This document shows positions 1-64,000 of a stretch of 64,000 nt of DNA, in pieces (the first letter of the stretch is position 1; every line of letters starts with the position of its first letter). The DNA comes from Desulfonispora thiosulfatigenes DSM 11270 (GTDB lineage: Bacteria > Bacillota > Peptococcia > Peptococcales > Desulfonisporaceae), in NCBI RefSeq assembly GCF_900176035.1, contig NZ_FWWT01000022.1:372001-436000 (forward strand), read 5' to 3'. Below the pieces are notes generated by a model that was not told the origin of the DNA, ran no database searches, and saw only the letters and a program-made list of their open reading frames with translations. The translations under genes and the position numbers were made by a program.

Positions 1-2385
1 GCTTACGCTTGCACCTCTACGGAGATTTAATAATTCAGGACCTTCTTCCCCAACAATTGCTGGTCCTCCCCTATGGAAGTTGGTTCCTTTAGCTAACATA
101 GGGATGTTGGCTATATTAGCACTTTTTCCTCCCACAACCGGAATCCAGCCTGGTGCTTTAATAGAGTTAATACCACCAATAAGCCTATTAATAGCCCCAA
201 TGATTATATTGATTGATGAAACAGCACTGTTTTTCATGCCTTCCCATAAATTGTTCATTATATTTCTAGCAGTTTCACTTTTCTGATATAAAACAACTAA
301 TCCTCCTGCTAATAATGCAACAAGTCCGATAACCAAACCAATAGGATTTGCATTTAAGGCAATATTCAAAGCCCACTGGGCAGCAGTCATAGTTTTTATA
401 GCCAGCGAACTTCCTACTATTGCAATTTTCTGTGCTACCCATGCAACAGTTGTTGCGGCAATAGAATAAACAACACGCCAACCACTTAGGGCATAATTAA
501 CCATTGAAACAATTAGCTGAGTGGTTATAATCCCTGCTGTTTTAATAGCTTCCCAACCAGACCTTATCAAAGACATTATAAATTGGCCAGTAATAACTCC
601 TGCGGTCTTTACTGCTTCCCAGCCTGTTTTTATAAAACTTAGTATTAATTCTCCAACTAGCTTTCCATGCAACCAGCCAGCCAAAAAAGCAGTACGTATA
701 AAACTTGCACCTAAACTACCAACTATTCTTGCTCCCGTTATAACTGCTTCTATTCCTGTTTTTATTAATGCTGGAGTAAATAAAACACCTAAAGTAGTAG
801 CAACTGTTTTTATGGTATTTTCATTTTCTATTAAAACGTTTTTGATATCGTTCCAAGTACCAATAAACCATTTAGATATATTGTTTTGAAAATTATCAAA
901 CCATTCTGTTAAAATAACAAATCTTTCTTTTATTGCAATAACTATAGTTGAAATTTTAGTTTTAATATTATTCCAATTCTTATAAAGTAAGAAGCCAGCT
1001 ACTGCTAATCCTAATACCACTGCTGTGGCAATACCAAAAGGGGTGGCCAACCAACCAACAATTCCCCCAGCAGCTGCTAATCCTTTTTTTACTTTAGCAA
1101 ATACCGTAATTCCTTTACCAACCGTCCATATTAAAGGACCAATAACTGCTGTTAGCCCAGCTATTACAATAATGTCCTTTTTGGCTTCAATATTTAAGCT
1201 TCTAAAATTCTTTATAAACTCTGACCCTTTTGATAAAAAAGAACCTATAACTGGTAAAATAATATTACCTATTTCTTTTCCGAGTAGACCCATTTGATTT
1301 CTAAAAAATACTATTTTAGATTTTGTTGTTTTAAATCTTTCCTCTGCTTCTTTTGTAAGTGCGTTATTTTCTTCCCATGCTTTAGATCCCATTTTCAAAC
1401 TCTTATTAAACAAATCTCCTGCTCCGCTTGCTCTTAATAAAGCATCTCGAATTAAAAAGTCATTTAACTCTAAACTCTCCAAAATTGGTACAATATTAGC
1501 ACCTTTTTTTTGTAAATCGCCCATACCTTCAATAAAAGAAACAATTGCACCTGAAGAATTATTTTTAAATGTTTCTGCAAATTCCTTTGAACTCTTTCCA
1601 GCCACTGCAGCAAATAATTCCAATTTTTCTCCACCAGCTAATACATTGTTTTGTATGTCTAACATAACCTTACTAAATGCAGATCCACCTGCTTCTGCTC
1701 TAATCCCAACACTCGACAAAGCACCTGCAAAACTAAGAATATCAGCCTCAGACATACCTACTTGCTTTCCTGCCCCAGCTAGTCTCAGACCCATTTCTAC
1801 AATTTCACCTTCTGTGGTAACAAGTTTGTTGCCAAGATGTACTACAGTAGATCCTAATCTATCAAAGTTATCTTGAGACATCTCAGTAATATTTGCTAAC
1901 CTAGCCAATGCTGTTGCTGCTTCTTCACTAACCATATTTGTGGCAACACCCATTTTAGCCATAGTGTCAGTAAATCCTAAAATATTTTCATTCCTAATCC
2001 CTAATTGTCCAGCTGCTTCAGCAATCCCATAAATTTCAGTTGTTAAAATTGGTATCTTATCTGCTGATAAATCATCTAAAGATTTTTCAAGCTGTTTAAA
2101 CTCTTCTTCCGTCATATCAATTGTTTTACGTGTTCCAGCAAAAGCATCTTCCATATCTATTGCAATTTTACCAGCTAAAGTTCCCATTCCAATAATAGGA
2201 GCGGAGATACCAACTGTCATTTTTTTGCCTACACTTTCAAAACCCTTGCCCATTTTTTCATATTGTTTTGCAAGTTCTATCGACTTTTCCTTGGATTCAT
2301 CCATTTTTTTATTAACTGCATCTATTTCATCAACTGCATTACCTTGAAAACCTATAGACACAAATAAATCTCTTAAAGAAGACAA
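1..2385 (-). CDS. Phage tail tape measure protein (3' end off window)
   Basis: This is the tail-length ruler and scaffold of the phage tail. 795 codons are read without a stop from a TTG at 2385 to the left edge, where the frame is still open. The TTG follows AAAGGGCGGTG, and a TGA lies just upstream in frame, so it is the only sensible start. Residues about 60-270 resemble the TP901-type tape measure core, hydrophobic helices follow in the middle, and GEEGPELL near residue 780 is common in these proteins. It follows the tail chaperone, as in most tailed phages. The TTG start is unusual. The length fits the family, and the C-terminus is not visible. Confidence 0.92.
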   Translation of the reverse strand, partial: MSSLRDLFVSIGFQGNAVDEIDAVNKKMDESKEKSIELAKQYEKMGKGFESVGKKMTVGISAPIIGMGTLAGKIAIDMEDAFAGTRKTIDMTEEEFKQLEKSLDDLSADKIPILTTEIYGIAEAAGQLGIRNENILGFTDTMAKMGVATNMVSEEAATALARLANITEMSQDNFDRLGSTVVHLGNKLVTTEGEIVEMGLRLAGAGKQVGMSEADILSFAGALSSVGIRAEAGGSAFSKVMLDIQNNVLAGGEKLELFAAVAGKSSKEFAETFKNNSSGAIVSFIEGMGDLQKKGANIVPILESLELNDFLIRDALLRASGAGDLFNKSLKMGSKAWEENNALTKEAEERFKTTKSKIVFFRNQMGLLGKEIGNIILPVIGSFLSKGSEFIKNFRSLNIEAKKDIIVIAGLTAVIGPLIWTVGKGITVFAKVKKGLAAAGGIVGWLATPFGIATAVVLGLAVAGFLLYKNWNNIKTKISTIVIAIKERFVILTEWFDNFQNNISKWFIGTWNDIKNVLIENENTIKTVATTLGVLFTPALIKTGIEAVITGARIVGSLGASFIRTAFLAGWLHGKLVGELILSFIKTGWEAVKTAGVITGQFIMSLIRSGWEAIKTAGIITTQLIVSMVNYALSGWRVVYSIAATTVAWVAQKIAIVGSSLAIKTMTAAQWALNIALNANPIGLVIGLVALLAGGLVVLYQKSETARNIMNNLWEGMKNSAVSSINIIIGAINRLIGGINSIKAPGWIPVVGGKSANIANIPMLAKGTNFHRGGPAIVGEEGPELLNLRRGASVS

Positions 2386-2391
2386 TTGGCA

Positions 2392-2553
2392 TCACCGCCC
2401 TTTCCCGTTATCTTTACTAATTTCAATATAATAATCTAATGCTGCATTAGCTTCTATAACTTCTTCCTCGTCCATTTTTAGCGCATCTGAATAACTGATA
2501 TTTCCATCTAAAACAAGTCTCCAGAATGGCCAATTACTCTTTGCTTTCTTTTT
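2392..2553 (-). CDS. Frameshift-encoded C-terminal part of tail assembly chaperone (GT-like)
   Basis: An open frame without its own start lies between the chaperone gene and the tape measure gene. It encodes about 52 residues containing SNWPFWRLVLDG and EVIEANAALDYYIE, which look like the T part of G-GT tail chaperones. It is in the +1/-2 frame relative to the upstream gene. A run of five A (2553-2549, frame GAA AAA G) lets the Lys codon re-pair fully after sliding back two bases, giving a fusion of about 143 residues. It ends in TGA at 2394-2392, seven bases before the tape measure TTG. The position and peptide are seen; the slippage is inferred. Confidence 0.7.
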   Translation of the reverse strand, partial: KKKAKSNWPFWRLVLDGNISYSDALKMDEEEVIEANAALDYYIEISKDNGKGR

Positions 2554-2821
2554 CGCTAGAGCTTGGATTAACCTTGGTTTGGAGAAATGACTCTATCTCA
2601 TTTACCAACTTTCCAGCAGTTTCAAAATCATCATCAAAATCACTCATTTTAATCTTAGGATTTATAACACAATGTTTGAAAAGTTCTTCAATATATGGAG
2701 ATTTCATTAAAATACCATACTTGTTTGAATGTCTATCAATCATATCCATATAGGATTTAAAAGGTATTCTTTGTATAGTAAATTCCTTGCCATTAATTTT
2801 AACTGTTTTTTGTTTTAACAT
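2534..2821 (-). CDS. Phage tail assembly chaperone (G-like)
   Basis: This 95-residue protein has the size and position (between tail tube and tape measure) of lambda gpG-type tail chaperones, which coat the tape measure before tube polymerisation. It begins MLKQKTVKINGKEFTI, ends in a charged Ser/Lys/Glu tail, and has no membrane segment. The tail spans a run of five A that may support a programmed frameshift into the downstream frame. A hairpin terminator lies upstream of its start, so it may depend on readthrough from the tube gene. The function is inferred from order and size. Confidence 0.72.
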   Translation of the reverse strand: MLKQKTVKINGKEFTIQRIPFKSYMDMIDRHSNKYGILMKSPYIEELFKHCVINPKIKMSDFDDDFETAGKLVNEIESFLQTKVNPSSSEKESKE

Positions 2822-2855
2822 AATTCATCATCCTCCAATAATTTTTTTAAATAAA

Positions 2856-2886
2856 AAAGCACCTAGTTTTTAATTAACTAAGTGCC
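2856..2886 (-). terminator. Hairpin terminator after tail tube gene
   Basis: On the minus strand, GGCACTTAGTT pairs with AACTAGGTGC (one mismatch) around a short A/T loop and is followed by a T run. It sits between the tube gene and the tail chaperone gene and probably lowers chaperone and tape measure expression relative to the tube. Confidence 0.65.
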
Positions 2887-3288
2887 TTACTTGAATTGTA
2901 GATCAGCTACGAAAAAGACAAACTCTCTTTCGGATATTTCTTTGTCGGCTTCATATGTTGCTGGTTTTCTTACTCTGCATTCAGAACCACCAACTTGAAT
3001 AGCATTTTGATTCAAATCAACTATTTGTACTGGTACTATAGCATTAACACCTTTTCTATTTGCCAGGTCTGTTAAATAAATTACTGAGGGACTTGTGCTT
3101 TCTAATGTTACAGTTATTTCTCCTGTTCTATCATTAGATTCAGAAACAGCTACTTCTCCCTTAGCTCCAACATATTCAGTAAAATTATCTTCATTTCTTT
3201 CCGCCTTAACAAAACTACCCTCAGCAAAACCGGTTAAAGCAATGCCACCTACTATAACATTTACATCTTCAGTATCAAATGTCCTCAA
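2887..3288 (-). CDS. Phage tail tube protein, DUF3277-like
   Basis: This 133-residue protein resembles the DUF3277 tail tube family: the N-terminus has VNVIVGGIALTGFAEGSF, followed by a central VGAKGEVAVSESNDRTGEIT block. Such proteins form the inner tube of contractile tails. It lies just downstream of the sheath gene, as expected. A strong terminator follows it, which fits a highly expressed structural gene. Confidence 0.82.
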   Translation of the reverse strand: MRTFDTEDVNVIVGGIALTGFAEGSFVKAERNEDNFTEYVGAKGEVAVSESNDRTGEITVTLESTSPSVIYLTDLANRKGVNAIVPVQIVDLNQNAIQVGGSECRVRKPATYEADKEISEREFVFFVADLQFK

Positions 3289-3301
3289 TTAAATCCCCTC
3301 C

Positions 3302-4303
3302 TTAATACGTAAGCACTCCAGATATTTTACCAGTATGAATAGCACCAGCTAGTTTAGCAGACCAATTAATACCGTTGTAAATTCTCTGAGCTACATCATT
3401 AAATTCAGCATCTTCTCTTTTTGAAAATGTTATTTCATAAATTCCATTTCCATTTTCATCTTTAAGTATTATGCCTTTTTGTACCGCTTGTTTTAAGACT
3501 TTTTCAGCTACAGATACTAGCATTGAAATGCCTGTATTGTCATAAGGTATCTTAGGAGTACTAGTAGCTAATTTCATAGCCTCGTTTTCCATAGTAGCTT
3601 TAATAAAATGAGCTCCTATTACTACATCTATATATTCCCCAGAAGTTGTAATACCCTCTGTAGTTTGTAACACTCCCATTTTTTTAATATAAGAGAATCC
3701 ACCATTCTCATGTAGCTTATTTAAATCAGCTGTAGCAATGTTAGAAGCTTGTACCCCTTCTATAGTTTTGAATTTAAATGTGACACTACCTGGTTCATAT
3801 GCTTGACCAATAGCAGCTAAACCTTCGGAAACAAATGCCTCTGTATCATTATGATACATTACTGTTGCATTTTCATTTTGCATAGTTTCAACTAATGCTT
3901 TATTTTGAGTAGTAGAAAAATATATTCTTATTTGGCCATCTGTCCAATTAGCTAATTCTTTAATTACATCATCACCATTCTCAGTACAGGTTAAATAGTA
4001 CCAATCATTATTCACCTCTATTAAGGCTTGTAATTCATTAACTAAATCAGTTGGTGACCCTGTAGAACTGTCCCATAAAATACTATGTATAGCTATTCTT
4101 TTTGGAATCTCTTTTTGTCCAAAAATTCTGCTAGCCAATTTGTATTCCTTGGATTCTTCCCCATAATCCTTAGCAATTTCTTGTAGGTCTTTATATTCCG
4201 TATAAGGTTTATCTTTACTAGTTCCCAAAATTAAAATAATCCCAAACCCTTGCTGAGAGATGGGCTTAGTTATTTTTTGTATGTCGACCACAAAATCTTT
4301 CAT
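3302..4303 (-). CDS. Phage tail sheath protein, DUF3383-like
   Basis: This 333-residue protein starts MKDFVVDIQKITKPISQQGFG and ends ISGVLTY, with the layout of DUF3383 sheath proteins of Mu-like and skin-type myophages: an N-terminal beta region containing ILGTSKDKP, a variable middle, and a conserved C-terminal segment with NGINWSAKLAGAIH. The sheath contracts to drive the tube through the host envelope. Its start overlaps the stop of the neck gene by four bases, suggesting translational coupling. Its presence makes this a contractile-tail prophage. Confidence 0.85.
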   Translation of the reverse strand: MKDFVVDIQKITKPISQQGFGIILILGTSKDKPYTEYKDLQEIAKDYGEESKEYKLASRIFGQKEIPKRIAIHSILWDSSTGSPTDLVNELQALIEVNNDWYYLTCTENGDDVIKELANWTDGQIRIYFSTTQNKALVETMQNENATVMYHNDTEAFVSEGLAAIGQAYEPGSVTFKFKTIEGVQASNIATADLNKLHENGGFSYIKKMGVLQTTEGITTSGEYIDVVIGAHFIKATMENEAMKLATSTPKIPYDNTGISMLVSVAEKVLKQAVQKGIILKDENGNGIYEITFSKREDAEFNDVAQRIYNGINWSAKLAGAIHTGKISGVLTY

Positions 4304-4809
4304 ACTTTACCTCCTTTTATTTTAAACTTTTCTATAGTTTCAACTTTTAATTTACTTTGACTCGAATACCTTAAGGTTACATCAAAGCCATATCTTTTTT
4401 CATAGTTATCTATTATCTGTATTGTCCTATCTTGAATATCTGAACATTCAACAACAACAAGATTATTGTTCTTCAAAAGCAATCTACCTTTAAAGTTAAA
4501 CCATTTTTTAATTTTATTAGCTAAATCAATCGCTTCTAAATCATCTAAACTATAACTACTAAAAGATATAACCATCTTAGGTTGTTCTTCCCTAGTGTAT
4601 TCAATATCATATTCAAAATTAGGATCAATAGATGGTATAGGCTCTAAGAGCAAATTAAAACCACCTTGATTTTTATGCAAGGTGGTAAATTTATAACTTA
4701 TAAAAGGATATTTAGGCTTTTTATTTGGATTATCAGTAGGAATAACTGGAACTTGTAAAAACTCATATAGCCCCTTAACTATGAAATTTCTCATATCCTT
4801 ATATTCCAA
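4300..4809 (-). CDS. Phage neck terminator-like protein
   Basis: This 169-residue protein lies between head-tail joining genes and the sheath. The segments KYPFISYKFTT and YSLDDLEAIDLANKIKKWF match small proteins annotated as phage neck terminator (gp12-like), which cap the neck before tail attachment. It has no membrane segment or signal peptide and overlaps the sheath start by four bases. The role is inferred from order plus these segments. Confidence 0.65.
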   Translation of the reverse strand: MEYKDMRNFIVKGLYEFLQVPVIPTDNPNKKPKYPFISYKFTTLHKNQGGFNLLLEPIPSIDPNFEYDIEYTREEQPKMVISFSSYSLDDLEAIDLANKIKKWFNFKGRLLLKNNNLVVVECSDIQDRTIQIIDNYEKRYGFDVTLRYSSQSKLKVETIEKFKIKGGKV

Positions 4810-4810
4810 G

Positions 4811-5164
4811 TCATTCCCCTGCCCTTCTAGCTAAATATACTCTTAAACCACTAGCATGTTCTGTATAATCAATTTCCTCAGATAATGTAAATTCATTATC
4901 CTTATAAACTATCTTTTGACCAATTAATAATTTTTTATGAATGTATATTTTTATATCCTGCCTAGTATATTGTCCACCTTCACTATATTGGATATTGGAG
5001 TTTAAATCCTTGATAGAAAGTTGGAATACTGCAGCCTCTTCATCCACTGGTTCAGATTGACCTGAAACCCAGGTGCCTCCATTTTCATAATCATAATATC
5101 CTTCTTTATCACTTATGAGTTTAATAATAGTTGAGTGTTTTTTTATTAAATTACTAAAGTTCAT
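4811..5164 (-). CDS. Putative head closure or head-tail connector protein
   Basis: This 117-residue protein starts MNFSNLIKKHSTI and ends LRVYLARRAGE. It is beta-rich by composition, with YTRQDIKIYIHKK in the middle. Its place between a gp10-like protein and the neck terminator is that of SPP1 gp16-type head closure proteins. I do not recognise a family-defining motif, so the call rests on gene order. It overlaps the upstream stop by one base. Confidence 0.5.
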   Translation of the reverse strand: MNFSNLIKKHSTIIKLISDKEGYYDYENGGTWVSGQSEPVDEEAAVFQLSIKDLNSNIQYSEGGQYTRQDIKIYIHKKLLIGQKIVYKDNEFTLSEEIDYTEHASGLRVYLARRAGE

Positions 5165-5685
5165 TAACCTCTCACCACCCTATAAGTAATTGAATCTCTT
5201 AGTTTACCTGTATTAATAAGGGGATTGCTACTGCCCTTATTGGAGATAGTCATAGGATGATTAGATGGTTCTTTTAAATCTGTCAAATATTCTTGAATTT
5301 GATCTACTGAATATTGACCAACTAAATCAAAAAACTGATTAGTTCTAATATCCAAAGATAATACTCTTATAAGGAGTTTTTTTGCAGTTTTATAAATTTC
5401 TTTTTTTCTGTCTTCAAACCCACTCCTTATAAAAGATCTCTCTGGAATTTTTATATCTTTAGTAGTTCTTTTTAAATGAAGTCCTTGACTATGTAAATAT
5501 GCACGCATTTTTGGAGTAACTTTTATATCGCAACCATATTCATTCACATTAGCAATCATTAAAATTTCAGAACCAGCATCACTAAATATTCCTACCTCTA
5601 TTTTTTGGTTTATTAACTCTTCAAGCATTTCTTTGTATTTTGGAATATTATTTTTATCTTGAATTTTTATACTCATAGTTACCAC
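5164..5685 (-). CDS. Phage head-tail joining/tail completion protein (HK97 gp10 or Mu gpG-like)
   Basis: 173 residues. The C-terminal PLINTGKLRDSITYRV motif is typical of Mu gpG-like virion morphogenesis and HK97 gp10-type tail completion proteins. The N-terminal part includes KIEVGIFSDAGSE and a statement of alpha/beta character only. The GTG start at 5685 lies five bases after AAAAGG and overlaps the end of the previous gene; an ATG three codons later is an alternative. It joins the filled head to the tail. Confidence 0.65.
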   Translation of the reverse strand: MVTMSIKIQDKNNIPKYKEMLEELINQKIEVGIFSDAGSEILMIANVNEYGCDIKVTPKMRAYLHSQGLHLKRTTKDIKIPERSFIRSGFEDRKKEIYKTAKKLLIRVLSLDIRTNQFFDLVGQYSVDQIQEYLTDLKEPSNHPMTISNKGSSNPLINTGKLRDSITYRVVRG

Positions 5686-5936
5686 TTTAACCTTTTATAA
5701 GGTCTTAATAAATTTAAGACATCTACTGGAAAGTTTTTAACTTCAAAGTATGATTGCTTTAAATCTGATATTCCTTCACTCTGAACTGTTGCATCTTTTG
5801 AATCATATTTTATAAGTTTATCTATTGCTAGTTTAATAGGTCCAGGAGCTTCTTCTACTTGTTTTAATTCTTTGAAATTACCTGTTTCATCTTTTATAAG
5901 TTGAAAATAGACTACCTTTAATTCTTCCAAGGTCAT
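5679..5936 (-). CDS. Putative phage head-tail connector (gp6-like), small
   Basis: This 85-residue protein is encoded between the capsid-side genes and the gp10-like gene. It is helical and charged, starting MTLEELKVVYFQLIKDETG and ending LLRPYKRLKW. Its size and place suit DNA-packaging/connector adaptor proteins of the HK97 gp6 or SPP1 gp15 type, but no diagnostic motif is visible. Confidence 0.45.
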   Translation of the reverse strand: MTLEELKVVYFQLIKDETGNFKELKQVEEAPGPIKLAIDKLIKYDSKDATVQSEGISDLKQSYFEVKNFPVDVLNLLRPYKRLKW

Positions 5937-5940
5937 AAAA

Positions 5941-6135
5941 TCACCCCTTTAAGGTTTCAAGAAGTTCATCTTTTTTCATCTTAGAATATCCTTCTATTTC
6001 TTTTTCTTTGGCTAACTCTTTTAATTCTTCTACTGTCAAATCTTCAAGCATTTTGCAAATTTCATATTCTTCTTCTTTTTTATGACTTAGTACATGCTTT
6101 CTTAGTCTTAAAATTCTTCTCTCATATCTATCCAT
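5941..6135 (-). CDS. Small HeH/LEM or Rho N-domain-like phage protein
   Basis: 64 residues. The second half, MLEDLTVEELKELAKEKEI followed by SKMKKDELLETL, has the helix-extended-helix pattern of HeH/LEM, SAP and Rho N-terminal domains, which bind nucleic acid. Such small proteins are often encoded between the major capsid and connector genes of Firmicute phages. The N-terminal half is basic (RYERRILRLRKH). Its role in the virion is unknown. Confidence 0.6.
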   Translation of the reverse strand: MDRYERRILRLRKHVLSHKKEEEYEICKMLEDLTVEELKELAKEKEIEGYSKMKKDELLETLKG

Positions 6136-6158
6136 GTATATACCCCCTTAAAAGTATA

Positions 6159-6182
6159 AAAGAGAGGTTTATCCCTTCTCTT
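6159..6182 (-). terminator. Hairpin terminator after capsid gene
   Basis: On the minus strand AAGAGAAGG and CCTCTCTT form an imperfect stem followed by TTATACTTTT. It overlaps the last bases of the capsid gene and would limit readthrough into the lower-level connector genes. Confidence 0.5.
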
Positions 6183-7203
6183 ATTCATTCTCTAGCTTGA
6201 ATAAAAACTTAACTATTCTAACTTTCTTAGGCTCATATACTCTTTGGAAGTTAAGACCATTTTCTAACTCGTCAAGTGTTGGGAACTTTCCAGCAACTGA
6301 TGATTCAGTAAACTTAACTCCTCTAGGATGTAGTATCGATAACTTTCTATTAACTAAAATATCTTCACCTGCAAGAGATAGCCCTTTTCTTACCACTTCT
6401 GTTTCTAATATCTTAGGGTCACTTCCATTACCCCAAGCAATAGCTCCTCTACCAAATAGATACATTTCTGCTGATTTAGTTAATGGGTCATAAGCCATAG
6501 CATCATCAACTATAACCTTTTTACCTTTATATGTTTTCATTACTACATTACCTTCTGAATCTCTTATAACTTCTATCTCATCTTGTTTAACTAGATGATT
6601 TTCTACTTCTGAGTGCATCATAATAGCAGTTAGAAGTTCTTTAGCATCTCCCATTAATTGTTGTGCGTCTAAGAAAGAATGAGAGTTTAGCACCGCTTTA
6701 TTTCCGAGTTCTGCTGTTATATCATATACTTTTTCTTTCATTGTTGTAGATGCAAACACTCCATCTAGTGTAGAAAGAAGTACTTTTTGATATGTTCTGT
6801 TCCAATAATCAGCGAATCTATCAGCTATTACTCTCATTGGATCATCACCTGCTAAGTGTCCTGCTAATGCATTAGCTCCAAAGGACTTAACAAATGCTAG
6901 TTTTCTTGCTATATCTTGCCCTGTTGTGATTTTACCTGGTACTGTTTCGCCATCATCATCCATTATCTCTACTTCACCTGTTAAATCGTTCCAAAATGGC
7001 ATGTGAATTAAAGTGTTGGGACCACTTGCTAAAGCATCAAATTCTTTGTCGTGCTCAGCTATGCCTGATTGAATCAATTCTGATAACTCCATAGTTTTAT
7101 TTACTACATAAGGTGTAAATACCTCTGGTTGTATCACATCTGCTATTTTAGTTGTTGAAGATGCAAATAACTGTAAGTTCAATTTTAATCCTTTATGTTT
7201 CAT
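6181..7203 (-). CDS. Phage major capsid protein
   Basis: 340 residues, following the scaffold gene as in SPP1 and skin-type phages. The N-terminal LKLNLQLFAS is a recurring start of Firmicute phage capsid proteins. Next come IADVIQPEVFTPYVV and an acidic loop MDDDGETVP, and later a KTYKGKKVIVDD segment typical of HK97-fold coat proteins (gp13-like group). It forms the head shell. The spacing to the scaffold gene is 14 bases, with a good ribosome site. A terminator-like hairpin follows. Confidence 0.88.
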   Translation of the reverse strand: MKHKGLKLNLQLFASSTTKIADVIQPEVFTPYVVNKTMELSELIQSGIAEHDKEFDALASGPNTLIHMPFWNDLTGEVEIMDDDGETVPGKITTGQDIARKLAFVKSFGANALAGHLAGDDPMRVIADRFADYWNRTYQKVLLSTLDGVFASTTMKEKVYDITAELGNKAVLNSHSFLDAQQLMGDAKELLTAIMMHSEVENHLVKQDEIEVIRDSEGNVVMKTYKGKKVIVDDAMAYDPLTKSAEMYLFGRGAIAWGNGSDPKILETEVVRKGLSLAGEDILVNRKLSILHPRGVKFTESSVAGKFPTLDELENGLNFQRVYEPKKVRIVKFLFKLENE

Positions 7204-7217
7204 TCTTCATCTCTCCT

Positions 7218-7847
7218 TTAATTAATAGCTATTTTTAATTTAGCTGCAAGTTCTGGGTTTTCTTTTAATAGTTTTCCTTGCTCAGTTAGGTTAAAATGCT
7301 CCTTACTAAATGGATTATTTTTACATTCTGGATCTACTGGATTGGTATCTTTATTAGGCTCTCTGCCTTTTAATGTATCTGAACCAAATAAATAAGACTC
7401 CTGTTCTTTAAGAGTCTTTAATTGTTCTTCTAATCCTATTAAATTCTCTCCATCAAGACTAACTTTCTCTAAATCTAACAAAGCCTTAACTGCTTTTAAA
7501 TTTTTTGCTTTTTCATCTTTAAGTTTTAATTCTATGGATGTCTCTTTTCTCAAAGCTACTATTTTAGTCTCATACTCTTCCTTTGTTGTTTTATTTAATT
7601 TCTCCAGTTCGTTTATTTTAGTAGTAAGTTCTTCATTACCTGCAGCTTTAATTTTTAGTTCTCCTAACTGCTTATCCCTTTCTTTAATCTGAATTTGTAA
7701 ATCTGATAGTTGATTATTTATACCATCAAATTTATTTTTTTCTACATAATCAGAGCTATCAACTAAGTCAATATCTTTGTACTTAGTCTTAATATCTTCT
7801 GGTATTTGTTTAAAATGTTCTCCTAGTATTTCACTTAACTTTGGCAT
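7218..7847 (-). CDS. Phage scaffolding protein (GP20 type)
   Basis: 209 residues. The start MPKLSEILGEHFKQIPEDI and the long central coiled coil (residues about 45-145, rich in Lys, Glu and Leu) match the phage minor structural protein GP20/scaffold family. It guides capsid assembly and is lost from the finished head. The C-terminus (FSKEHFNLTEQGKLLKENPE) resembles capsid-contacting tails of this family. It lies directly before the major capsid gene. Confidence 0.85.
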   Translation of the reverse strand: MPKLSEILGEHFKQIPEDIKTKYKDIDLVDSSDYVEKNKFDGINNQLSDLQIQIKERDKQLGELKIKAAGNEELTTKINELEKLNKTTKEEYETKIVALRKETSIELKLKDEKAKNLKAVKALLDLEKVSLDGENLIGLEEQLKTLKEQESYLFGSDTLKGREPNKDTNPVDPECKNNPFSKEHFNLTEQGKLLKENPELAAKLKIAIN

Positions 7848-7908
7848 TTACCTCATTCCTTTCTTAGCCTTTTACGCCTTGCTAAAGGCAAAATAAAAAG
7901 CCTTATTT

Positions 7909-8202
7909 CTAAGACTTATTAAAAGCACAATTTATTTGAAAACCTTTATTAATTTGTTGTGATATTTTATTGTTTATTTCCTCCATAGATGTATTAATAT
8001 TTCCATACTCACCCATCTTAATTGTTATTGGAGTATGTTTTCTAGTAAAAGGTTGTCTTAAGGGTGCAGTATTAGGCATAGTTCTACTTTCTAGGTTAGG
8101 CTTTGACATTTCAGCTAATGCACAAGCCACCATTCTCTTATTGTTGCAAGCATCTTTATTTTTGCAATTTTTGCATTCATCACATATTTTGCTTAAAGTC
8201 AT
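7909..8202 (-). CDS. Small Cys-rich phage protein, unknown
   Basis: 97 residues. The N-terminus CDECKNCKNKDAC holds four Cys in CxxCxxC spacing plus a later Cys, suggesting a small metal-binding knuckle. The rest is polar, with MGEYGNINTSMEEINNKI. It sits between the minor head protein and the scaffold, a slot that often holds a small Cys-rich protein in clostridial phages. No function is known to me. Confidence 0.65.
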   Translation of the reverse strand: MTLSKICDECKNCKNKDACNNKRMVACALAEMSKPNLESRTMPNTAPLRQPFTRKHTPITIKMGEYGNINTSMEEINNKISQQINKGFQINCAFNKS

Positions 8203-8268
8203 TTATTGTTCTCACCTCATTTTTTAGCAAACTAAAAAGACCTATTTCTAAGTCTCATTTTTTTAAAA

Positions 8269-9081
8269 TTACAATATATCTATTTTCCAAGCACACCTGC
8301 AATGAATATCATGCTTTGCTGATCCTGTTAATCCAGGTGCAAAACCAGTGGATCCATCTGGTAAAACAAATAATTTATCATAAGGTATAGTCACACCATC
8401 CATAATAGCATGCATAGTTCTGACTCTTTCATCCCTAGCGGAGATCCATGTCTTTATCATTTTAATTTTACCTGCTGATTTATCAAGACTATCTTTTTTA
8501 GCTTGATTAAACACTCTATGGCTTTCAGTTCTTATAATTCTAAGAGGATTGACAACCTGTCTAGACATAACGTCATTAAGTCTTTGAGATGCTTGGCTAT
8601 ATGTCATACCTTCTTTAAGTCCTTGGGTAACTGTTTCCCTTATTTTTAATACTGCATAATCTCTATGAATTCCCATTCTTTCAGTCCATTTCAAGCCACT
8701 AATGTCATTATATAAAGCTAACTTTAACACTTCATCTTTAACTATTGGAATGATAATCTTACCTGTTTTTATTTCAATTATATTTTTCAATCCATCATAA
8801 CCAGCTTTATAATCCAGATTTAATGCTTTATCTATATTTTTTGAAGTATCTTTATATAAATCATTAGTGATTTCATCTAGCATTTTTTGCAGTGTTTTTA
8901 GACGATTATATTTTGCCATTTCTTCATAGGTTAATTTTCCATCATCTTCATATTTATTAAACATTTCTGCCATTATCTTTCTAGCATAATCTAAAGTCTT
9001 TTTATAATCGGTAATTATATTACCTTCTGTAGTTGTAATTATGTTTTCATGTAGTTCTTCTAATTTTTCAAATTCATCCAA
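8269..9081 (-). CDS. Phage minor head protein (SPP1 gp7/Mu F-like)
   Basis: 270 residues. The C-terminal half holds the Mu F-like motifs: IRTESHRVFNQAKKDS, then WISARDERVRTMHAIMDG and the ending KHDIHCRCAWKI. These proteins associate with the portal and enter the head early in assembly. The N-terminal half is helical and charged. It lies four bases downstream of the portal gene in the standard order. Confidence 0.85.
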   Translation of the reverse strand: MDEFEKLEELHENIITTTEGNIITDYKKTLDYARKIMAEMFNKYEDDGKLTYEEMAKYNRLKTLQKMLDEITNDLYKDTSKNIDKALNLDYKAGYDGLKNIIEIKTGKIIIPIVKDEVLKLALYNDISGLKWTERMGIHRDYAVLKIRETVTQGLKEGMTYSQASQRLNDVMSRQVVNPLRIIRTESHRVFNQAKKDSLDKSAGKIKMIKTWISARDERVRTMHAIMDGVTIPYDKLFVLPDGSTGFAPGLTGSAKHDIHCRCAWKIDIL

Positions 9082-9084
9082 TCA

Positions 9085-10503
9085 CTAATTTACCCCCTTT
9101 CTGATAAATCTATCAATATCATCTAAGTTTTTAACAGTTTCAGCTGATTCTTTTTTAAGTCTTTCTAATTCTATTGAAACGTCTTCTACCCATGGATGAT
9201 TAGCCACTATCGTTTCATCACTAATTACTCCTTTTGATTGAGAAGCTATTTCTACATCTTCCTTATTATTAGTAATCATAGTCTTTCTAAAAGTAACTTG
9301 TACTATGGTATTATCATAATTTCTATTTTCAACAATATTAATATACTCTGTAGTAAACCACAAAATCCTTTTTAGAGATTTTCTAAATTTTCTTTCCATG
9401 ATAGATGCTTTTAGATCCAATAAAGAATATAAAAATTTAAGAGATACTCCTGAGGGGCTATTGCCAAATCTATCCGTTTTCATGTTTACGCCCTGACCAA
9501 ATATAAATATATTCTCTTCCAACCTATCAACCATTTCTTTTTTAGCTTCTATTGGTATATTTAATTCTAATTTATCCACCCCAGAACCAGTTTCAGCTGA
9601 TACTTTAATAGCTTTGTAATACCTTAAATTTTCTTTAAACTCCGCTAAATCTGTTCCTTCATAACCTTTAAGAATCGTTATTATCTCTTGAACCTCAGCT
9701 AAGTTATTGGCTAAATCCGAAATACTAAGATCATATTCGTCAATAAGTTCTTTATAGAACGTTAAATCGCTTAATCTTTCTTCATTATTTGGAAATTCAA
9801 TAAAAGGTACCTTACCCCATCCATAACCAACTTCATTATAATAAAAGTGGCTATCGGGATTGTTTAATTCTATATCATCTAATATAAAATCACCTGATTC
9901 TGTTTCTATATAAAAGGTAACATTATGCCTTGTCCACCATTCAGCCCTAATTCTTTCTTTACCATTAACTTCTACTAGGTAATATCTTAATGCTGCTTCT
10001 AAGTTCTCCTGGAGACTTGTGTCATAGATTGGTATTACTTCTTCAGCTGGGATGATAATAAACTTAAATTTGCCTTCTTCATTGATATATACATGTAGCC
10101 ATTCGGTTCCTTTGTTTGAGGAATTCTTAGCTAACTCTGTTAGGGTATCATCCCATTCTTCACCTAGGATAAGATTTAACCTATTTTCATACTCCTTTTG
10201 GTTTTCTTCACATTGGAATATAACAGGCTTACCAACTAAATATGCTACCTTCTGATCAACCAGCATTTTATGCCAGTTATGAGGTAGCCTATGATTTTCT
10301 TTTGTAAAATCTTCTGTTTTTGCACCGTCCTGATAAAAGTACATTCTTCTTTTAAGAATCTTGTTCTCATTTTTATAATATTTTTCTCCCTCAAGCATTT
10401 GAGATGTATCGTGTTTATTAATTAAATCTTTTATTATAGCTTCGTTGCTAATTTTAGATTCATTAATTATTTTTTGTTTAATAAGCTCATTCCAAGTAAA
10501 CAA
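9085..10503 (-). CDS. Phage portal protein (SPP1 gp6 type)
   Basis: 472 residues. HRLPHNWHKMLVDQKVAYLVGKP near residue 90 and DLSISDLANNLAEVQE near residue 265 are recognisable features of SPP1-type portals, and the C-terminal third includes SPSGVSLKFLYSLLDLKAS. The portal is the dodecameric DNA gate at one head vertex and docks the terminase. It follows TerL by 14 bases. The length is normal. Confidence 0.9.
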   Translation of the reverse strand: MFTWNELIKQKIINESKISNEAIIKDLINKHDTSQMLEGEKYYKNENKILKRRMYFYQDGAKTEDFTKENHRLPHNWHKMLVDQKVAYLVGKPVIFQCEENQKEYENRLNLILGEEWDDTLTELAKNSSNKGTEWLHVYINEEGKFKFIIIPAEEVIPIYDTSLQENLEAALRYYLVEVNGKERIRAEWWTRHNVTFYIETESGDFILDDIELNNPDSHFYYNEVGYGWGKVPFIEFPNNEERLSDLTFYKELIDEYDLSISDLANNLAEVQEIITILKGYEGTDLAEFKENLRYYKAIKVSAETGSGVDKLELNIPIEAKKEMVDRLEENIFIFGQGVNMKTDRFGNSPSGVSLKFLYSLLDLKASIMERKFRKSLKRILWFTTEYINIVENRNYDNTIVQVTFRKTMITNNKEDVEIASQSKGVISDETIVANHPWVEDVSIELERLKKESAETVKNLDDIDRFIRKGVN

Positions 10504-10517
10504 ATTATCACCTACCT

Positions 10518-11795
10518 TTACTTAAGAAATTGTACTGCATTTCCTTTTAAATCAGAAACCTCATATCCATCTAATGCATACCAAATAGCACTAAATGTAT
10601 GAGGATCTATTTCAAATTGGTCCTCTATAATATTTCCATCTTTATCAACCTTGTAGGTTAAATCTTTTAATTCGTCTTTAGTATTAGGACAATTTTCTGA
10701 ACAAATAATTTTCTTAAATCTCTTTACCTTTTTAGTATTTTGAAGCCTACTGCCTTGAAACTTTTTAGCTCCTGTAATATTAAAGCCTTGCTGCTTAAAA
10801 AACTGTATCGTTTTAGGTTCTGCACTATCTGCTCTTATTAATTCTCTAGTTGTTTTAAATTCAGCTATTTCAATAGCTGTTTTATCATCAGTCATTTTAT
10901 TTTTGTAATACTCCCAGTATATATAAAGAATTTTATTTTCATGATCTATGGCTAATCTTATTAAGGCATTATATGAAGTTTCAAATCCAAAATCAAAGCC
11001 GACACGTTTCATATCTTTTGGTATATTATTAATTCTTTCTATAACTTCATAATGTGGCAAAACTATAAATTGAGGCAAAACTCTAACTCCATTAACTCCA
11101 AATCTTCCCTTTCTAGCAATTCGATAAAGATCTAGGTCATATGTTTTTAGTTCCTCAAGTTGTTCTGTATAACTTTTAGGTAAAAATAAATTATCATCAG
11201 CAGTAGAATGATGATAATAAGTATTGTTTTTTATTATATTTCTTTCTTTATAAAGATCTTCGTCATTTAATATATATATCTTTTTCTTTTTATCTTGAAA
11301 GAAATGTTTGTATGACCAATTACTCTGACTAACAGGGTTTGTAGATAATATAAAGTGAATTGATAAACTTGGGTGTCTAGCCCTTCCTAGTAACTCTTTA
11401 TAACCCTCGTATTTTAATTCTGAACATTCTTCTATCCAAATGATTGTGACACCATGAATAGACTTTAATTTAGCAGGCTTATCCATACCTTTAAATATTA
11501 TCTGAGATCCATTAGGGAACTTTATCTGCATTGGAGATGTTGTTATTTTTATTGCATCATCTAATCCTAAATCTATAATGATTTCCTCCAGCAATGCAAA
11601 GCAACTATCTCTTATGGTCTCAAATACTTCTCTAACTACTAATGCTTTTCTTTTCTCCTGCAGTAACTTTAAAATTAGCTTTAAGGCTACATGATAACTT
11701 TTAGAACTTCCATATCCTCCTACAAGAAAATATGTTTTATAATCCCAATCAAATATAAAATTTTCAAAGTGAGGATTAATTTCTTTCTCTATCAC
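10518..11795 (-). CDS. Phage terminase large subunit (PBSX family)
   Basis: 425 residues. The N-terminal ATPase domain has a Walker A-like [11 protein letters not shown] near residue 26 and a Walker [13 protein letters not shown] near residue 115. A coupling STNP follows at about 150. The C-terminal RNase H-like nuclease shows GFDFGFE near residue 265 and RADSAEP near 315. It packages DNA into the prohead. It overlaps the small-subunit stop by four bases. Confidence 0.92.
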
Positions 11796-12337
11796 TTGTC
11801 CTCACCCTTTCGCTTAATTACTATTTCAATTGGTTTATCCTTATCTACTCCCTTAACTTTTTCTATATCAGCCTTCAATTTTTCAATCCTTAATTTTTGC
11901 TCTTCAGTAGCTAGATCAGTTTGCATCATTTCCTCATATCTTTTTATCATACTTCTAAGTTCTGACATTGCTCTTGATTGTGCTTGTAGAAAGTTAGCTT
12001 GTTTATCCCAAGCATATTGGAACTCCCATTCTCTTTCTGTAAAGGTATCTCCATCCTTTTCTTTTTTTAGATGTTTTGTAATATCATCTTGGTCTTTTAC
12101 ATACATAATTCTTTGAGCTCTTATAATTGCAGCATACTGAATAGTTATGTTCTCCCAAAGTATATCCAGTGAATCTTTTCCTTTAATTTCTTGGATAATG
12201 CTTAAGGTTTCATTAGGTAGATACTTACTAAAAAAGCCATGGGTTTCAGCATTTTTATTTCCTGCTGGAGCACCATGGCCTACTGCATTTTTATTATTTA
12301 AGGGTGCACCCTTCTTCTTTTTGTGTGCACCTTTTTG
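11792..12337 (-). CDS. Terminase small subunit, C-terminal part (reached by -1 shift)
   Basis: This frame carries the conserved middle and end of PBSX-type small terminases: [19 protein letters not shown], then [16 protein letters not shown], and a long helical C-terminus. It has no ribosome site of its own; the first possible start (TTG at 12355) lies inside the upstream frame. Reading AAAAAAC at 12343-12337 and slipping back one base joins it to the HTH part and gives about 232 residues, near family length. It binds pac DNA and stimulates the large subunit. Either slippage or a one-base indel in the A-run explains the split. Confidence 0.75.
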
Positions 12338-12489
12338 TTTTTTTCTTTTGACCAACCATATCTTTTTATCCAGGACTTAATTGTATTTATACTAACCTCA
12401 TATTTCTCGGCTAGGTCTTTATATTTCATACCATATAAATAATCTTGTTTGGCTAAGTCTTTGTCATCTGGATCCCTTATATTTGTCAT
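12298..12489 (-). CDS. Terminase small subunit, N-terminal HTH part
   Basis: 63 residues: [19 protein letters not shown] leads into a helix-turn-helix, [21 protein letters not shown], as at the N-terminus of PBSX/A118-type small terminases. After codon 51 the natural frame becomes a basic non-family tail (RRRVHP) and stops. The continuation expected from the family lies in the -1 frame. The junction is A AAA AAC in the reading frame, the classic slippery heptamer shape, at the end of a run of seven A. Confidence 0.75.
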
Positions 12490-12558
12490 ACCACCACCTC
12501 AATCGCTGATTGCTTGTTTGTTTTGGGAATGAAAAAAGAGCCGTTGGGCTCTTGAAAA

Positions 12559-13236
12559 TTAATTTCCTACCGATATTGTTTCTTTAATCTGTAAGTATTC
12601 TATTCTTTCTGATTCAAATCTAGCTAATTTGTACTTCGTAAAATATTTGTTTCCAAATAAATCTTCATAACGAATTTCTATAGGTTCTTCATAGTTAATA
12701 TTAAGAGGACACAAAAAATCCCAAAGTCTTTTTTCAATTGAGATGCCTTTTAAAGATTTATCAGATGGAATGACATTCCCAAATGACTTTATAAATATTT
12801 TCTCTTCATCGACAACTTCCACAACAATCTCTATATTAGTTGCTATGCCTAATCCAATATTCTTTATTTCTAATGAATCTATGTATGCATCACTAGCATA
12901 ACCAATATAAAATCTTCTGTCTACCCTCCAGTTGTTTCCCCTATCTCGTTCTTCTAAAATAAGAATAGGTCTTTCCCTTCTGTATTCCACATTCCTAGCT
13001 TCCTTAACTGTTATTAATACAGCAGTTAAAGTTCCTATTCCTCCTATCAAACCACCTAATAAAGAACCTAAAAATGATGCCCACTCACCGTTAGTTATAT
13101 TAGATCTATAACTATTACCAAAAATGAATTTATCTATCAGAAATGGAATCAGCATACTAGCTATAATCATAATAAGCATAGTCTTTACACCTATGTTTAT
13201 TATATCTTTTGATTTTAAAAAAGTTTTTCTACTCAT
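12559..13236 (-). CDS. Unknown two-helix membrane protein, prophage cargo
   Basis: 225 residues. Two hydrophobic helices lie near residues 17-35 (MLIMIIASMLIPFLIDKFIF) and 50-77 (a Gly-rich FLGSLLGGLIGGIG run). A soluble domain of about 140 residues follows, with a beta-like pattern. The start has a strong AAAGGAGG site. It lies between the packaging genes and a ParA operon in an accessory insertion, with a leader related to that of the next gene upstream. I do not recognise the family. A membrane sensor or effector is possible. Confidence 0.7.
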   Translation of the reverse strand: MSRKTFLKSKDIINIGVKTMLIMIIASMLIPFLIDKFIFGNSYRSNITNGEWASFLGSLLGGLIGGIGTLTAVLITVKEARNVEYRRERPILILEERDRGNNWRVDRRFYIGYASDAYIDSLEIKNIGLGIATNIEIVVEVVDEEKIFIKSFGNVIPSDKSLKGISIEKRLWDFLCPLNINYEEPIEIRYEDLFGNKYFTKYKLARFESERIEYLQIKETISVGN

Positions 13237-13259
13237 ATCCCCCTCCTTTCAACTACACA

Positions 13260-13311
13260 ATTCGGCAAAAGAAGGCAAAAACCTTTCTGAGTGTTTCTAC
13301 ATTATTCCGTA
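13260..13311 (-). repeat. Leader repeat, copy A
   Basis: This block upstream of the two-helix membrane protein gene aligns with 14252-14303 upstream of the neighbouring gene. Read on the plus strand, both start ATTCG.CA, have ACC(C)TTTC in the middle, and end TTTCT.CATTAT.CCG. The two genes may share a promoter type or regulator. Confidence 0.55.
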
Positions 13312-13348
13312 TAAGAAACAGATACCACCTCTAACTTCCTTGATTAAC

Positions 13349-14227
13349 TTACGCTATATCAATTATCTTTAACTTTTTAACGGTTTTTTCTAGTGTTGTT
13401 GTGTTCAGGACTGTCTCTTTAAGGGCATGAACTTCTTTTTCTTGCATGAAAAGATTGCTTAGCAAATCTGCATCAGGTTTATTTATAAAATCAAAATTAT
13501 ATTCCTCATTTTCCCTAAGTTGATAATCATTAGACCTTATAATTTTTAATCTTCCAAAATATTGATTTCCATCCAACCTAAAAAAATTAGCCTTTATCTT
13601 AATTGTCTCGGGTTCTAGTTTTACCTTTTGTTGAAATAAGTTCTTTTCATGTTCCGTTATATTTATAGCTTTAGAATGCGGAAATTTTTTATCAGTAAAA
13701 TTTATAGATTTAACTCCTTTTTCATGATCAATACTTTTAGCCATTTGTTCAAAGTTAGTTTCTGCTTTTTTTACAAATGCTATGGTTTCATTAGGAATAA
13801 TAATGACTGTATTATTGTCTCCATTTATTACATTAAGCATATTATTATCACCTGCTTCTATTGTTATCTTTTCCCCATTTGAATTTGCGGTTAAAACAAA
13901 TTTCAAATACTTAAATCCACTTAAAACCAATTCAAACAAATCCTTAGGAGTAAGTGTACTAACATAAGGAATAGCTAATTGTGTTACAGTAGCTATATAG
14001 ATACCCATTTCAGACACAAAAGACCCATTTTTAAAATCTAAAGTTCTAATTTGAAAGATTTCCCTGTCTTTATCGCTCATACGTTTCTTATGATTTATGG
14101 TTAAATAGGATTTATCAAAAATTCCTTGAAAATTTTTAAGGCCTATTAGTAAATAGTAAAGATTTTTGCTATCATCAAACTGTTCCCCTGTCATTTTAAA
14201 TACAATATTTAATTCTTCTGAATTCAA
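13349..14227 (-). CDS. Unknown 292-residue cytoplasmic protein, prophage cargo
   Basis: No membrane segment is certain, although residues about 75-115 are fairly hydrophobic. The middle has a repeat-like GDNNMLNVINGDNNTVIII, suggesting a beta-turn region. The C-terminal half is mixed alpha/beta with many charged residues. It starts at TTG 14227 after GGGGGG. A terminator-like hairpin and a promoter lie upstream, so attenuation is possible. It probably works with the adjacent membrane protein gene, which has a related leader. The family is not recognised. Confidence 0.65.
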   Translation of the reverse strand: MNSEELNIVFKMTGEQFDDSKNLYYLLIGLKNFQGIFDKSYLTINHKKRMSDKDREIFQIRTLDFKNGSFVSEMGIYIATVTQLAIPYVSTLTPKDLFELVLSGFKYLKFVLTANSNGEKITIEAGDNNMLNVINGDNNTVIIIPNETIAFVKKAETNFEQMAKSIDHEKGVKSINFTDKKFPHSKAINITEHEKNLFQQKVKLEPETIKIKANFFRLDGNQYFGRLKIIRSNDYQLRENEEYNFDFINKPDADLLSNLFMQEKEVHALKETVLNTTTLEKTVKKLKIIDIA

Positions 14228-14251
14228 GATAATTACCCCCCAAATTTTAAA

Positions 14252-14303
14252 ATTCGACAGGTAATTTAATAACCCTTTCCAAATATTTCTGCATTATCCG
14301 ACA
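14252..14303 (-). repeat. Leader repeat, copy B
   Basis: Partner of 13260-13311; roughly 60 percent of positions match by eye. It lies just upstream of the 292-residue protein gene and overlaps the T run of a terminator-like hairpin. It may be an ancestral leader duplicated together with its gene. Confidence 0.55.
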
Positions 14304-14331
14304 AAAAAAGTAGCCTCATGTAAAGGGCTAC
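14302..14331 (-). terminator. Terminator-like hairpin in leader (possible attenuator)
   Basis: On the minus strand GTAGCC pairs with GGCTAC around an ATG-containing loop and is followed by seven T. It lies between a good minus-strand promoter (14368-14395) and the 292-residue protein gene. A 26-codon frame starting MNIVKVALYMRLL overlaps the stem, which is the layout of a leader-peptide attenuator. Alternatively it ends a short RNA of about 50-60 bases. Confidence 0.5.
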
Positions 14332-14367
14332 CTTAACAATATTCATTTTTTCTACTATACTAAGCAT

Positions 14368-14395
14368 ATCATAATTTCCTATTAAAACTCGTCAA
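14368..14395 (-). promoter_or_regulatory. Minus-strand sigma-A-like promoter
   Basis: TTGACG (14395-14390), a 16-base spacer and TATGAT (14373-14368) form a good vegetative promoter reading toward the leader hairpin and the 292-residue protein gene. The remaining space between the divergent genes (14396-14591) is AT-rich and holds three TCGTC-containing words (14388-14417) that could be an operator. TATAAT at 14476-14481 is a possible -10 for the ParA operon. Confidence 0.5.
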
Positions 14396-14591
14396 CAATT
14401 CGTCGGAAACTCGTCATTTTATTTATCGAATTTACTTATTTTTCTGAAAAAGGTGGAAAAAATACCATTCGTTGCTATAATGAAACTATGAATGTGCATT
14501 GTCACGATAATAACTATAATTAAAACAGATACTTAGATTAACAAACAGCAAAGAAAAGCAACCCATATAAATGGGACGAGGGGGAAAAGTA

Positions 14592-15470
14592 TTGACTACA
14601 CATAATAATGCGAAAAACGTAATATCATTTATAAATATGAAGGGCGGTGTAGGGAAAACTACTCTATGTCTTAGCTTGGCTTATCAATTATCAATGGAAG
14701 ATAAAAAAAAGATATTAATAATAGATATGGATCCTCAATTCAATGCTACGCAAACAATGATGGAGCAATATGATTTAGTGGATGAATATTTGAATAAATT
14801 TAGAACAGAAAAATCAATTATTAATATTTTCAAAAGAAAAAAATCACTTACTAATACTAGATCTTCTGAAATAGAATTAAAACCAGAAGATACGATTATT
14901 AAATCTACTATCAATGAGAATTTAGATATTATTTGTGGAAATATTGATATCATTTTCGAGGATAATAATCAAGATTCGATAAGTAAAAAAAGGTTAGATC
15001 TGTTTATTCGTAAACATAAACTTAATGAATATTATGATTTTATATTTATTGATTGCCCTCCTACTATATCATTTTTTACAGATGCTTCTTTGATAGCCTC
15101 TGATTATTATTTAATACCAGTAAAAATAGATAAATTTTCAATTCTTGGCGTTAAGATGCTAGACAATGTTATAGCTTTAATGAAAGAGGATCCAGAAAAT
15201 AAAGTTGATTGTTTGGGTATAGTTTATACAATGGAGGAAAAACAAAAAAAGTTAGAATCGATAAAAGATCTTTTCGAAGAAAATGAACTAATAAGAGATA
15301 ATTATTATATTTTCTCTAATACCATGCCAAAACATAATCATTTACTATCTGGTAGTAAAGGAAATATAGCATACAATTATGATGATACTCGGGGAGATAT
15401 AAGATCATTAAGTAAAGAGTTCTTAAGGGTCTATTTTAAAGAAGGTGAACAAAATGAAGAATGTTCTTAA
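14592..15470 (+). CDS. ParA-family ATPase, first gene of three-gene cargo operon
   Basis: About 292 residues from TTG 14592, chosen because GAGGGGG lies seven bases upstream; an ATG at 14571 has no good site. Motifs: deviant Walker A MKGGVGKTTLCLS, Walker A' DMDPQFNAT, Walker B DFIFIDCPP. ParA ATPases bind DNA non-specifically and position DNA or protein cargo. The C-terminal part is close to plasmid and AAA_31-type ParA. No ParB is encoded next to it. It overlaps the following gene. It is on the opposite strand from the structural genes, in an AT-rich island, so it is probably acquired cargo for maintenance or defence. Confidence 0.88.
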   Translation: MTTHNNAKNVISFINMKGGVGKTTLCLSLAYQLSMEDKKKILIIDMDPQFNATQTMMEQYDLVDEYLNKFRTEKSIINIFKRKKSLTNTRSSEIELKPEDTIIKSTINENLDIICGNIDIIFEDNNQDSISKKRLDLFIRKHKLNEYYDFIFIDCPPTISFFTDASLIASDYYLIPVKIDKFSILGVKMLDNVIALMKEDPENKVDCLGIVYTMEEKQKKLESIKDLFEENELIRDNYYIFSNTMPKHNHLLSGSKGNIAYNYDDTRGDIRSLSKEFLRVYFKEGEQNEECS

Positions 15471-15840
15471 GAAGCATAATTCCGAACTTTATATAGAAGC
15501 TATTGGACTGAATTCACTTATTCTTTTATCAAAGGATCTATTCCCTTCAAATGATGATCTAAAGAGCTACACAGATGAAATTATTAAAATCGAACTAAAA
15601 AACTACTTATTCAAATCCAGAACATTACTAGTTGCAAAAATAAATAAGTATATTTATGACTTAGAAGTTGATGAAATTAAGACTCTTTACAAAAACATGA
15701 ATAATTATTTAATCAACAAAGATGGTAAGAGCGATAAAGACAATGATAACAATAAAAATAATAGAGATGAAAATAATAAAATTAATAATAAAAAAAATAA
15801 ATCTAAGGATAATTTAAAAACATGGTTAGAAAACATTTAG
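15454..15840 (+). CDS. Unknown small protein with Asn/Lys/Asp-rich tail, ParA partner
   Basis: 128 residues from ATG 15454, with GAAGGTG seven bases upstream and a 17-base overlap with the ParA gene. The first 85 residues are helical (YIEAIGLNSLILLSKDLFP). Residues about 93-118 are a low-complexity Asp/Asn/Lys tract (KSDKDNDNNKNN). The end, DNLKTWLENI, is coded in the overlap with the third gene. The position is that of a ParB- or adaptor-like partner, but no DNA-binding motif is visible. Confidence 0.65.
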   Translation: MKNVLKKHNSELYIEAIGLNSLILLSKDLFPSNDDLKSYTDEIIKIELKNYLFKSRTLLVAKINKYIYDLEVDEIKTLYKNMNNYLINKDGKSDKDNDNNKNNRDENNKINNKKNKSKDNLKTWLENI

Positions 15841-16523
15841 TTGACAAAAAAACTACAGAAGTTTTATTAAGTCCATACAAAGATATGATTACTGAGTATA
15901 AAGAATATATGGTTAAAAATATTAATGATACAAGAGGTAGTTATGACAAAGTAATAAATATCGGCAAATCATTAGTAATAATAAAAGAATACGTTTTTTC
16001 AGATAAATTTAAAGATGAGTATTTTTCTACATTACTAATATCTGATATAAATAGCTGTCTGTATTGTATTAGAAATAATTTACCCAAACGTTTCTTTTAC
16101 TTTTCTTTTAGAGGGTGTATAGAATCCTTCGCTAGATTAAATATTATCGAGAAGTCATCTAAGATAGTAGACAATGTATTTAAAGACTTTAAAAAACAAA
16201 ATAAGCATATTATTGCCGATAATGAATTTTATCAAGATTTTTTTTCTGTAATTAAATCAAAATATACTATTTCTTCAGGATATGTTCATGGCAGCATGAA
16301 TGCAAATCTATCCTTAAAAGAGTCTATTGAAGACTTTCATAATTCTAACTCTCATAGAGATACTCAAGAAATGATAGAGGATTTGGAAAAAATAGTAGAA
16401 TTAATAAAAAAATTCTATTTAAAAAAAGATACAAACCTTTCAATATTGAAGCATGCATACCACAGGAGAATTATTATCTTAAAATATTTATTAACTAATT
16501 CCGAAGTGAGACAATTATTTTAA
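15822..16523 (+). CDS. Unknown helical protein, third gene of ParA operon
   Basis: 233 residues, all-helical by pattern, overlapping the previous gene by 19 bases. RGCIESFARLN near residue 97 and SSGYVHGSMNANLS near 150 are reminiscent of DUF5677/Cthe_2314-type HEPN-like proteins, in which a conserved YVHG follows long helices. A full Rx4-6H nuclease motif is not seen, so ribonuclease activity is not supported. A terminator follows 14 bases later, closing the operon. The function is unknown; the tight overlaps argue for a complex with the ParA ATPase. Confidence 0.65.
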   Translation: MVRKHLVDKKTTEVLLSPYKDMITEYKEYMVKNINDTRGSYDKVINIGKSLVIIKEYVFSDKFKDEYFSTLLISDINSCLYCIRNNLPKRFFYFSFRGCIESFARLNIIEKSSKIVDNVFKDFKKQNKHIIADNEFYQDFFSVIKSKYTISSGYVHGSMNANLSLKESIEDFHNSNSHRDTQEMIEDLEKIVELIKKFYLKKDTNLSILKHAYHRRIIILKYLLTNSEVRQLF

Positions 16524-16536
16524 CTTGCTATAATTT

Positions 16537-16573
16537 AAAACTAATCTTTTTTTGATTAAAGATTAGTTTTTTT
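16537..16573 (+). terminator. Rho-independent terminator of ParA operon
   Basis: A 13-bp stem, AAAACTAATCTTT with AAAGATTAGTTTT, around an eight-base loop, followed by seven T on the plus strand. Between here and 16769 I see only another A/T hairpin (16729-16763) that may end the minus-strand regulator gene. Confidence 0.85.
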
Positions 16574-16769
16574 ATTTGTTTATATACGAACACTTACTCG
16601 TTAAAATGATTTTATCCCAGTAAAATAGATACTTTTTGCTAGATCTACGCCATGGTTACTTATAACAATTAACCAATATATACCCAATATGCTGTATATT
16701 GTCTTTTCGAAAATCCTGAACAACTAACCTTATTTTCAAAAATCTCAAATTTGAAAATAGGTCTTAGTA

Positions 16770-17297
16770 TTAAGCCCTAACCTTCAAAAATTCATGAAAC
16801 CTACTAAGAATCCTTTCCCTAGTTCTCCGTACTGTTGCCTCACCACAATTTAAAGTTATGCCAACTCCAATGTTAGAGCGTTGATACAAGTAGCACTGTT
16901 CAAACACAGCTTTTTCAAAATCATCTAAATGTGTATTTGCTATATACTCAACCCAATCAATTTTGCTTTCAAGTTGCATAATCCGACACTTTAATTTAAT
17001 CTTTATTTTTCTAAGATTTTGTATTTTCTCAAATATTTTTGCTTGATTCATTTCGTACATATAGCTTGCCCGTTCAATTGGAGTAAATTCAGAAGAACCT
17101 CCATGTCCACCTCCTGGGGTAAACCTCATTTGCCCAGGGGAAGGGAGTAGATCTTCTTTTTCTGCGAGTATTCCACGAAATTCTCGTATCTCTTTTTCTA
17201 TTTTTTCTGCTGCTACATAAAGACCCTCTAGTCTTTGTTTATTCTTCCAAAACCTCTTAAGAGAGTTTTCTAGCTGCCTTTTTGTATCTTTATTCAT
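16770..17297 (-). CDS. ArpU/RinA-like phage late-gene regulator
   Basis: 175 residues. The N-terminal half is a coiled coil (FWKNKQRLEGLYVAAEKIEKE). The C-terminal half has LDDFEKAVFEQCYL and a helix-turn-helix TLNCGEATVRRTRERILSRF, like sigma region 4-type late regulators (RinA, ArpU, Xpf). It lies at the end of the early block and upstream, in transcription terms, of the packaging genes. It would switch on head and tail genes during induction. The cargo insertion separates it from its likely target, the terminase promoter. Confidence 0.7.
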   Translation of the reverse strand: MNKDTKRQLENSLKRFWKNKQRLEGLYVAAEKIEKEIREFRGILAEKEDLLPSPGQMRFTPGGGHGGSSEFTPIERASYMYEMNQAKIFEKIQNLRKIKIKLKCRIMQLESKIDWVEYIANTHLDDFEKAVFEQCYLYQRSNIGVGITLNCGEATVRRTRERILSRFHEFLKVRA

Positions 17298-17345
17298 ATC
17301 CCTTCCCCCTGTTCAATATTTGAATATATAATCTTTATAAGTACA

Positions 17346-17495
17346 TTATTTCAAACTATTTTCTTCTTTTTTAAAAGAATATATATATTTCCCGTCAATA
17401 ATTTGTACATAACTTCCTTTGGACTCTTCTTCCCGAACAATGTTGATTTTTTCTTTAAAGTTTTTAAACGGAATCATCTTAACAACTACTCCCAT
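17346..17495 (-). CDS. Small unknown phage protein, 49 residues
   Basis: ATG at 17495 follows GGGGTGATTTT. The peptide starts MGVVVKMIPFKNFKEKIN and ends YIYSFKKEENSLK. It is basic and has no motif. Its position in a row of tightly spaced early genes and its good ribosome site support translation. Confidence 0.55.
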   Translation of the reverse strand: MGVVVKMIPFKNFKEKINIVREEESKGSYVQIIDGKYIYSFKKEENSLK

Positions 17496-17511
17496 AAAAT
17501 CACCCCTAAAC

Positions 17512-17904
17512 TTATTCCTCCACAAAATTAATGTCTGGATATTTGAATAAAAGCATTTTCTTTTTTAAGAGATACTCTTTAGTTCTAAACCCTTTTGTGT
17601 CTATGTATTCAATTTTGTCATTTGGATAAATAACTTTAAAATCAGCTCTATATGTTATCGGTCTAATCTTTTTACCGTCTTTATTTCTATACCCTGGCTG
17701 TAATTCAAACTCAGGTTGTAGTTCAAAATCTTTTATTTCTCCAGCTCTTTTTAATAGTTTTAATTCACTATATTTTCTAGCTTCTTTTACGCTATCAAAA
17801 GTTATGCCGTCTATTTCTTTTTTTCTGGACCCGTACTTTGACTTTGATTTTTTAGTTTTAACTATTCCTAGCTGCTCTGCCATTTCTCTGCTGATTCTGG
17901 TCAT
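17512..17904 (-). CDS. DUF1064 protein, putative phage nuclease
   Basis: 130 residues. KYGSRKKEIDGITFDSVKEARKY near residue 23 and ITYRADFKVIYPNDKIEYIDTKG near 82 are the DUF1064 signature. The pattern E...D...DTKG looks like a PD-(D/E)XK nuclease core. In phages it lies in replication/recombination blocks, as here. It overlaps the upstream small gene by four bases (ATGA). The precise substrate is unknown; a role at replication or packaging intermediates is likely. Confidence 0.8.
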   Translation of the reverse strand: MTRISREMAEQLGIVKTKKSKSKYGSRKKEIDGITFDSVKEARKYSELKLLKRAGEIKDFELQPEFELQPGYRNKDGKKIRPITYRADFKVIYPNDKIEYIDTKGFRTKEYLLKKKMLLFKYPDINFVEE

Positions 17905-18047
17905 TTTCTTATCACTACATTTCTTTGAGAAATATTTTTATAATATGGGCATATATCTGCAAAGTAGTACGGGTTCATTTTCTTGCCATTAATTTGGCAT
18001 TTGTGATCCCTAGTGCCAAAATTTTTGCATTCATTGCATTTCGCCAT
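17901..18047 (-). CDS. Small zinc-ribbon-like phage protein, 48 residues
   Basis: MAKCNECKNFGTRDHKCQIN begins with CxxC and a later Cys, and CPYYKNI adds a fourth, so it could bind zinc. The start ATG at 18047 follows GGGAGGG. It overlaps the genes on both sides (17 bases upstream, four downstream), indicating coupled translation. No function is known. Confidence 0.65.
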   Translation of the reverse strand: MAKCNECKNFGTRDHKCQINGKKMNPYYFADICPYYKNISQRNVVIRK

Positions 18048-18231
18048 TTTTTATACCCTCCCTAGCCCAGATTTCATGAATCCGATTAAATCCTTCACCA
18101 GTTTCAAGATTAACTTTTACTATTGGATTTTGAAATTGTTTTTCTAATTGATCTAAAGAATTAAACTTTGGCAGATAATTAAGGGCTTGTCCAAACCAGT
18201 TATTAGCTTTATTTTCTTTTTTAGCTGGCAT
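18031..18231 (-). CDS. Unknown small phage protein, 66 residues
   Basis: It starts MPAKKENKANNWFGQALNYL with an acidic/basic mix and no motif that I recognise. It lies 14 bases after ssb in the early operon and overlaps the zinc-ribbon gene. The place after SSB suggests a replication-block accessory role. Confidence 0.6.
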   Translation of the reverse strand: MPAKKENKANNWFGQALNYLPKFNSLDQLEKQFQNPIVKVNLETGEGFNRIHEIWAREGIKNGEMQ

Positions 18232-18245
18232 TTAAAATCACCCTC

Positions 18246-18641
18246 CTAAAACGGAATATCATCCTCGTTAAAATCTACTTCGTGCCCAAATTCATTTGAG
18301 TTATCAACAATCTTGTCCTTATTTTTGCGATTATCTAGAAATTCCACACTATTTGCTACTACCTCAGTTACCCACCGTTTCTGGCCTTCATCCGTCTCAT
18401 AGGTACGCACTTGTAAACGACCATCAATTGCTACTTGTGAGCCTTTACCAAGATAAGTAGCACAGTTTTCTGCAGGTTTACCCCAAACTTGTATAGGGAT
18501 AAAGTCTGCTTCTTTCTTACCATCTTGGTTAGCAAATGGTCTATTAACTGCTAAGGTAAAATTAGCTACACCCTTACCGTTAGGCGTAAATCTTAGCTCA
18601 GGATCTTTAGTCAAACGACCTATCAAAACAACTTTATTCAT
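18246..18641 (-). CDS. ssb: Single-stranded DNA-binding protein
   Basis: 131 residues. The OB-fold is clear: [19 protein letters not shown] at the start, [31 protein letters not shown] and a C-terminal acidic tail DEDDIPF-like (NEDDIPF), which recruits partner proteins. The linker is shorter than in host SSB, as is usual for phage versions. It protects single strands during phage replication and probably works with RecT and the YqaJ exonuclease encoded upstream. Confidence 0.95.
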
Positions 18642-18658
18642 GGTTTTATCACCCTTTC

Positions 18659-19465
18659 CTACTCAACCAAATAATCTAAATCACGTATTTTATTAGTCGT
18701 TGAAAACTCACCACTGCCATTAGGCTTGTGGCTTTTTTTGCTAAAGACATTGCTATTTCTTTTTTCAAACTCAGCCTTAGCAAGCTTTGCTTGTTCTATT
18801 GTTTTAATCCCGCTCTTTTGCCAGTTCAGTAGAATTTTATCTATGTACCCAATGCTACGTACATTCCTACCCAATGCTTCGCTAACCGCAAACTTAATTA
18901 AATCGTCTAGAAATATCTCTTGCCATTCAGAAACAGTTTGTAGTTGAGTAGGGCTTAAGAGAAATCCAAACTCCTGTTCAATGAATTTGAAAATGGTCGC
19001 GTGCTCGTCTACTACTAGTAATTTAGTTTCGTTTAGTTTAGTTTCGTTTAGTTTATCTAATGTGGCATGGTTGTAGGCATAACTGTCGGCACACTTGTTG
19101 GCATGGTTGTCGGTATAACTGTCGGCACTATATGCCGACAAATCTTTATTGATATCTTTGTTGGCATGTTTGTAGGCACTATATGCCGACAAGGATATCA
19201 TTGAATATATAGCAGCTTGATTGCCTTTTCTCTGTTTCCAGTCAATTCTTCCCTTTTGCTTTAGTTCATTTCTAGCTTTAGAAATTGTTCTTTCAGCTAA
19301 TCCTGTCTTAACACATAACACCGATATGGCTACAGCAAACTCGGCTGTCCATCCAGCCTTATTGTTTATGTGCATTAAGGCATGCCATAAGACAATACTA
19401 GATGTAGACAATGAATTTGTTTCGAGCCAATCATAGAATGCATTAAGTTCTTTTAAATAGTTCAC
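18659..19465 (-). CDS. DnaD-like phage replication initiator (replisome organiser)
   Basis: 268 residues. The N-terminal winged helix (residues 1-95: [40 protein letters not shown]) is like DnaD and phage replisome organisers. The middle (about 100-150) is a low-complexity repeat of SAYSAD-like and NHAN units. The C-terminal DnaD domain has [17 protein letters not shown] and ends in a variable tail. The repeat region is also a set of DNA iterons, so the gene probably carries its own origin. It would load the host helicase; no phage helicase or loader gene is seen next to it. Confidence 0.85.
19020..19192. repeat. Iteron cluster, candidate phage replication origin
   Basis: Inside the initiator gene lie three long units: 19062-19092, 19099-19142 and 19161-19192. 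Each starts TGGCATG.TTGT.GG and ends in TGTCGGCA or the palindrome-like GGCACTATATGCCGACAA. Next to them (19022-19055) is an AT-rich TTTAGTTTCG repeat suited to strand opening. Initiator-internal origins are known in SPP1-like and lambdoid phages. The repeats are read directly; origin activity is inferred. Confidence 0.65.
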
Positions 19466-19492
19466 GTTATCACCCCGAATAGTGGTGTTTAG

Positions 19493-19609
19493 TTATGCTG
19501 CTTTCTGTAACCTTTGTATTTCTTCACAAGCCTCTAACGTTGCCCTTTGAACCTTTAAATATAAATTGAAATCCTTTACCTTTCCGTTAAACCTTAATAT
19601 ACAGAACAT
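19493..19609 (-). CDS. Small unknown phage protein, 38 residues
   Basis: ATG at 19609 has an excellent AAAGGAGG eight bases upstream. The peptide MFCILRFNGKVKDFN continues as an amphipathic helix, ATLEACEEIQRLQKAA. It lies between recT and the initiator gene. No family is recognised. Confidence 0.55.
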   Translation of the reverse strand: MFCILRFNGKVKDFNLYLKVQRATLEACEEIQRLQKAA

Positions 19610-19663
19610 ATGGTTTTCCTCCTTTTGATAAAAGCAGGTAGGGTTTTACACCCTACGCTATTA

Positions 19664-20500
19664 TTAAAATTCTGTAGGTTCTAATTGTGAATCTGGTTCA
19701 CTTTCTACTGTGCTATTTTCAACTGCCTCATATTCGACCTCAAATACATTTTCATCTTGTATCTCTGTCATATTCTCGGATATCTCAGTCTTAATTGACC
19801 CATCCTCTGTAACTTGTTTTACAAATTCAACTTTAATAGGAGCATATTTAAGAACTTTTTTAAGTACCGTTTTCTTAGCCATTTCATCAAAATTATTAGA
19901 CCAGGGACTATACTTGCTATTAAACCCTTGGCTATATTTACGTGCATGGTTTGTAATATCATCCTTGCTCATTACCTCAAAGCCAAATCCACCATTTACA
20001 AGCTTAAAAACTGCATAATAGGCAATTGTATTACCTCTATTATTAGAGGCTGGTTTATGCACTAAATTTGGTTCTAAACCAAACTCATATTCAAATACAT
20101 CATTTTCATAAACCTCTTTAGCATATATATTTGTAAACTCTCCTGATCTATGAGCAAGATCAATCATACCTTTGTATCCCAGTTGAAACTGTACCTCTGG
20201 AACGCCTTTATTTCGATATGGTATTAAATAAGCTTGTCCCAGTGGAGTATTCGGTTCCAATCCTAATTGTGCTGCATTCATTAAAGCACCCATGAAACTC
20301 TTTGGTGTACATTCTGCAAGAGCAGGATTAACGCTTATTGCACTTAATGCCATTCTGGTAAATCTTTCTGGAGTAATAACACTAGGTAATGCCTTTTTTA
20401 TTTCTGGCTCCATTACCTTAATCCAATCCTTCATATTTTTAGGTTCTTTACTTGTTTGTACCGCACCAGCCTTATTTGCTAAAGCATTTTTAACACTCAT
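19664..20500 (-). CDS. recT: RecT single-strand annealing protein
   Basis: 278 residues. The RecT core is clear: FTRMALSAISVNPALAECTP, SFMGALMNAAQLGLEPNTPLGQ, AYLIPY and EVQFQLGYKGMIDLAHRSG. The acidic C-terminal tail (DENVFEVEYEAVENS) is typical. It anneals resected phage DNA ends. It is paired with the YqaJ exonuclease gene 15 bases upstream, forming a RecET-type recombination module; the skin element of B. subtilis carries the same pair (yqaJK). Confidence 0.95.
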   Translation of the reverse strand: MSVKNALANKAGAVQTSKEPKNMKDWIKVMEPEIKKALPSVITPERFTRMALSAISVNPALAECTPKSFMGALMNAAQLGLEPNTPLGQAYLIPYRNKGVPEVQFQLGYKGMIDLAHRSGEFTNIYAKEVYENDVFEYEFGLEPNLVHKPASNNRGNTIAYYAVFKLVNGGFGFEVMSKDDITNHARKYSQGFNSKYSPWSNNFDEMAKKTVLKKVLKYAPIKVEFVKQVTEDGSIKTEISENMTEIQDENVFEVEYEAVENSTVESEPDSQLEPTEF

Positions 20501-20515
20501 TTTTAAACCCCCTAA

Positions 20516-21448
20516 TTATTTAATTTGAAATCTTCTATAGGAACTTGTATTTACATATTGATCATATAAATCTGGGTAGTCTTTTTTAAATTCTTTAGAA
20601 TCAAATCTATTAGAATTAATTGTTTTCCACGTAACCTTTTTATCTCTAATAATGGCTGTTTCAAAATCACCCATCCCTACTTGAATAACCTGTTCAATTT
20701 GCGATTTTTCTAGTTCTAATTTTTTAATCATTTCTGCAATTTCGGCTCTTCTGTCAATGTGGTTAATATAATCATCTTCAAGATCTATGAAACTATCTGG
20801 TGTAGAATTTGGGTACATCATCTTTATTAAATTCCCAGCATCTTCTGATCCATCTGGAGCTGGAATTATTTTAGGTACTATATGATTTTCCCAGAAATCT
20901 TTTTCTATCTTGATTAGGTAATTAATTATTTCTTCATCACGTTCAATTTTTTTATAAACAAACTTTTCATTTCCAATTAAACATGCTATCCACCAAGCTT
21001 TATATCCAGTTACCGCCATATAGTGATGACATTGGATTTCATAATGAGCAGGTATGTTATCATCTTCCCAATCTTTTCTGGAATATGAATTAGTAGTTTT
21101 GCATTCCAGTCCTTCTTTTTCTCCTACTACCAAACGGTCTACATTTGCAAACATAAATTCATTTTCAGAGTGTGCTAAAATTGCATTTCTCTTTCTAACT
21201 TTTAAGCCTGTAGCTTCTTCAAATCTAGTTGCTACATAATCCTCTAAATCTCTACCGACTCTCATTCTCTCATTGTCTTCAACCTCTTCACCTTGACCGA
21301 TTTTATCTAAGTAAACAGATATAGGACTTTTCCAAGGATTTAATCCTGCAATAGCTGCTGCATCCGACCCACCTATTCCTTTTTGTCTCCACTTTAACCA
21401 TTCCCCATGATCCATATCCTTTGTTGATACTAAAGTAATTGCTTGCAT
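20516..21448 (-). CDS. yqaJ: YqaJ-type viral exonuclease
   Basis: 310 residues. Motifs of the YqaJ/lambda-exonuclease fold: WRQKGIGGSDAAAIAGLNPW near residue 21, RVGRDLEDYVATRFEEATG, FANVDRLVV, then GLECKTTNSYSRKDW (the Glu-Cys-Lys active site E-x-K) and HYEIQCHHYMAVTG. It resects double-strand ends to feed RecT. It overlaps the upstream zinc-ribbon gene by one base. The length is normal for the family. Confidence 0.93.
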   Translation of the reverse strand: MQAITLVSTKDMDHGEWLKWRQKGIGGSDAAAIAGLNPWKSPISVYLDKIGQGEEVEDNERMRVGRDLEDYVATRFEEATGLKVRKRNAILAHSENEFMFANVDRLVVGEKEGLECKTTNSYSRKDWEDDNIPAHYEIQCHHYMAVTGYKAWWIACLIGNEKFVYKKIERDEEIINYLIKIEKDFWENHIVPKIIPAPDGSEDAGNLIKMMYPNSTPDSFIDLEDDYINHIDRRAEIAEMIKKLELEKSQIEQVIQVGMGDFETAIIRDKKVTWKTINSNRFDSKEFKKDYPDLYDQYVNTSSYRRFQIK

Positions 21449-21744
21449 TATTTATCCCCCCATCCACACATAGGACAAAAGACTTCATTGCCTCTTTCAT
21501 ATGCAGGAGATCCAAAGTATTCACCAGCACAATTTATAAAAGTAGTGATTTCAAGCTTTGAAAAACAATCAGGACATCTGCTTTGTAAGATACAATCTCT
21601 AGAAATTCTTTCAGCTAACTTTTGGGCTACATCTTGACCATTGTTATTAAGGTATTCGGCAATATCTTTTAAATAGCTAAGTTGTTCTTTCCCGTTCATA
21701 TCCCCTAATGAGCTTTCAAGTGCATCTATAATCTCATGTTTCAT
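21448..21744 (-). CDS. Unknown small protein with zinc ribbon, early phage operon
   Basis: 98 residues. The N-terminal half is helical (LSYLKDIAEYLNNNGQDVAQ). The C-terminal half has CPDC and later CPMCGW, so a four-Cys zinc ribbon is likely. Similar proteins with a terminal CPxCG are common next to yqaJ in phages. No enzymatic motif is visible. Confidence 0.65.
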   Translation of the reverse strand: MKHEIIDALESSLGDMNGKEQLSYLKDIAEYLNNNGQDVAQKLAERISRDCILQSRCPDCFSKLEITTFINCAGEYFGSPAYERGNEVFCPMCGWGDK

Positions 21745-21762
21745 GCGATAACCTCCCCTTTT

Positions 21763-22074
21763 CTAAGCATATAAAGGCTCTCTTTCTTCTCCGTTTGGCC
21801 ATATTTCGATTAAACATTCTTTACAGTAATAAACCTTAAGAGATCTAATATCAGTACAGCTAATAACCTCGTTCACGGTGTGTTTATGCTTGCAAATTGG
21901 GCAAATTGGTTTAGGTTTTTCTTTTTTAGGGACATTCCTTTTAATAAATAAATGCACTGTTCCATATTTAATATTAAGTACTTTTGATATTTCCCTAATT
22001 GATTTACCCTCTTCAGTTCGTAAAAATATAATATTTTTTACATCATTTTTAGTAATGTCTTTAAACCCTTTCAT
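21763..22074 (-). CDS. Small HTH and zinc-finger phage protein
   Basis: About 103 residues from ATG 22074, chosen over the upstream codons because GGAGCG lies in front. The N-terminal part, EEGKSIREISKVLNIKYGTVH, is a resolvase-like helix-turn-helix. Then CPICKHKH and YYCKEC form a four-ligand zinc site. It probably binds DNA. The target is unknown. Confidence 0.65.
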   Translation of the reverse strand: MKGFKDITKNDVKNIIFLRTEEGKSIREISKVLNIKYGTVHLFIKRNVPKKEKPKPICPICKHKHTVNEVISCTDIRSLKVYYCKECLIEIWPNGEEREPLYA

Positions 22075-22106
22075 TTTTTTCACGCTCCAAATATGGTATA
22101 ATACCA

Positions 22107-22673
22107 TTAGTTAGTTTTTTTAAGCGATCCTGTGTTCCCAGCACAGGGTCTTTTTTGTGTATAACCATTCCTTTGGCATTTTTCATTATGTTCTTGAATT
22201 AATCCAGATATATCAATCCATTTGCCTAAACTAATTTTCAAAGTTTCTATGTTATGCTCAACATCTAGAAATTGGTGTAGGCATTTTTTAAACTCTTTTA
22301 ACTCCTGGTCTGTAAAATCAGACTGACAATTCTTATTGACTGCAAGTTCTAACATATCTTTTAATACAGCCTGAGCCTCTGCCATTTCACCTGTTAGCTT
22401 TAAAAGCACACTTGCTGGATCAAGATTAACTTTGTCCAAAATCTCATAACTATAAGCCTTACCTATAGAACAATGCCAGCGACAATATTGTTGAGTGAGC
22501 CATGGATTTTGGCAAATTCGACTAATTTCTAAAACTATATCTGCTTGTGGTACTTGAACTTTTGTTTCGTATGCTTCTATGCTTCTATCTCCAATACCAA
22601 CTTTTTTGCCTAGCTCTTTTCTTGTAAATCCTTCATTGTCTCGTGATCTTCTAATTTCAGCTCCGATATGCAT
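22107..22673 (-). CDS. XRE-family regulator with long C-terminal domain
   Basis: 188 residues. Residues 1-65 form an XRE helix-turn-helix: IRRSRDNEGFTRKELGKKVGIGDRSIEAYE. A CRWHC motif follows near 84 and a helical domain fills the rest. Such proteins are common in clostridial prophage early operons. The end of the gene contains a 6-bp GC hairpin. It may regulate the early operon in which it lies. Confidence 0.75.
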   Translation of the reverse strand: MHIGAEIRRSRDNEGFTRKELGKKVGIGDRSIEAYETKVQVPQADIVLEISRICQNPWLTQQYCRWHCSIGKAYSYEILDKVNLDPASVLLKLTGEMAEAQAVLKDMLELAVNKNCQSDFTDQELKEFKKCLHQFLDVEHNIETLKISLGKWIDISGLIQEHNEKCQRNGYTQKRPCAGNTGSLKKTN

Positions 22674-22771
22674 TTTCTGTCCTCCTTTCCGATAACTTTT
22701 AGGAGTTAGATAGATATAATCCCCTGCTGTTTTTTGGTAAAATATAATTAAGTAATAAACGACCTCCCTTC

Positions 22772-23137
22772 CTAACTGGCTTGTCCTACCTTGCCAGTAA
22801 CCTGCAGGTTTTTATATATTTCCTTGAAAGCAACAGTTAATATTTGAGCTTCTAGTTCAGTAATTTGCATTTGTGCCTGGATAATTACATCTGGAAATGT
22901 TGGATTTTCATCTCCGAAAATATAGTCAAAGTTTAGACATGCTCCAGTAGCCTTTTGGTTATCTAGATTTTCAACTATAACTGCAAAACTTGAATTACCT
23001 GCTCCTGGTATTTCAACCACAGACATTCTTAAATTTGTTTTAGGTCCTACTGTTATGTAGTGGATAGAATCTAACTGTTTTACCCAAACATCTTTGATTT
23101 GATTGTTTACTTGAATAAAACTTTTAATCTCAAGCAC
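22772..23137 (-). CDS. Unknown phage protein, 121 residues
   Basis: A GTG start at 23137 follows GGGGGT. The sequence is balanced alpha/beta, with SIHYITVGPKTNLRMSVVEI and a C-terminal helix QITELEAQILTVAFKEIY. There is no signal peptide or motif. It lies early in the minus-strand operon. I do not recognise it. Confidence 0.55.
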   Translation of the reverse strand: MLEIKSFIQVNNQIKDVWVKQLDSIHYITVGPKTNLRMSVVEIPGAGNSSFAVIVENLDNQKATGACLNFDYIFGDENPTFPDVIIQAQMQITELEAQILTVAFKEIYKNLQVTGKVGQAS

Positions 23138-23168
23138 CTTTTTTACCCCCTTCTTTATTACACTTGTT

Positions 23169-23276
23169 CTAAATAGTTAGATGGCCTGTTAGCAGCATTA
23201 CCCCAGCTAGTAATAGTAAAGAGTAACATTTCCTATAACTTTCCTTCAATTTGTACCTTTTCTTTTGGTTCTTCAT
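23169..23276 (-). CDS. Tiny membrane peptide, 35 residues
   Basis: ATG at 23276 follows AAGGAGG. The peptide is a basic head (MKNQKKRYKLKESYRK) plus one hydrophobic helix (SLLLLAGVMLLTGHL). It could be a membrane-active small protein. The strong ribosome site supports that it is real. Confidence 0.5.
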   Translation of the reverse strand: MKNQKKRYKLKESYRKCYSLLLLAGVMLLTGHLTI

Positions 23277-23314
23277 GTCCAAACCTCCTTGTCCAAATTT
23301 ATCTTTAAGAAGGA

Positions 23315-23581
23315 CTAAGCCTTCTCTGCTTCAGCTTCTTCATTAAGCTTTAATTGCTCCTCGATTGATAATGAGTTCCAAATCGCCCATCCTGCCCTAT
23401 GAAATTCTTCTAGGATTATCTCCTTTTGTTCATCACTAATAGGTGGCGGAGCAACTACATGAACAGTTGTGTTACCAAACTTATAACTTGCATCATACTT
23501 TTTTGTCTTAGTATTCATATCATCACCCTTACCATATGTATGCGAGTGGTCAAGAGGGACTACCCTAGAATTTTTAAACAT
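23315..23581 (-). CDS. Unknown early phage protein, 88 residues
   Basis: The start ATG at 23581 has a very strong AAGGAGGTGA site; an internal ATG at 23518 after AAGGGTG could give a 67-residue form. It has APPPISDEQKEIILEEFHRAGW and an acidic C-terminus. Similar small proteins occur early in clostridial prophage operons. It is probably the first gene of the early operon, facing the divergent membrane protein gene. Confidence 0.6.
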   Translation of the reverse strand: MFKNSRVVPLDHSHTYGKGDDMNTKTKKYDASYKFGNTTVHVVAPPPISDEQKEIILEEFHRAGWAIWNSLSIEEQLKLNEEAEAEKA

Positions 23582-23681
23582 TTATCTCACCTCCTTACTA
23601 ATAAAATATCTTTACAGGTCTTCTCACCTTTCTAGCGAAATTAATAGTTGTCGAAGCTAATAAATTCGAAAGGAGGTGAAA

Positions 23682-24326
23682 ATAATAGAAAATCATACTC
23701 TCTTAGTTGCTGTCATACCAATAATAATTTCATTAATATCTTTATTGATAAGCATGATTAGTTATTATAAAAATGCTCCACCCATAGATATTGATATATT
23801 TGAAGAAGCTCTTTTTTATAAAGGTATTATTGGTTATCATAATGCTAATATGGATTTTATTCCGGTTATAGTTGCTTCAAATGACGCAAATGGTTTTGAA
23901 CTTGAATTTTGTATAATTAATATCAGAATAATAAATCCTAAAAACAGTCCAGTATCAATTTTTAATCTCCAAGTGTTAGATGAAAAAAACAACTTATTAA
24001 ACTACCATAAACAAATTGATATTCCTTATATCAGTGAAATTTCGAAATTAATAATTATTGATAAAAAGCAAACAAATAACACTTTAGGAATAAACTTGCC
24101 CTATAGTCATTACACGACTATTCCAGGCGGATGTTTTGCGCATTTAGATATTGTAATACCTATAAATGAAATAACTGAAAATGATTCTAAAGTAATCAAG
24201 GTTTTTTTCCGAGATAGTAGACGAACTTTTCTTACAGTAATAAAACGAAAACTTAAAAGTAACGCAAAACTTAAATATCCAATTCACTATAAAGAAATAA
24301 ACCTATCTTATCCTCCAAAGGGATAA
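23682..24326 (+). CDS. Unknown membrane-anchored protein, possible AUA start
   Basis: About 214 residues. An N-terminal hydrophobic helix (VAVIPIIISLISLLISMISYY) is followed by a beta-rich soluble domain with FELEFCIINIRIINPKNS. The only conventional start, GTG at 23676, lies inside the AAAGGAGGTG ribosome site. The codons correctly spaced from that site are ATA (23682, 23685), so a non-standard start is likely, or the true start is missing. It is a single plus-strand gene within the minus-strand early block, so it may be lysogenic cargo. The family is unknown. Confidence 0.55.
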   Translation: MIENHTLLVAVIPIIISLISLLISMISYYKNAPPIDIDIFEEALFYKGIIGYHNANMDFIPVIVASNDANGFELEFCIINIRIINPKNSPVSIFNLQVLDEKNNLLNYHKQIDIPYISEISKLIIIDKKQTNNTLGINLPYSHYTTIPGGCFAHLDIVIPINEITENDSKVIKVFFRDSRRTFLTVIKRKLKSNAKLKYPIHYKEINLSYPPKG

Positions 24327-24490
24327 ATTTTTGATCCCTTTGGTATAACGCTGTGATTTAGCATAAAATTGTTAAGTATGGGCTTTGTTTTTCTTACTAA
24401 TAATCTTCTCCCTGGCTGTTCTTGAACTCGCCCTTCCAGTTCAGCCACTCTCTTTTCTAATTCAGTAACTCTCTGTTTTAAACTATTCAC
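24308..24490 (-). CDS. Small coiled-coil protein overlapping convergent gene end
   Basis: 60 residues. The first 22 form a clear heptad coiled coil (LKQRVTELEKRVAELEGRV). The last codons overlap the end of the plus-strand membrane protein gene and lie in the hairpin AAAGGGAT...ATCCCTTT (24316-24341), which may terminate both transcripts. Translation is likely but not certain. Confidence 0.5.
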   Translation of the reverse strand: MNSLKQRVTELEKRVAELEGRVQEQPGRRLLVRKTKPILNNFMLNHSVIPKGSKIYPFGG

Positions 24491-24599
24491 TCCCCCACCC
24501 CTTTATCTCGTATGCAATATGGTTGTCCTTATTCCATAATTCTCCTATAATCTAAATACAAGCTCTGCCAAGCTGAGTACTTATGAAAGGAGAATATAA

Positions 24600-24764
24600 A
24601 TGTCTAGTTTAAAGAAACCTGGTACCGACAATGAACCAGCTGGCAAGTATAAAGAAGTTGGCCCTCGTGGTGGTGAAGTTAAAAATCCTAGAGTTATAGA
24701 AATTGACAAAGGCGACAGACTTCCACCTACCCAAGAAAAAGGTCATAAATGGAAAAAGATATGA
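24600..24764 (+). CDS. YjzC-like small protein
   Basis: 54 residues after GAAAGGAG. VGPRGGEVKNPRVIEIDKGDR and the end PPTQEKGHKWKKI match the YjzC family, small Firmicute proteins of unknown role. A strong terminator follows seven bases after the stop. It stands alone on the plus strand. Confidence 0.75.
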   Translation: MSSLKKPGTDNEPAGKYKEVGPRGGEVKNPRVIEIDKGDRLPPTQEKGHKWKKI

Positions 24765-24770
24765 CATTTC

Positions 24771-24802
24771 TTAAAAGCCATTGTTTCAGCAGTGGCTTTT
24801 AA
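24771..24802 (+). terminator. Terminator after YjzC-like gene
   Basis: TTAAAAGCCA pairs perfectly with TGGCTTTTAA around a 12-base loop. It is symmetric enough to act on both strands and overlaps the last codons of the next minus-strand gene. Confidence 0.7.
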
Positions 24803-24918
24803 ACCTCTATTTTCTTTCTTGAGGTGCACCAGCTTTTTCCTAAAAAATCAATTTGAATCCAAGCTTCCACATACTTAACCCCATTTTCTACATACTTAGT
24901 AATATAATGCTTTACCAC
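24799..24918 (-). CDS. Small phage protein, 39 residues
   Basis: A GTG at 24918 lies after AAAGGGGGTGG. The peptide VVKHYITKYVENGVKYVEAW continues IQIDFLGKSWCTSRKKIEV. The pattern KYxExGxKYxEAWIQ is familiar from small clostridial phage proteins near the lysogeny switch. The role is unknown. It follows the Cro-like gene. Confidence 0.6.
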   Translation of the reverse strand: MVKHYITKYVENGVKYVEAWIQIDFLGKSWCTSRKKIEV

Positions 24919-25026
24919 CCTTTCCACCCCCTTTCCAGTAATTCCAACAACCATATATTTAAGGCAATAACCTCATATTGATGAACGTTAATTTTTTTAT
25001 GTAGACTTAGATTAGGAGTATTGAGT

Positions 25027-25272
25027 TTAAATTACATGATTTTTATATTTTGGATTCTCCTTTTGTTCATCATGGTTTACATGGTTCGTAAAAAAAATCT
25101 CTTCTACTAGTAAATTTAGATAGTTAGCTATTTTTATAATTATATCTCCGCCAGGATTTGCAACACCTCTCTCAATATCTGATAAATATGGTCTGGAAAT
25201 TCCAATTGAATTAGCTAACTCGGTCTGCGTAATACTTTTATTTTTTCTGATTTCTCTAATTTTGTTCTTCAT
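25027..25272 (-). CDS. Cro-like XRE regulator
   Basis: 81 residues with one XRE helix-turn-helix: IREIRKNKSITQTELANSIG and ISRPYLSDIERGVANPGGD. It is transcribed divergently from the large repressor gene, from a perfect sigma-A promoter, the usual layout of a phage genetic switch. It heads the early minus-strand direction. A TGGTTTACA operator word also lies inside the gene (25073-25081), so it may autoregulate. Confidence 0.85.
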   Translation of the reverse strand: MKNKIREIRKNKSITQTELANSIGISRPYLSDIERGVANPGGDIIIKIANYLNLLVEEIFFTNHVNHDEQKENPKYKNHVI

Positions 25273-25397
25273 GGTTTACATACGACCCCTTTCTTGTACT
25301 CCTTGGTTTACACTTATTATAAAACACGTATGTTTTTATGTCAACTATGTTTAACAAGATGTTTCTCTTTTTACCTTGTTGTATTCTATGGGTTACA
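25271..25397. promoter_or_regulatory. Lysogeny operator cluster (TGGTTTACA sites)
   Basis: TGGTTTACA occurs at 25272-25280 and 25304-25312, with TGGGTTACA at 25389-25397 and a further copy at 25073-25081 inside the Cro-like gene, all in the same orientation. One overlaps the Cro-like start, one abuts its -10 and one lies between -35 and -10 of the repressor promoter. This suits shared control by both regulators. Confidence 0.65.
25316..25344 (-). promoter_or_regulatory. Consensus sigma-A promoter of Cro-like gene
   Basis: On the minus strand TTGACA (25344-25339), a 17-base spacer and TATAAT (25321-25316): a perfect consensus promoter. An operator word lies just downstream of the -10. It should be strong, so it must be repressed in the lysogen. 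Confidence 0.9.
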
Positions 25398-25404
25398 TTA
25401 AAAT
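25376..25404 (+). promoter_or_regulatory. Promoter of repressor gene
   Basis: TTGTTG (25376-25381), a 17-base spacer holding TGGGTTACA, then TAAAAT (25399-25404). It is weaker than the divergent promoter, and the operator in its spacer fits autoregulation. Confidence 0.65.
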
Positions 25405-25428
25405 ATAAATATAAGGTAGGTGAACACA

Positions 25429-26196
25429 ATGCAACTCGGAGAAATAATTAAAAATTATAGAAAACAAAATGATTTATCTTTAAGAGAATTTGCAAATAGA
25501 TGCGATTTAAGTCATGCTTATATTGCTAAATTAGAAGACGGAATAGATCATAGAAGTGGCAAAAAAGTTGAACCTACTTTGGATACAGTAAAAAGAATTT
25601 CAGATGCCATAAATATACCCATGGAAAGGTTATTATCTATGATCGGATATATAAATAAAGAAACTAACCTAGATAGCCCTCATGTACCCCAGGAGTATGA
25701 GGAAAAACATAAAATAACTAAAAGAGATTTAGATCAATATGAGGATTTTGTTGAACATGCCGGAACCTTCTTTATGAATGACGAGGTTGCTGGTGTTTTA
25801 ATGTCTACGTTAGGTGATAAGCTTAGATCTTTAAGAGAAGATAAAAACTTAAAACAAATTGAATTAGCAGAAAAATTTAAAAAACATAATTTCAATATAA
25901 CTAGTGCTGCCATTTCGCAATATGAATCTAATAAGCGAGTTCCAGATACGGAAATGTTAGCTATGTATGCGGACTTATTTAATGTAAGTTTAGATTGGTT
26001 ATGTGGCAGAACAAATGTAAAAAATCCTGATATAAAGGAAACTATCACCAACAGACCATATACGGATCCAAAACTTGATGATTTGCTAAAAAAGGTTCCT
26101 GATTTAACAGAAGAAGAAAAGGAATCTTTGGCTGACCATATGGAGTTTGCAATGAAAATTATTGAAAAGGAACGGGAACGCAGAAAAAAATTTTAG
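25429..26196 (+). CDS. CI-like repressor with two helix-turn-helix domains
   Basis: About 255 residues from ATG 25429, with GGTAGGTG seven bases upstream. Two XRE domains lie in tandem: residues about 1-70 (IIKNYRKQNDLSLREFANRCDLSHAYIAKLE) and about 125-190 (KLRSLREDKNLKQIELAEKF, ITSAAISQYESNKRVPD). No LexA/S24 peptidase domain is seen, so release from repression would not be by self-cleavage. The ImmA-like gene downstream suggests ImmR/ImmA-style control, but that partner lacks its catalytic residue. The tandem HTH layout may come from fusion of two regulators. Confidence 0.85.
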   Translation: MQLGEIIKNYRKQNDLSLREFANRCDLSHAYIAKLEDGIDHRSGKKVEPTLDTVKRISDAINIPMERLLSMIGYINKETNLDSPHVPQEYEEKHKITKRDLDQYEDFVEHAGTFFMNDEVAGVLMSTLGDKLRSLREDKNLKQIELAEKFKKHNFNITSAAISQYESNKRVPDTEMLAMYADLFNVSLDWLCGRTNVKNPDIKETITNRPYTDPKLDDLLKKVPDLTEEEKESLADHMEFAMKIIEKERERRKKF

Positions 26197-26312
26197 GACA
26201 ATGTTAGTGTTGGTATATTATCAATTTAGAATAGATATTTTAATATTGAAATACCTATTCTAATATTAAGAACACTTTTCTAAGAGAATTTAAATACAGG
26301 GAGTCATAAAAT

Positions 26313-26774
26313 ATGAATATCGCAATAAAAAAAGCCCTTGCAGTTTTAGAAAACTACGGGCTTTTGTCATGTGTATTAACTTTTCGACAAATTCAGTCAA
26401 TATTAGACAGTGAAAATATCATATTTAACAATTTTTCTTTTAATGGTCGTTTAAAAGAAAGATATATCTCTACTGGGGATGGAATTTCAATTATAACAAT
26501 AAATGGTGATGCTGAAACTCAAGACGCTAAGCACTTAACTGCTCATGCCCTTGGACATCATTTTCTACATAAGGGCAATTATGCGTACATAGATAATATC
26601 GTTTTGGACAAACATGAGAACCAGGCAGAAGACTTTGCAGCAATCTTATTAGTACCACCTTTGGCTTTATCAAAATCTAAGCCGTCAACTACTATAGAAT
26701 TAACAGAATTATTTGAAATTCCTTTGCACTTAGCTGAAAGAAGATTGAAAATATTTGAGATGCATGGATTATAA
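26313..26774 (+). CDS. ImmA/IrrE-like protein with degenerate metalloprotease motif
   Basis: 153 residues. The layout is that of ImmA anti-repressor proteases: an active-site helix LTAHALGHHFLH near residue 75 and ENQAEDFAAILLVP near 107. The motif is HALGH rather than HELGH, so the catalytic Glu is an Ala (codon GCC). It may be an inactive protease that still binds the repressor. It lies after the repressor gene, with an inverted repeat (26229-26258) in the gap. Confidence 0.85.
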   Translation: MNIAIKKALAVLENYGLLSCVLTFRQIQSILDSENIIFNNFSFNGRLKERYISTGDGISIITINGDAETQDAKHLTAHALGHHFLHKGNYAYIDNIVLDKHENQAEDFAAILLVPPLALSKSKPSTTIELTELFEIPLHLAERRLKIFEMHGL

Positions 26775-26803
26775 AATTAATTATTTAAGAAAGGGTGTTT
26801 TAA

Positions 26804-27724
26804 ATGAGTAACCTAGAAGCTTATGAAGAACTTGATTTTAGACATTACATGTCTAAAGCTGAAATTGATAAAGCTCTACACACATTAGAAGGTTTATTAA
26901 AAGGTGTAGCTCTGGATAACATTATTAATAATCTTGAAGTAGAAGAAGTAAAACATTGGTGTAATCAACATGAAGAATACTTGGATAGGCACCCCTTTTC
27001 CGAACTAATCCCATTGCTTATCGAAGCATTGGAGGATAACCATCTAGACAAAGACGAAATAAAAGATATTCTTTGGGTGTGTAATAATTTTAAAACACAA
27101 AGTGCTTATTATGATTTAGTTACCTCTGATATCCAAAGACTTCAAGGTATTTTGCATGGAATATTGTCAGATAATGAAATTACAATAGAAGAAATTAAAG
27201 GTTTGAAAGATTGGTTAAACGAAAATGATCATTTAACAACTACTTATCCCTATGATGAAATATACAGTCTAGTAGTTTCTGTATTATCAGATGGTATTCT
27301 GAGTAATGAAGAAAAAATAATTTTAAAAATATTTTTTAGTGATTTTGTAGATACAGGTAATTCCAAAAGTATTGAATCACATGAAACTAAAGTTCTAAAG
27401 AAACAATTGTCTATTAGTGGAATATGTGCTATTTGTCCAGAAATTCTCATAGAAAATAAAGTTTTTTGCTTTACAGGAGTATCAGAAAAAACAACTAGGA
27501 AAGGATTTTCTGATGTAATTGAGGCTTTAAAGGGACAATATAAAAACTCAGTAACACAAAAAACTAATTATCTAGTAGTAGGAAATAAAGGTAACCCCTG
27601 CTGGGCATTCTCATGTTATGGAAGAAAGGTTGAAGAAGCTATTACTCTTAGAAAGAAAGGCCATAATATTCAAATTGTAAATGAAAATGATTTCTGGGAT
27701 TTTATAGAAGATTTAACTATTTAG
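26804..27724 (+). CDS. BRCT-domain protein with TerB-like helical repeats
   Basis: 306 residues. Residues about 20-190 hold repeated helical units of the LxxxLSDxEITxEEI type (GILSDNEITIEEIKGL, VLSDGILSNEEKIIL), similar to TerB-like EF-hand-mimic helices. Residues about 212-306 form a BRCT domain: NKVFCFTGVSEKTTRKGFSDVIEALKG, VTQKTNYLVVGNKG. BRCT domains bind DNA nicks or phosphopeptides. It is the last gene of the lysogeny operon and may be lysogenic cargo that senses DNA damage. Confidence 0.8.
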   Translation: MSNLEAYEELDFRHYMSKAEIDKALHTLEGLLKGVALDNIINNLEVEEVKHWCNQHEEYLDRHPFSELIPLLIEALEDNHLDKDEIKDILWVCNNFKTQSAYYDLVTSDIQRLQGILHGILSDNEITIEEIKGLKDWLNENDHLTTTYPYDEIYSLVVSVLSDGILSNEEKIILKIFFSDFVDTGNSKSIESHETKVLKKQLSISGICAICPEILIENKVFCFTGVSEKTTRKGFSDVIEALKGQYKNSVTQKTNYLVVGNKGNPCWAFSCYGRKVEEAITLRKKGHNIQIVNENDFWDFIEDLTI

Positions 27725-27796
27725 CTTTTCTATAACTGTATTGATTAACTTGTATTGATAGGTATACATAAAAACATTTAAGTAAAAATATATACC

Positions 27797-27842
27797 AAAA
27801 CTTACCCAAAAGATGGGTAAGTTTTATTATATAATTTAACAT
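27797..27842 (+). repeat. Hairpin repeat, copy 1
   Basis: A 12-bp stem, AAAACTTACCCA with TGGGTAAGTTTT, followed by ATTATATAATTTAACATG. The same design lies upstream of both recombinase genes (copies 2 and 4). It also resembles a terminator and could end the lysogeny operon. Bases 27843-27925 hold nothing further that I recognise. Confidence 0.75.
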
Positions 27843-27925
27843 GCCTATAAAATAAATACCTTGTTTGACTTATTAGATCTTTTTGACTCTATTAAAGGTA
27901 CATAAAGGATATAAGTGTAAAATTA

Positions 27926-28477
27926 TTAATCATCATCAACTATTCCATAAACCTCAATATCCTTTTTATCTTTCTCTAAATCATATTCACGAATTTTATT
28001 AATAATAAATTTTAAATCAAGAATAGACATAAAAAAGTAACATACGCCTAATATTAATAATAATAATTCTATATTAACTAAAAATATCTGAATTTTTTTA
28101 CTGGAATTTATCATTGCAATAAAAGATACTACAATTGATCCTAAATTTAAAAATATTCCTCTTGATATTGAAGTATGAATTAAATCTAAGTGTCCCCATT
28201 CACTTAATATTTTTATTATTTTGTTATTAGAAGTACTAACAATAATGCTTAAACCAGTAAACAAGAAACCAGCTAATATTGCATTAGTAGATAAAATATT
28301 AAAATGTAAACTTTGTTGTTGTGTACTATTAAAAATTTCATTACTATATAGTTTAAAATACCAATAACAAACCTCATATAAAATTAAAGTTAGAACAGGG
28401 AAAATTATTAATCGATTAAATTCTATATATTTCTTTATTTCTTGCATAATATTTATTAATTTATAACTTAACTTCAT
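27926..28477 (-). CDS. Four-helix membrane protein, cargo cassette
   Basis: 183 residues with four hydrophobic helices near 20-45, 58-83, 107-125 and 129-155, a short N-terminal tail and an acidic C-terminus (DLEKDKKDIEVYGIVDDD). It is the last gene of a three-gene minus-strand cassette. A small multi-helix protein behind DNA-associated partners recalls effectors that depolarise the membrane (RexB, KwaA), but no sequence match is claimed. The gap to the upstream gene is 80 bases. Confidence 0.7.
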   Translation of the reverse strand: MKLSYKLINIMQEIKKYIEFNRLIIFPVLTLILYEVCYWYFKLYSNEIFNSTQQQSLHFNILSTNAILAGFLFTGLSIIVSTSNNKIIKILSEWGHLDLIHTSISRGIFLNLGSIVVSFIAMINSSKKIQIFLVNIELLLLILGVCYFFMSILDLKFIINKIREYDLEKDKKDIEVYGIVDDD

Positions 28478-28557
28478 AATAATCCCCCCTTTTTTTATTA
28501 GAACCTTTAATTCTATAAAAAATATTCTTTGTTTTCTATATATTATTTATTAGTATA

Positions 28558-29508
28558 CTATATAACCTTAAGTTTAGGTTTCATATCACTATATATATAT
28601 TCCAAAGAACTAAATATTTCCTCTAACGGTATATATGTAGTTCTAGGTTTCTGTTTTAATGTAACTTGCCTAGTAAAAAACGGTTCAAGTAAATCAAAAT
28701 TTTCAACTCTTTCATCAATATTAGCCCTTACAATTAGTTTTTCTAAAATATTCTTTCCATTGTCTTTTTCTTCATAAATAGTATCGATGATTGCTTTTAA
28801 GCAATCATAATTATCTTTTTTTAGTTTTTCATCTCCACCAGCAATAATAATACTTACAGTTTCACTTTGTAACTCATTAAACTTTATTGTTTTCTGCTTA
28901 CCTAATTTTATACCAACATCTTCAAATAATTCTTTTGCGGGAATAGCAAATTTAAACTCTGCTAAACTAAAGTATTTTATCTTGTCCATAAATTCTAAAG
29001 CATTATTATTTGGTATAGGAATAATTTCTGCATTTAAATTATAATTTCCTTCATTTGTTTTTACTCGTTTAATATTATGTTCAAAAAATCTAATGAATTC
29101 TTTTATTTGAGGTGCTTCTCTCGAGAACATATGAGTAATTTTTCCACTACTAAAGTCTAACAAAAAGTATGTAAACACCTCTAAAAACTCGTCAGTATTA
29201 AGATTAATCTTCTTTGTACTTAAATCATTAAAATTCCTACGCTGATAATTATTAATATCTTTTTTCTTACCAATTCTACAAAACATATTTTCGTCACACA
29301 TTTTTAATATATCTAAAATAATTGGATTATCCTTATCTTCATTTAAATAAAAAGAATATTTTTCAAAACCTTCTTCTAATTCGAATTTTTCTTTTTTCAA
29401 TTTTGCTTTAATTACTTGTAATAATTCTTCTTTTGACAATTCTTTTTTCTTACCCTCAATTAAAACTTTAAAATCATAAAATAATATAGTTCTATTTACA
29501 TATCCCAA
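28558..29508 (-). CDS. Unknown 316-residue protein, cargo cassette
   Basis: A mixed alpha/beta soluble protein with an N-terminal TILFYDFKVLIEGKKKELSKE and a middle LDFSSGKITHMFSREAPQIKE. The charged C-terminal third has SIIIAGGDEKLKKDNYDCLKA. No nuclease, ATPase or HTH motif is visible. It lies 17 bases downstream of the NdpA-like gene, so the two are co-transcribed and may form a complex. The family is not recognised. Confidence 0.65.
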   Translation of the reverse strand: MGYVNRTILFYDFKVLIEGKKKELSKEELLQVIKAKLKKEKFELEEGFEKYSFYLNEDKDNPIILDILKMCDENMFCRIGKKKDINNYQRRNFNDLSTKKINLNTDEFLEVFTYFLLDFSSGKITHMFSREAPQIKEFIRFFEHNIKRVKTNEGNYNLNAEIIPIPNNNALEFMDKIKYFSLAEFKFAIPAKELFEDVGIKLGKQKTIKFNELQSETVSIIIAGGDEKLKKDNYDCLKAIIDTIYEEKDNGKNILEKLIVRANIDERVENFDLLEPFFTRQVTLKQKPRTTYIPLEEIFSSLEYIYSDMKPKLKVI

Positions 29509-29525
29509 TATATTCTCCTCCTAAA

Positions 29526-30539
29526 TCATTTAAACTCTTTAATATTTTTAAGTAATATAGATACTGTTCCATCTTCATTGTTAATAAATTCAATTTTATC
29601 TTTATTGGTAAATTCATCTACTAGTAAATTAATTTCAATTCCTGTATCAGTAACGATTTTTTGTTTTTTATAAACATTTCTCGTTTGATCAAAATTAACG
29701 GGAATTTTCTTTTCTGATATACCATTTTTTTGAATTTGCTTAATATACTCTTCTCTTACTTCTGCAATATCTCCAAATACAGTATCAGCTATCTCATGTA
29801 CATCAACAACACTTGAATCATTGATATTTTCACTTACAATTCGTTTAAATTCAACTATTTTACTAATATCACTATCATCAAAGTATTTACTAACCATCTC
29901 TTTTGTCGTTTTTTCCAACACCTTAACTTTATCTTTACCAGATAAATCACTTGTACACTCTAATATTTCATTAGATATATAAAATTGTTTTGAACCATCT
30001 TTATCAAATTTCTTCTCAAGTAATTTTATTGAAAAATCATCAAGATTTATAATTACAAATTCTTCCACCCTCTGATTATCATTAGGTAAGACTGTCTTTT
30101 GCTTTATAATAGTATTTAATGTACCATTTTCAACATTTTTTACTTGATGTATATATGATTCTTTATAATTAAATTTAATCATTGCATAATATTTCTTATT
30201 AGAAATTTCAAATAAACAACATGCAAGATCTCCATTAGAAATATCAATAAAATTATTCATTTGTTCAAAAAATTTACTAGCAAATTTTCTTGTAACCATC
30301 AAAAAACTAGAATAATCTTCTTTTAATTTTCCACATAATTTCTGTGCTTGACATTCATTGTTTATAAATTTTGCTTCTTTTAAAGATGCATCCTTTAAAA
30401 CCTTCCTTATATGCTTTGTTATAAATTCACTTATTTCACTTGTTAAAGATAACTCTAGATCAGATAAAACTGGCAAACCTATATTTTTGTCTAAAATGTG
30501 TACAACTAATTTACGAATAAAAATATCATCTGATTTCAT
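29526..30539 (-). CDS. NdpA/NA37-type nucleoid-associated protein, cargo cassette
   Basis: 337 residues. The N-terminus (RKLVVHILDKNIGLPVLSDLELSL), then FITKHIRKVLKDASLKEAKF, LACCLFEISNKKYYAMIKFNYKESYIHQV and VLPNDNQRVEEFVIINL, fit the NA37 nucleoid-associated family (YejK/NdpA), which binds chromosomal DNA. It is the first gene of the cassette, with AAGGAG before the ATG. On a prophage, such a protein could sense foreign or damaged DNA. Two partner genes follow on the same strand. Confidence 0.8.
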   Translation of the reverse strand: MKSDDIFIRKLVVHILDKNIGLPVLSDLELSLTSEISEFITKHIRKVLKDASLKEAKFINNECQAQKLCGKLKEDYSSFLMVTRKFASKFFEQMNNFIDISNGDLACCLFEISNKKYYAMIKFNYKESYIHQVKNVENGTLNTIIKQKTVLPNDNQRVEEFVIINLDDFSIKLLEKKFDKDGSKQFYISNEILECTSDLSGKDKVKVLEKTTKEMVSKYFDDSDISKIVEFKRIVSENINDSSVVDVHEIADTVFGDIAEVREEYIKQIQKNGISEKKIPVNFDQTRNVYKKQKIVTDTGIEINLLVDEFTNKDKIEFINNEDGTVSILLKNIKEFK

Positions 30540-30728
30540 TTCTGTCTCCTTTTTGTTTATTTCTAAATAAAATTATTAATACTTTTCTTTTTTTACACAT
30601 AACCCCATTATAGTACTTTAACAATGCAAAATATGTAGATTATTGTAAGTTGTTTAATTTAAGTTAATGTAAATATTTTTATAATGCATATTTAAAGAAT
30701 AAAAGTATTTCAATTAAATTATATAACA

Positions 30729-30780
30729 AGAACTTATTCTCTCTATGAAAGTAAGTTTTTACTAAATAATTTAACATGAG
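30729..30780 (+). repeat. Hairpin repeat, copy 2
   Basis: A degraded copy: AGAACTTATTC and GAAAGTAAGTTTTT around a loop, then ACTAAATAATTTAACATGAG. It directly precedes the decayed recombinase start, just as copy 4 precedes the intact one. The remaining bases 30540-30728 are AT-rich, with a TATAAT on the minus strand near 30617 that may serve the NdpA-like gene. Confidence 0.7.
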
Positions 30781-30887
30781 CTGATCACTTGGAAACAGGT
30801 ACACTCTATATCAAAGTAAGTTCTGATGATCAAAAAAAGTTTAGTCCCGATGCCCAGAAAAAAGCATTTTTAAAGTATGTAAACTAG
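30776..30887 (+). pseudogene. Decayed N-terminus of a second serine recombinase
   Basis: From 30798 the plus strand reads GTLYIKVSSDDQKKFSPDAQ, then KKAFLKYVN and a stop at 30885. This is the start of a large serine recombinase, where families read Y-I-R-V-S-T-D-Q...F-S-P-Q; the normal Ser is still present. The ATG at 30776 is out of frame with it, and the rest of the gene is gone. It is a scar of an earlier recombinase or element end. Confidence 0.75.
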
Positions 30888-30902
30888 TTAATTTCTACTT
30901 AC

Positions 30903-30946
30903 CAAAACTTACTCACCAATTGAGTAGATTTTTATTGTATAATTTA
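30903..30946 (+). repeat. Hairpin repeat, copy 3
   Basis: CAAAACTTACTCA and TGAGTAGATTTTTATTGTATAATTTA form an imperfect hairpin directly after the recombinase scar. It lacks the AACATGAG end of the other copies, so it may be the downstream edge of a lost gene or an older leader. Confidence 0.65.
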
Positions 30947-31003
30947 TTTAAAACTAATAATTGATATTATATATAAGCTTTAGATAGAAAGGAGCTGCCT
31001 AAT

Positions 31004-31354
31004 ATGACTAATGAAGATTTTCAAAGACTAGTGTTGGAAAAATTAAATGAATTAACAACAGATGTTTCTGAGATAAAATCTAATATTTCTGGATTGAAGT
31101 CTGATGTTAATGATTTAAAGTTAGCTCAAAAAGAATTAAAATCTGATACTAGCGATTTAAAGTTAGGTCAAAATGAAATAAATAGAAAAATGGATGCGGT
31201 ATACGAACAAACGGCTATGCTAAGTGAGTTTAAAACTGAGGTAAATGAGAAACTAGAAGATATTCAGGTAGATATTAATTTCTTAACTAGAAAGGTCGCT
31301 CAAAGTGATGCTCAAATAATTAAACTTAAAAGGGATCTTAGAAAAGTAGAATAA
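31004..31354 (+). CDS. Coiled-coil protein of unknown role
   Basis: 116 residues with heptad-like repeats such as SDVNDLKLAQKELKSDTSDL and a C-terminal ITRK/DAQIIKLKRDLRK region. AAAGGAG lies ahead of the ATG. Such short coiled-coil proteins are common in Clostridia, often near mobile elements. Its place beside the recombinase could imply an accessory factor for recombination direction, but nothing shows this. Confidence 0.65.
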   Translation: MTNEDFQRLVLEKLNELTTDVSEIKSNISGLKSDVNDLKLAQKELKSDTSDLKLGQNEINRKMDAVYEQTAMLSEFKTEVNEKLEDIQVDINFLTRKVAQSDAQIIKLKRDLRKVE

Positions 31355-31390
31355 AAAAATATTTTAAATATTATATTAAAGCTTCTAACC

Positions 31391-31440
31391 AGAACTTACT
31401 CATATTTTGAGTAAGTTCTTACTATATAATGTAACATGAG
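31391..31440 (+). repeat. Hairpin repeat, copy 4 (recombinase leader)
   Basis: AGAACTTACTC and GAGTAAGTTCT form an 11-bp stem, followed by TACTATATAATGTAACATGAG directly ahead of the recombinase ribosome site. TATATAAT at 31423-31430 could be a -10. TCATATT in the loop (31400-31406) resembles a sigma-E -35, with a slightly long 16-base spacing. The hairpin may be an operator or an anti-readthrough terminator. Confidence 0.7.
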
Positions 31441-31449
31441 GTGAATATA

Positions 31450-32997
31450 ATGAGCTATAAGCGTGTTGCTATGTATTTGCGAAAATCTCGAGCTGACTTT
31501 GAAGCTGAGGCTCGTGGAGAAGGAGAAACTTTAGCTAAACACAAAAAGACGCTTCTAAAGTTATCCAAAGAATTAAAATTAAATATAGTTAAGATATATG
31601 AAGAAGTTGTCTCAGGGGAAAGCTTAATCCATAGACCAGAGATGTTAGAATTATTAAAACGAGTAGAAAACAAGGAATATGATGCCGTAATCTGTATGGA
31701 CGTTGACCGTTTAGGGCGTGGAAATATGCAGGAACAAGGGTTAATATTAGAAACCTTTAAAGAGGCTCATACAAACATAATTACGCCCCGTAAAACTTAT
31801 GACCTGCACGACGAATGGGATGAAGAATATAGCGAATTTGAAGCCTTTATGGCTAGAAAAGAATTAAAAATAATTACACGAAGGTTACAGTCGGGTCGAG
31901 TACGAAGCGTGGAAGAAGGAAATTATATAGGTACAAATCCTCCTTTTGGGTACGAGATTAATAGAGATAATATAGGCAGAACACTAATCCCCCACCCTGA
32001 ACAAGCTCCTGCAATTAAATTAATCTTTGATTTATATATTAATGGTGGCAAAGGATCTAATAAAATCGCAAATGAACTAAATGCACTAGGTTATAAAACC
32101 TACACAGGGATCAAATGGAAAAGCTCATCAGTTCTAACTATTATAAAAAACCCTATTTATGCTGGGAAAATAACTTGGAAAAAGAAAGAAATAAAAAAAT
32201 CCAAAACCCCTGGACAAAAACGAGATACCAAAGAACGCCCTAAGGACGAATGGATTATAGCTGATGGTAGGCATGTGCCAATTATTAGCATGGAAACTTA
32301 TATGAAGGCACAAGCAATATTAAAAAGCAGATACCATGTCCCCTATCAGCTTGAAAACGGGATTTCTAACCCACTTGCAGGTCTAATTAGATGTGAAGTT
32401 TGTGGAGCGTCTATGGTTTATAGACCTTATACTAATGGTAGAGATCCACATATAATGTGTTATAACAGGTTTTGTCAAAATAAAAGTAGTAAGTTTAAAT
32501 ATGTAGAGGAAAGATTAATTAAAGCTTTAGAAGATTGGTTAAGAGAATATAAAGCCAGCTGGGAAGGTTATGATAAAGAAGAAAGTAATGAAACGGATAT
32601 TATAGAAATAAAAAGGAAAGCTATTTTTAACTTAGAAAAAGAATTAGACCAATTAGAAAATCAAAAAGAAAAATTACACGATTTTTTAGAGCGTGGCATT
32701 TATGACGAAGAAACTTATTTAGAACGATCTCAAAACTTAGCTACCAGAATAGAAGAAACTTTAAAAACAATCACGCTTTCTAAAAAAGAGTTAAAACAAG
32801 ATGCACGAAAGGAATTAGCACAAAAAAATATAATTCCTAAATTAGAGAACGTAATTAAACTTTATAAAACCTCGAAGGATCCAGCACAAAAAAATAGCTT
32901 ACTCAAGTCAGTGCTTGAGAAAGCTATTTACAATAAAGAGAAGATTCAGCGAAATGATGACTTTTATTTAACTTTATACCCTAAACTACCAAAATGA
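31450..32997 (+). CDS. Large serine recombinase, SpoIVCA-like
   Basis: About 515 residues from ATG 31450, with GAGGTG six bases upstream. The resolvase domain has VAMYLRKSRAD, the nucleophile region Y-L-R-K-S, and DAVICMDVDRLGRGNMQEQG. The recombinase domain shows GTNPPFGYEI and GSNKIANELNALGYKT. A zinc ribbon follows (CEVCGAS...MCYNRFC), then a coiled coil (residues about 390-460). It lies 44 bases from the broken sigK, in convergent orientation, exactly as spoIVCA lies by spoIVCB in B. subtilis. It should excise the element, perhaps in the mother cell. Confidence 0.93.
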   Translation: MSYKRVAMYLRKSRADFEAEARGEGETLAKHKKTLLKLSKELKLNIVKIYEEVVSGESLIHRPEMLELLKRVENKEYDAVICMDVDRLGRGNMQEQGLILETFKEAHTNIITPRKTYDLHDEWDEEYSEFEAFMARKELKIITRRLQSGRVRSVEEGNYIGTNPPFGYEINRDNIGRTLIPHPEQAPAIKLIFDLYINGGKGSNKIANELNALGYKTYTGIKWKSSSVLTIIKNPIYAGKITWKKKEIKKSKTPGQKRDTKERPKDEWIIADGRHVPIISMETYMKAQAILKSRYHVPYQLENGISNPLAGLIRCEVCGASMVYRPYTNGRDPHIMCYNRFCQNKSSKFKYVEERLIKALEDWLREYKASWEGYDKEESNETDIIEIKRKAIFNLEKELDQLENQKEKLHDFLERGIYDEETYLERSQNLATRIEETLKTITLSKKELKQDARKELAQKNIIPKLENVIKLYKTSKDPAQKNSLLKSVLEKAIYNKEKIQRNDDFYLTLYPKLPK

Positions 32998-33003
32998 AGA
33001 ACT

Positions 33004-33032
33004 ATGTATCCCTTGGCATTCAAGGGATACAT
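33004..33032. terminator. Terminator between recombinase and sigK
   Basis: A perfect 12-bp stem, ATGTATCCCTTG with CAAGGGATACAT, around a five-base loop, followed by TTTTGG on the plus strand. It would end recombinase transcripts before the attachment site. Confidence 0.75.
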
Positions 33033-33040
33033 TTTGGTGT

Positions 33041-33490
33041 CTAACCCGTTGGTGGGAACTCATTACCCTCTTTATCAACCCCTATTGGATCATATAAAGA
33101 AACTTCACTACGAGTTTTTTTAATTGAACGTAAATGCATTAGAATTTCATTTTCGATGCATCTAGCAGCATATGTAGCAAGTTTAGCACCTTTATCTGGA
33201 TTAAAGGTATTAATCCCTTTTATTAACCCTATTGTACCTATTGAAATTAAGTCATCCTTTTCCTCGTTTGCCCCTTCAAACTTTTTCGTTATGTGAGCTA
33301 CTAATCTCAAATTATGCCTAATTAATACCGCTTTTGCCTCTTCATCCCCTTTACTTAATAGCTGTAGATATTTTTTCTCCTCTTGTTCATTTAAAGGTTG
33401 GGGAAAAGCATTATTATTCACATATGATATTAAAACAAAAAAGTTTTTTACTAGGTCCATGAAATTATTTAAAATAAAAGATGGCTGCAC
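33041..33490 (-). pseudogene. sigK: 5' part of sigK, interrupted by the prophage
   Basis: 149 codons from GTG 33490 (GGAGGTG upstream). The protein matches SigK: a hydrophobic pro-sequence of about 22 residues, [20 protein letters not shown], region 2 with [16 protein letters not shown] and [13 protein letters not shown], and [11 protein letters not shown]. Then it departs into FPPTG and stops. Regions 3 and 4 are missing. This is the point where the skin element breaks sigK in B. subtilis. Excision would rebuild the late mother-cell sigma factor. Without excision the product cannot bind -35 DNA. Confidence 0.93.
33060..33064 (-). other. Predicted crossover core AATGA of attachment site
   Basis: AATGA lies at the last codons shared with SigK (GGT AAT GAG). 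B. subtilis skin recombination uses the same pentanucleotide in sigK. It lies within a short imperfect dyad, GGGAACTCATTACCC on the plus strand. The partner copy should lie left of this window. Confidence 0.75.
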
Positions 33491-33523
33491 TTTTTATTCA
33501 CCTCCATAACATTTACGTCTTAA

Positions 33524-33551
33524 ATAGTATGGTGGGGGAGCTAAAATTGTG
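33524..33551 (-). promoter_or_regulatory. Candidate sporulation promoter of sigK
   Basis: CATACTATT (minus strand, from 33531) is close to both the sigma-E (CATACAxT) and sigma-K (CATAxxxTA) -10 elements. CACA at 33551-33548 with a 16-base spacer fits the sigma-K -35. It lies about 35 bases ahead of the GTG start. B. subtilis sigK is read by both factors. Confidence 0.5.
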
Positions 33552-33630
33552 CACGTCCTTGGTAAAAAACTTAATTAATTTAATTATTAACATTAAATAA
33601 GCCCTATTTTTATAGATATTTAGGTTACGC

Positions 33631-35277
33631 TTATTTTTCAAATTTTAAAATTGTGTCAATGATATGCTTAAAAATTGGTCCTGCATCTCTGCCTCCCTGT
33701 AATTCCTCTTTGCTTTTGCTTTCTTTTTCTTCAATGAGCACAGCTATAGCCCATTTTGGATTTTCAAGTGGAGCGTAACCTGCATACCATGCTAAATATT
33801 CGTCTGCTTTATCAGTTTGAGGCGTACCAGTTTTTCCTGCCGAGCCATATTCTTCTATCCATGCTCTTTTACCTGACCCATTTTTATTTGTTTCTGCAAG
33901 CATATTTTTTAGTTCTCTAGCTGTTGTATCACTATATATTTTTGTAAAGATTGGTTTTTTACTTAAATTTTCATATCCTTCACTTGTAATCAATCCTTTT
34001 ATTAAACGTTTGTTCCAAACATCTTCTATATCTTGATGAGAGCCATTCCTTGCTATTGTGGCCATTATATTTGCAATCTCCAATGGACTTGTTTTAAAAA
34101 TTTCTTGACCTATTATTCCATTAGCTCGAGCATTATTTGAATTTAATGCCTTTCCTTTTACAGGTTTAATCCCAAATTTATCGATTATATATTCTTTTAG
34201 TTTATTAGGTCCAAGTTGTAATCCATAATGAACAAAAGTAGTATTACATGAACGAGCCATAGCTTCAGTCATTGTTAAATGACCATGTTCTCGTGGGCAA
34301 GTTACATGTGATAAGGACGATTCTCCAGTACAGTCAAAAGTAGAATCTGGAGTTACTAATCCTTCTTCAAGGATTGCAGCGGCGGTTAATACTTTAAAAA
34401 CTGAACCAGGATAGACTTTATAATCGATTACTCTTTCCTTTTGATCTGTAAAATTTGGTTTCTTTTGATCTAGGGCTGGACGACTAGCTGCAGCTAAAAT
34501 ATCACCATTTTCTATATTTAATACTACAACACTTCCTTTAATCACATTGTACTTATCTAATGCTTCTTCAGCTACCCTTTGAATTTGACTATCAATAGTT
34601 AGAACTACATCTACTCTCTTTTTATCTTTTTCAATCATAATATTCCGAAACCCTAGACCTTCTAACAGATTTCCTCTACCATCCATTATCGGACTTATAA
34701 TTTCTTCTGCTTTTTCACCTCTTAGTTTTTTTTCCCACTTTTGTTCAATTCCCAATAAACCCTCTCGATATGTACCCTTGTCTTTATAACCTAGGCATCC
34801 AACTATATTTGTGGCTGTCGAATATTCCCCATACCTTGTTTTAACAGGTAAAGTCATTATTCCCTTTTCATCCCAAGCAGAAATTGTATCAATAATATCT
34901 TCTTCATTAGTTTTTATCGTAAAAGGGTCTGGATATATTTTAATATGATTTCGGTAATATGGTTTTAGATTAGTAAACTTAGGATATATTTCAGGAATTT
35001 CTTTTTTTATTTTTTTTAGTAATACATCGTGTTCTTTAATTAATTGTGGAAACACTACTATATTGGTTTCAGTTCTAGTATCAGTTAAAGAAACATTATG
35101 GCAATCTAAGATATCTCCTCGAACATATTCTTCTCCAGGAAAGTCAATTATTCTGCTGCTTAAAGACATTTGAGCATATTTTGGTCCATTAATTATTTGT
35201 TCATAAAATGCTTTAGAACTAATACCTATAAACAAAACTGCAAATACAATTATGAGGTTTGTAACTCTTGTATGCAT
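33631..35277 (-). CDS. Class B penicillin-binding protein (transpeptidase)
   Basis: About 548 residues from ATG 35277, chosen because GGGGGGAT precedes it and a terminator lies inside the longer frame. A single N-terminal membrane helix (VTNLIIVFAVLFIGISS) is followed by a dimerisation region and the transpeptidase: SVFK (PGSVFKVLTAAA), SCN (ARSCNTTF) and KTGT (SAGKTGTPQT). It cross-links peptidoglycan outside the membrane. It is shorter than SpoVD-type PBPs and has no PASTA domain. Being next to sigK, it may serve cortex or forespore wall synthesis. Confidence 0.88.
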   Translation of the reverse strand: MHTRVTNLIIVFAVLFIGISSKAFYEQIINGPKYAQMSLSSRIIDFPGEEYVRGDILDCHNVSLTDTRTETNIVVFPQLIKEHDVLLKKIKKEIPEIYPKFTNLKPYYRNHIKIYPDPFTIKTNEEDIIDTISAWDEKGIMTLPVKTRYGEYSTATNIVGCLGYKDKGTYREGLLGIEQKWEKKLRGEKAEEIISPIMDGRGNLLEGLGFRNIMIEKDKKRVDVVLTIDSQIQRVAEEALDKYNVIKGSVVVLNIENGDILAAASRPALDQKKPNFTDQKERVIDYKVYPGSVFKVLTAAAILEEGLVTPDSTFDCTGESSLSHVTCPREHGHLTMTEAMARSCNTTFVHYGLQLGPNKLKEYIIDKFGIKPVKGKALNSNNARANGIIGQEIFKTSPLEIANIMATIARNGSHQDIEDVWNKRLIKGLITSEGYENLSKKPIFTKIYSDTTARELKNMLAETNKNGSGKRAWIEEYGSAGKTGTPQTDKADEYLAWYAGYAPLENPKWAIAVLIEEKESKSKEELQGGRDAGPIFKHIIDTILKFEK

Positions 35278-35327
35278 GTCTATCCCCCCTGCTTTTAGCT
35301 TTTCCAAAATGTTAAAGGGATAAACAA

Positions 35328-35364
35328 AAAAACTACTACTTAGGTGCTTAAGTAATAGTTTTAA
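35328..35364 (-). terminator. Terminator after DUF4911 gene
   Basis: On the minus strand AACTATTACTTAAG pairs with CTAAGTAGTAGTT (small bulge), followed by seven T. It separates the PBP gene from the DUF4911-U32-trmR-mltG transcript. Confidence 0.75.
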
Positions 35365-35368
35365 TAGA

Positions 35369-35569
35369 TTATAAAAATTCAATTTGTTTAGGTAGATTTT
35401 GCAAAATTTCTTTTACGTCATATACTGTTTGAGGGGTTGCATTTACTTTTATAAGTCCTAACTTACTATCAATTGTCGTTACGAGTGCTAAACCGTTATA
35501 TGCTTCAAATATTTTATTTATAAAGGAGATATCTTTGGGATTTACTCTGAGATTAATTATATAAGACAT
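35369..35569 (-). CDS. DUF4911 small protein
   Basis: 66 residues: an alpha/beta fold with MSYIINLRVNPKDISFINKI and a central YNGLALVTTIDSKLGLIKV, ending in QTVYDVKEILQNLP. The pattern resembles an ACT-like or RNA-binding fold of Clostridia annotated DUF4911. It begins one base after the U32 gene and is co-transcribed with it. The role is unknown. Confidence 0.7.
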   Translation of the reverse strand: MSYIINLRVNPKDISFINKIFEAYNGLALVTTIDSKLGLIKVNATPQTVYDVKEILQNLPKQIEFL

Positions 35570-35570
35570 A

Positions 35571-36785
35571 TTATATTTCCTTACGCATAATGTAATAAGG
35601 AGCTAACTTTTGTTTTACAGGTATTTTTACTATTTGATTAGGGTGAGGTGCTGCTTGGATTTGATTACCTTTATCATCATACATTATTTCTATTGTTTGA
35701 GTAAAATCATCCCAAGTTGGGCCAAAAAACTCTATTTTATCTCCAATTTCAAATTTATTTCTTTGTTCAATTGTAACCATTTTTTCATTTTCATTATAGT
35801 CTAAAACTACACCTAAGAATTCATAAGGTCTAATATAATTTGAACTTTCAATACTTGAGGACGCGTTGTTTAAATCTTTAAAATAAAATCCAGTTGTATA
35901 GGGTCTATGACTAATTTTATCAAGTTCTTCTTTCCATTTATCTTCTACCTTGTACTTGTTCTTTTCGAAAAAGCTATCTATTGCTTTTCTATATGATCTT
36001 AAAATAGTAGCTACATAGCTTATACTTTTCATTCTTCCTTCAATTTTAAAACTATCTATACCAGCTTCGATTAATTTGTCTAGCTGGTCAATTAAACATA
36101 GATCTTGCGAATTAAAAACATAGGTGCCTTTTTCATCCTCAAACACTGGATAATATACACCTGGTCTTTTTTCTTCTACAAGGTTATAATTCCATCTACA
36201 TGCCTGTGCACATTCTCCTAAATTTGCATCACGACCTACCATATAATTACTTAGTAGACATCTACCAGAATAAGATATACACATTGCCCCATGTACAAAG
36301 CATTCCATTTGAGCGCCAGTTTTATCTTTAATTTCTTTTATTTCATTTAGCGATAGTTCTCTAGCTGCTACTATTCTATTAATACCTTGGTCTAGCCAAA
36401 ATTTAGCACTAGCCCAATTAACATTGTTAGCCTGTGTACTTAAATGAATTTCTAATTTAGGTACTGTTTCTTTTGCAATCATAATTACACCAGGGTCAGC
36501 ACAAATAATAGCGTCTACGCCTACATCATATAAATCCTTTAAATAACTGTCTAATCCGATTAAATCCGCATTATGTGGAAAAATATTTATAGTAACATAT
36601 ACCTTCACATTATGTTCATGCGCAAATTTTACCCCTTCTTGTATTTCATCTATTTCAAAATTGCCGGCAAAAGCTCTTAAACTAAAATTTTTTCCACCTA
36701 AATAAACAGCATCTGCACCATATAAAACAGCAAACTTTAATTTTTCAAGATTACCAGCTGGGGCTAATAACTCAGGTTTTTTCAT
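35571..36785 (-). CDS. U32-family protein, TrhP-like (tRNA uridine hydroxylation)
   Basis: About 404 residues from ATG 36785. Motifs of the family: PELLAPAGNLEKLKFAVLYGADAVYLGG, HEHNVKVYVTINIFPHN and the Cys-containing block CFVHGAMCISYSGRCLLSNYMVGRDANLGECAQACRW, whose Cys residues bind an iron-sulfur cluster. B. subtilis TrhP1 and TrhP2 of this family, next to trmR, make 5-hydroxyuridine in tRNA. The same neighbour order here supports that role. Confidence 0.85.
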   Translation of the reverse strand: MKKPELLAPAGNLEKLKFAVLYGADAVYLGGKNFSLRAFAGNFEIDEIQEGVKFAHEHNVKVYVTINIFPHNADLIGLDSYLKDLYDVGVDAIICADPGVIMIAKETVPKLEIHLSTQANNVNWASAKFWLDQGINRIVAARELSLNEIKEIKDKTGAQMECFVHGAMCISYSGRCLLSNYMVGRDANLGECAQACRWNYNLVEEKRPGVYYPVFEDEKGTYVFNSQDLCLIDQLDKLIEAGIDSFKIEGRMKSISYVATILRSYRKAIDSFFEKNKYKVEDKWKEELDKISHRPYTTGFYFKDLNNASSSIESSNYIRPYEFLGVVLDYNENEKMVTIEQRNKFEIGDKIEFFGPTWDDFTQTIEIMYDDKGNQIQAAPHPNQIVKIPVKQKLAPYYIMRKEI

Positions 36786-36790
36786 TTTTA

Positions 36791-37441
36791 TCATTCCTTT
36801 CTCCAAATAAGTGCTACTCCGTCTCCTAATGGCACTATACTGCTTTTAAAATTATCTTTATTCTTTAATTCTTCTAAAAAATTTCGCATACGATGGACCA
36901 TAGTTTTTTTCCGTCGTTCTGGAAACTTTAAATCTATAACCCAACCATTAATAAGAACATTATCAGCTACAATTAAAGAATTTGGTTTTAATAATTTATC
37001 TGCTAACTCTAAAAACAAGGGATATTGACCTTTAGCTGCATCTAAAAAAATGAAATCATAAGTATCCTTTAAATTGTGTATTACATCTTTAGCATCACCA
37101 TTAATAATTTCTATTTTTTCACTTACTCCTGCTTTTTTAAAGTTTTCCCTAGCACTTAAAACCCTGTGAGGTAAAAGTTCAATAGTAGTTATTTTAGAGT
37201 CTGGTTTCTGTAACGCCCTAGCCATACAAATAGTTGAATAACCAATAGCTGTCCCTATCTCTAAAATATTTGTAGGCTGTAACATAGTAACTAGTAAATT
37301 TAGTAATTGTCCTACCTCAGGATCCACTATTGAGACATGGTTCTCGTTTGCAAAAACTTCCATATCATGTAATAACGCATCTCTATCTGGAAGTAAACTA
37401 CGTAAGAAGTTTTGCAAATCTAAATCTAATACATCTTTCAT
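36791..37441 (-). CDS. trmR: SAM-dependent methyltransferase, TrmR-like
   Basis: About 216 residues from ATG 37441, with GGATGGTG seven bases upstream. It is a class I Rossmann methyltransferase: ILEIGTAIGYSTICMARALQ near residue 60, INGDAKDV, FIFLDAAKGQYP and VADNVLINGWV, as in O-methyltransferase family 3. B. subtilis TrmR (YrrM) methylates 5-hydroxyuridine in tRNA to 5-methoxyuridine. The mltG-trmR-U32 order is conserved with Bacillus. Confidence 0.85.
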   Translation of the reverse strand: MKDVLDLDLQNFLRSLLPDRDALLHDMEVFANENHVSIVDPEVGQLLNLLVTMLQPTNILEIGTAIGYSTICMARALQKPDSKITTIELLPHRVLSARENFKKAGVSEKIEIINGDAKDVIHNLKDTYDFIFLDAAKGQYPLFLELADKLLKPNSLIVADNVLINGWVIDLKFPERRKKTMVHRMRNFLEELKNKDNFKSSIVPLGDGVALIWRKE

Positions 37442-37462
37442 AAATGACACCATCCATAATAA

Positions 37463-37490
37463 ATAGGGGTGAGCTATCTGCCACCCCTAA
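37463..37490 (-). other. GC-rich hairpin between mltG and trmR
   Basis: TAGGGGTG and CACCCCTA form an eight-pair stem around a 12-base loop. No T run follows on the minus strand, so it is a weak terminator or an RNA-processing element. Confidence 0.4.
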
Positions 37491-37503
37491 AGTATATTTA
37501 ATT

Positions 37504-38529
37504 TTAATATCCTAATTTTCTTTTATTTTTAACATGTTCATCATGGGTCGTAGAAAAAAGATGACCACCACTACCATCTTTTTTAGCAACAAAATAGAAA
37601 TAGTTAGTTACTTCTGGTTTGCTAGCGGCAATTAAAGATGCTTCTCCAGGACTACATATAGGCCCTTTTGGTAAACCATAGTTTTTATAAGTATTATAGG
37701 GCGAATCTATTTTTTCATCTTCTATATAAATTTTATCTTTTCTTTCTGGAAATAAATACTGTAAAGTTGCACAACTTTGTAATTTCATATTAGTATTTAA
37801 TCTATTTATAAAGACAGATGCAATTATAGGTCTTTCCTCATCTAATATAGCTTCCTTTTCAACTACAGATGCTAGTATAATTAAATCCCACGGAGATAAT
37901 CCTGATTGCATCTCTGGTAAGCTATTATAAACATTTTCAAATCGTTTTAACATTACAGTTATTATTTGTTTAGCAGACATGGACTTTCCAACTTCATATG
38001 TATCTGGAAATAGAAAACCTTCTAATCTTTTTTGTCCTTGTGGAGCGTTTTGCAAAAATGCAAATTCAGTAAAAGGCTCATTTTCAACAACCTGCCAAAA
38101 CTCTTCTTTGTCTACTAAATCTTTTTCAACTAAAACGTTACAAATTTCATTTAGTGTATAACCTTCCGGAATAGTAAAACTAATCGTGTAGGTTTGTCCA
38201 TTAATTAGAGCCTTAGATATCTCCTTCATAGTCATAGAAGGACTTAATTTATAATCTCCTGCTTTTAATGAACTTTCTATGCCATTAAAGGTTAGATAAG
38301 CTCTAAAGGCTAAGGCATTTGTAATAATACCTTCTTTTTCTAAAGTTTTTGCAATGCTTATAGTTGAAGAGCCCGATTTAATACTTATTAATTTTATATC
38401 TTTATTATTTATATTATTAGCTCCAAATAATCCATTAAAAATAAGCCAAATTATGAATAAAATTATTAATAAATATAGGGCTAATGACTTTTTATTTTTA
38501 TAAATATCCTTAGTACCGATTTTTACCAC
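37504..38529 (-). CDS. mltG: Endolytic murein transglycosylase MltG
   Basis: 341 residues. An N-terminal membrane helix (LALYLLIILFIIWLIFNGLF) is followed by a LysM-like region and the YceG domain: GYTLNEICNVLVE, EGFLFPDTYEV and the catalytic Glu region ILASVVEKEAILDEE, ending ATHDEH-like (STTHDEHVKNKRKLGY). It cuts nascent glycan strands and sets their length. It is coded just ahead of trmR. Confidence 0.9.
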   Translation of the reverse strand: MVKIGTKDIYKNKKSLALYLLIILFIIWLIFNGLFGANNINNKDIKLISIKSGSSTISIAKTLEKEGIITNALAFRAYLTFNGIESSLKAGDYKLSPSMTMKEISKALINGQTYTISFTIPEGYTLNEICNVLVEKDLVDKEEFWQVVENEPFTEFAFLQNAPQGQKRLEGFLFPDTYEVGKSMSAKQIITVMLKRFENVYNSLPEMQSGLSPWDLIILASVVEKEAILDEERPIIASVFINRLNTNMKLQSCATLQYLFPERKDKIYIEDEKIDSPYNTYKNYGLPKGPICSPGEASLIAASKPEVTNYFYFVAKKDGSGGHLFSTTHDEHVKNKRKLGY

Positions 38530-38599
38530 TACCCTCTAATTTAGTATCACTTTGATTATACTATTAATTGTGGCTTTTAAACAAGTATTTAGGTCAATA

Positions 38600-38625
38600 A
38601 AAACCACCATTTGCATGGTGGTTTT
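38600..38625 (-). terminator. Terminator after DUF1292 gene
   Basis: AAAACCACCA pairs perfectly with TGGTGGTTTT around six bases, followed by TTATTG on the minus strand. It isolates the DUF1292 gene from mltG. Confidence 0.75.
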
Positions 38626-38631
38626 AAATAA

Positions 38632-38922
38632 CTATTCGTTTGACTCTTCTTCATCATCTTCTTCGATCATCTCTTGCCACGCATTTGCAACTTTTTCCCA
38701 TTCATCATCATCTTCGATATCAAGTAGAATATCTTCACCATTTTCATCTTGGTGAACTTTTAGAATGATTACTTCATCTTCTTCAACGTCTGCTGCTTCT
38801 TCAACAGGAGCTAAAAATGCATATCTTTCTCCATCTAGTTCTATTGCGTCTACTAATTCAAATTCATGTTCTTTTCCATCTTCATCTAATAGGGTAATGA
38901 TATCTGCTTCAGTATTTTCCAT
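38632..38922 (-). CDS. DUF1292 acidic protein (YrzB-like)
   Basis: About 96 residues from ATG 38922, with AAGAAGGTG upstream. It is highly acidic, with ITLLDEDGKEHEFELVDAIEL and VIILKVHQDENGEDILLDIEDDDEW, the DUF1292 signature. In Firmicutes it lies between ruvX/yqgF and mltG, as here. No biochemical role is established. Confidence 0.88.
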   Translation of the reverse strand: MENTEADIITLLDEDGKEHEFELVDAIELDGERYAFLAPVEEAADVEEDEVIILKVHQDENGEDILLDIEDDDEWEKVANAWQEMIEEDDEEESNE

Positions 38923-39014
38923 ATTAAACACCTTCTTTCTTAAACTAAAAACATTGTAGTTTTAAAACTACTACTTGTCAACATATTCCTATTATCATTA
39001 TACCATAATCTTGA

Positions 39015-39425
39015 TTAATTTATTCTCTCTAGGTAAGATTGTAAAATTATAGTAGCTGCTATTTTATCTACTACCTGTTTTCTTTTTTTTCTTGACACAT
39101 CACCTGAAATTAAAGTTTTTTCAGCAATAACTGTTGTTAATCTTTCATCAATATAACTAACTTTTATATCTTTTACTTTTAAAAATTCTTCGACAAATTG
39201 TTTAACTTTTTCACCTTGAGGCCCTAGGGTACCATTCATGTTTTTAGGGAGACCTACCACTAATTCAGATACTTCATTTTTTTCAATTACATTTACTATG
39301 TGATTTATATCCTTATTTAACTCAGATCTTGTTAAAGTTTCTAAACCTTGAGCAGTTATTTTTAAAGCATCACTTAAAGCTAATCCTATTCTAACATCTC
39401 CTACATCTAAAGCTAATATTCTCAC
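39015..39425 (-). CDS. ruvX: RuvX/YqgF, putative resolvase or pre-16S rRNA nuclease
   Basis: 136 residues of RNase H-like fold: LALDVGDVRIGLALSD at the N-terminus with the catalytic Asp, VVGLPKNMNGTLGPQG in the middle and YIDERLTTV near residue 98. The family is implicated in 16S rRNA 5' processing and in Holliday junction resolution. The place between ireB and DUF1292 is conserved in Firmicutes. Confidence 0.92.
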   Translation of the reverse strand: MRILALDVGDVRIGLALSDALKITAQGLETLTRSELNKDINHIVNVIEKNEVSELVVGLPKNMNGTLGPQGEKVKQFVEEFLKVKDIKVSYIDERLTTVIAEKTLISGDVSRKKRKQVVDKIAATIILQSYLERIN

Positions 39426-39448
39426 ATTTTCACCTCTGTATTTTATTT

Positions 39449-40396
39449 TTATATAACTTTAATCGCAAATAACGGGCACACAGATGCACAATAACTGCAC
39501 ATTATACACTTTTTAGTATCTACTATTGCTTTATTATTTTTTAACACGAGAGCACTATGAGAGCATCTTTTAACACATGCCCCACAACCTTCACAGTAAT
39601 CTTCAATATGTAATTTCCTCTTTTTATTTTTTAGTTTATTTAAGTAATTGGAATCCGGAGTAGTTCCTTTTAACCAAGATAGATTAACCATAACCTCGTC
39701 TATTGATTGCATTCCGATTGCTATTGCATCAAGTTCAGACCTATTAAATGCCCACTCAAAAGCATTTTTAGCATCATTTAAAAAATTACCACCACCTATT
39801 GGTTTCATACCATAAATGCCTTTACCTAATTTCTTAGCCTTTTGTAATAAGGAGAGCATTTCTTCAATATTACCATCTAAAATACCAAGACCTTTATAAT
39901 TTACGATTGGATGAACAATTTCAAGTTCATCAGTTTCGATTACTGCTTCGACACCTTTAATATGATGCGTAGAAAGACCAATAGCTCTTATCAAACCTTT
40001 ACTTTTAGCTTTTAATAGATATTCTATTGCTTCCCAATGCCCCTTAACAGTAAGCATAGATTCTTGCTCATGCAGTAGAAATATATCAATTACATCTCTA
40101 TCTAATTCTTTTCGTGCTTTTTCTAAACTTTTTTTCATCATTTCTTCTGTATAAGCATAGCATTTTGTACTAATTACTATATCATGTGGTGCAGTTTTTA
40201 AAGCATTTTTAATTAGTGGATAGTTTTCATAAATTTCAGCTGTATCAATGAAATTTATCCCATTATTAAAAGCTACTTGCAATAATTTTAAGCTATTATC
40301 CAAAGATAAATTAGCTTGTAAAGGTCCCATAGTTAAACTTCCAAAACACATTTTAGAAACCTCTATACCTGTTTTTCCCAATTGACTATATTTCAT
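39449..40396 (-). CDS. Aldo/keto reductase with two [4Fe-4S] motifs
   Basis: About 315 residues from ATG 40396 (GGAGGAT upstream). The N-terminal TIM-barrel has VSKMCFGSLTMGPLQ, INFIDTAEIYENY, KCYAYTEE and IFLLHEQE. The C-terminus has two ferredoxin clusters: CEGCGACVKRCSH and CIMCSYCASVCP. Such fused reductases are typical of anaerobes and may move electrons between NAD(P)H-type substrates and iron-sulfur carriers. The substrate is unknown. It is inserted between ireB and ruvX, where many relatives have none. Confidence 0.85.
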   Translation of the reverse strand: MKYSQLGKTGIEVSKMCFGSLTMGPLQANLSLDNSLKLLQVAFNNGINFIDTAEIYENYPLIKNALKTAPHDIVISTKCYAYTEEMMKKSLEKARKELDRDVIDIFLLHEQESMLTVKGHWEAIEYLLKAKSKGLIRAIGLSTHHIKGVEAVIETDELEIVHPIVNYKGLGILDGNIEEMLSLLQKAKKLGKGIYGMKPIGGGNFLNDAKNAFEWAFNRSELDAIAIGMQSIDEVMVNLSWLKGTTPDSNYLNKLKNKKRKLHIEDYCEGCGACVKRCSHSALVLKNNKAIVDTKKCIMCSYCASVCPLFAIKVI

Positions 40397-40425
40397 TACA
40401 TCCTCCAAAATAATCTTAAAAATAA

Positions 40426-40450
40426 AATCCCACTATTAAAGGTGGGATTT
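40426..40450 (-). terminator. Terminator after ireB
   Basis: ATCCCAC and GTGGGAT form a seven-pair stem, extended by A/T pairs, followed by TTTATTTTT on the minus strand. Confidence 0.7.
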
Positions 40451-40459
40451 TTTGTAATA

Positions 40460-40714
40460 TTACTTTTTTAAATAATCTTTAACTAATTCTTCGATTATTT
40501 CATCTCGCTCCATCTTTCTGATTGTACTTCGTGCTTCGTTATGGCTAGTAATATATGAGGGATCACCAGATAAAAGATACCCAACAATCTGGTTAACAGG
40601 ATCATAACCTTTTTCAATTAATGCTTCATATACTAGATCTAAAATTTTTTTTGGTGAGATATCCTCGTCCGCCTTAACATTGAAATACATGGTTTTGTCT
40701 AAGTCTGAAGCCAT
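40460..40714 (-). CDS. ireB: IreB family regulatory phosphoprotein
   Basis: 84 residues: [45 protein letters not shown] and [18 protein letters not shown], the DUF965/IreB signature. In Enterococcus IreB is phosphorylated by the PASTA kinase IreK and lowers cephalosporin resistance. It follows alaS, as in nearly all Firmicutes. Confidence 0.93.
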
Positions 40715-40788
40715 CCTTGATCACTCTCCTGAAAAACTTTATTATATATAATTTCTAGCTAATTATTAAATATCCTTTTATTTAATAA

Positions 40789-43437
40789 TTAGTTTTTTAA
40801 TTGAGACTCAATAATATTTGGTACTAAATCAAGTGCTTCTTGTAATTTAGTTACATCCGTACCACCAGCTTGAGCCATTTCTGGGCGTCCACCGCCACCA
40901 CCACCAGCTCTTTTGGCAACCTCTTTAATAATATTTCCAGCGTGAATACCTTTAGTAATTAAATCTTTTGTTACCACCGCTACAAAATTTAATTTACCAT
41001 TGTATTCACTGCCCAGCACAATTACTCCTGATCCAACCTTATCTCTAAAAGTATCTGCCATAGATCTTAAACTATTCATGTCCGAACCATTAATAGTAGC
41101 TGTTAAGAGTTTAATTTCTTTTATAGTAATAATATTATCTAATAAATCAGTAACTTGATATTTAGCTAATTTTGCTCTTAATTCTTCTATTTCCTTTTCA
41201 TTTTCCTTTAGTTGACTAGCCATTTGTTCTAATTTATTATTTATATCTTTAGGATTAATTTTTAAGCTCGTACCAATTGATTTTAATTGATTTTCATGAC
41301 CTTTAATTAATTCAAGTGCCTTTTGTCCAGTTACACCTTCAATCCTTCTAATACCAGAAGCTACTGAACCTTCACTTATTATTTTAAATAAACCTATTTC
41401 CGATGTATTTTTAAGATGAGTTCCACCACATAGTTCTAGGCTGATCTCACCGATACTTACGCATCTAACCTTTTCTCCATACTTTTCATTAAATAAAGCA
41501 GTAACATTATCCTTTTTAGCTGTTTCAATATCAGTTTCATATACATTTATTAAACTTGCCTGTAAAATTTCATGATTAATTAAATCTTCTATCTTTTCAA
41601 GTTCAGTTCCGGTTACTTGAGAAAAATGCGAAAAATCAAAACGCAAACTATTGGCATTTAATAATGAACCTGCTTGATTAACATGATCTCCTAATACTTC
41701 TTTTAAAGCTTTATGGAGTAAATGAGTAGCTGTGTGATTTCTTGCAATTGCTTTTCTTGTGTTTTCATCTACAGAGGCTGTAACAGTTTCTCCTGCCATT
41801 AATTTTCCAGATACTTTACCTTTATGAATAATTTTATTATCAGGAAGCTTAGTAGTATTAGAAATAATTATTTTACCAATTTCCCCTACTATTATACCAC
41901 TATCTCCAGCTTGTCCTCCACCTTCAGGATAAAAAGGAGTTACATCTAACAGAACATATACTTCGTCTCCTTCAGTTACTTCTAATCGTTCAGAACCATT
42001 AGAAATTAACTTTAATATTTGACCTTTTTCGCTTAAACTATCATATCCTGTAAATAAGGTTTCTTTTTCGTTTCCAGCATATTTGGCAAAGGTAAGAGCT
42101 ATATCCCAAGTTTGATTATCTTTTTGTGCATTTCTTGCTCTATCTCTTTGTTCTTTCATTGCATTTTCAAACCCTAATGTATCAACGGTTAAATTTTCTT
42201 CTTCAGCTATATCTTTCGTTAAATCTAATGGAAAACCATAAGTATCGTATAAATTAAAAGCTTCTTTACCCGAAATTTGGGTTTGTCCTTTTTCTTTTAA
42301 TGATTTTATAACTTCAGTTACAATTTTTAATCCATCATTTAAAGTTTCCTGGAAACGTTCTTCTTCATTTTTAATTATTTTTTGGACAAATTCTAATTTA
42401 TCTGCTAATTCTGGGTATGAATCTTTCATCAATTCCATAACTTTAGGGGACATTTTATATAAAAACGAATTGTTAATACCTAAAGATTTACCAAATCGTA
42501 CAGCCCTACGTATAATTCTCCTTAAAACATATCCTCGACCATCATTACTTGGTAAAACACCATCAGAGATTAAAAATGTGCATGATCTTGCATGATCAGC
42601 AATTACTCTAAAAGGAAAACCACTTAGCCCTTGATCATATTTTTTATTACTTAATTTTTCTACCTCGTTTATTAAAGGTTTTAATAAATCTGTCTCATAG
42701 TTTGAATTAACTTGTTGCATAATAGAGACAATTCTTTCTAACCCAAGACCCGTATCAATGCTTGGTTTTGGTAACGTAGTTAATACACCCTTATCATCAC
42801 GATTATATTGCATAAAAACTAAATTCCATATCTCTAACCAACGATCGCAGTCACATTTTCCTAGACCGCAATCAGGTGCACTACAGCTATGTTTGATTCC
42901 CCGATCAAAATGAATTTCACTACAAGGACCACATGGACCAGTTTCACCCATTGACCAAAAATTGTCTTTTTCGCCTAATCTTAAAATTTTATTAGAGCTA
43001 AATCCTGTAGTTTGTTCCCAATATTCATAAGCTTCATCATCATCTTGATATACAGTAATGTATAAATTATCGGTGCTCAGTTTAAGCTCTTTTGTTAGAA
43101 ACTCCCACGCAAAAGCTATTGCTTCTTTTTTGAAATAATCTCCAAAAGAAAAATTACCTAGCATTTCAAAGAATGTATGATGTCTAGCAGTTTTACCAAC
43201 TGTATCTAAATCATTATGTTTACCCCCTGCTCTTACACACTTTTGGGAAGTTACAGCTCTTTTATAATTTCTTGTTTCAAGTCCTAAAAAGATATTTTTA
43301 AATTGATTCATACCTGCATTAGTAAAGAGTAAAGTAGGATCATCTATTGGAACTAGAGAAGAACTATGTACCTGATTATGACCTCTATCTTCAAAAAAAC
43401 TTATAAATTTTGCTCTGATGTCATTTGCTGTTATCAT
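40789..43437 (-). CDS. alaS: Alanyl-tRNA synthetase
   Basis: 882 residues, full length. The class II core (FISFFEDRGHNQVHSSSLVP, TNAGMNQFKNIFLG, GRGYVLRRIIRRAVRFG) is followed by the editing domain with HTATHLLHKALKE and CGGTHL zinc ligands, and a C-Ala domain ending in the Gly-rich GGGGGGRPEMAQAGG. It charges tRNA-Ala and hydrolyses Ser/Gly mischarges. An upstream gap of 67 bases has no room for a T-box. A C-rich insertion (CSAPDCGLGKCDCD) near residue 180 is seen in clostridial enzymes. Confidence 0.97.
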   Translation of the reverse strand: MITANDIRAKFISFFEDRGHNQVHSSSLVPIDDPTLLFTNAGMNQFKNIFLGLETRNYKRAVTSQKCVRAGGKHNDLDTVGKTARHHTFFEMLGNFSFGDYFKKEAIAFAWEFLTKELKLSTDNLYITVYQDDDEAYEYWEQTTGFSSNKILRLGEKDNFWSMGETGPCGPCSEIHFDRGIKHSCSAPDCGLGKCDCDRWLEIWNLVFMQYNRDDKGVLTTLPKPSIDTGLGLERIVSIMQQVNSNYETDLLKPLINEVEKLSNKKYDQGLSGFPFRVIADHARSCTFLISDGVLPSNDGRGYVLRRIIRRAVRFGKSLGINNSFLYKMSPKVMELMKDSYPELADKLEFVQKIIKNEEERFQETLNDGLKIVTEVIKSLKEKGQTQISGKEAFNLYDTYGFPLDLTKDIAEEENLTVDTLGFENAMKEQRDRARNAQKDNQTWDIALTFAKYAGNEKETLFTGYDSLSEKGQILKLISNGSERLEVTEGDEVYVLLDVTPFYPEGGGQAGDSGIIVGEIGKIIISNTTKLPDNKIIHKGKVSGKLMAGETVTASVDENTRKAIARNHTATHLLHKALKEVLGDHVNQAGSLLNANSLRFDFSHFSQVTGTELEKIEDLINHEILQASLINVYETDIETAKKDNVTALFNEKYGEKVRCVSIGEISLELCGGTHLKNTSEIGLFKIISEGSVASGIRRIEGVTGQKALELIKGHENQLKSIGTSLKINPKDINNKLEQMASQLKENEKEIEELRAKLAKYQVTDLLDNIITIKEIKLLTATINGSDMNSLRSMADTFRDKVGSGVIVLGSEYNGKLNFVAVVTKDLITKGIHAGNIIKEVAKRAGGGGGGRPEMAQAGGTDVTKLQEALDLVPNIIESQLKN

Positions 43438-43504
43438 ATCGAAACCCCCTGCTTAATATCTTGTTAAATATAAATCTAAATACTTAAATATTTTATCTAA
43501 ATAT

Positions 43505-44539
43505 TTATAACTCAATTAATTTATTTATAAAAAATTTAAATAATATAATTAAAATACATGTAATTGGAACAGCTAAAATCATACCAAGTATTCCACCTAA
43601 ATGACCTCCAGCTAATAAAACAAATATAACAGCTAAAGGATGTAAACCTAGGTTTTGTCCTAACACTTTAGGTGAAATAACATTTCCTTCAATTTGCTGT
43701 ATTATCAGCATAATAATAAAAACATATAATGCTATTTTTTTAGATTTTAAAAGAGCAATGGCTACTGCTATTATTATAGCAAATAATGCACCAAAATAAG
43801 GTATAATATTTAATACAGATGTTAATAAACCAATAACAAGTGCAAAATCCATATCTATTAAAATTAAAGCAATGGTTGTGATTATACCAACCATGAGTGC
43901 AATAATTATATTTCCACGTATAAAACTTTTCAGTACAGAGTCAATCTTCCGACCTAATACCACTATATCATCTCTAGTCGAAAAGGGTAGTAACTTTAAA
44001 AAATAATCTTTAAATTTCTCGGTATCATTTAATAAATAAAAAGCTAATATAGGAGCTAAAATAAAATCAAATGTTTTGGAAAATAATAACAGAATCGTTT
44101 GAGTTACTCCCTTTATAACGTTTATTACATAATTTTCAATATCGTTAATCATATCATTAGTAATATTTCTAATACCTTCTGGTAGAGGAACTTTACTATA
44201 TGTTTCTTGAAACACTTTAATATATTCTTGAGCCGCTAAAGTATAAGAAGGTATTGTCTCTCCAAAACTAGTCAATTCAGCTAAAACTTTAGGTAGAAAA
44301 TTAAAAATAATGGCAGTCAAGATTATATTAAAAGAAAAATAAATAAAAATAATGGCCCAAGTTCTACTTAATCCTTTTAATTCAAAAAAATTAATAAGGG
44401 GTTTTAGTATATAAGCTAAAAATATAGCTAAAAAAAAGGGAGTCAATATAGGATATATTAGTTTAAAAAAATATGCTAGTCCTAAAATAAGACCAGCAAA
44501 TACAATTATCCGAATTACCTTATTATTTAATTTAAACAT
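43505..44539 (-). CDS. AI-2E family transporter (YrrI-like membrane protein)
   Basis: 344 residues with about eight hydrophobic helices, starting VIRIIVFAGLILGLAYF, and the family signature near the end, NVISPKVLGQNLGLHPLAVIFVLLAGGHLGGILG. Members export varied small molecules or ions; B. subtilis yrrI lies at the same place before alaS. The substrate here is unknown. Confidence 0.88.
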   Translation of the reverse strand: MFKLNNKVIRIIVFAGLILGLAYFFKLIYPILTPFFLAIFLAYILKPLINFFELKGLSRTWAIIFIYFSFNIILTAIIFNFLPKVLAELTSFGETIPSYTLAAQEYIKVFQETYSKVPLPEGIRNITNDMINDIENYVINVIKGVTQTILLLFSKTFDFILAPILAFYLLNDTEKFKDYFLKLLPFSTRDDIVVLGRKIDSVLKSFIRGNIIIALMVGIITTIALILIDMDFALVIGLLTSVLNIIPYFGALFAIIIAVAIALLKSKKIALYVFIIMLIIQQIEGNVISPKVLGQNLGLHPLAVIFVLLAGGHLGGILGMILAVPITCILIILFKFFINKLIEL

Positions 44540-44565
44540 TTTTACCTCTATTTTTATTATTTAAG

Positions 44566-44739
44566 TTATTTTTTAAATAGATTTACTTTTCCTTTTGTAC
44601 TCTTAAATATTCGATTTGCTTTTTTGTTTATAGAATTAGTGTTTACTAGTCTTTTACGCTGTATATTTTTACCATTCATGAGACTATAAACAGAAGCAAC
44701 CAAACCACCGATTAAAATTCCATTAAACAACTTTTTCAT
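44566..44739 (-). CDS. Small membrane-anchored basic protein
   Basis: About 57 residues from ATG 44739. A short hydrophobic helix (LFNGILIGGLVASVYSLM) is followed by a very basic tail (QRKRLV...KKANRIF). It resembles YtxH-like or YrzR-like small proteins found near alaS. The function is unknown. Confidence 0.55.
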   Translation of the reverse strand: MKKLFNGILIGGLVASVYSLMNGKNIQRKRLVNTNSINKKANRIFKSTKGKVNLFKK

Positions 44740-44753
44740 AACCACACCCCTTT

Positions 44754-44960
44754 TCAAGTTAATGTAGCATCGGTATAATTTAAAACTTCTTGATCATTAT
44801 TTAATGATACTAAGGATCCATCTTCTGCAATATCAAAAACTTGCGTCTGATTACCAGTATTATTAAACTCTATATAGCATTCCCAACAAAAGTACTGATT
44901 ATTAGCTAATTTCCCTATAGATTTACCAGTACAAATTGGACAATTAACCAAAATTAACAT
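44754..44960 (-). CDS. Small zinc-ribbon protein
   Basis: 68 residues. CPICTGKSIGKLANNQYFCWEC gives two CxxC pairs, a small zinc ribbon, followed by an acidic beta-hairpin-like tail (DIAEDGSLVSLNNDQEV). It lies three bases after the PRC-barrel gene and is co-transcribed. No specific function is known. Confidence 0.65.
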   Translation of the reverse strand: MLILVNCPICTGKSIGKLANNQYFCWECYIEFNNTGNQTQVFDIAEDGSLVSLNNDQEVLNYTDATLT

Positions 44961-44963
44961 CCC

Positions 44964-45446
44964 CTAACTTAAAGCATCTTTTTCTTTGATTACTATTACA
45001 CCATTTCCATAGCTGGTTACCTGGTTTAAGAAAATTTTTGCTCGACCCTTTAAAATATCTTTAAATAATCCATCTGAAATTTCATAGCTTTCAATAGAAC
45101 CTGAAAAAACATCTAAACAAATATCATTGATAATTCCTAAAACTTTACCCTCTTCAGTAATAACAGGGCGTTTCAAGATATCCCTTGGATATAATAATAA
45201 ATTCTCATGATTATATTGTGGCATATCTATAAATATTTCTTGTGAAAATTCGCAATCCAGACTTAAAAAATCTCTGCCCAAATTTTTTGTATTATTAAAT
45301 GATAAAAATAAATCATTTCTGGTTATAAAACCTATTAATTTCTCATTTTTGATATCTAAAATAAAGTCTTTGATTTCAGCTAGTTGAGTTCCAGTATTTA
45401 AATCAATTATTGGGATCTCATATAGTGATGATAATCTAGTAATCAT
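44964..45446 (-). CDS. PRC-barrel domain protein (YrrD-like)
   Basis: About 160 residues from ATG 45446 (AAGGATTTTAAT before it); a longer frame runs into a terminator. Two PRC-barrel repeats are seen: IPIIDLNTGTQLAEIKDFILD and RPVITEEGKVLGIINDICLDV. B. subtilis yrrD has the same fold and place between mnmA and alaS. PRC barrels occur in RNA maturation and photosystem proteins; the role here is unknown. Confidence 0.8.
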   Translation of the reverse strand: MITRLSSLYEIPIIDLNTGTQLAEIKDFILDIKNEKLIGFITRNDLFLSFNNTKNLGRDFLSLDCEFSQEIFIDMPQYNHENLLLYPRDILKRPVITEEGKVLGIINDICLDVFSGSIESYEISDGLFKDILKGRAKIFLNQVTSYGNGVIVIKEKDALS

Positions 45447-45492
45447 ATTAAAATCCTTAATGAAAGTAATATCAGTATTATTACCAAAAATA

Positions 45493-45523
45493 AAAAAAAC
45501 ATGCATAAAATGCATGTTTTTTT
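45493..45523. terminator. Bidirectional terminator after mnmA
   Basis: A perfect 13-bp A/T-flanked stem, AAAAAAACATGCA with TGCATGTTTTTTT, around five bases. It ends the mnmA transcript before the PRC-barrel gene. Confidence 0.8.
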
Positions 45524-45526
45524 ATT

Positions 45527-46573
45527 TTAAATTATTTTTCCTCCACCTAAAACTACATCACTATTATAAAAAACAACAGCTTGTCCTTTAGTAATAGCTC
45601 TCTGTTCTTCCCTAAATTTAACTGAAATAGCACCATGGTTATGAGGACTAATGGTTGCTTTACTTAGTTTTGCTCCATATCTAATTTTTGCTTCTACTTC
45701 CATACTTTCTGTTAATTCATTTAGATGAATTAAATTATATTCATTACACACTAATTTACTCTTAAATACATCTTCGTTATCACCAATAACTACAGCATTT
45801 TTTTCTACATCTATATCAACCACATATGCAGGATATCCTAAAGATAGTCCTAAGTTTTTTCTTTGACCAATAGTATAAAAGGAAATGCCTTGATGAGTAC
45901 CTATAACCTTACCTTTTGTATCAAGAAAATTACCTTTTTTAAATAACTTATTATCAACATGATTATATAAAAATTCACGATAATCATTATCTGGAATAAA
46001 ACAAATTTCTTGACTTTCTGGTTTTTGAGCAACGCTTAAACCTATTTGTGTAGCTATTTCTTTTATTTTATTTTTAGTATAATTACCTAAAGGAAAAATT
46101 GTTTTACTTAATTCTTCCTGTGTTAAATTATACAAAAAATAAGATTGGTCTTTACTAGGATCTAACCCCGTTTTTAATAGGTACTTTTGAAAAGATTCAT
46201 CCCACTCTATCCGAGCATAATGCCCGGTTGCAATGATATCAGCACCTAACTTAGATGCTTGTTGTAGAAAAAGATTAAATTTGATATTTTTATTACATTC
46301 TATACAAGGATTTGGTGTTCTACCTTGTAAATATTCATTTTTAAAAGATTCAACGACATTATCATTAAACTCCTTTTGAAAATCAAAGACATGTAAAGGA
46401 ATATTTAATTTATCAGCAACTTCCTTGGCATTCTCAATAATGAAATCATTTTCAGGCCATAACTTGAAGGTCACTCCAATAACATCATAACCTTCTTGTA
46501 ATAATAAATGAGCTGCAACGGAGCTATCTACCCCTCCACTCATTGCTAAGGCTACTTTAACTTGATTTTTCAT
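45527..46573 (-). CDS. mnmA: tRNA-specific 2-thiouridylase MnmA
   Basis: About 348 residues from ATG 46573, with AAGGTGG upstream. PP-loop ALAMSGGVDSSVAAHLL at the start, RTPNPCIECNKNIKF with the catalytic Cys, GHYARI and KPESQEICFIPD with the second Cys. It thiolates U34 of Glu, Gln and Lys tRNAs, using sulfur from a cysteine desulfurase. That partner gene, normally immediately upstream, is not here. Confidence 0.95.
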   Translation of the reverse strand: MKNQVKVALAMSGGVDSSVAAHLLLQEGYDVIGVTFKLWPENDFIIENAKEVADKLNIPLHVFDFQKEFNDNVVESFKNEYLQGRTPNPCIECNKNIKFNLFLQQASKLGADIIATGHYARIEWDESFQKYLLKTGLDPSKDQSYFLYNLTQEELSKTIFPLGNYTKNKIKEIATQIGLSVAQKPESQEICFIPDNDYREFLYNHVDNKLFKKGNFLDTKGKVIGTHQGISFYTIGQRKNLGLSLGYPAYVVDIDVEKNAVVIGDNEDVFKSKLVCNEYNLIHLNELTESMEVEAKIRYGAKLSKATISPHNHGAISVKFREEQRAITKGQAVVFYNSDVVLGGGKII

Positions 46574-46642
46574 TTTATAAACCACCTTAAAACTATTGTC
46601 TATAAATACACCTACACCAAATAAAGTTTAATAAATAAAAAT

Positions 46643-47053
46643 TTACTCTTTATTTACTAAACTAGCTAGTGTAGTAGAATCTAATACTTCAACTACCTTT
46701 TCTTGTATATTCTTCCACAAGCAGCGGGTTGCACAATTATCGATATTATCACAATCATTATTTCCATCTTCGCTTACGCAGTTAACTGGTGCAATGGGAC
46801 CTTCTAAAATTCTAATAATATCACCTATATTTATATTCTCAGGTGTTTTTGCTAAAATATATCCACCTTGAGCTCCTCTAATACTATTAACCAGTCCACC
46901 TTTTCGTAAAGAAGACATTAATTGTTCTAAATAATGCTCTGATAAACTTTGATTTTTAGCAATACTTTTTAAAGGCATAGGTCCTGTAGAATTATTTATT
47001 GCTAATTCATACATAGCTCTTACACCATATCTGCTTCTAGTGGAAAATTTCAT
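46643..47053 (-). CDS. Rrf2-family regulator, IscR-like
   Basis: 136 residues. The winged-helix start MKFSTRSRYGVRAMYELA and LRKGGLVNSIRGAQGGYILAK are typical of Rrf2. The C-terminal CVSEDGNNDCDNIDNCATRC has Cys spacing able to bind an Fe-S cluster as in IscR, unlike CymR. It would sense iron-sulfur status. It is followed directly by mnmA; the desulfurase and scaffold genes usually found between are missing. Confidence 0.88.
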   Translation of the reverse strand: MKFSTRSRYGVRAMYELAINNSTGPMPLKSIAKNQSLSEHYLEQLMSSLRKGGLVNSIRGAQGGYILAKTPENINIGDIIRILEGPIAPVNCVSEDGNNDCDNIDNCATRCLWKNIQEKVVEVLDSTTLASLVNKE

Positions 47054-47194
47054 AATAACACCTCAACTTAAATCATACGTAATTACTAGGATTTATATTT
47101 CCAAAATATCATAACTACATAATATGGTCAACATAATTATTTCTTAGTTAAGATGAATTAAATAAGTACTTCACTGTAAAGTGAAATTAAATTA

Positions 47195-48484
47195 TTAAGT
47201 GTTATTAATTTGCTTTTTTTTCGTTGAATTATAATATTTCTTTTCTTTAAGGGCATCAGGCAAATATTGTTGCTCCACAAACCCATTAGGATAGTTGTGA
47301 GGATATTTATACTCAAGTCCATGACCTAACTTTTGGGCTCCTTGATAATGAGCATCTCTTAAATGCGTAGGAACTGTACCAATCTCTATATTTCTAATAT
47401 CATTTAAGGCACTATCTATTCCCGTTATTACGGCATTACTTTTAGGTGCTAGTGCAATATATAAAGCAGCCTGTGCTAAAATTATCCTCCCTTCAGGAAG
47501 ACCAATAAACTCTAAAGCACTAGCCGCACTTTGAGCAACTACTAAAGCATTTGGATCAGCTAGTCCTACATCTTCAGAAGCATGAATTACTATCCTTCTT
47601 GCTATAAACCTTGGATCTTCTCCAGCCTCTAGCATACGTGCTAAATAATGTAAGGTTGCATCAGGATCTGATCCCCTCATGCTTTTTATAAATGCTGAAA
47701 TGATATCATAATGATTATCTCCTGTTTTATCATAAGCAACAATTGGATTTGAAATAATTTCTTTTAAATTTTTCACAGATATTACTCTTACACCTTTTTC
47801 ATTTGCTTTTATAGACCCTACAACCATTTCTAAGCTATTTAATGCTATCCTTACATCACCCCGGGCAGATTTTGCAAGATAGTCTATAGCATCTTCAGTA
47901 ATACTAATATTATAATTACCGAGACCTTGTTTTGTATCCGTAATACTTTTTTTAATAATATCTATAATATTCTCTATTGATAAAGAATTTAGTCTAAAAA
48001 TTAATAATCTAGACAAAAGAGCAGAATTTATACTAAAAAAAGGATTTTCAGTTGTTGCCCCAATTAATTTAACTATTCCAGCTTCCACGGATGGTAATAA
48101 AGCATCTTGCTGAGATTTATTAAACCTATGTATTTCGTCGATAAAGATAATAGTAGACTTTTGATAAAGGCTTAAATTTTCTTCTGCCTCAGCAATAATT
48201 CTCCGTAAATCTGCTACACCATTTATAACAGCATTTAATTTTATAAAATAACTATTTGTTTCTTCTGCTATTACATTTGCTATAGTTGTCTTACCTGTCC
48301 CTGGCGGGCCGTAAAAAATAAGGGAATTAACATTATCCTCTTCTATAGCATTTCGAAGTAATTTCCCTTTTCCTAATATTTCATCTTGTCCTAGAATATC
48401 ATCTAATGTCTTTGGCCTCATTCTAGACGCAAGCGGTGCTTTTTTCTTTAAGTGACCTTCTTTAGCCATACTAAATAAATCCAT
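47195..48484 (-). CDS. rarA: Replication-associated recombination protein A (RarA/MgsA)
   Basis: 429 residues. AAA+ domain: LASRMRPKTLDDILGQDEIL, Walker A FYGPPGTGKTTIAN, Walker B IIFIDEIHRFNKSQQD, sensor GATTENPFFSIN and arginine finger LLSRLLIF. The C-terminal tetramer domain has MRGSDPDATLHYLARMLEAGEDP. It acts at stalled forks. Its place beside the Rrf2 gene is as in B. subtilis (yrvN-cymR). Confidence 0.95.
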   Translation of the reverse strand: MDLFSMAKEGHLKKKAPLASRMRPKTLDDILGQDEILGKGKLLRNAIEEDNVNSLIFYGPPGTGKTTIANVIAEETNSYFIKLNAVINGVADLRRIIAEAEENLSLYQKSTIIFIDEIHRFNKSQQDALLPSVEAGIVKLIGATTENPFFSINSALLSRLLIFRLNSLSIENIIDIIKKSITDTKQGLGNYNISITEDAIDYLAKSARGDVRIALNSLEMVVGSIKANEKGVRVISVKNLKEIISNPIVAYDKTGDNHYDIISAFIKSMRGSDPDATLHYLARMLEAGEDPRFIARRIVIHASEDVGLADPNALVVAQSAASALEFIGLPEGRIILAQAALYIALAPKSNAVITGIDSALNDIRNIEIGTVPTHLRDAHYQGAQKLGHGLEYKYPHNYPNGFVEQQYLPDALKEKKYYNSTKKKQINNT

Positions 48485-48531
48485 AATGTCACCTTCGTTT
48501 CTCTAAAAATAGTTGTATTTTTATATAAAAA

Positions 48532-48567
48532 AGCAGCTATGAAAGAATTTCTTATTCATAGCTGCCT
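48532..48567 (-). terminator. Terminator after thioredoxin gene
   Basis: GCAGCTATGAA pairs with TTCATAGCTGC around a ten-base loop and is followed by six T on the minus strand. Confidence 0.85.
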
Positions 48568-48573
48568 AATTTA

Positions 48574-48891
48574 TTAAAGCGCTTTATTGATAAATTTAGC
48601 TAATTCTTCTTTATCTTTAAACCCAACAACTCTGTCTAATTCTTTACCATCTTTAAATAGGATTAATGTTGGTATACTCATTACACCATAAGTTTGAGCT
48701 GTAGAACCATTTTCATCAACGTTTAATTTGCCTATTTTTGCTTTACCTTCAAAATCTTGAGCTAATTCTTCTACAACAGGTCCAACCATTTTACATGGTC
48801 CACACCAGTCTGCCCAAAAGTCTACTAACACAGGTTCAGATGATTTTAATACTTCTTCTTCAAATTTAGCAGTAGTAAATGTTAATGCCAT
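48574..48891 (-). CDS. trxA: Thioredoxin
   Basis: About 105 residues from ATG 48891 (GGAGGGA upstream). The active site WCGPCK lies in [17 protein letters not shown]; also seen are the cis-Pro region [12 protein letters not shown] and the C-terminal [13 protein letters not shown]. It is a general disulfide reductase. It is coded seven bases after a CsoR-like repressor gene, so its expression may respond to metal or thiol stress, an uncommon pairing. Confidence 0.95.
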
Positions 48892-48912
48892 AAAAAATCC
48901 CTCCATTTATTA

Positions 48913-49176
48913 TTATTTAATAAAACTAATTAATACCTTCATTAAGTCTTCTATGACCTCATCTTTAGGTCTTGTATCTTCAGATGAAGTTAGACATTCT
49001 TTTGCGTGATTCTCAAAAATTAATGTGCCGACTTTATTGACTGCAGCCTTAACAGCAGCAATTTGAATTAAAACATCAACACAACAGGCTTCATTGTCTA
49101 GCATTCTTTGAATCCCTTTTAATTGCCCTTCAATGCGTTTTAGCCTGTTCATTATATTTTGTTTTTCTGTAGTCAT
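48913..49176 (-). CDS. CsoR/FrmR-family metal- or thiol-sensing repressor
   Basis: 87 residues, all helical: NRLKRIEGQLKGIQRMLDNEACCVDVLIQIAAVKAAVNKVG and FENHAKECL. The Cys...His...Cys ligand set matches copper-type CsoR; persulfide sensors lack the His. An extra Cys lies next to the first. A GGGGTAT-containing dyad lies upstream. The repressor would release DNA on binding Cu(I). Its target appears to be its own operon with trxA; no copper exporter is in view. Confidence 0.88.
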   Translation of the reverse strand: MTTEKQNIMNRLKRIEGQLKGIQRMLDNEACCVDVLIQIAAVKAAVNKVGTLIFENHAKECLTSSEDTRPKDEVIEDLMKVLISFIK

Positions 49177-49196
49177 CTAAATTCACCTTTCATCAA

Positions 49197-49218
49197 CAAT
49201 ATACCTATGAGGGGTATA
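49197..49218 (-). promoter_or_regulatory. Candidate CsoR-type operator
   Basis: TATACC and GGTATA flank a G-rich centre (TATACCTATGAGGGGTATA). This resembles CsoR operators, dyads with a G/C-rich core, and lies about 20 bases ahead of the repressor start. Confidence 0.55.
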
Positions 49219-49224
49219 ATTAGA

Positions 49225-49950
49225 TTATATCTCTATCATGCATGTACTGTCAAATAAAAGGTCATTTATTACTTCTCCTGCCAAAAGAAGGCCTGCTACA
49301 GGAGGTACAAAAGAGATACTACCTAAAACCTTTTCTTTAGTATTATCATTTTGTTCTATTTTTATAGATTTTATTGGGGAATAAATAACCTTTACTCCAC
49401 TATCAATTCCTTTTTGTCGTAATTCTTTACGCATTACTTTAGCTAAAGGGCAACTATGTGTTTTACTTACATCTACAATTTCAAAACTTTTATTATTAAG
49501 TTTATTAGCCGTTCCCATAGATGAAATTACATTTATATTCTTTTGTTTGGCTAACTCAATAATTGCTATTTTTCCTTTGACATAATCAATAGCATCTATT
49601 ATATAATCGTACTTTTTATTTAAAATTATACTAACATTTTCAGGTGTACAAAATTCTTTTTTAATTTCTACTTTACAATTGGGATTTATATCTTTAATTC
49701 TATTTTTCATTACATCAACTTTAGACAGTCCAATTGTAGAAGTTAATGCATGTATTTGTCTATTAATATTAGAAACATCAATAATATCATGGTCAACAAG
49801 TAGTAAATTTCCAACTCCACATCTAGCTAAGGCTTCAACAACATAGGACCCAACTCCACCAACACCTATTACAGCTATACTAGAATTTGTTAGTTTTTCT
49901 AAACCTTTATCTCCAATTAATAAAGTTGTTCTTTCAAGTGCTTTTTCCAT
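49225..49950 (-). CDS. tcdA: tRNA threonylcarbamoyladenosine dehydratase
   Basis: About 241 residues from ATG 49950. E1-like nucleotide-binding core: SIAVIGVGGVGSYVVEALARCGVGNLLLVDHD, SNINRQIHALTSTIGLSKVD and DYIIDAID. It cyclises t6A37 to ct6A in tRNA, using ATP. It lies next to 6S RNA and aspS as in B. subtilis (yrvM). Confidence 0.93.
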   Translation of the reverse strand: MEKALERTTLLIGDKGLEKLTNSSIAVIGVGGVGSYVVEALARCGVGNLLLVDHDIIDVSNINRQIHALTSTIGLSKVDVMKNRIKDINPNCKVEIKKEFCTPENVSIILNKKYDYIIDAIDYVKGKIAIIELAKQKNINVISSMGTANKLNNKSFEIVDVSKTHSCPLAKVMRKELRQKGIDSGVKVIYSPIKSIKIEQNDNTKEKVLGSISFVPPVAGLLLAGEVINDLLFDSTCMIEI

Positions 49951-49961
49951 TAGACACCTCA

Positions 49962-50146
49962 AAAAAACCCCACGATGCCGTGACCCTTTGTTTTTTAAAC
50001 CTGCTTAGCAGGTGGGTGCTCTCCTAGATATTTCATAAGTCCCTTAAATTCAGGGCATTTATTAGATATCTAAAGTTAAGCTCCCGTTAAAAAAAGTGTT
50101 GGTTAAAAAATCAAATAGGCACACGCACATTGTAGGATTTATCTTT
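49962..50146 (-). ncRNA. ssrS: 6S RNA
   Basis: About 185 nt. The 5' CCTAC pairs with GTGGG near the 3' end, leading to a long closing stem. The 3' half has CACCCACCTGC, AAGCAGGT and GGGTCACGGCATCGTGGGG, typical of Firmicute 6S RNA. A promoter lies upstream, and a T run at 49967-49961 ends it. B. subtilis 6S-1 (bsrA) lies in the same aspS-tcdA gap. It binds the sigma-A RNA polymerase in stationary phase. Confidence 0.85.
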
Positions 50147-50152
50147 AAATTT

Positions 50153-50181
50153 ATAATACAATAACCTTACATTAAATTCAA
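50153..50181 (-). promoter_or_regulatory. Promoter of 6S RNA
   Basis: TTGAAT (50181-50176), 17 bases, TATTAT (50158-50153) on the minus strand. The predicted start near 50146 fits the RNA 5' end. Confidence 0.65.
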
Positions 50182-50202
50182 GTTGTTTCTATATATATCT
50201 AT

Positions 50203-51981
50203 TTATTTATTAGTCTTAGGGATATTATCGGTTTTGATGTATAATTCTTTTAATTGTTTATTCGATACTTCAGAAGGTGCATCTGTCATTAAATCTGTAG
50301 CACTTTGAGTTTTTGGAAATGCTATTACGTCTCGTATTGTATCCTTTTTAGACATTAGCATTACTAATCTATCTATACCAAATGCTACCCCACCATGTGG
50401 AGGTACACCATATTCAAATGCATCTAATAAAAATCCAAATTGATTATAAGCTTCTTCAGGTGTAAATCCTAATAAATTAAACATTTTTTCTTGAACTTCT
50501 CTTTTAAAAATACGTATACTTCCTCCACCTATTTCAACACCATTTAATATCATGTCATAAGCCTGTGCTTTTAATTCACCTGGATTACTTTCCATATCCT
50601 CTATACTATCAGCATTTGGAGATGTAAATGGATGATGCATTGCTGTGTATCTCTTAGCTTCCTCATTCCACTCTAATAATGGGAAATCAATAACCCATGA
50701 GAAATTTAATTCTTCATTATCTATTAATCCTAATCTTTTTCCTATTTCAAGTCTTAAATGCCCAAGACTTTCTGCAACAATCATCGGTTTATCTGCTACA
50801 AATAATAATAAATCTCCTGGCTTTGCCTCAAATACATTAATAATATTATTTATTTCATCTTCATTAAAGAATTTAGCTATCGGTGATTTTACTCCTTCAT
50901 CAGTTATAATGAAATATGCTAGTCCCTTAGCACCATAGATGCTTGCAAGTTTTGTTAAATCATCAATATCCTTTCTGGAATATTGACCGCACCCAGTAGC
51001 ATTGATACCTTTTACTTTACCACCACTATTAGTTATTTGGGCAAATACTTTAAAACCACAGTCTTTAACTAAATCAGTAATTTCTTTAAGTTCCATCCCA
51101 AATCTAAGGTCAGGCTTATCAGAACCAAAACGATTAATAGCATCAGTATATGTTATGCGTTTAAAAGGTGTCGCTATTTCTTTTCCTAAACTTTCTTTAA
51201 AGACAAATGCCATCATTTCTTCCATGATTTTTAAAATATCATCTCTATCCATAAAAGACATTTCAATATCTAATTGTGTAAATTCTGGTTGACGATCTGC
51301 TCTTAAATCTTCATCTCTAAAACAACGAGCTATTTGAAAATATTTTTCCATTCCCGCAACCATAAGTATTTGCTTGAAAATCTGTGGTGATTGTGGAAGT
51401 GCAAAAAAATCACCAGGGTTTACACGACTAGGTACTAAATAATCTCTTGCTCCTTCAGGAGTACTCTTGGTTAAAATAGGTGTTTCAATTTCTAAAAATT
51501 CTTTTCTATCTAAAAAGTCGCGGATAGCTTTGATCATTTTATGACGTAAAACAAGTGTATTTTGCATTTCTGGACGTCTTAAATCTAAATATCTATACTT
51601 TAATCTAATCATTTCATCTACTTCAACATTATCATTTATAGCAAAAGGTGGGGTTTTAGATGTGTTAAGTATTTCAAGTTCTGATGCCATTACATCTACA
51701 TAACCTGTAGCTAAATTTTCATTTATAGTTCCTTCTGGGCGAAGAACTACTTTACCCTTGATTGCGATTACATATTCAGTTCTAATTGATTCTGCTAATT
51801 TAAAAGCTTCCTGGTTAATTTCTGGACTAAAAACTACTTGAACTAAACCCGATCTATCTCTTAAATCTGTAAAAATTAATCCCCCATGATCACGTCTTTT
51901 GTTTACCCATCCCATTAACACTACTTCTTTATTAACATCTTCTTTACGTATAGAATTACACTTATTAGTTCTTTTTAACAT
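50203..51981 (-). CDS. aspS: Aspartyl-tRNA synthetase
   Basis: 592 residues, full length for the bacterial type with a GAD insertion. OB-fold anticodon domain at the start ([19 protein letters not shown]), class II motifs [67 protein letters not shown], and at the end [18 protein letters not shown]. Whether it also makes Asp-tRNA-Asn cannot be told from sequence alone. The usual partner hisS is not upstream. Confidence 0.97.
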
Positions 51982-51982
51982 A

Positions 51983-53440
51983 TTACTTAATCTCCCTTCG
52001 ATATAGTTTATAAATTGCTTTGACTTTTTCGGTTATTACTTCATCTATATTTTCAATATAATAAAATAAATCTTTAGGATTATTTTGGTTTTCTAAAGCA
52101 TATTCATCATTAAGTAAAACTTTTGAAGTTGCTCCGACTCCAAGACCCCAAATTGTCTGTCTTTCTTCTATCATTTGAATATTATAGATACAAGGATAAT
52201 CATATTCACAATAACCTATATTCTCTAAATTAGCTATCATTTGTCTTTGTCTGTATAAATAATAAGGAATCAGCCCATTATCATACATTTTTTGTTTAGT
52301 AACTTCTAACATTTCAGCTATCAAATTTTCGTTACTATTCTCCAATAACCCTAAATCGTATTTAGAGGATCTTTTTAGCGATAAAACATGAACAGTCACA
52401 TTATTAGGTCTCAGTTTTGATATTTCATCAAGAGTATATCGTAAACTATCAATATCTTCACCAGGCAGACCTAGGATTATATCCATATTTATAATTTCAA
52501 ATCCAATTTTTTTAGCTAATCTAAATATCTCGATAACTTCATTTGAAGTATGATTACGTCCTATTTCATTTAAAGTTTTATCAACCATTGTTTGTGGATT
52601 AATGCTTATTCTATTTACCCCTAATTCTTTTAAGATTTCAAGTTTCTTTTTATCTATAGTATCAGGTCTACCAGCTTCAAGCGTGAATTCAATAGTTTTA
52701 TTAGTAATCAGTGCAGAGTTTATAACTTTTAACAGTCTATTTAACTGCTTATGAGTAAGAACAGAAGGTGTGCCCCCTCCAATATAGACAGTTTGTACTA
52801 CTATATTATTATTTTTAAGAGCCTCACCAACTTGAATTATCTCTTTTATTAAGCAGTCTAAATAAGTTTCTAGCTTGTTTTCCCACTTTGAAATTATGTA
52901 AGATGGAAAAGAACAATAAGAACATTTAGATGGGCAAAATGGAATACTTATGTATATACTTACATTTACCTTAGCTTCCTTATGAATTAATAAATTATTT
53001 CGTTGAAAGCTAGTAATTTCAATTAAATTTTCTATTTTCTCATCACTTAGCAAATATTCTTTTTTTAAAACACTATAAATTTCAGCGGTATTTAAACCTT
53101 GATCCCATAACCTATGAACTATTTTGGTAGGCCTAATACCTGTCAATATCCCCCATGGGCTATTTTTATATTTTAAAAAACTTGCTAATAATTTATAAAC
53201 ACCAATTTTAACTGCTTTATTTATTTCGCCATTTCCATCATTAATATCAAACTTAAAAGAACAATTGTCTTTTAGGGTACAATATATCTTTTCATTATTT
53301 ACTTTTATCTCCAATAAAATGGCTTTATCTGATGTATTATTTAAAAAATCATCCCAAGTAAGGGTAGGTATAAAAATACGAATAATGTGAAATATAATAT
53401 TTGCGTATTCTCTACTATTTTCCGTTAGAGCAATAATCAT
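51983..53440 (-). CDS. hemZ: HemZ-type radical SAM coproporphyrinogen dehydrogenase-like
   Basis: 485 residues. A long N-terminal region is followed by radical SAM Cys: [14 protein letters not shown] near residue 170, then [16 protein letters not shown] and [18 protein letters not shown]. The C-terminal HemN-like segment has GVGATSKV. The N-terminal extension is typical of HemZ. It would use SAM and an iron-sulfur cluster in oxygen-independent haem synthesis, or another role. The next gene aspS begins after a one-base gap. Confidence 0.88.
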
Positions 53441-53452
53441 AAAATTACCTAC

Positions 53453-54079
53453 TTATTTTATATAAAGATTTATTTGTTTTTCTAAACCTATGCTGCTTTT
53501 AGGTCCATGTCCAGGATAAATTGTTACATCATCTGGTAATACTAATAATTTTTCTTTAATTGACTTTATAATCTCTTCATAATCTCCACCTTCAAAATCT
53601 GTTCGCCCAATTGAACCATAAAATAAAGTATCCCCTGTAATACAAATTTTATTTTTTTCATTATATAGACAGATTCCTCCTGGAGAATGACCCGGAGTAT
53701 GAAGAACTTTTAACCCTAAATTACCAAATTTAATTAAGTCATTATCTTTTAATGAAACATCTGCTTTTAATCCTTCTTTAGTATTGCCCATATAGAAAGA
53801 TAAATTAAGTTTAGGATCGATAAGCATTTCATAATCGTCTTCATGAACTAGCAAATCACAATTAAGAGCTTTTTTAATTTCTTCATTACTTCCAATATGA
53901 TCATAGTGGCCGTGAGTGTTAATGATATATTTAATGTTTATGTTTTTATCATTAATAACATCTAAAATTCGCTCACCTTCATCACCTGGGTCTATAACTA
54001 CACCTTCTTTAGTAGTTTTACAGTTTAAAATATAACAATTAGCTCCTAAACTCCCTACCGGTAAAATTTCAATATCCAT
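53453..54079 (-). CDS. Metallo-beta-lactamase fold hydrolase (glyoxalase II-like)
   Basis: 208 residues. Zinc motif INTHGHYDHIGS (HxHxDH), HTPGHSPGG, GDTLFYGSIGRTDF and GHGPKSS. It belongs to the YqgX/GloB-like group of hydroxyacylglutathione hydrolase relatives; the substrate is not known. In many Firmicutes it lies between dtd and hemZ, as here. Confidence 0.85.
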   Translation of the reverse strand: MDIEILPVGSLGANCYILNCKTTKEGVVIDPGDEGERILDVINDKNINIKYIINTHGHYDHIGSNEEIKKALNCDLLVHEDDYEMLIDPKLNLSFYMGNTKEGLKADVSLKDNDLIKFGNLGLKVLHTPGHSPGGICLYNEKNKICITGDTLFYGSIGRTDFEGGDYEEIIKSIKEKLLVLPDDVTIYPGHGPKSSIGLEKQINLYIK

Positions 54080-54088
54080 ATATACCTC

Positions 54089-54538
54089 CTAAAATAGTTT
54101 TTTACTATCTAGCATTATTGTAACGGGTCCATCATTAACTAGTTCTACCTCCATATGCGCACCAAAAACACCTTTTTCTACATTTAGTTCATTTTGAGAT
54201 AAAAACTCATTAAATTTATTATAAATCTGTTCTGCTTGAATAGGTCTTCCTGCGTCCATGAAATTTGGTCTCCTACCTTTTCGACAATCTCCATATAAGG
54301 TAAATTGTGAAATAGATAATATTTTATAGTTTTTATCTACAACAGAATAATTTAGCTTTCCCTCTTCATCTTCAAATATCCTTAAATTAGCAATCTTTTC
54401 CGCTAAATATTTAGCATCTTGTTCAGTATCATCATGAGTAACACCAACTAAAATTAATAATCCTTCTTGAATTGATCCAACAACCTTAGAATCAACTTTA
54501 ACTGAAGATTTACTTACTCTTTGTATAACAGCTCTCAT
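54089..54538 (-). CDS. dtd: D-aminoacyl-tRNA deacylase
   Basis: 149 residues. [16 protein letters not shown] at the start, [16 protein letters not shown] in the middle and [12 protein letters not shown] at the end, the two cross-subunit motifs of Dtd. It frees tRNA from D-amino acids and mischarged Gly. It lies immediately downstream of rel, as in Firmicutes. Confidence 0.95.
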
Positions 54539-54558
54539 TTATTTTAATTCCTTTCTTA

Positions 54559-56745
54559 CTATGATTTTGCAGGCGCAGGTGTTATACGTTGTACCTCAAC
54601 TACATCTTTTACTCTTCTTATTTTTTCAATTAATATATTTAGTTCTTCTAAGTTATTAACGCTAACTTTCACATCAATATAAGCATAGCCCCTTTTTACC
54701 CTAGCATTGATTCCATTAATATGAGTTCTTGAATCTCCAATAATTAACATTACCTCCGAGGTTAATCTTAACCTATCAAGAGCAACTATCTTAATTTCAA
54801 CTTGAAAATTAGACTTCTTAACTTCATCCCAAGCAGCTTCTAATAATCTTTCAGGTTCTTCAATTTTATAAACTTTAACATTTGGACAATCTTCCCGATG
54901 AATTGAAACTCCTCGTCCTCTAGTAATAAATCCTATAATTTTATCCCCTGGTAATGGATTACAACATCTTGAGAATCTTACCAATACATTATCAATACCC
55001 TTAATTCTCACGCCTTGAGAATTTTGATTTGACGAAAGCTTTTGCGGTTGCTTTACAACTAATAATTCATTGGTATCAATAATTTTAGTTTCTTTGCCAT
55101 ATTCATCTTTTAACTTTAAAATAACCTGAGCAGATGTTACAGCACCATCACCGATTGCTACTAAAAGATCTTCATTATTATTAAAGCCTAATTTTTTAGC
55201 AATGTTACTTAATTTATCAGGTTTAGTAAGGGTATTTTCATCTAGCCCTTGTTTTCGTAATTCTTTTTCTAAAGTTTCTTTTCCCCTAATATAGTTAACT
55301 TCTCGTTTTTCACGTTTAAACCATTGTCTAATTTTATTTTTAGCTTGAGAACTTTTGACCATCTTTATCCAGTCCCGACTTGGACCATTCGCTTGCTTTG
55401 TTGTTAGGACTTCAACTATATCACCTGTTTTTAATTCATAATCTAAAGGAACAATTCGACTATTAACTTTACTACCGATACAACTATGTCCTATTTCTGT
55501 ATGTACCCTATAGGCAAAGTCAATAGGGGTTGACCCTGCGGGTAATTCATATACATCACCTTTAGGAGAAAATATAAATACTAAATCTGTAAATAAATCT
55601 AATTTTAGCGTTTCCATAAATTCTTTAGGGTCTTGTAACTCATTTTGTAACTCTTTAATTTGCTTTAGCCATGTTAATTGATCCCCGACTTGAGTTTTTT
55701 GCTTTGAAGCTTCTTTATATAGCCAGTGAGCAGCAATCCCGTATTCTGCAGTACGATGCATATCCCAGGTTCTAATTTGAATTTCAAGAGGATTACCTTT
55801 AGGGCCTATAACGCTTGTATGTAAAGATTGATACAAGTTAGGTTTTGGCATAGCGATATAATCTTTAAATCTCCCAGGTATAGGTTTCCATAATGTATGA
55901 ATAATTCCTAGTGTACCGTAGCAATCTTTAACACTATTTACAATAATCCTAATAGCTATTAGATCATATATTTCATTAAGATCCTTACCCTTTTTCTCCA
56001 TCTTCACATATATACTATAAAAATGTTTAGGTCTTCCACTTATATCAGCTTCAATATTTGCTTTATTAGTTATTTCATCGTTCAAAGTTTCAATTACTCT
56101 ATTAATGAATTCTTCTCTTTCTTTTCGTTTCATGGATATTTGCTCAACTAAATAATAATACTTTTCAGGCTCTAAATACCGTAAAGAAAGGTCATCTAAC
56201 TCCCACTTAATTTTAAAAATACCTAAACGAGATGCTAGTGGAGAAAATATTTCTAAGGTTTCTTTGGCTATTTCTCTTTGCTTCCAGAAACTTTGATGTT
56301 TTAAGGTACGCATATTATGAAGTCTATCAGCTAGTTTAATAAGCATAACTCTAATATCTTTAGACATAGCTAAAAACATTTTTCGATAACTTTCAATTTG
56401 TCTTAATTCTTTAGATTTGTATTCTATGCGACTTAATTTTGTTACTCCATCAACTAATAAAGCAATTTCATCGCCAAATTTATTTTCTATTTCCTTGATA
56501 TCAATATCTGTATCTTCAACTACATCATGTAATAAACCCGCAGCTATGGTTGCAGCATCTAAACCTAGACTAGCCAAAATATGTGCAATTGCTAAAGGAT
56601 GGGTTATATATGGTTCTCCTGAGTTACGTAATTGACCTTCATGAGCATCTTTAGCATAGTTATATGCTCTTTTAATTAATTCTACATCTGCTTTAGAATT
56701 GTTCTGCAAAACTTGAGTAAGTAATTCTTGTATAGGCATATTCAT
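54559..56745 (-). CDS. rel: Bifunctional (p)ppGpp synthetase/hydrolase Rel
   Basis: 728 residues. Hydrolase HD domain: GEPYITHPLAIAHILASLGLD and AGLLHDVVEDT. Synthetase: RPKHFYSIYVKMEKKGKD and GRFKDYIAMPKPNLYQSLHT. A TGS domain follows (FIFSPKGDVYELPAGSTPIDFAY), then a zinc-finger region (CCNPLPGDKIIGF) and a C-terminal ACT. Both active sites look intact. An ATG two codons later (56739) is also possible as start. The apt gene usually ahead of rel is absent; recJ precedes it directly. Confidence 0.96.
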   Translation of the reverse strand: MNMPIQELLTQVLQNNSKADVELIKRAYNYAKDAHEGQLRNSGEPYITHPLAIAHILASLGLDAATIAAGLLHDVVEDTDIDIKEIENKFGDEIALLVDGVTKLSRIEYKSKELRQIESYRKMFLAMSKDIRVMLIKLADRLHNMRTLKHQSFWKQREIAKETLEIFSPLASRLGIFKIKWELDDLSLRYLEPEKYYYLVEQISMKRKEREEFINRVIETLNDEITNKANIEADISGRPKHFYSIYVKMEKKGKDLNEIYDLIAIRIIVNSVKDCYGTLGIIHTLWKPIPGRFKDYIAMPKPNLYQSLHTSVIGPKGNPLEIQIRTWDMHRTAEYGIAAHWLYKEASKQKTQVGDQLTWLKQIKELQNELQDPKEFMETLKLDLFTDLVFIFSPKGDVYELPAGSTPIDFAYRVHTEIGHSCIGSKVNSRIVPLDYELKTGDIVEVLTTKQANGPSRDWIKMVKSSQAKNKIRQWFKREKREVNYIRGKETLEKELRKQGLDENTLTKPDKLSNIAKKLGFNNNEDLLVAIGDGAVTSAQVILKLKDEYGKETKIIDTNELLVVKQPQKLSSNQNSQGVRIKGIDNVLVRFSRCCNPLPGDKIIGFITRGRGVSIHREDCPNVKVYKIEEPERLLEAAWDEVKKSNFQVEIKIVALDRLRLTSEVMLIIGDSRTHINGINARVKRGYAYIDVKVSVNNLEELNILIEKIRRVKDVVEVQRITPAPAKS

Positions 56746-56756
56746 CCATCCTTTTT

Positions 56757-59321
56757 CTAGGAACTTAGATATTCTATAACTTTATCGTAATTTAGAAAAG
56801 CTATTTTTAACATTTCATCAAATTCTAATCTTTCTTTGACTCCTTGCCTAAAACTTAAAGAATTCTCTAAGTTAACTTTAGGAGGATTTTCTTTTAACTC
56901 AATACATTTATCATTTACTTCAACTTTGTTTCGTATTAATTCAAGTTCTTCTAAAATATCTAACCAGATAATCATACTTTTTTCACTTAAAGATTCTATC
57001 TCATATATCTTACCCCATTTAATAATATCTTGATAAGTTATAAGAGAATTGTTACTATTTTGAGCAATTTTTTTAAGTAAAAGATAAAATTTACCTAGTG
57101 TTTTTCTATCAGGAGCTTTTTCTCTTAAAAATAGGTCATTTTCTTTAGAGTCATTTTTAGTATAAAGTAAATGCATTTGAACTGATAACTCATCTTTTGC
57201 TAAAAATGAATATATCTGCTGAAGTTCAGCCTTAGAAAATGGCAAATCGTATATTATAAAAGCATACTTAACTAAATAATTTAAGTTATGGACCAAATGA
57301 TTTGTGGTAATCAGAACATTTAAATTATCTTTTTCTAAATTATCCTCAATATGCTCACTTATATCAGATTTCAAGACCTCGGGATAATATTCAATTTTAT
57401 CTTTAAAATCTGGCAATTCATTTTTCAATTTAGCTACTAGATTAAAAGCATTTTGCTGTGTATTTGTCTTAATTATTAGCTTTTCTTGTGCTAAAATTAA
57501 ATTTTTCACATAGTTTATTTTATCACTACAATTTCTAGAGTCAATTATTTTAAAGTTTGGACTGTAAGAAGTATTAGAATCCTCTAAAAGTGCTAATTTT
57601 TTATAAGGATTATCAAGTTCCTCAAAAGATTTAATATCTTTTAATAAAAGCTGTAAACTTGTTTTACCTCTCCACTCATTCCTATCTAAAGTAAAAGCTA
57701 AATCAAGTAAATAACTATCATTAATAATATCTTCATAATCACTCATGTTAAATCCTAATGACTCCCAGGGTTCATTATTTAGATTAAACTGCACTTTAAT
57801 ATGTCTTCCATCACTACCAAGTTTGGTGATTTTAACAGGTTTAATTCCTCTAATAGCAAAAACGGGCCTAGGATTAGAGTGCCCATAAGGCTCAAGCTGT
57901 TGTAATTGCTTATATACATCTAGGTTAACTTCACTGAGATTAATTGCAGAGTCTATTTTTAATTTTTGCTTAAAATCTTCAGGTGCTAAATTTGAAAAAG
58001 CATATTCGTTAATTTTAAAAATAAATTTAGGTATATTTTCTACTTTTAAACTAAGTCCAGCTGCTTGGCTATGACCTCCAAACTGTGTTAATAATTCCTG
58101 ACACTGCATCAATGCTTGATGCAAATGAAAATTTGAAATGCTTCTCCCAGAACCTTTAGCAATACCATCTTTAAAACTTAATAAAATAGTAGGTAAATAA
58201 TATTTTTCTACTAATCTTGAAGCCACAATACCAATAACTCCTGAATGCCAATTTTCCGAACCCAAAACTAAAACTGCAGTTTTTTCTTTATCTAAAGACT
58301 CTGCCATTTCTATAGCTTCTTTCATTATTTGTGCTTCTATGTCTTGACGCTCTTGATTTTTAATATTCAGATCCTCTGCAATTAGAAGAGCTTCTTTTTC
58401 ATCACTTGATAATAATAATTTAACCCCTAACGATGCATCATCCAGTCTACCACAAGCATTTAAACGTGGAGCAATACCAAAACCTACTTGTCCAGATGAA
58501 ACCTTTTGAAAATCTATTTTAGCGACCTCACACAATGCCTTTATCCCAGGTCTTAAACCAAGTTTAATTTGCTCCATTCCTTCTCTAACCAAAATCCTAT
58601 TTTCATCTTTTAGAGCTACTATATCTGCGATAGTACCCAGTGCAACTAAATCAAGATATTTACTAATTTCTTGTTCCTTTAATTCTGGTAATATGCGTGA
58701 CAAACCATGGATTAGTTTAAACGCTACCCCCACTCCTGATAAATTACTCCAAGGGACACCTTCGTCATCTAAGACCGGGTTTACGATAGTACAAGGAGGA
58801 ATGGAGTTACCAATTTGATGATGATCTGTAATAATAAATTTTAGACCGAGCTCCATTGCTTTGGATACTTCCTCTACAGCAGTTATACCACAATCAACAG
58901 TTATTATTAAATCTACTCCATTTTCTTTCATCTTAGCTAAGGCTTCATAATTTAATCCATAGCCTTCTTCTAAACGATTTGGAATATAGTAGTCTACTGA
59001 CACTTGTAAAGAAGTTAAAAACTCAACTAATAATGCTGTGCTTGTAATTCCATCTACGTCATAATCGCCATAAATCATAATTTTATCTTTATTTAAAATT
59101 GATTCTCTGATTTGCTCACAAGCTTCTTTTACACCTAGCATATAAAGGGGATCTGATAATTTACTGATATCTGCCTCTAAAAAGTTTTTTGCTTTATGGT
59201 AATCTGTATATCCTCTTTCAGCCAATATGTTTGCTACTATTGGTGAGATATTAAGTTTTCTTGCTAGGTCATTTATATTTTGTTTATTATTCTTAATGTT
59301 CCATATTTTTCGTTTAATCAA
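56757..59321 (-). CDS. recJ: Single-stranded-DNA-specific exonuclease RecJ
   Basis: 854 residues. DHH motifs: KIMIYGDYDVDGITSTALL, FIITDHHQIGN, LVALGTIADIVAL, GFGIAPRLNACGRL. DHHA1: SGRSISNFHLHQAL and FGGHSQAAGLSL. An OB domain and a long C-terminal part follow, as in Bacillus-type RecJ. It acts in end resection and base excision repair. Confidence 0.96.
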   Translation of the reverse strand: MIKRKIWNIKNNKQNINDLARKLNISPIVANILAERGYTDYHKAKNFLEADISKLSDPLYMLGVKEACEQIRESILNKDKIMIYGDYDVDGITSTALLVEFLTSLQVSVDYYIPNRLEEGYGLNYEALAKMKENGVDLIITVDCGITAVEEVSKAMELGLKFIITDHHQIGNSIPPCTIVNPVLDDEGVPWSNLSGVGVAFKLIHGLSRILPELKEQEISKYLDLVALGTIADIVALKDENRILVREGMEQIKLGLRPGIKALCEVAKIDFQKVSSGQVGFGIAPRLNACGRLDDASLGVKLLLSSDEKEALLIAEDLNIKNQERQDIEAQIMKEAIEMAESLDKEKTAVLVLGSENWHSGVIGIVASRLVEKYYLPTILLSFKDGIAKGSGRSISNFHLHQALMQCQELLTQFGGHSQAAGLSLKVENIPKFIFKINEYAFSNLAPEDFKQKLKIDSAINLSEVNLDVYKQLQQLEPYGHSNPRPVFAIRGIKPVKITKLGSDGRHIKVQFNLNNEPWESLGFNMSDYEDIINDSYLLDLAFTLDRNEWRGKTSLQLLLKDIKSFEELDNPYKKLALLEDSNTSYSPNFKIIDSRNCSDKINYVKNLILAQEKLIIKTNTQQNAFNLVAKLKNELPDFKDKIEYYPEVLKSDISEHIEDNLEKDNLNVLITTNHLVHNLNYLVKYAFIIYDLPFSKAELQQIYSFLAKDELSVQMHLLYTKNDSKENDLFLREKAPDRKTLGKFYLLLKKIAQNSNNSLITYQDIIKWGKIYEIESLSEKSMIIWLDILEELELIRNKVEVNDKCIELKENPPKVNLENSLSFRQGVKERLEFDEMLKIAFLNYDKVIEYLSS

Positions 59322-59336
59322 AACTTTACCTCCATC

Positions 59337-59371
59337 AAAAAATTTCCCAAGTTATTATCTTGGGAAATTTT
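59337..59371 (-). terminator. Terminator after CDF transporter
   Basis: AAAATTTCCCAAG pairs with CTTGGGAAATTTT around a seven-base loop, with T on the minus strand. Confidence 0.85.
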
Positions 59372-60302
59372 AATCTTTTTTCATTTTTCCTAAATAAGGA
59401 CACCCTTTCCCCTCTGAGCTATTACAGTCTTCATTTTTCATAATGACATCGGTACATGGTTCTGCATGAATCAAACAATGACAATACGTATATTTTGTCT
59501 TTAAATTTTCTTCTATTTCACTACAAACCGCGTGAACTTTTTCTATAGACCATTTTTTAGGCACCACTAAATGTAAATCTATATGTATTTCAGATCCAGA
59601 TTTGCGTGTTCTAAGAGAGTGAAATTCAATAAAACTAGCTGAATGCTGGATTAATATTTCTCTTATTGCCTGTTCTTCTTCTTCATCTAAGCTAGAATCT
59701 ACTAAAGGATTAAATGCTCTTTTAGTTATTTCAATAGCTTCTTTCATAATAAATAAAGCAACTATTATTGCTATTAAAGGATCAATAAAAAACCATTTAG
59801 TAAAATACATAATAACTATACCAAGTAATACACCTAAAGAAGTATAGACATCTGTACGCAAATGTAGTGCGTCAGCTTCTAAAGCTATCGAATCTTCACT
59901 AATACTAACTTTATAAAGGTGGGAGGAAACTATATAATTCAGTAATGCACTTATTCCCATAACAATAATACCTAAACTAAAACCTTGCATTTGACCACCT
60001 TGGAAGAACTTATGAAGGGACTCATAAATAATCCATAGAGCAGCTACAAAAATCAATAAAGCTTCAATTGTTCCTGAAACATTCTCATATTTTCCATGAC
60101 CAAAGTGATGATCTTCATCTGCAGGCTTATTTGCAATTCGAATTGCAAAAAAGGCTATTAAGCTTGCTACTAAATCCAATCCCGAATGAATGGCTTCAGA
60201 TAAAATACTAACAGAGTTTGTAAAAATACCTACAAATAATTTTAACGTTGTTAATAAACTATTTGATAAAATTGATAATAAAGCAGCCCTACTTTTTACT
60301 TC
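59370..60302 (-). CDS. Cation diffusion facilitator metal transporter
   Basis: About 310 residues from GTG 60302, chosen because AAGGGAG lies eight bases upstream. Six membrane helices are seen, with a metal site in helix II (SEAIHSGLDLVASL) and helix V (ALEADALHLRTDVYTSLG), and a histidine loop (ADEDHHFGHGKYEN). The cytoplasmic ZT-dimer domain ends with a Cys-rich tail (CNSSEGKGCPYLG). It exports Zn, Fe or Mn; the metal is not fixed by sequence. Confidence 0.9.
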   Translation of the reverse strand, partial: EVKSRAALLSILSNSLLTTLKLFVGIFTNSVSILSEAIHSGLDLVASLIAFFAIRIANKPADEDHHFGHGKYENVSGTIEALLIFVAALWIIYESLHKFFQGGQMQGFSLGIIVMGISALLNYIVSSHLYKVSISEDSIALEADALHLRTDVYTSLGVLLGIVIMYFTKWFFIDPLIAIIVALFIMKEAIEITKRAFNPLVDSSLDEEEEQAIREILIQHSASFIEFHSLRTRKSGSEIHIDLHLVVPKKWSIEKVHAVCSEIEENLKTKYTYCHCLIHAEPCTDVIMKNEDCNSSEGKGCPYLGKMKKD

Positions 60303-60421
60303 CACAAAATTTTCTCCCTTCAACTTATCTAACTAATTCTATCATATTTACGAGGTTTATATGCCTTAGTTTATAATATTATATTATGTTAAAGTAAATG
60401 ATAAATATTTATTAGAATTTA

Positions 60422-60452
60422 AAAAAGTCTCAGCATATTGCTGAGACTTTTT
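60422..60452 (-). terminator. Terminator after secF
   Basis: AAGTCTCAGCA pairs with TGCTGAGACTT around a three-base loop, with T runs on both sides. Confidence 0.85.
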
Positions 60453-60454
60453 TA

Positions 60455-61303
60455 TTATTTCTTTAATCCTTTAAACTCAAACCAACAAGGACTAGCTATA
60501 AATATAGAAGAATATGCACCGATTGATATTCCTATAATTAAAGTTAATGCAAAGATTTTAGTTGTTGCACCACCAAGGACAAACAAAGCAACTAAAGTAA
60601 ATAAGGTAGTTAAAACTGTATTTATCGAACGTGATAAAGTTTGTATGATACTATCATTGGTAATTTTTTCAAGGCTTTCTTTTTTAACAATCCTCAAGTT
60701 TTCTCGTATACGGTCAAAAATAACAATAGTATCATTAATAGAATAACCAATAATAGTTAAAATAGCAGCTATAAAAGTAATATCTACTTCAATTTTAAAT
60801 AAAGAAAAAATACCTACTGTAAATAAAACATCGTGTATTAATGCAATAATCGCTGCTAAGGCAAATTTAAATTCAAATCTAATCGTGATATAAATTACCA
60901 TTAATATTATTGCAATTACCAGAGATAATATGCCATTTTTTCTTAACTCTTTTCCAATTACAGGTCCTACCTTTTCACTACTAAGAACTTCCATCTTTCC
61001 AATATCATCTTGCAATTTAGTTTTTATTTCTGCTAATTTGCTTTCCTCAAGTGATTCTTTCGTTTTAATGACAAAAATATTATTATCTGATCCTTGAATT
61101 TGTGCATCATCTAAATCAAATGCTTTTAATGATTCCCTAATATTTTTGGTACTTGTTTGCTCACCAAACTGTACACTTAATGTATTACCACCAATAAAAT
61201 CTATACCAAAATTAAGTCCATTGATAAATAATGATAATAAACTAACTATAATTATTATCGCAGAAACAGTAAAAGGTATTTTCCTTTTTCCAATAAAATC
61301 CAT
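60455..61303 (-). CDS. secF: Protein translocase subunit SecF
   Basis: About 282 residues from ATG 61303 (GGAGGGA upstream). Six membrane helices; GLNFGIDFIGGNTL at the first loop, and SINDTIVIFDRIREN plus SINTVLTTLFTLVALFVLGG as SecF signatures. With SecD it uses the proton gradient to pull exported proteins across the membrane. It lies directly after secD. Confidence 0.95.
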   Translation of the reverse strand: MDFIGKRKIPFTVSAIIIIVSLLSLFINGLNFGIDFIGGNTLSVQFGEQTSTKNIRESLKAFDLDDAQIQGSDNNIFVIKTKESLEESKLAEIKTKLQDDIGKMEVLSSEKVGPVIGKELRKNGILSLVIAIILMVIYITIRFEFKFALAAIIALIHDVLFTVGIFSLFKIEVDITFIAAILTIIGYSINDTIVIFDRIRENLRIVKKESLEKITNDSIIQTLSRSINTVLTTLFTLVALFVLGGATTKIFALTLIIGISIGAYSSIFIASPCWFEFKGLKK

Positions 61304-61319
61304 GTTTTTTCCCTCCGAT

Positions 61320-62558
61320 CTATGCTCCAAATAACTTGGTATTTTTGAAAAGATTAGAAACAGCTAGTTGACGTAAAATAAAACGAGTGAATGTTAATAC
61401 GACAAATAAACTAGCTAAAATACCAATACTTAATGTTACTGCAAATCCACGAATCATACCTGTTCCAAAATACATTAAAACTACTGCAGCTATGAGTGTT
61501 GTGATATTAGCATCAAAGATTGTCCAAAATGCTCTTGAAAAACCAGCATCTATAGATGCTCTTAAACTTTTACCATTACGTAACTCTTCTTTAATTCTTT
61601 CGTATATAATAACATTGGCATCTACTGCCATACCTACCGATAGTAAAAATCCTGCTATACCAGGTAAGGTTATAGTTGCATTCATATAGATTAAAATTCC
61701 CCAGACAATAATTGAATATAATACTATTGAAAATCCTGCCACAATCCCTGGTAAACGATAAAATAATAGCATAAATATTAAAACAGCTGATAAACCATAA
61801 AGTGCTGCGTTTTTACTTTTAATTAAGGAATCTACTCCTAGTTTTGCCCCTACACTCCTATTTTCAACTATTTCTAGTTTTACAGGGAGTGCACCTGAAC
61901 GAAGTAAAACAGCTAAATCACGTGCTTCTTCTAAAGTAGAAAATCCTCCTGAAATAGAAGCATGTCCATTTGTAATAGCTTCATCTATTCTTGGAACTGA
62001 AATTGGTTTTCCATCTAAATTAATTGCAATTGCACGATTAGGATCATCTTCACCGTATTTAGTTGCAAGATCTTTTGTAGCCTCAGCAAATTTCTTTGCA
62101 CCTTCACTATTAAATTCTAAACTTACATAATTTTTTTTGTTTAAATTTGTTTCACCTGGGTTTATACCTTCTTTAGCATCTTTTAAATCTTTTCCTGTTA
62201 CTACCACTTCATTATTATCAACCCTAACAAATTCTAAATTAGCCATTTTTCCTAAAGATTTAACTGCTTCTTCTGGATTTTCAACCCCTGGTAGTTCTAC
62301 TAAAACCCTTCTTTCTCCTTCTTTTCTTATCTCAGGTTCAGTAAGACCCATGCCATTTACACGATTTTCTAAGATCGCTATAACCTTATCTATATCGTCA
62401 GCTGTCGCATTTTTAGGTGCTTCTAATCTAACCATAACTCCACCTTTTAAATCTAATCCTAGTTTTACATTATTTTTATATGGCTCAATTACAACAAAAG
62501 CCAATACAACTACAAGTGCTAGGACTAATAAGCTTGTAAATAATTTTCTAAAGCGCAT
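61320..62558 (-). CDS. secD: Protein translocase subunit SecD
   Basis: 412 residues. VKLGLDLKGGVMVRLEAP is the SecD first loop; VELPGVENPEEAV lies in the P1 head, and VGMAVDANVIIYERIKEELRNGKS marks the fourth helix. It is separate from SecF, as in Clostridia (fused in Bacillus). The P1 domain is short compared with E. coli. Confidence 0.95.
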   Translation of the reverse strand: MRFRKLFTSLLVLALVVVLAFVVIEPYKNNVKLGLDLKGGVMVRLEAPKNATADDIDKVIAILENRVNGMGLTEPEIRKEGERRVLVELPGVENPEEAVKSLGKMANLEFVRVDNNEVVVTGKDLKDAKEGINPGETNLNKKNYVSLEFNSEGAKKFAEATKDLATKYGEDDPNRAIAINLDGKPISVPRIDEAITNGHASISGGFSTLEEARDLAVLLRSGALPVKLEIVENRSVGAKLGVDSLIKSKNAALYGLSAVLIFMLLFYRLPGIVAGFSIVLYSIIVWGILIYMNATITLPGIAGFLLSVGMAVDANVIIYERIKEELRNGKSLRASIDAGFSRAFWTIFDANITTLIAAVVLMYFGTGMIRGFAVTLSIGILASLFVVLTFTRFILRQLAVSNLFKNTKLFGA

Positions 62559-62676
62559 AAATTCTCCTCCTATCTAATTAAGCACACAAAGTATTATATA
62601 CCTCTAAAAAAAATAATTCAATTAAGAATAATAACTTTGTAATAAGTTGCAATTATAAGTAAGCCTTACCAATAAT

Positions 62677-62719
62677 AAAAGACAAAGAAATCTAATTTAC
62701 TTAGAAATCTTTGTCTTTT
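62677..62719 (-). terminator. Terminator after yajC
   Basis: AAAAGACAAAGA pairs with TCTTTGTCTTTT around a 19-base loop. A T run follows on both strands. Confidence 0.7.
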
Positions 62720-62738
62720 TCCTAACTATAAATAGATA

Positions 62739-63047
62739 TTATTTTTCTTCTATTAAAGCTTGTTCATCGTTACTTTCTTCCTGAATATTTGTAGTTTCTG
62801 TTACAACTTGACCTACAGAAGTTTTTAACATAGTTAAATTTACATTGTGAGCAACTTTTAACACAATTCTATCATCTTTTATTGATTTTATTTCGCCTTC
62901 TATACCACCAATAGTAACAACCTTATCTCCTTTACGGAGATCAGATAACATAGTCTTTCGTTGTTTTTGTTGTTTTTGTTGTGGCCTAATCATGGTAAAG
63001 TAAATGATTAAGAAAAAGGCTCCTAGCATTAATAATTGTTGTGACAT
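62739..63047 (-). CDS. yajC: Preprotein translocase accessory subunit YajC
   Basis: 102 residues. One N-terminal membrane helix (LLMLGAFFLIIYFTMIRPQQ) followed by LRKGDKVVTIGGIEGEIKSI. The acidic C-terminus is typical. It joins SecDF. The order tgt-yajC-secD-secF is standard in bacteria. Confidence 0.94.
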   Translation of the reverse strand: MSQQLLMLGAFFLIIYFTMIRPQQKQQKQRKTMLSDLRKGDKVVTIGGIEGEIKSIKDDRIVLKVAHNVNLTMLKTSVGQVVTETTNIQEESNDEQALIEEK

Positions 63048-63115
63048 TATATACCTCCTAAATATTTATTGTTACTATATAAATAAATTATTTCTATAAA
63101 GTTGACTTTATTCCT

Positions 63116-64000
<885 letters not shown>

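Follow-up and report, generated by a model that had tools for sequence, protein, structure and literature searches.

Three overlapping genes in a prophage of Desulfonispora thiosulfatigenes DSM 11270, encoding a ParA-type ATPase, a small partner and an HEPN-like protein, were identified as a phage cargo cassette that is widespread and whose parts had not been linked before; it is probably akin to NTPase-gated phage RNase modules. The same trio was found in the same order at about 32 distinct loci. On balance, it is considered to be a mobile phage-cargo cassette for a probable ParA-gated HEPN RNase module, presumably of the exclusion or abortive-infection type. A defence role fits both the position of the genes and a published phenotype, and is plausible. 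The locus was analysed within a window of 64,000 nucleotides (contig NZ_FWWT01000022.1, positions 372,001 to 436,000 of the forward strand), and all coordinates without an accession or locus name are those of this window.

Locus layout and prophage setting

The initial annotation had described three plus-strand reading frames that overlap at each junction and share a terminator, and this layout was confirmed. Gene 1 (14592..15470, plus strand) encodes a ParA-family deviant-Walker ATPase of 292 aa; its TTG start codon (14592) is preceded by a ribosome-binding site (GAGGGGG, 14578-14584, plus strand). Gene 2 (15454..15840, plus strand) encodes a partner protein of 128 aa, and gene 3 (15822..16523, plus strand) an all-helical, HEPN-like protein of 233 aa, which is a predicted metal-independent RNase. 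Genes 1 and 2 overlap by 17 bp and genes 2 and 3 by 19 bp, and identical overlaps were found at two other loci (L012 and L014). The common terminator is a hairpin (16537..16570, plus strand) with a 13-bp stem followed by a T tail (-12 kcal/mol; z -4.6; 0 of 200 shuffles equally stable); it was missed by the consensus terminator scan because the stem is A+T-rich. The candidate promoter with an extended -10 element (TGCTATAAT, 14454..14481, plus strand) is a pattern match only, from a consensus scan in which the number of matches was not above that in shuffles.

The window holds an integrated minus-strand prophage with capsid, portal and terminase genes (6-12 kb), repressors, RecE/RecT and a large serine integrase (31441-32997). 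As had been noted before, the trio lies on the strand opposite to the flanking genes, between a late regulator of the ArpU/phrog_36 type (16770-17297, minus strand) and the terminase (small subunit, 11792-12355; large subunit, 10518-11795; both minus strand). Two genes annotated without function (12559-13236 and 13349-14227, both minus strand; matches to phrog_30577 and phrog_33593, respectively, in the order listed) separate the trio from the small subunit gene, so that the insertion may exceed the trio; they are possibly part of the same or of another cargo insertion.

Spread and constancy of the cassette

Direct tblastn searches of phages and plasmids with genes 2 and 3 gave almost no matches because both diverge fast; the conserved ParA was used as the entry query to the family. 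By tblastn with ParA, the trio was found in Streptococcus phage Javan1, Lactococcus phage PLg-TB25 and Lactobacillus phage LF1, and a scan of IMG/VR with a ParA profile yielded 80 loci. When HMMs of genes 2 and 3 were applied, nearly all loci with the most query-like ParA proved to carry the full ordered trio, and loci with a more distant ParA carried neither gene. Two loci (L040 and L046) hold a diverged third gene of equal size with the same R..E/H pattern. At another (L041, 2161-3429), ParA and gene 2 occur with no recognisable gene 3 and the next gene runs in the opposite direction, which counts against the main reading. The initial annotation would have been contradicted by genes 2 and 3 never occurring with ParA; they do, and all three genes were present at every locus reached from gene 2 or close gene 3 queries (in Peptostreptococcus sp. 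D1, Desulfosporosinus fructosivorans, E. coli, Fusobacterium vincentii and one more genome from the phylum of the host).

Trios were found in Salmonella, E. coli, Streptococcus, Lactococcus, Lactobacillus, Peptostreptococcus, Desulfosporosinus and Fusobacterium, a range of at least three phyla (Pseudomonadota, Bacillota and Fusobacteriota), and gene order, overlaps and sizes are constant across the 32 distinct loci. The genes are typically cargo of temperate phages near a repressor, an integrase or a late regulator; in Gifsy-1, Javan1 and LF1 they lie on the repressor side. The neighbourhood is dominated by repressors, antirepressors and integrases, which fits exclusion cargo. The E. coli trio (WP_001619161, WP_032247022 and WP_000957441) was present at 99% identity or more in 52 of 5,426 complete genomes, and on the two chromosomes inspected it occupies the cargo region of a lambdoid prophage, near tail-fibre and DUF262 genes.

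Plasmid matches were few and plasmid carriage is almost nil. A circular record of 44.6 kb deposited as an E. coli plasmid (NZ_CP148393.1) holds lambdoid phage genes, an integrase and the trio, and looks like a circularised prophage. A 2.1-Mb "plasmid" record of Fusobacterium vincentii with a complete trio (NZ_CP084075.1) is chromosome-sized. In three E. coli records (NZ_CP025950.3, NZ_CP049081.1 and NZ_CP103758.1), IS903B or IS3 lies inside an otherwise intact trio region, and in NZ_CP025950.3 ParA is split by the insertion element; these interruptions suggest that the trio can be lost or selected against. Two phage contigs (L049 and L051) carry other pairs of ParA and a small gene, lack genes 2 and 3 of the cassette, and possibly represent different ParA cargo systems.

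Pairwise distance matrices of the three proteins were compared across 32 distinct trios. Mantel correlations were 0.86 (ParA and gene 3), 0.69 (ParA and gene 2) and 0.70 (gene 2 and gene 3), against a maximum of 0.30 in 2,000 permutations per pair. This shows that the three genes travel together; physical contact does not follow by itself, and the correlation is partly due to the shared descent of the cassette.

The three proteins

The three proteins are held separately in PHROGs, as phrog_164 (ParA), phrog_6264 (gene 2; match at 1e-21) and phrog_7540 (gene 3; match at 1.4e-12). Gene 1 also matches Pfam AAA_31 (6.6e-39). The KGGVGKTT motif with the signature lysine, together with the Walker A' and B aspartates, was found in 32/32 members, and K17, K22, D45, D47 and D154 are likewise unchanged in all of them. 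The positions of R189 and R218, DNA-binding residues of Bacillus subtilis Soj, are basic in only 4 and 2 of the 32 trio ParAs, compared with 25 and 23 of 44 ParAs whose loci lack genes 2 and 3. The alignment is gappy at both positions, and a shift by one residue still gives no conserved basic residue. As far as can be judged from the alignment, the loss of both arginines points to ParA as a switch and not as a nucleoid-surfing partition motor. A role of ParA as a nucleoid sensor was considered in view of the published Fis requirement, and was weakened by the same loss.

Gene 2 encodes a helical core with F..N and Y..SRT..A[KR] motifs (conserved columns among 32 members: N33, Y51 and S55-R56), a disordered, charged Asn/Asp/Lys linker and, beyond it, a C-terminal helix with a conserved Trp. 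The AlphaFold2 model is all-helical with no strand, confident for residues 11-90 and of low confidence for residues 97-115. A Foldseek search was uninformative and VIA-align gave nothing convincing (best Z 5.2). The protein looks like an adaptor. The diversity within four gene 2/gene 3 alignments precluded pattern scans.

For gene 3, an HEPN fold had been suspected in the initial annotation, and the suspicion gained support from comparison of the predicted fold and from invariant residues. R97, E101 and H156 are unchanged in 32/32 members and position 105 is [KR] in 30/32; the mean identity per column is 26% (28-row alignment). The AlphaFold2 model (pLDDT 87.6, pTM 0.86) gave no significant Foldseek match against the PDB. 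When the best 987 chains from Foldseek were compared by using VIA-align, ranks 1-13 were all HEPN-type proteins: the best row was 2hsb (Z 11.7, rmsd 3.2, 121 aligned), other top rows included the sacsin HEPN domain and HepT toxins (Z 7.5-9.6), and Csm6 was found at rank 18. Z values of 8-12 are modest for a helical protein; what argues for the fold is that all top rows agree. The titles of 2q00 and 1wwp, both among the 13, do not mention HEPN; 1wwp serves as an example in a survey of HEPN proteins (PMC3710099). According to that survey, an Ex3[KR] motif is found on helix 2 and the catalytic His where helix 3 ends (PMC3710099). In gene 3, the third bundle helix (135-156) ends with H156 and the second (89-106) carries E101xxx[KR]105, and the agreement of these positions supports the assignment. 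The arginine of the canonical Rx4-6H motif is missing, with no Arg 5-7 residues ahead of H156, and the invariant R97 sits on helix 2 instead; some HEPN families keep the His with no conserved Arg there (PMC3710099). Sequence searches of gene 3, Pfam included, returned no HEPN family, and a profile search of PDB sequences was empty. Judged by its model, gene 3 probably encodes a protein with an HEPN fold, an active site of variant type and putative RNase activity.

DUF5677 (PF18928) was considered as a parent family of gene 3 and not adopted: the two have an R[ST]xxE...[SC]xxx[VATS]H pattern in common, a likeness at the level of the motif with no Pfam match and an hhalign probability of only 2.9%. 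Weak gene 3 profile matches without ParA were also discarded; one is an AAA ATPase/peptidase-like protein matched by chance (L108), and the others (L109-L111) resemble gene 3 solely in the region of the R and YVH/YIH motifs. In two of these, from other genomes of the phylum (L109 and L111), the short protein with this pattern lies directly after type I restriction HsdM-like fragments.

Salmonella counterpart, proposed mechanism and alternatives

In Salmonella 14028s, the Gifsy-1 region STM14_3218-3220 was found by Kurasz et al. (2023) to be needed for SOS-dependent activation of RtcR (PMC9879122). STM14_3218 (840 bp) is ParA-like with no ParB, and is accompanied by STM14_3219 (309 bp) and STM14_3220 (663 bp); the three lie in the immunity region with the repressor gene gfoR, and their expression is unchanged by mitomycin C (PMC9879122). 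Deletion lowered RtcR activation 50-fold and raised Gifsy titres 2-4-fold, and expression of the region alone gave no RtcR response (PMC9879122). Tn5 insertions were in the first gene and may be polar, and complementation in trans was weak (PMC9879122). The signal that activates RtcR was inferred to be anticodon-cleaved tRNA. In the same strain, DNA damage leads to RecA-dependent cleavage of tRNA anticodon loops, which leaves 2',3'-cyclic phosphate ends, the RtcR ligand; more than 20 candidate nucleases were tested and none was found responsible (Hughes et al., 2020; PMC7790460). Ends of this type are generated by HEPN RNases (PMC3710099). Together with the RtcR requirement and the gap left by the nuclease tests, this makes the gene 3 family a natural candidate for the nuclease.

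One Salmonella trio in our set (L019) has a ParA gene of 840 bp, a gene 3 of 663 bp and, if the GTG of codon 29 is taken as its start, a gene 2 of 309 bp. The sequences on either side of the trio match Gifsy-1 of strain LT2 at 97-99.6% identity; the insert is missing there, and the LT2 prophage is also reported to lack the STM14_3218-3220 region (PMC9879122). From the triple match of gene lengths and the location, L019 appears to be STM14_3218-3220. Gene 2 of L019 (5818-6210) is open for 28 codons upstream of the published STM14_3219 start, and the STM14_3219 annotation is probably too short. The Gifsy-1 region and the window trio both consist of ParA, a small gene and a gene for a protein of about 220-230 aa, with the same gene order and strand arrangement; L019 falls into the same HMM families, and the Gifsy-1 genes are prophage cargo beside a repressor with no ParB. 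They differ in that the former is known genetically as one region, and the window member is distant and lies beside the late regulator; gene 3 of the window is only about 16-17% identical to its counterparts in L017 and L019, which counts against equal function.

In the proposed mechanism, the ParA-type ATPase would serve as the switch, gene 2 as a small adaptor and gene 3 as the effector, an HEPN-type endoribonuclease. The complex would be produced in the lysogen but kept silent, with ParA and gene 2 holding gene 3 inactive. A phage lytic programme, from an infecting phage or from prophage induction in the same cell, would then change the nucleotide or binding state of ParA and gene 2, by which the HEPN protein would be freed or activated. 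It would cut tRNA anticodon loops to give 2',3'-cyclic phosphate ends, translation would stall and the phage yield would fall. Gene 3 would thus be the nuclease, tRNA its direct target and ParA with gene 2 its gate, with action also on other phages, and the distant window member would act like the Salmonella one. RtcB is encoded by the window host, which makes repair of ends of this type possible there.

The cassette might instead restrain or tune the lytic cycle of its own prophage, with an RNase that on induction slows host and phage translation and limits or times the burst or favours phage messages. The published phenotype concerns SOS induction of the resident prophage and is best in cis, and the raised titres of the deletion strain point the same way (PMC9879122), as does the suggestion that prophage nucleases might reduce host translation (PMC7790460). 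We nevertheless regard this as unlikely, since the cassette is mobile and occupies varied cargo sites in unrelated phages, with no fixed regulatory circuit, and since sister phages, LT2 Gifsy-1 included, do without it. Rather less probable is stabilisation of the prophage by a toxin-antitoxin addiction module, with gene 3 as the toxin and gene 2 (with ParA) as the antitoxin. The overlapping genes of the operon and the HepT-type HEPN toxins among the best fold matches of gene 3 would suit such a module, and gene 2 has its best match, a weak one, in the epsilon antitoxin; however, that match is within noise, and the trio loci retain a third gene, for an ATPase whose catalytic residues are invariant, which would be needless for a simple pair.

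A maintenance system for the excised phage circle, raised in the initial annotation, would have ParA act with gene 2 as the centromere-binding protein and gene 3 as an accessory. Membership of the ParA family is in its favour, and of the parS-like repeats suggested there near 14388-14417, boxes do exist in the window: three (ACTCGTCA, ATTCGTCG and ACTCGTCA, exactly 11 bp apart) lie at 14387-14416, and their pattern occurs 11 times in the window versus 3.4 times in shuffles, about a threefold excess. Upstream of other members there is no such array, and no centromere or iteron array was found in 33 upstream regions of the family. Box 1 overlaps the -35 element of a candidate minus-strand promoter, and the boxes may be an operator. 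Gene 2 has no ParB- or RHH-type Pfam match, and the Soj arginines are not kept. One E. coli member lies on the 44.6-kb circular record, but this record itself has an integrase, homologues occur in integrated prophages beside integrases, and plasmid matches are scarce. Partition also accounts for neither gene 3 nor the RtcR phenotype, and we consider it highly improbable.

The reading as a ParA-gated RNase module is preferred. A wider proposal is put forward more tentatively: ParA may have been turned from a DNA-segregation motor into an RNase switch, giving a phage-borne ParA/adaptor/HEPN immune module across Pseudomonadota, Bacillota and Fusobacteriota, of which the Salmonella member would be the SOS-dependent anticodon nuclease that feeds RtcR-RtcBA repair.

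Among known systems, the rexAB genes of phage lambda are cargo expressed in the lysogen, located after the cI repressor gene, with a role in exclusion. The Gifsy-1 trio likewise lies after a repressor, although the proteins are unrelated. With the Soj/ParA partition ATPases, gene 1 has the fold family and the ATPase residues in common, whereas the trio has no ParB and no parS array shared across the family, and the DNA-binding arginines are not kept. PrrC and RloC offer a functional analogy as HEPN RNases that are restrained by an NTPase and cleave tRNA anticodon loops; in these proteins an SbcC/Rad50-like ABC domain of the same polypeptide serves as the NTPase, whereas the trio has a separate ParA and adaptor and a single HEPN-like protein without the Rx4-6H arginine. 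HepT/MntA resembles the trio in having an HEPN-fold toxin in a short operon, the toxin being among the best structural matches to gene 3, but MntA is a nucleotidyltransferase antitoxin and the trio has no such protein. PARIS (AriA-AriB) is analogous as a phage-borne ATPase with a tRNA-cutting effector, but AriA is an ABC-type ATPase. AriB is a Toprim nuclease (PMC12409363), and the PADLOC scan showed no relation of PARIS to the trio. No whole-protein match to a known defence system was found in PADLOC-DB 2.0.0: ParA gave short P-loop matches and one weak match to mad8 (E 4.9e-5), one gene 2 homologue gave a 40-residue match (E 0.0027), and gene 3 gave none. In the literature searched, no ParA-linked or ParA-gated HEPN system was reported, although a recent report could have escaped.

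The two Salmonella 14028s papers left the tRNA-cutting nuclease and the roles of the two small genes unexplained. For gene 3, the family described here offers a predicted fold and a candidate active site (R, E, H), and shows how widely the protein is distributed phylogenetically. If the proposal is true, it would represent a new control principle, an RNase gated by a ParA-type ATPase, and would explain the puzzling ParB-less ParA genes of prophages.
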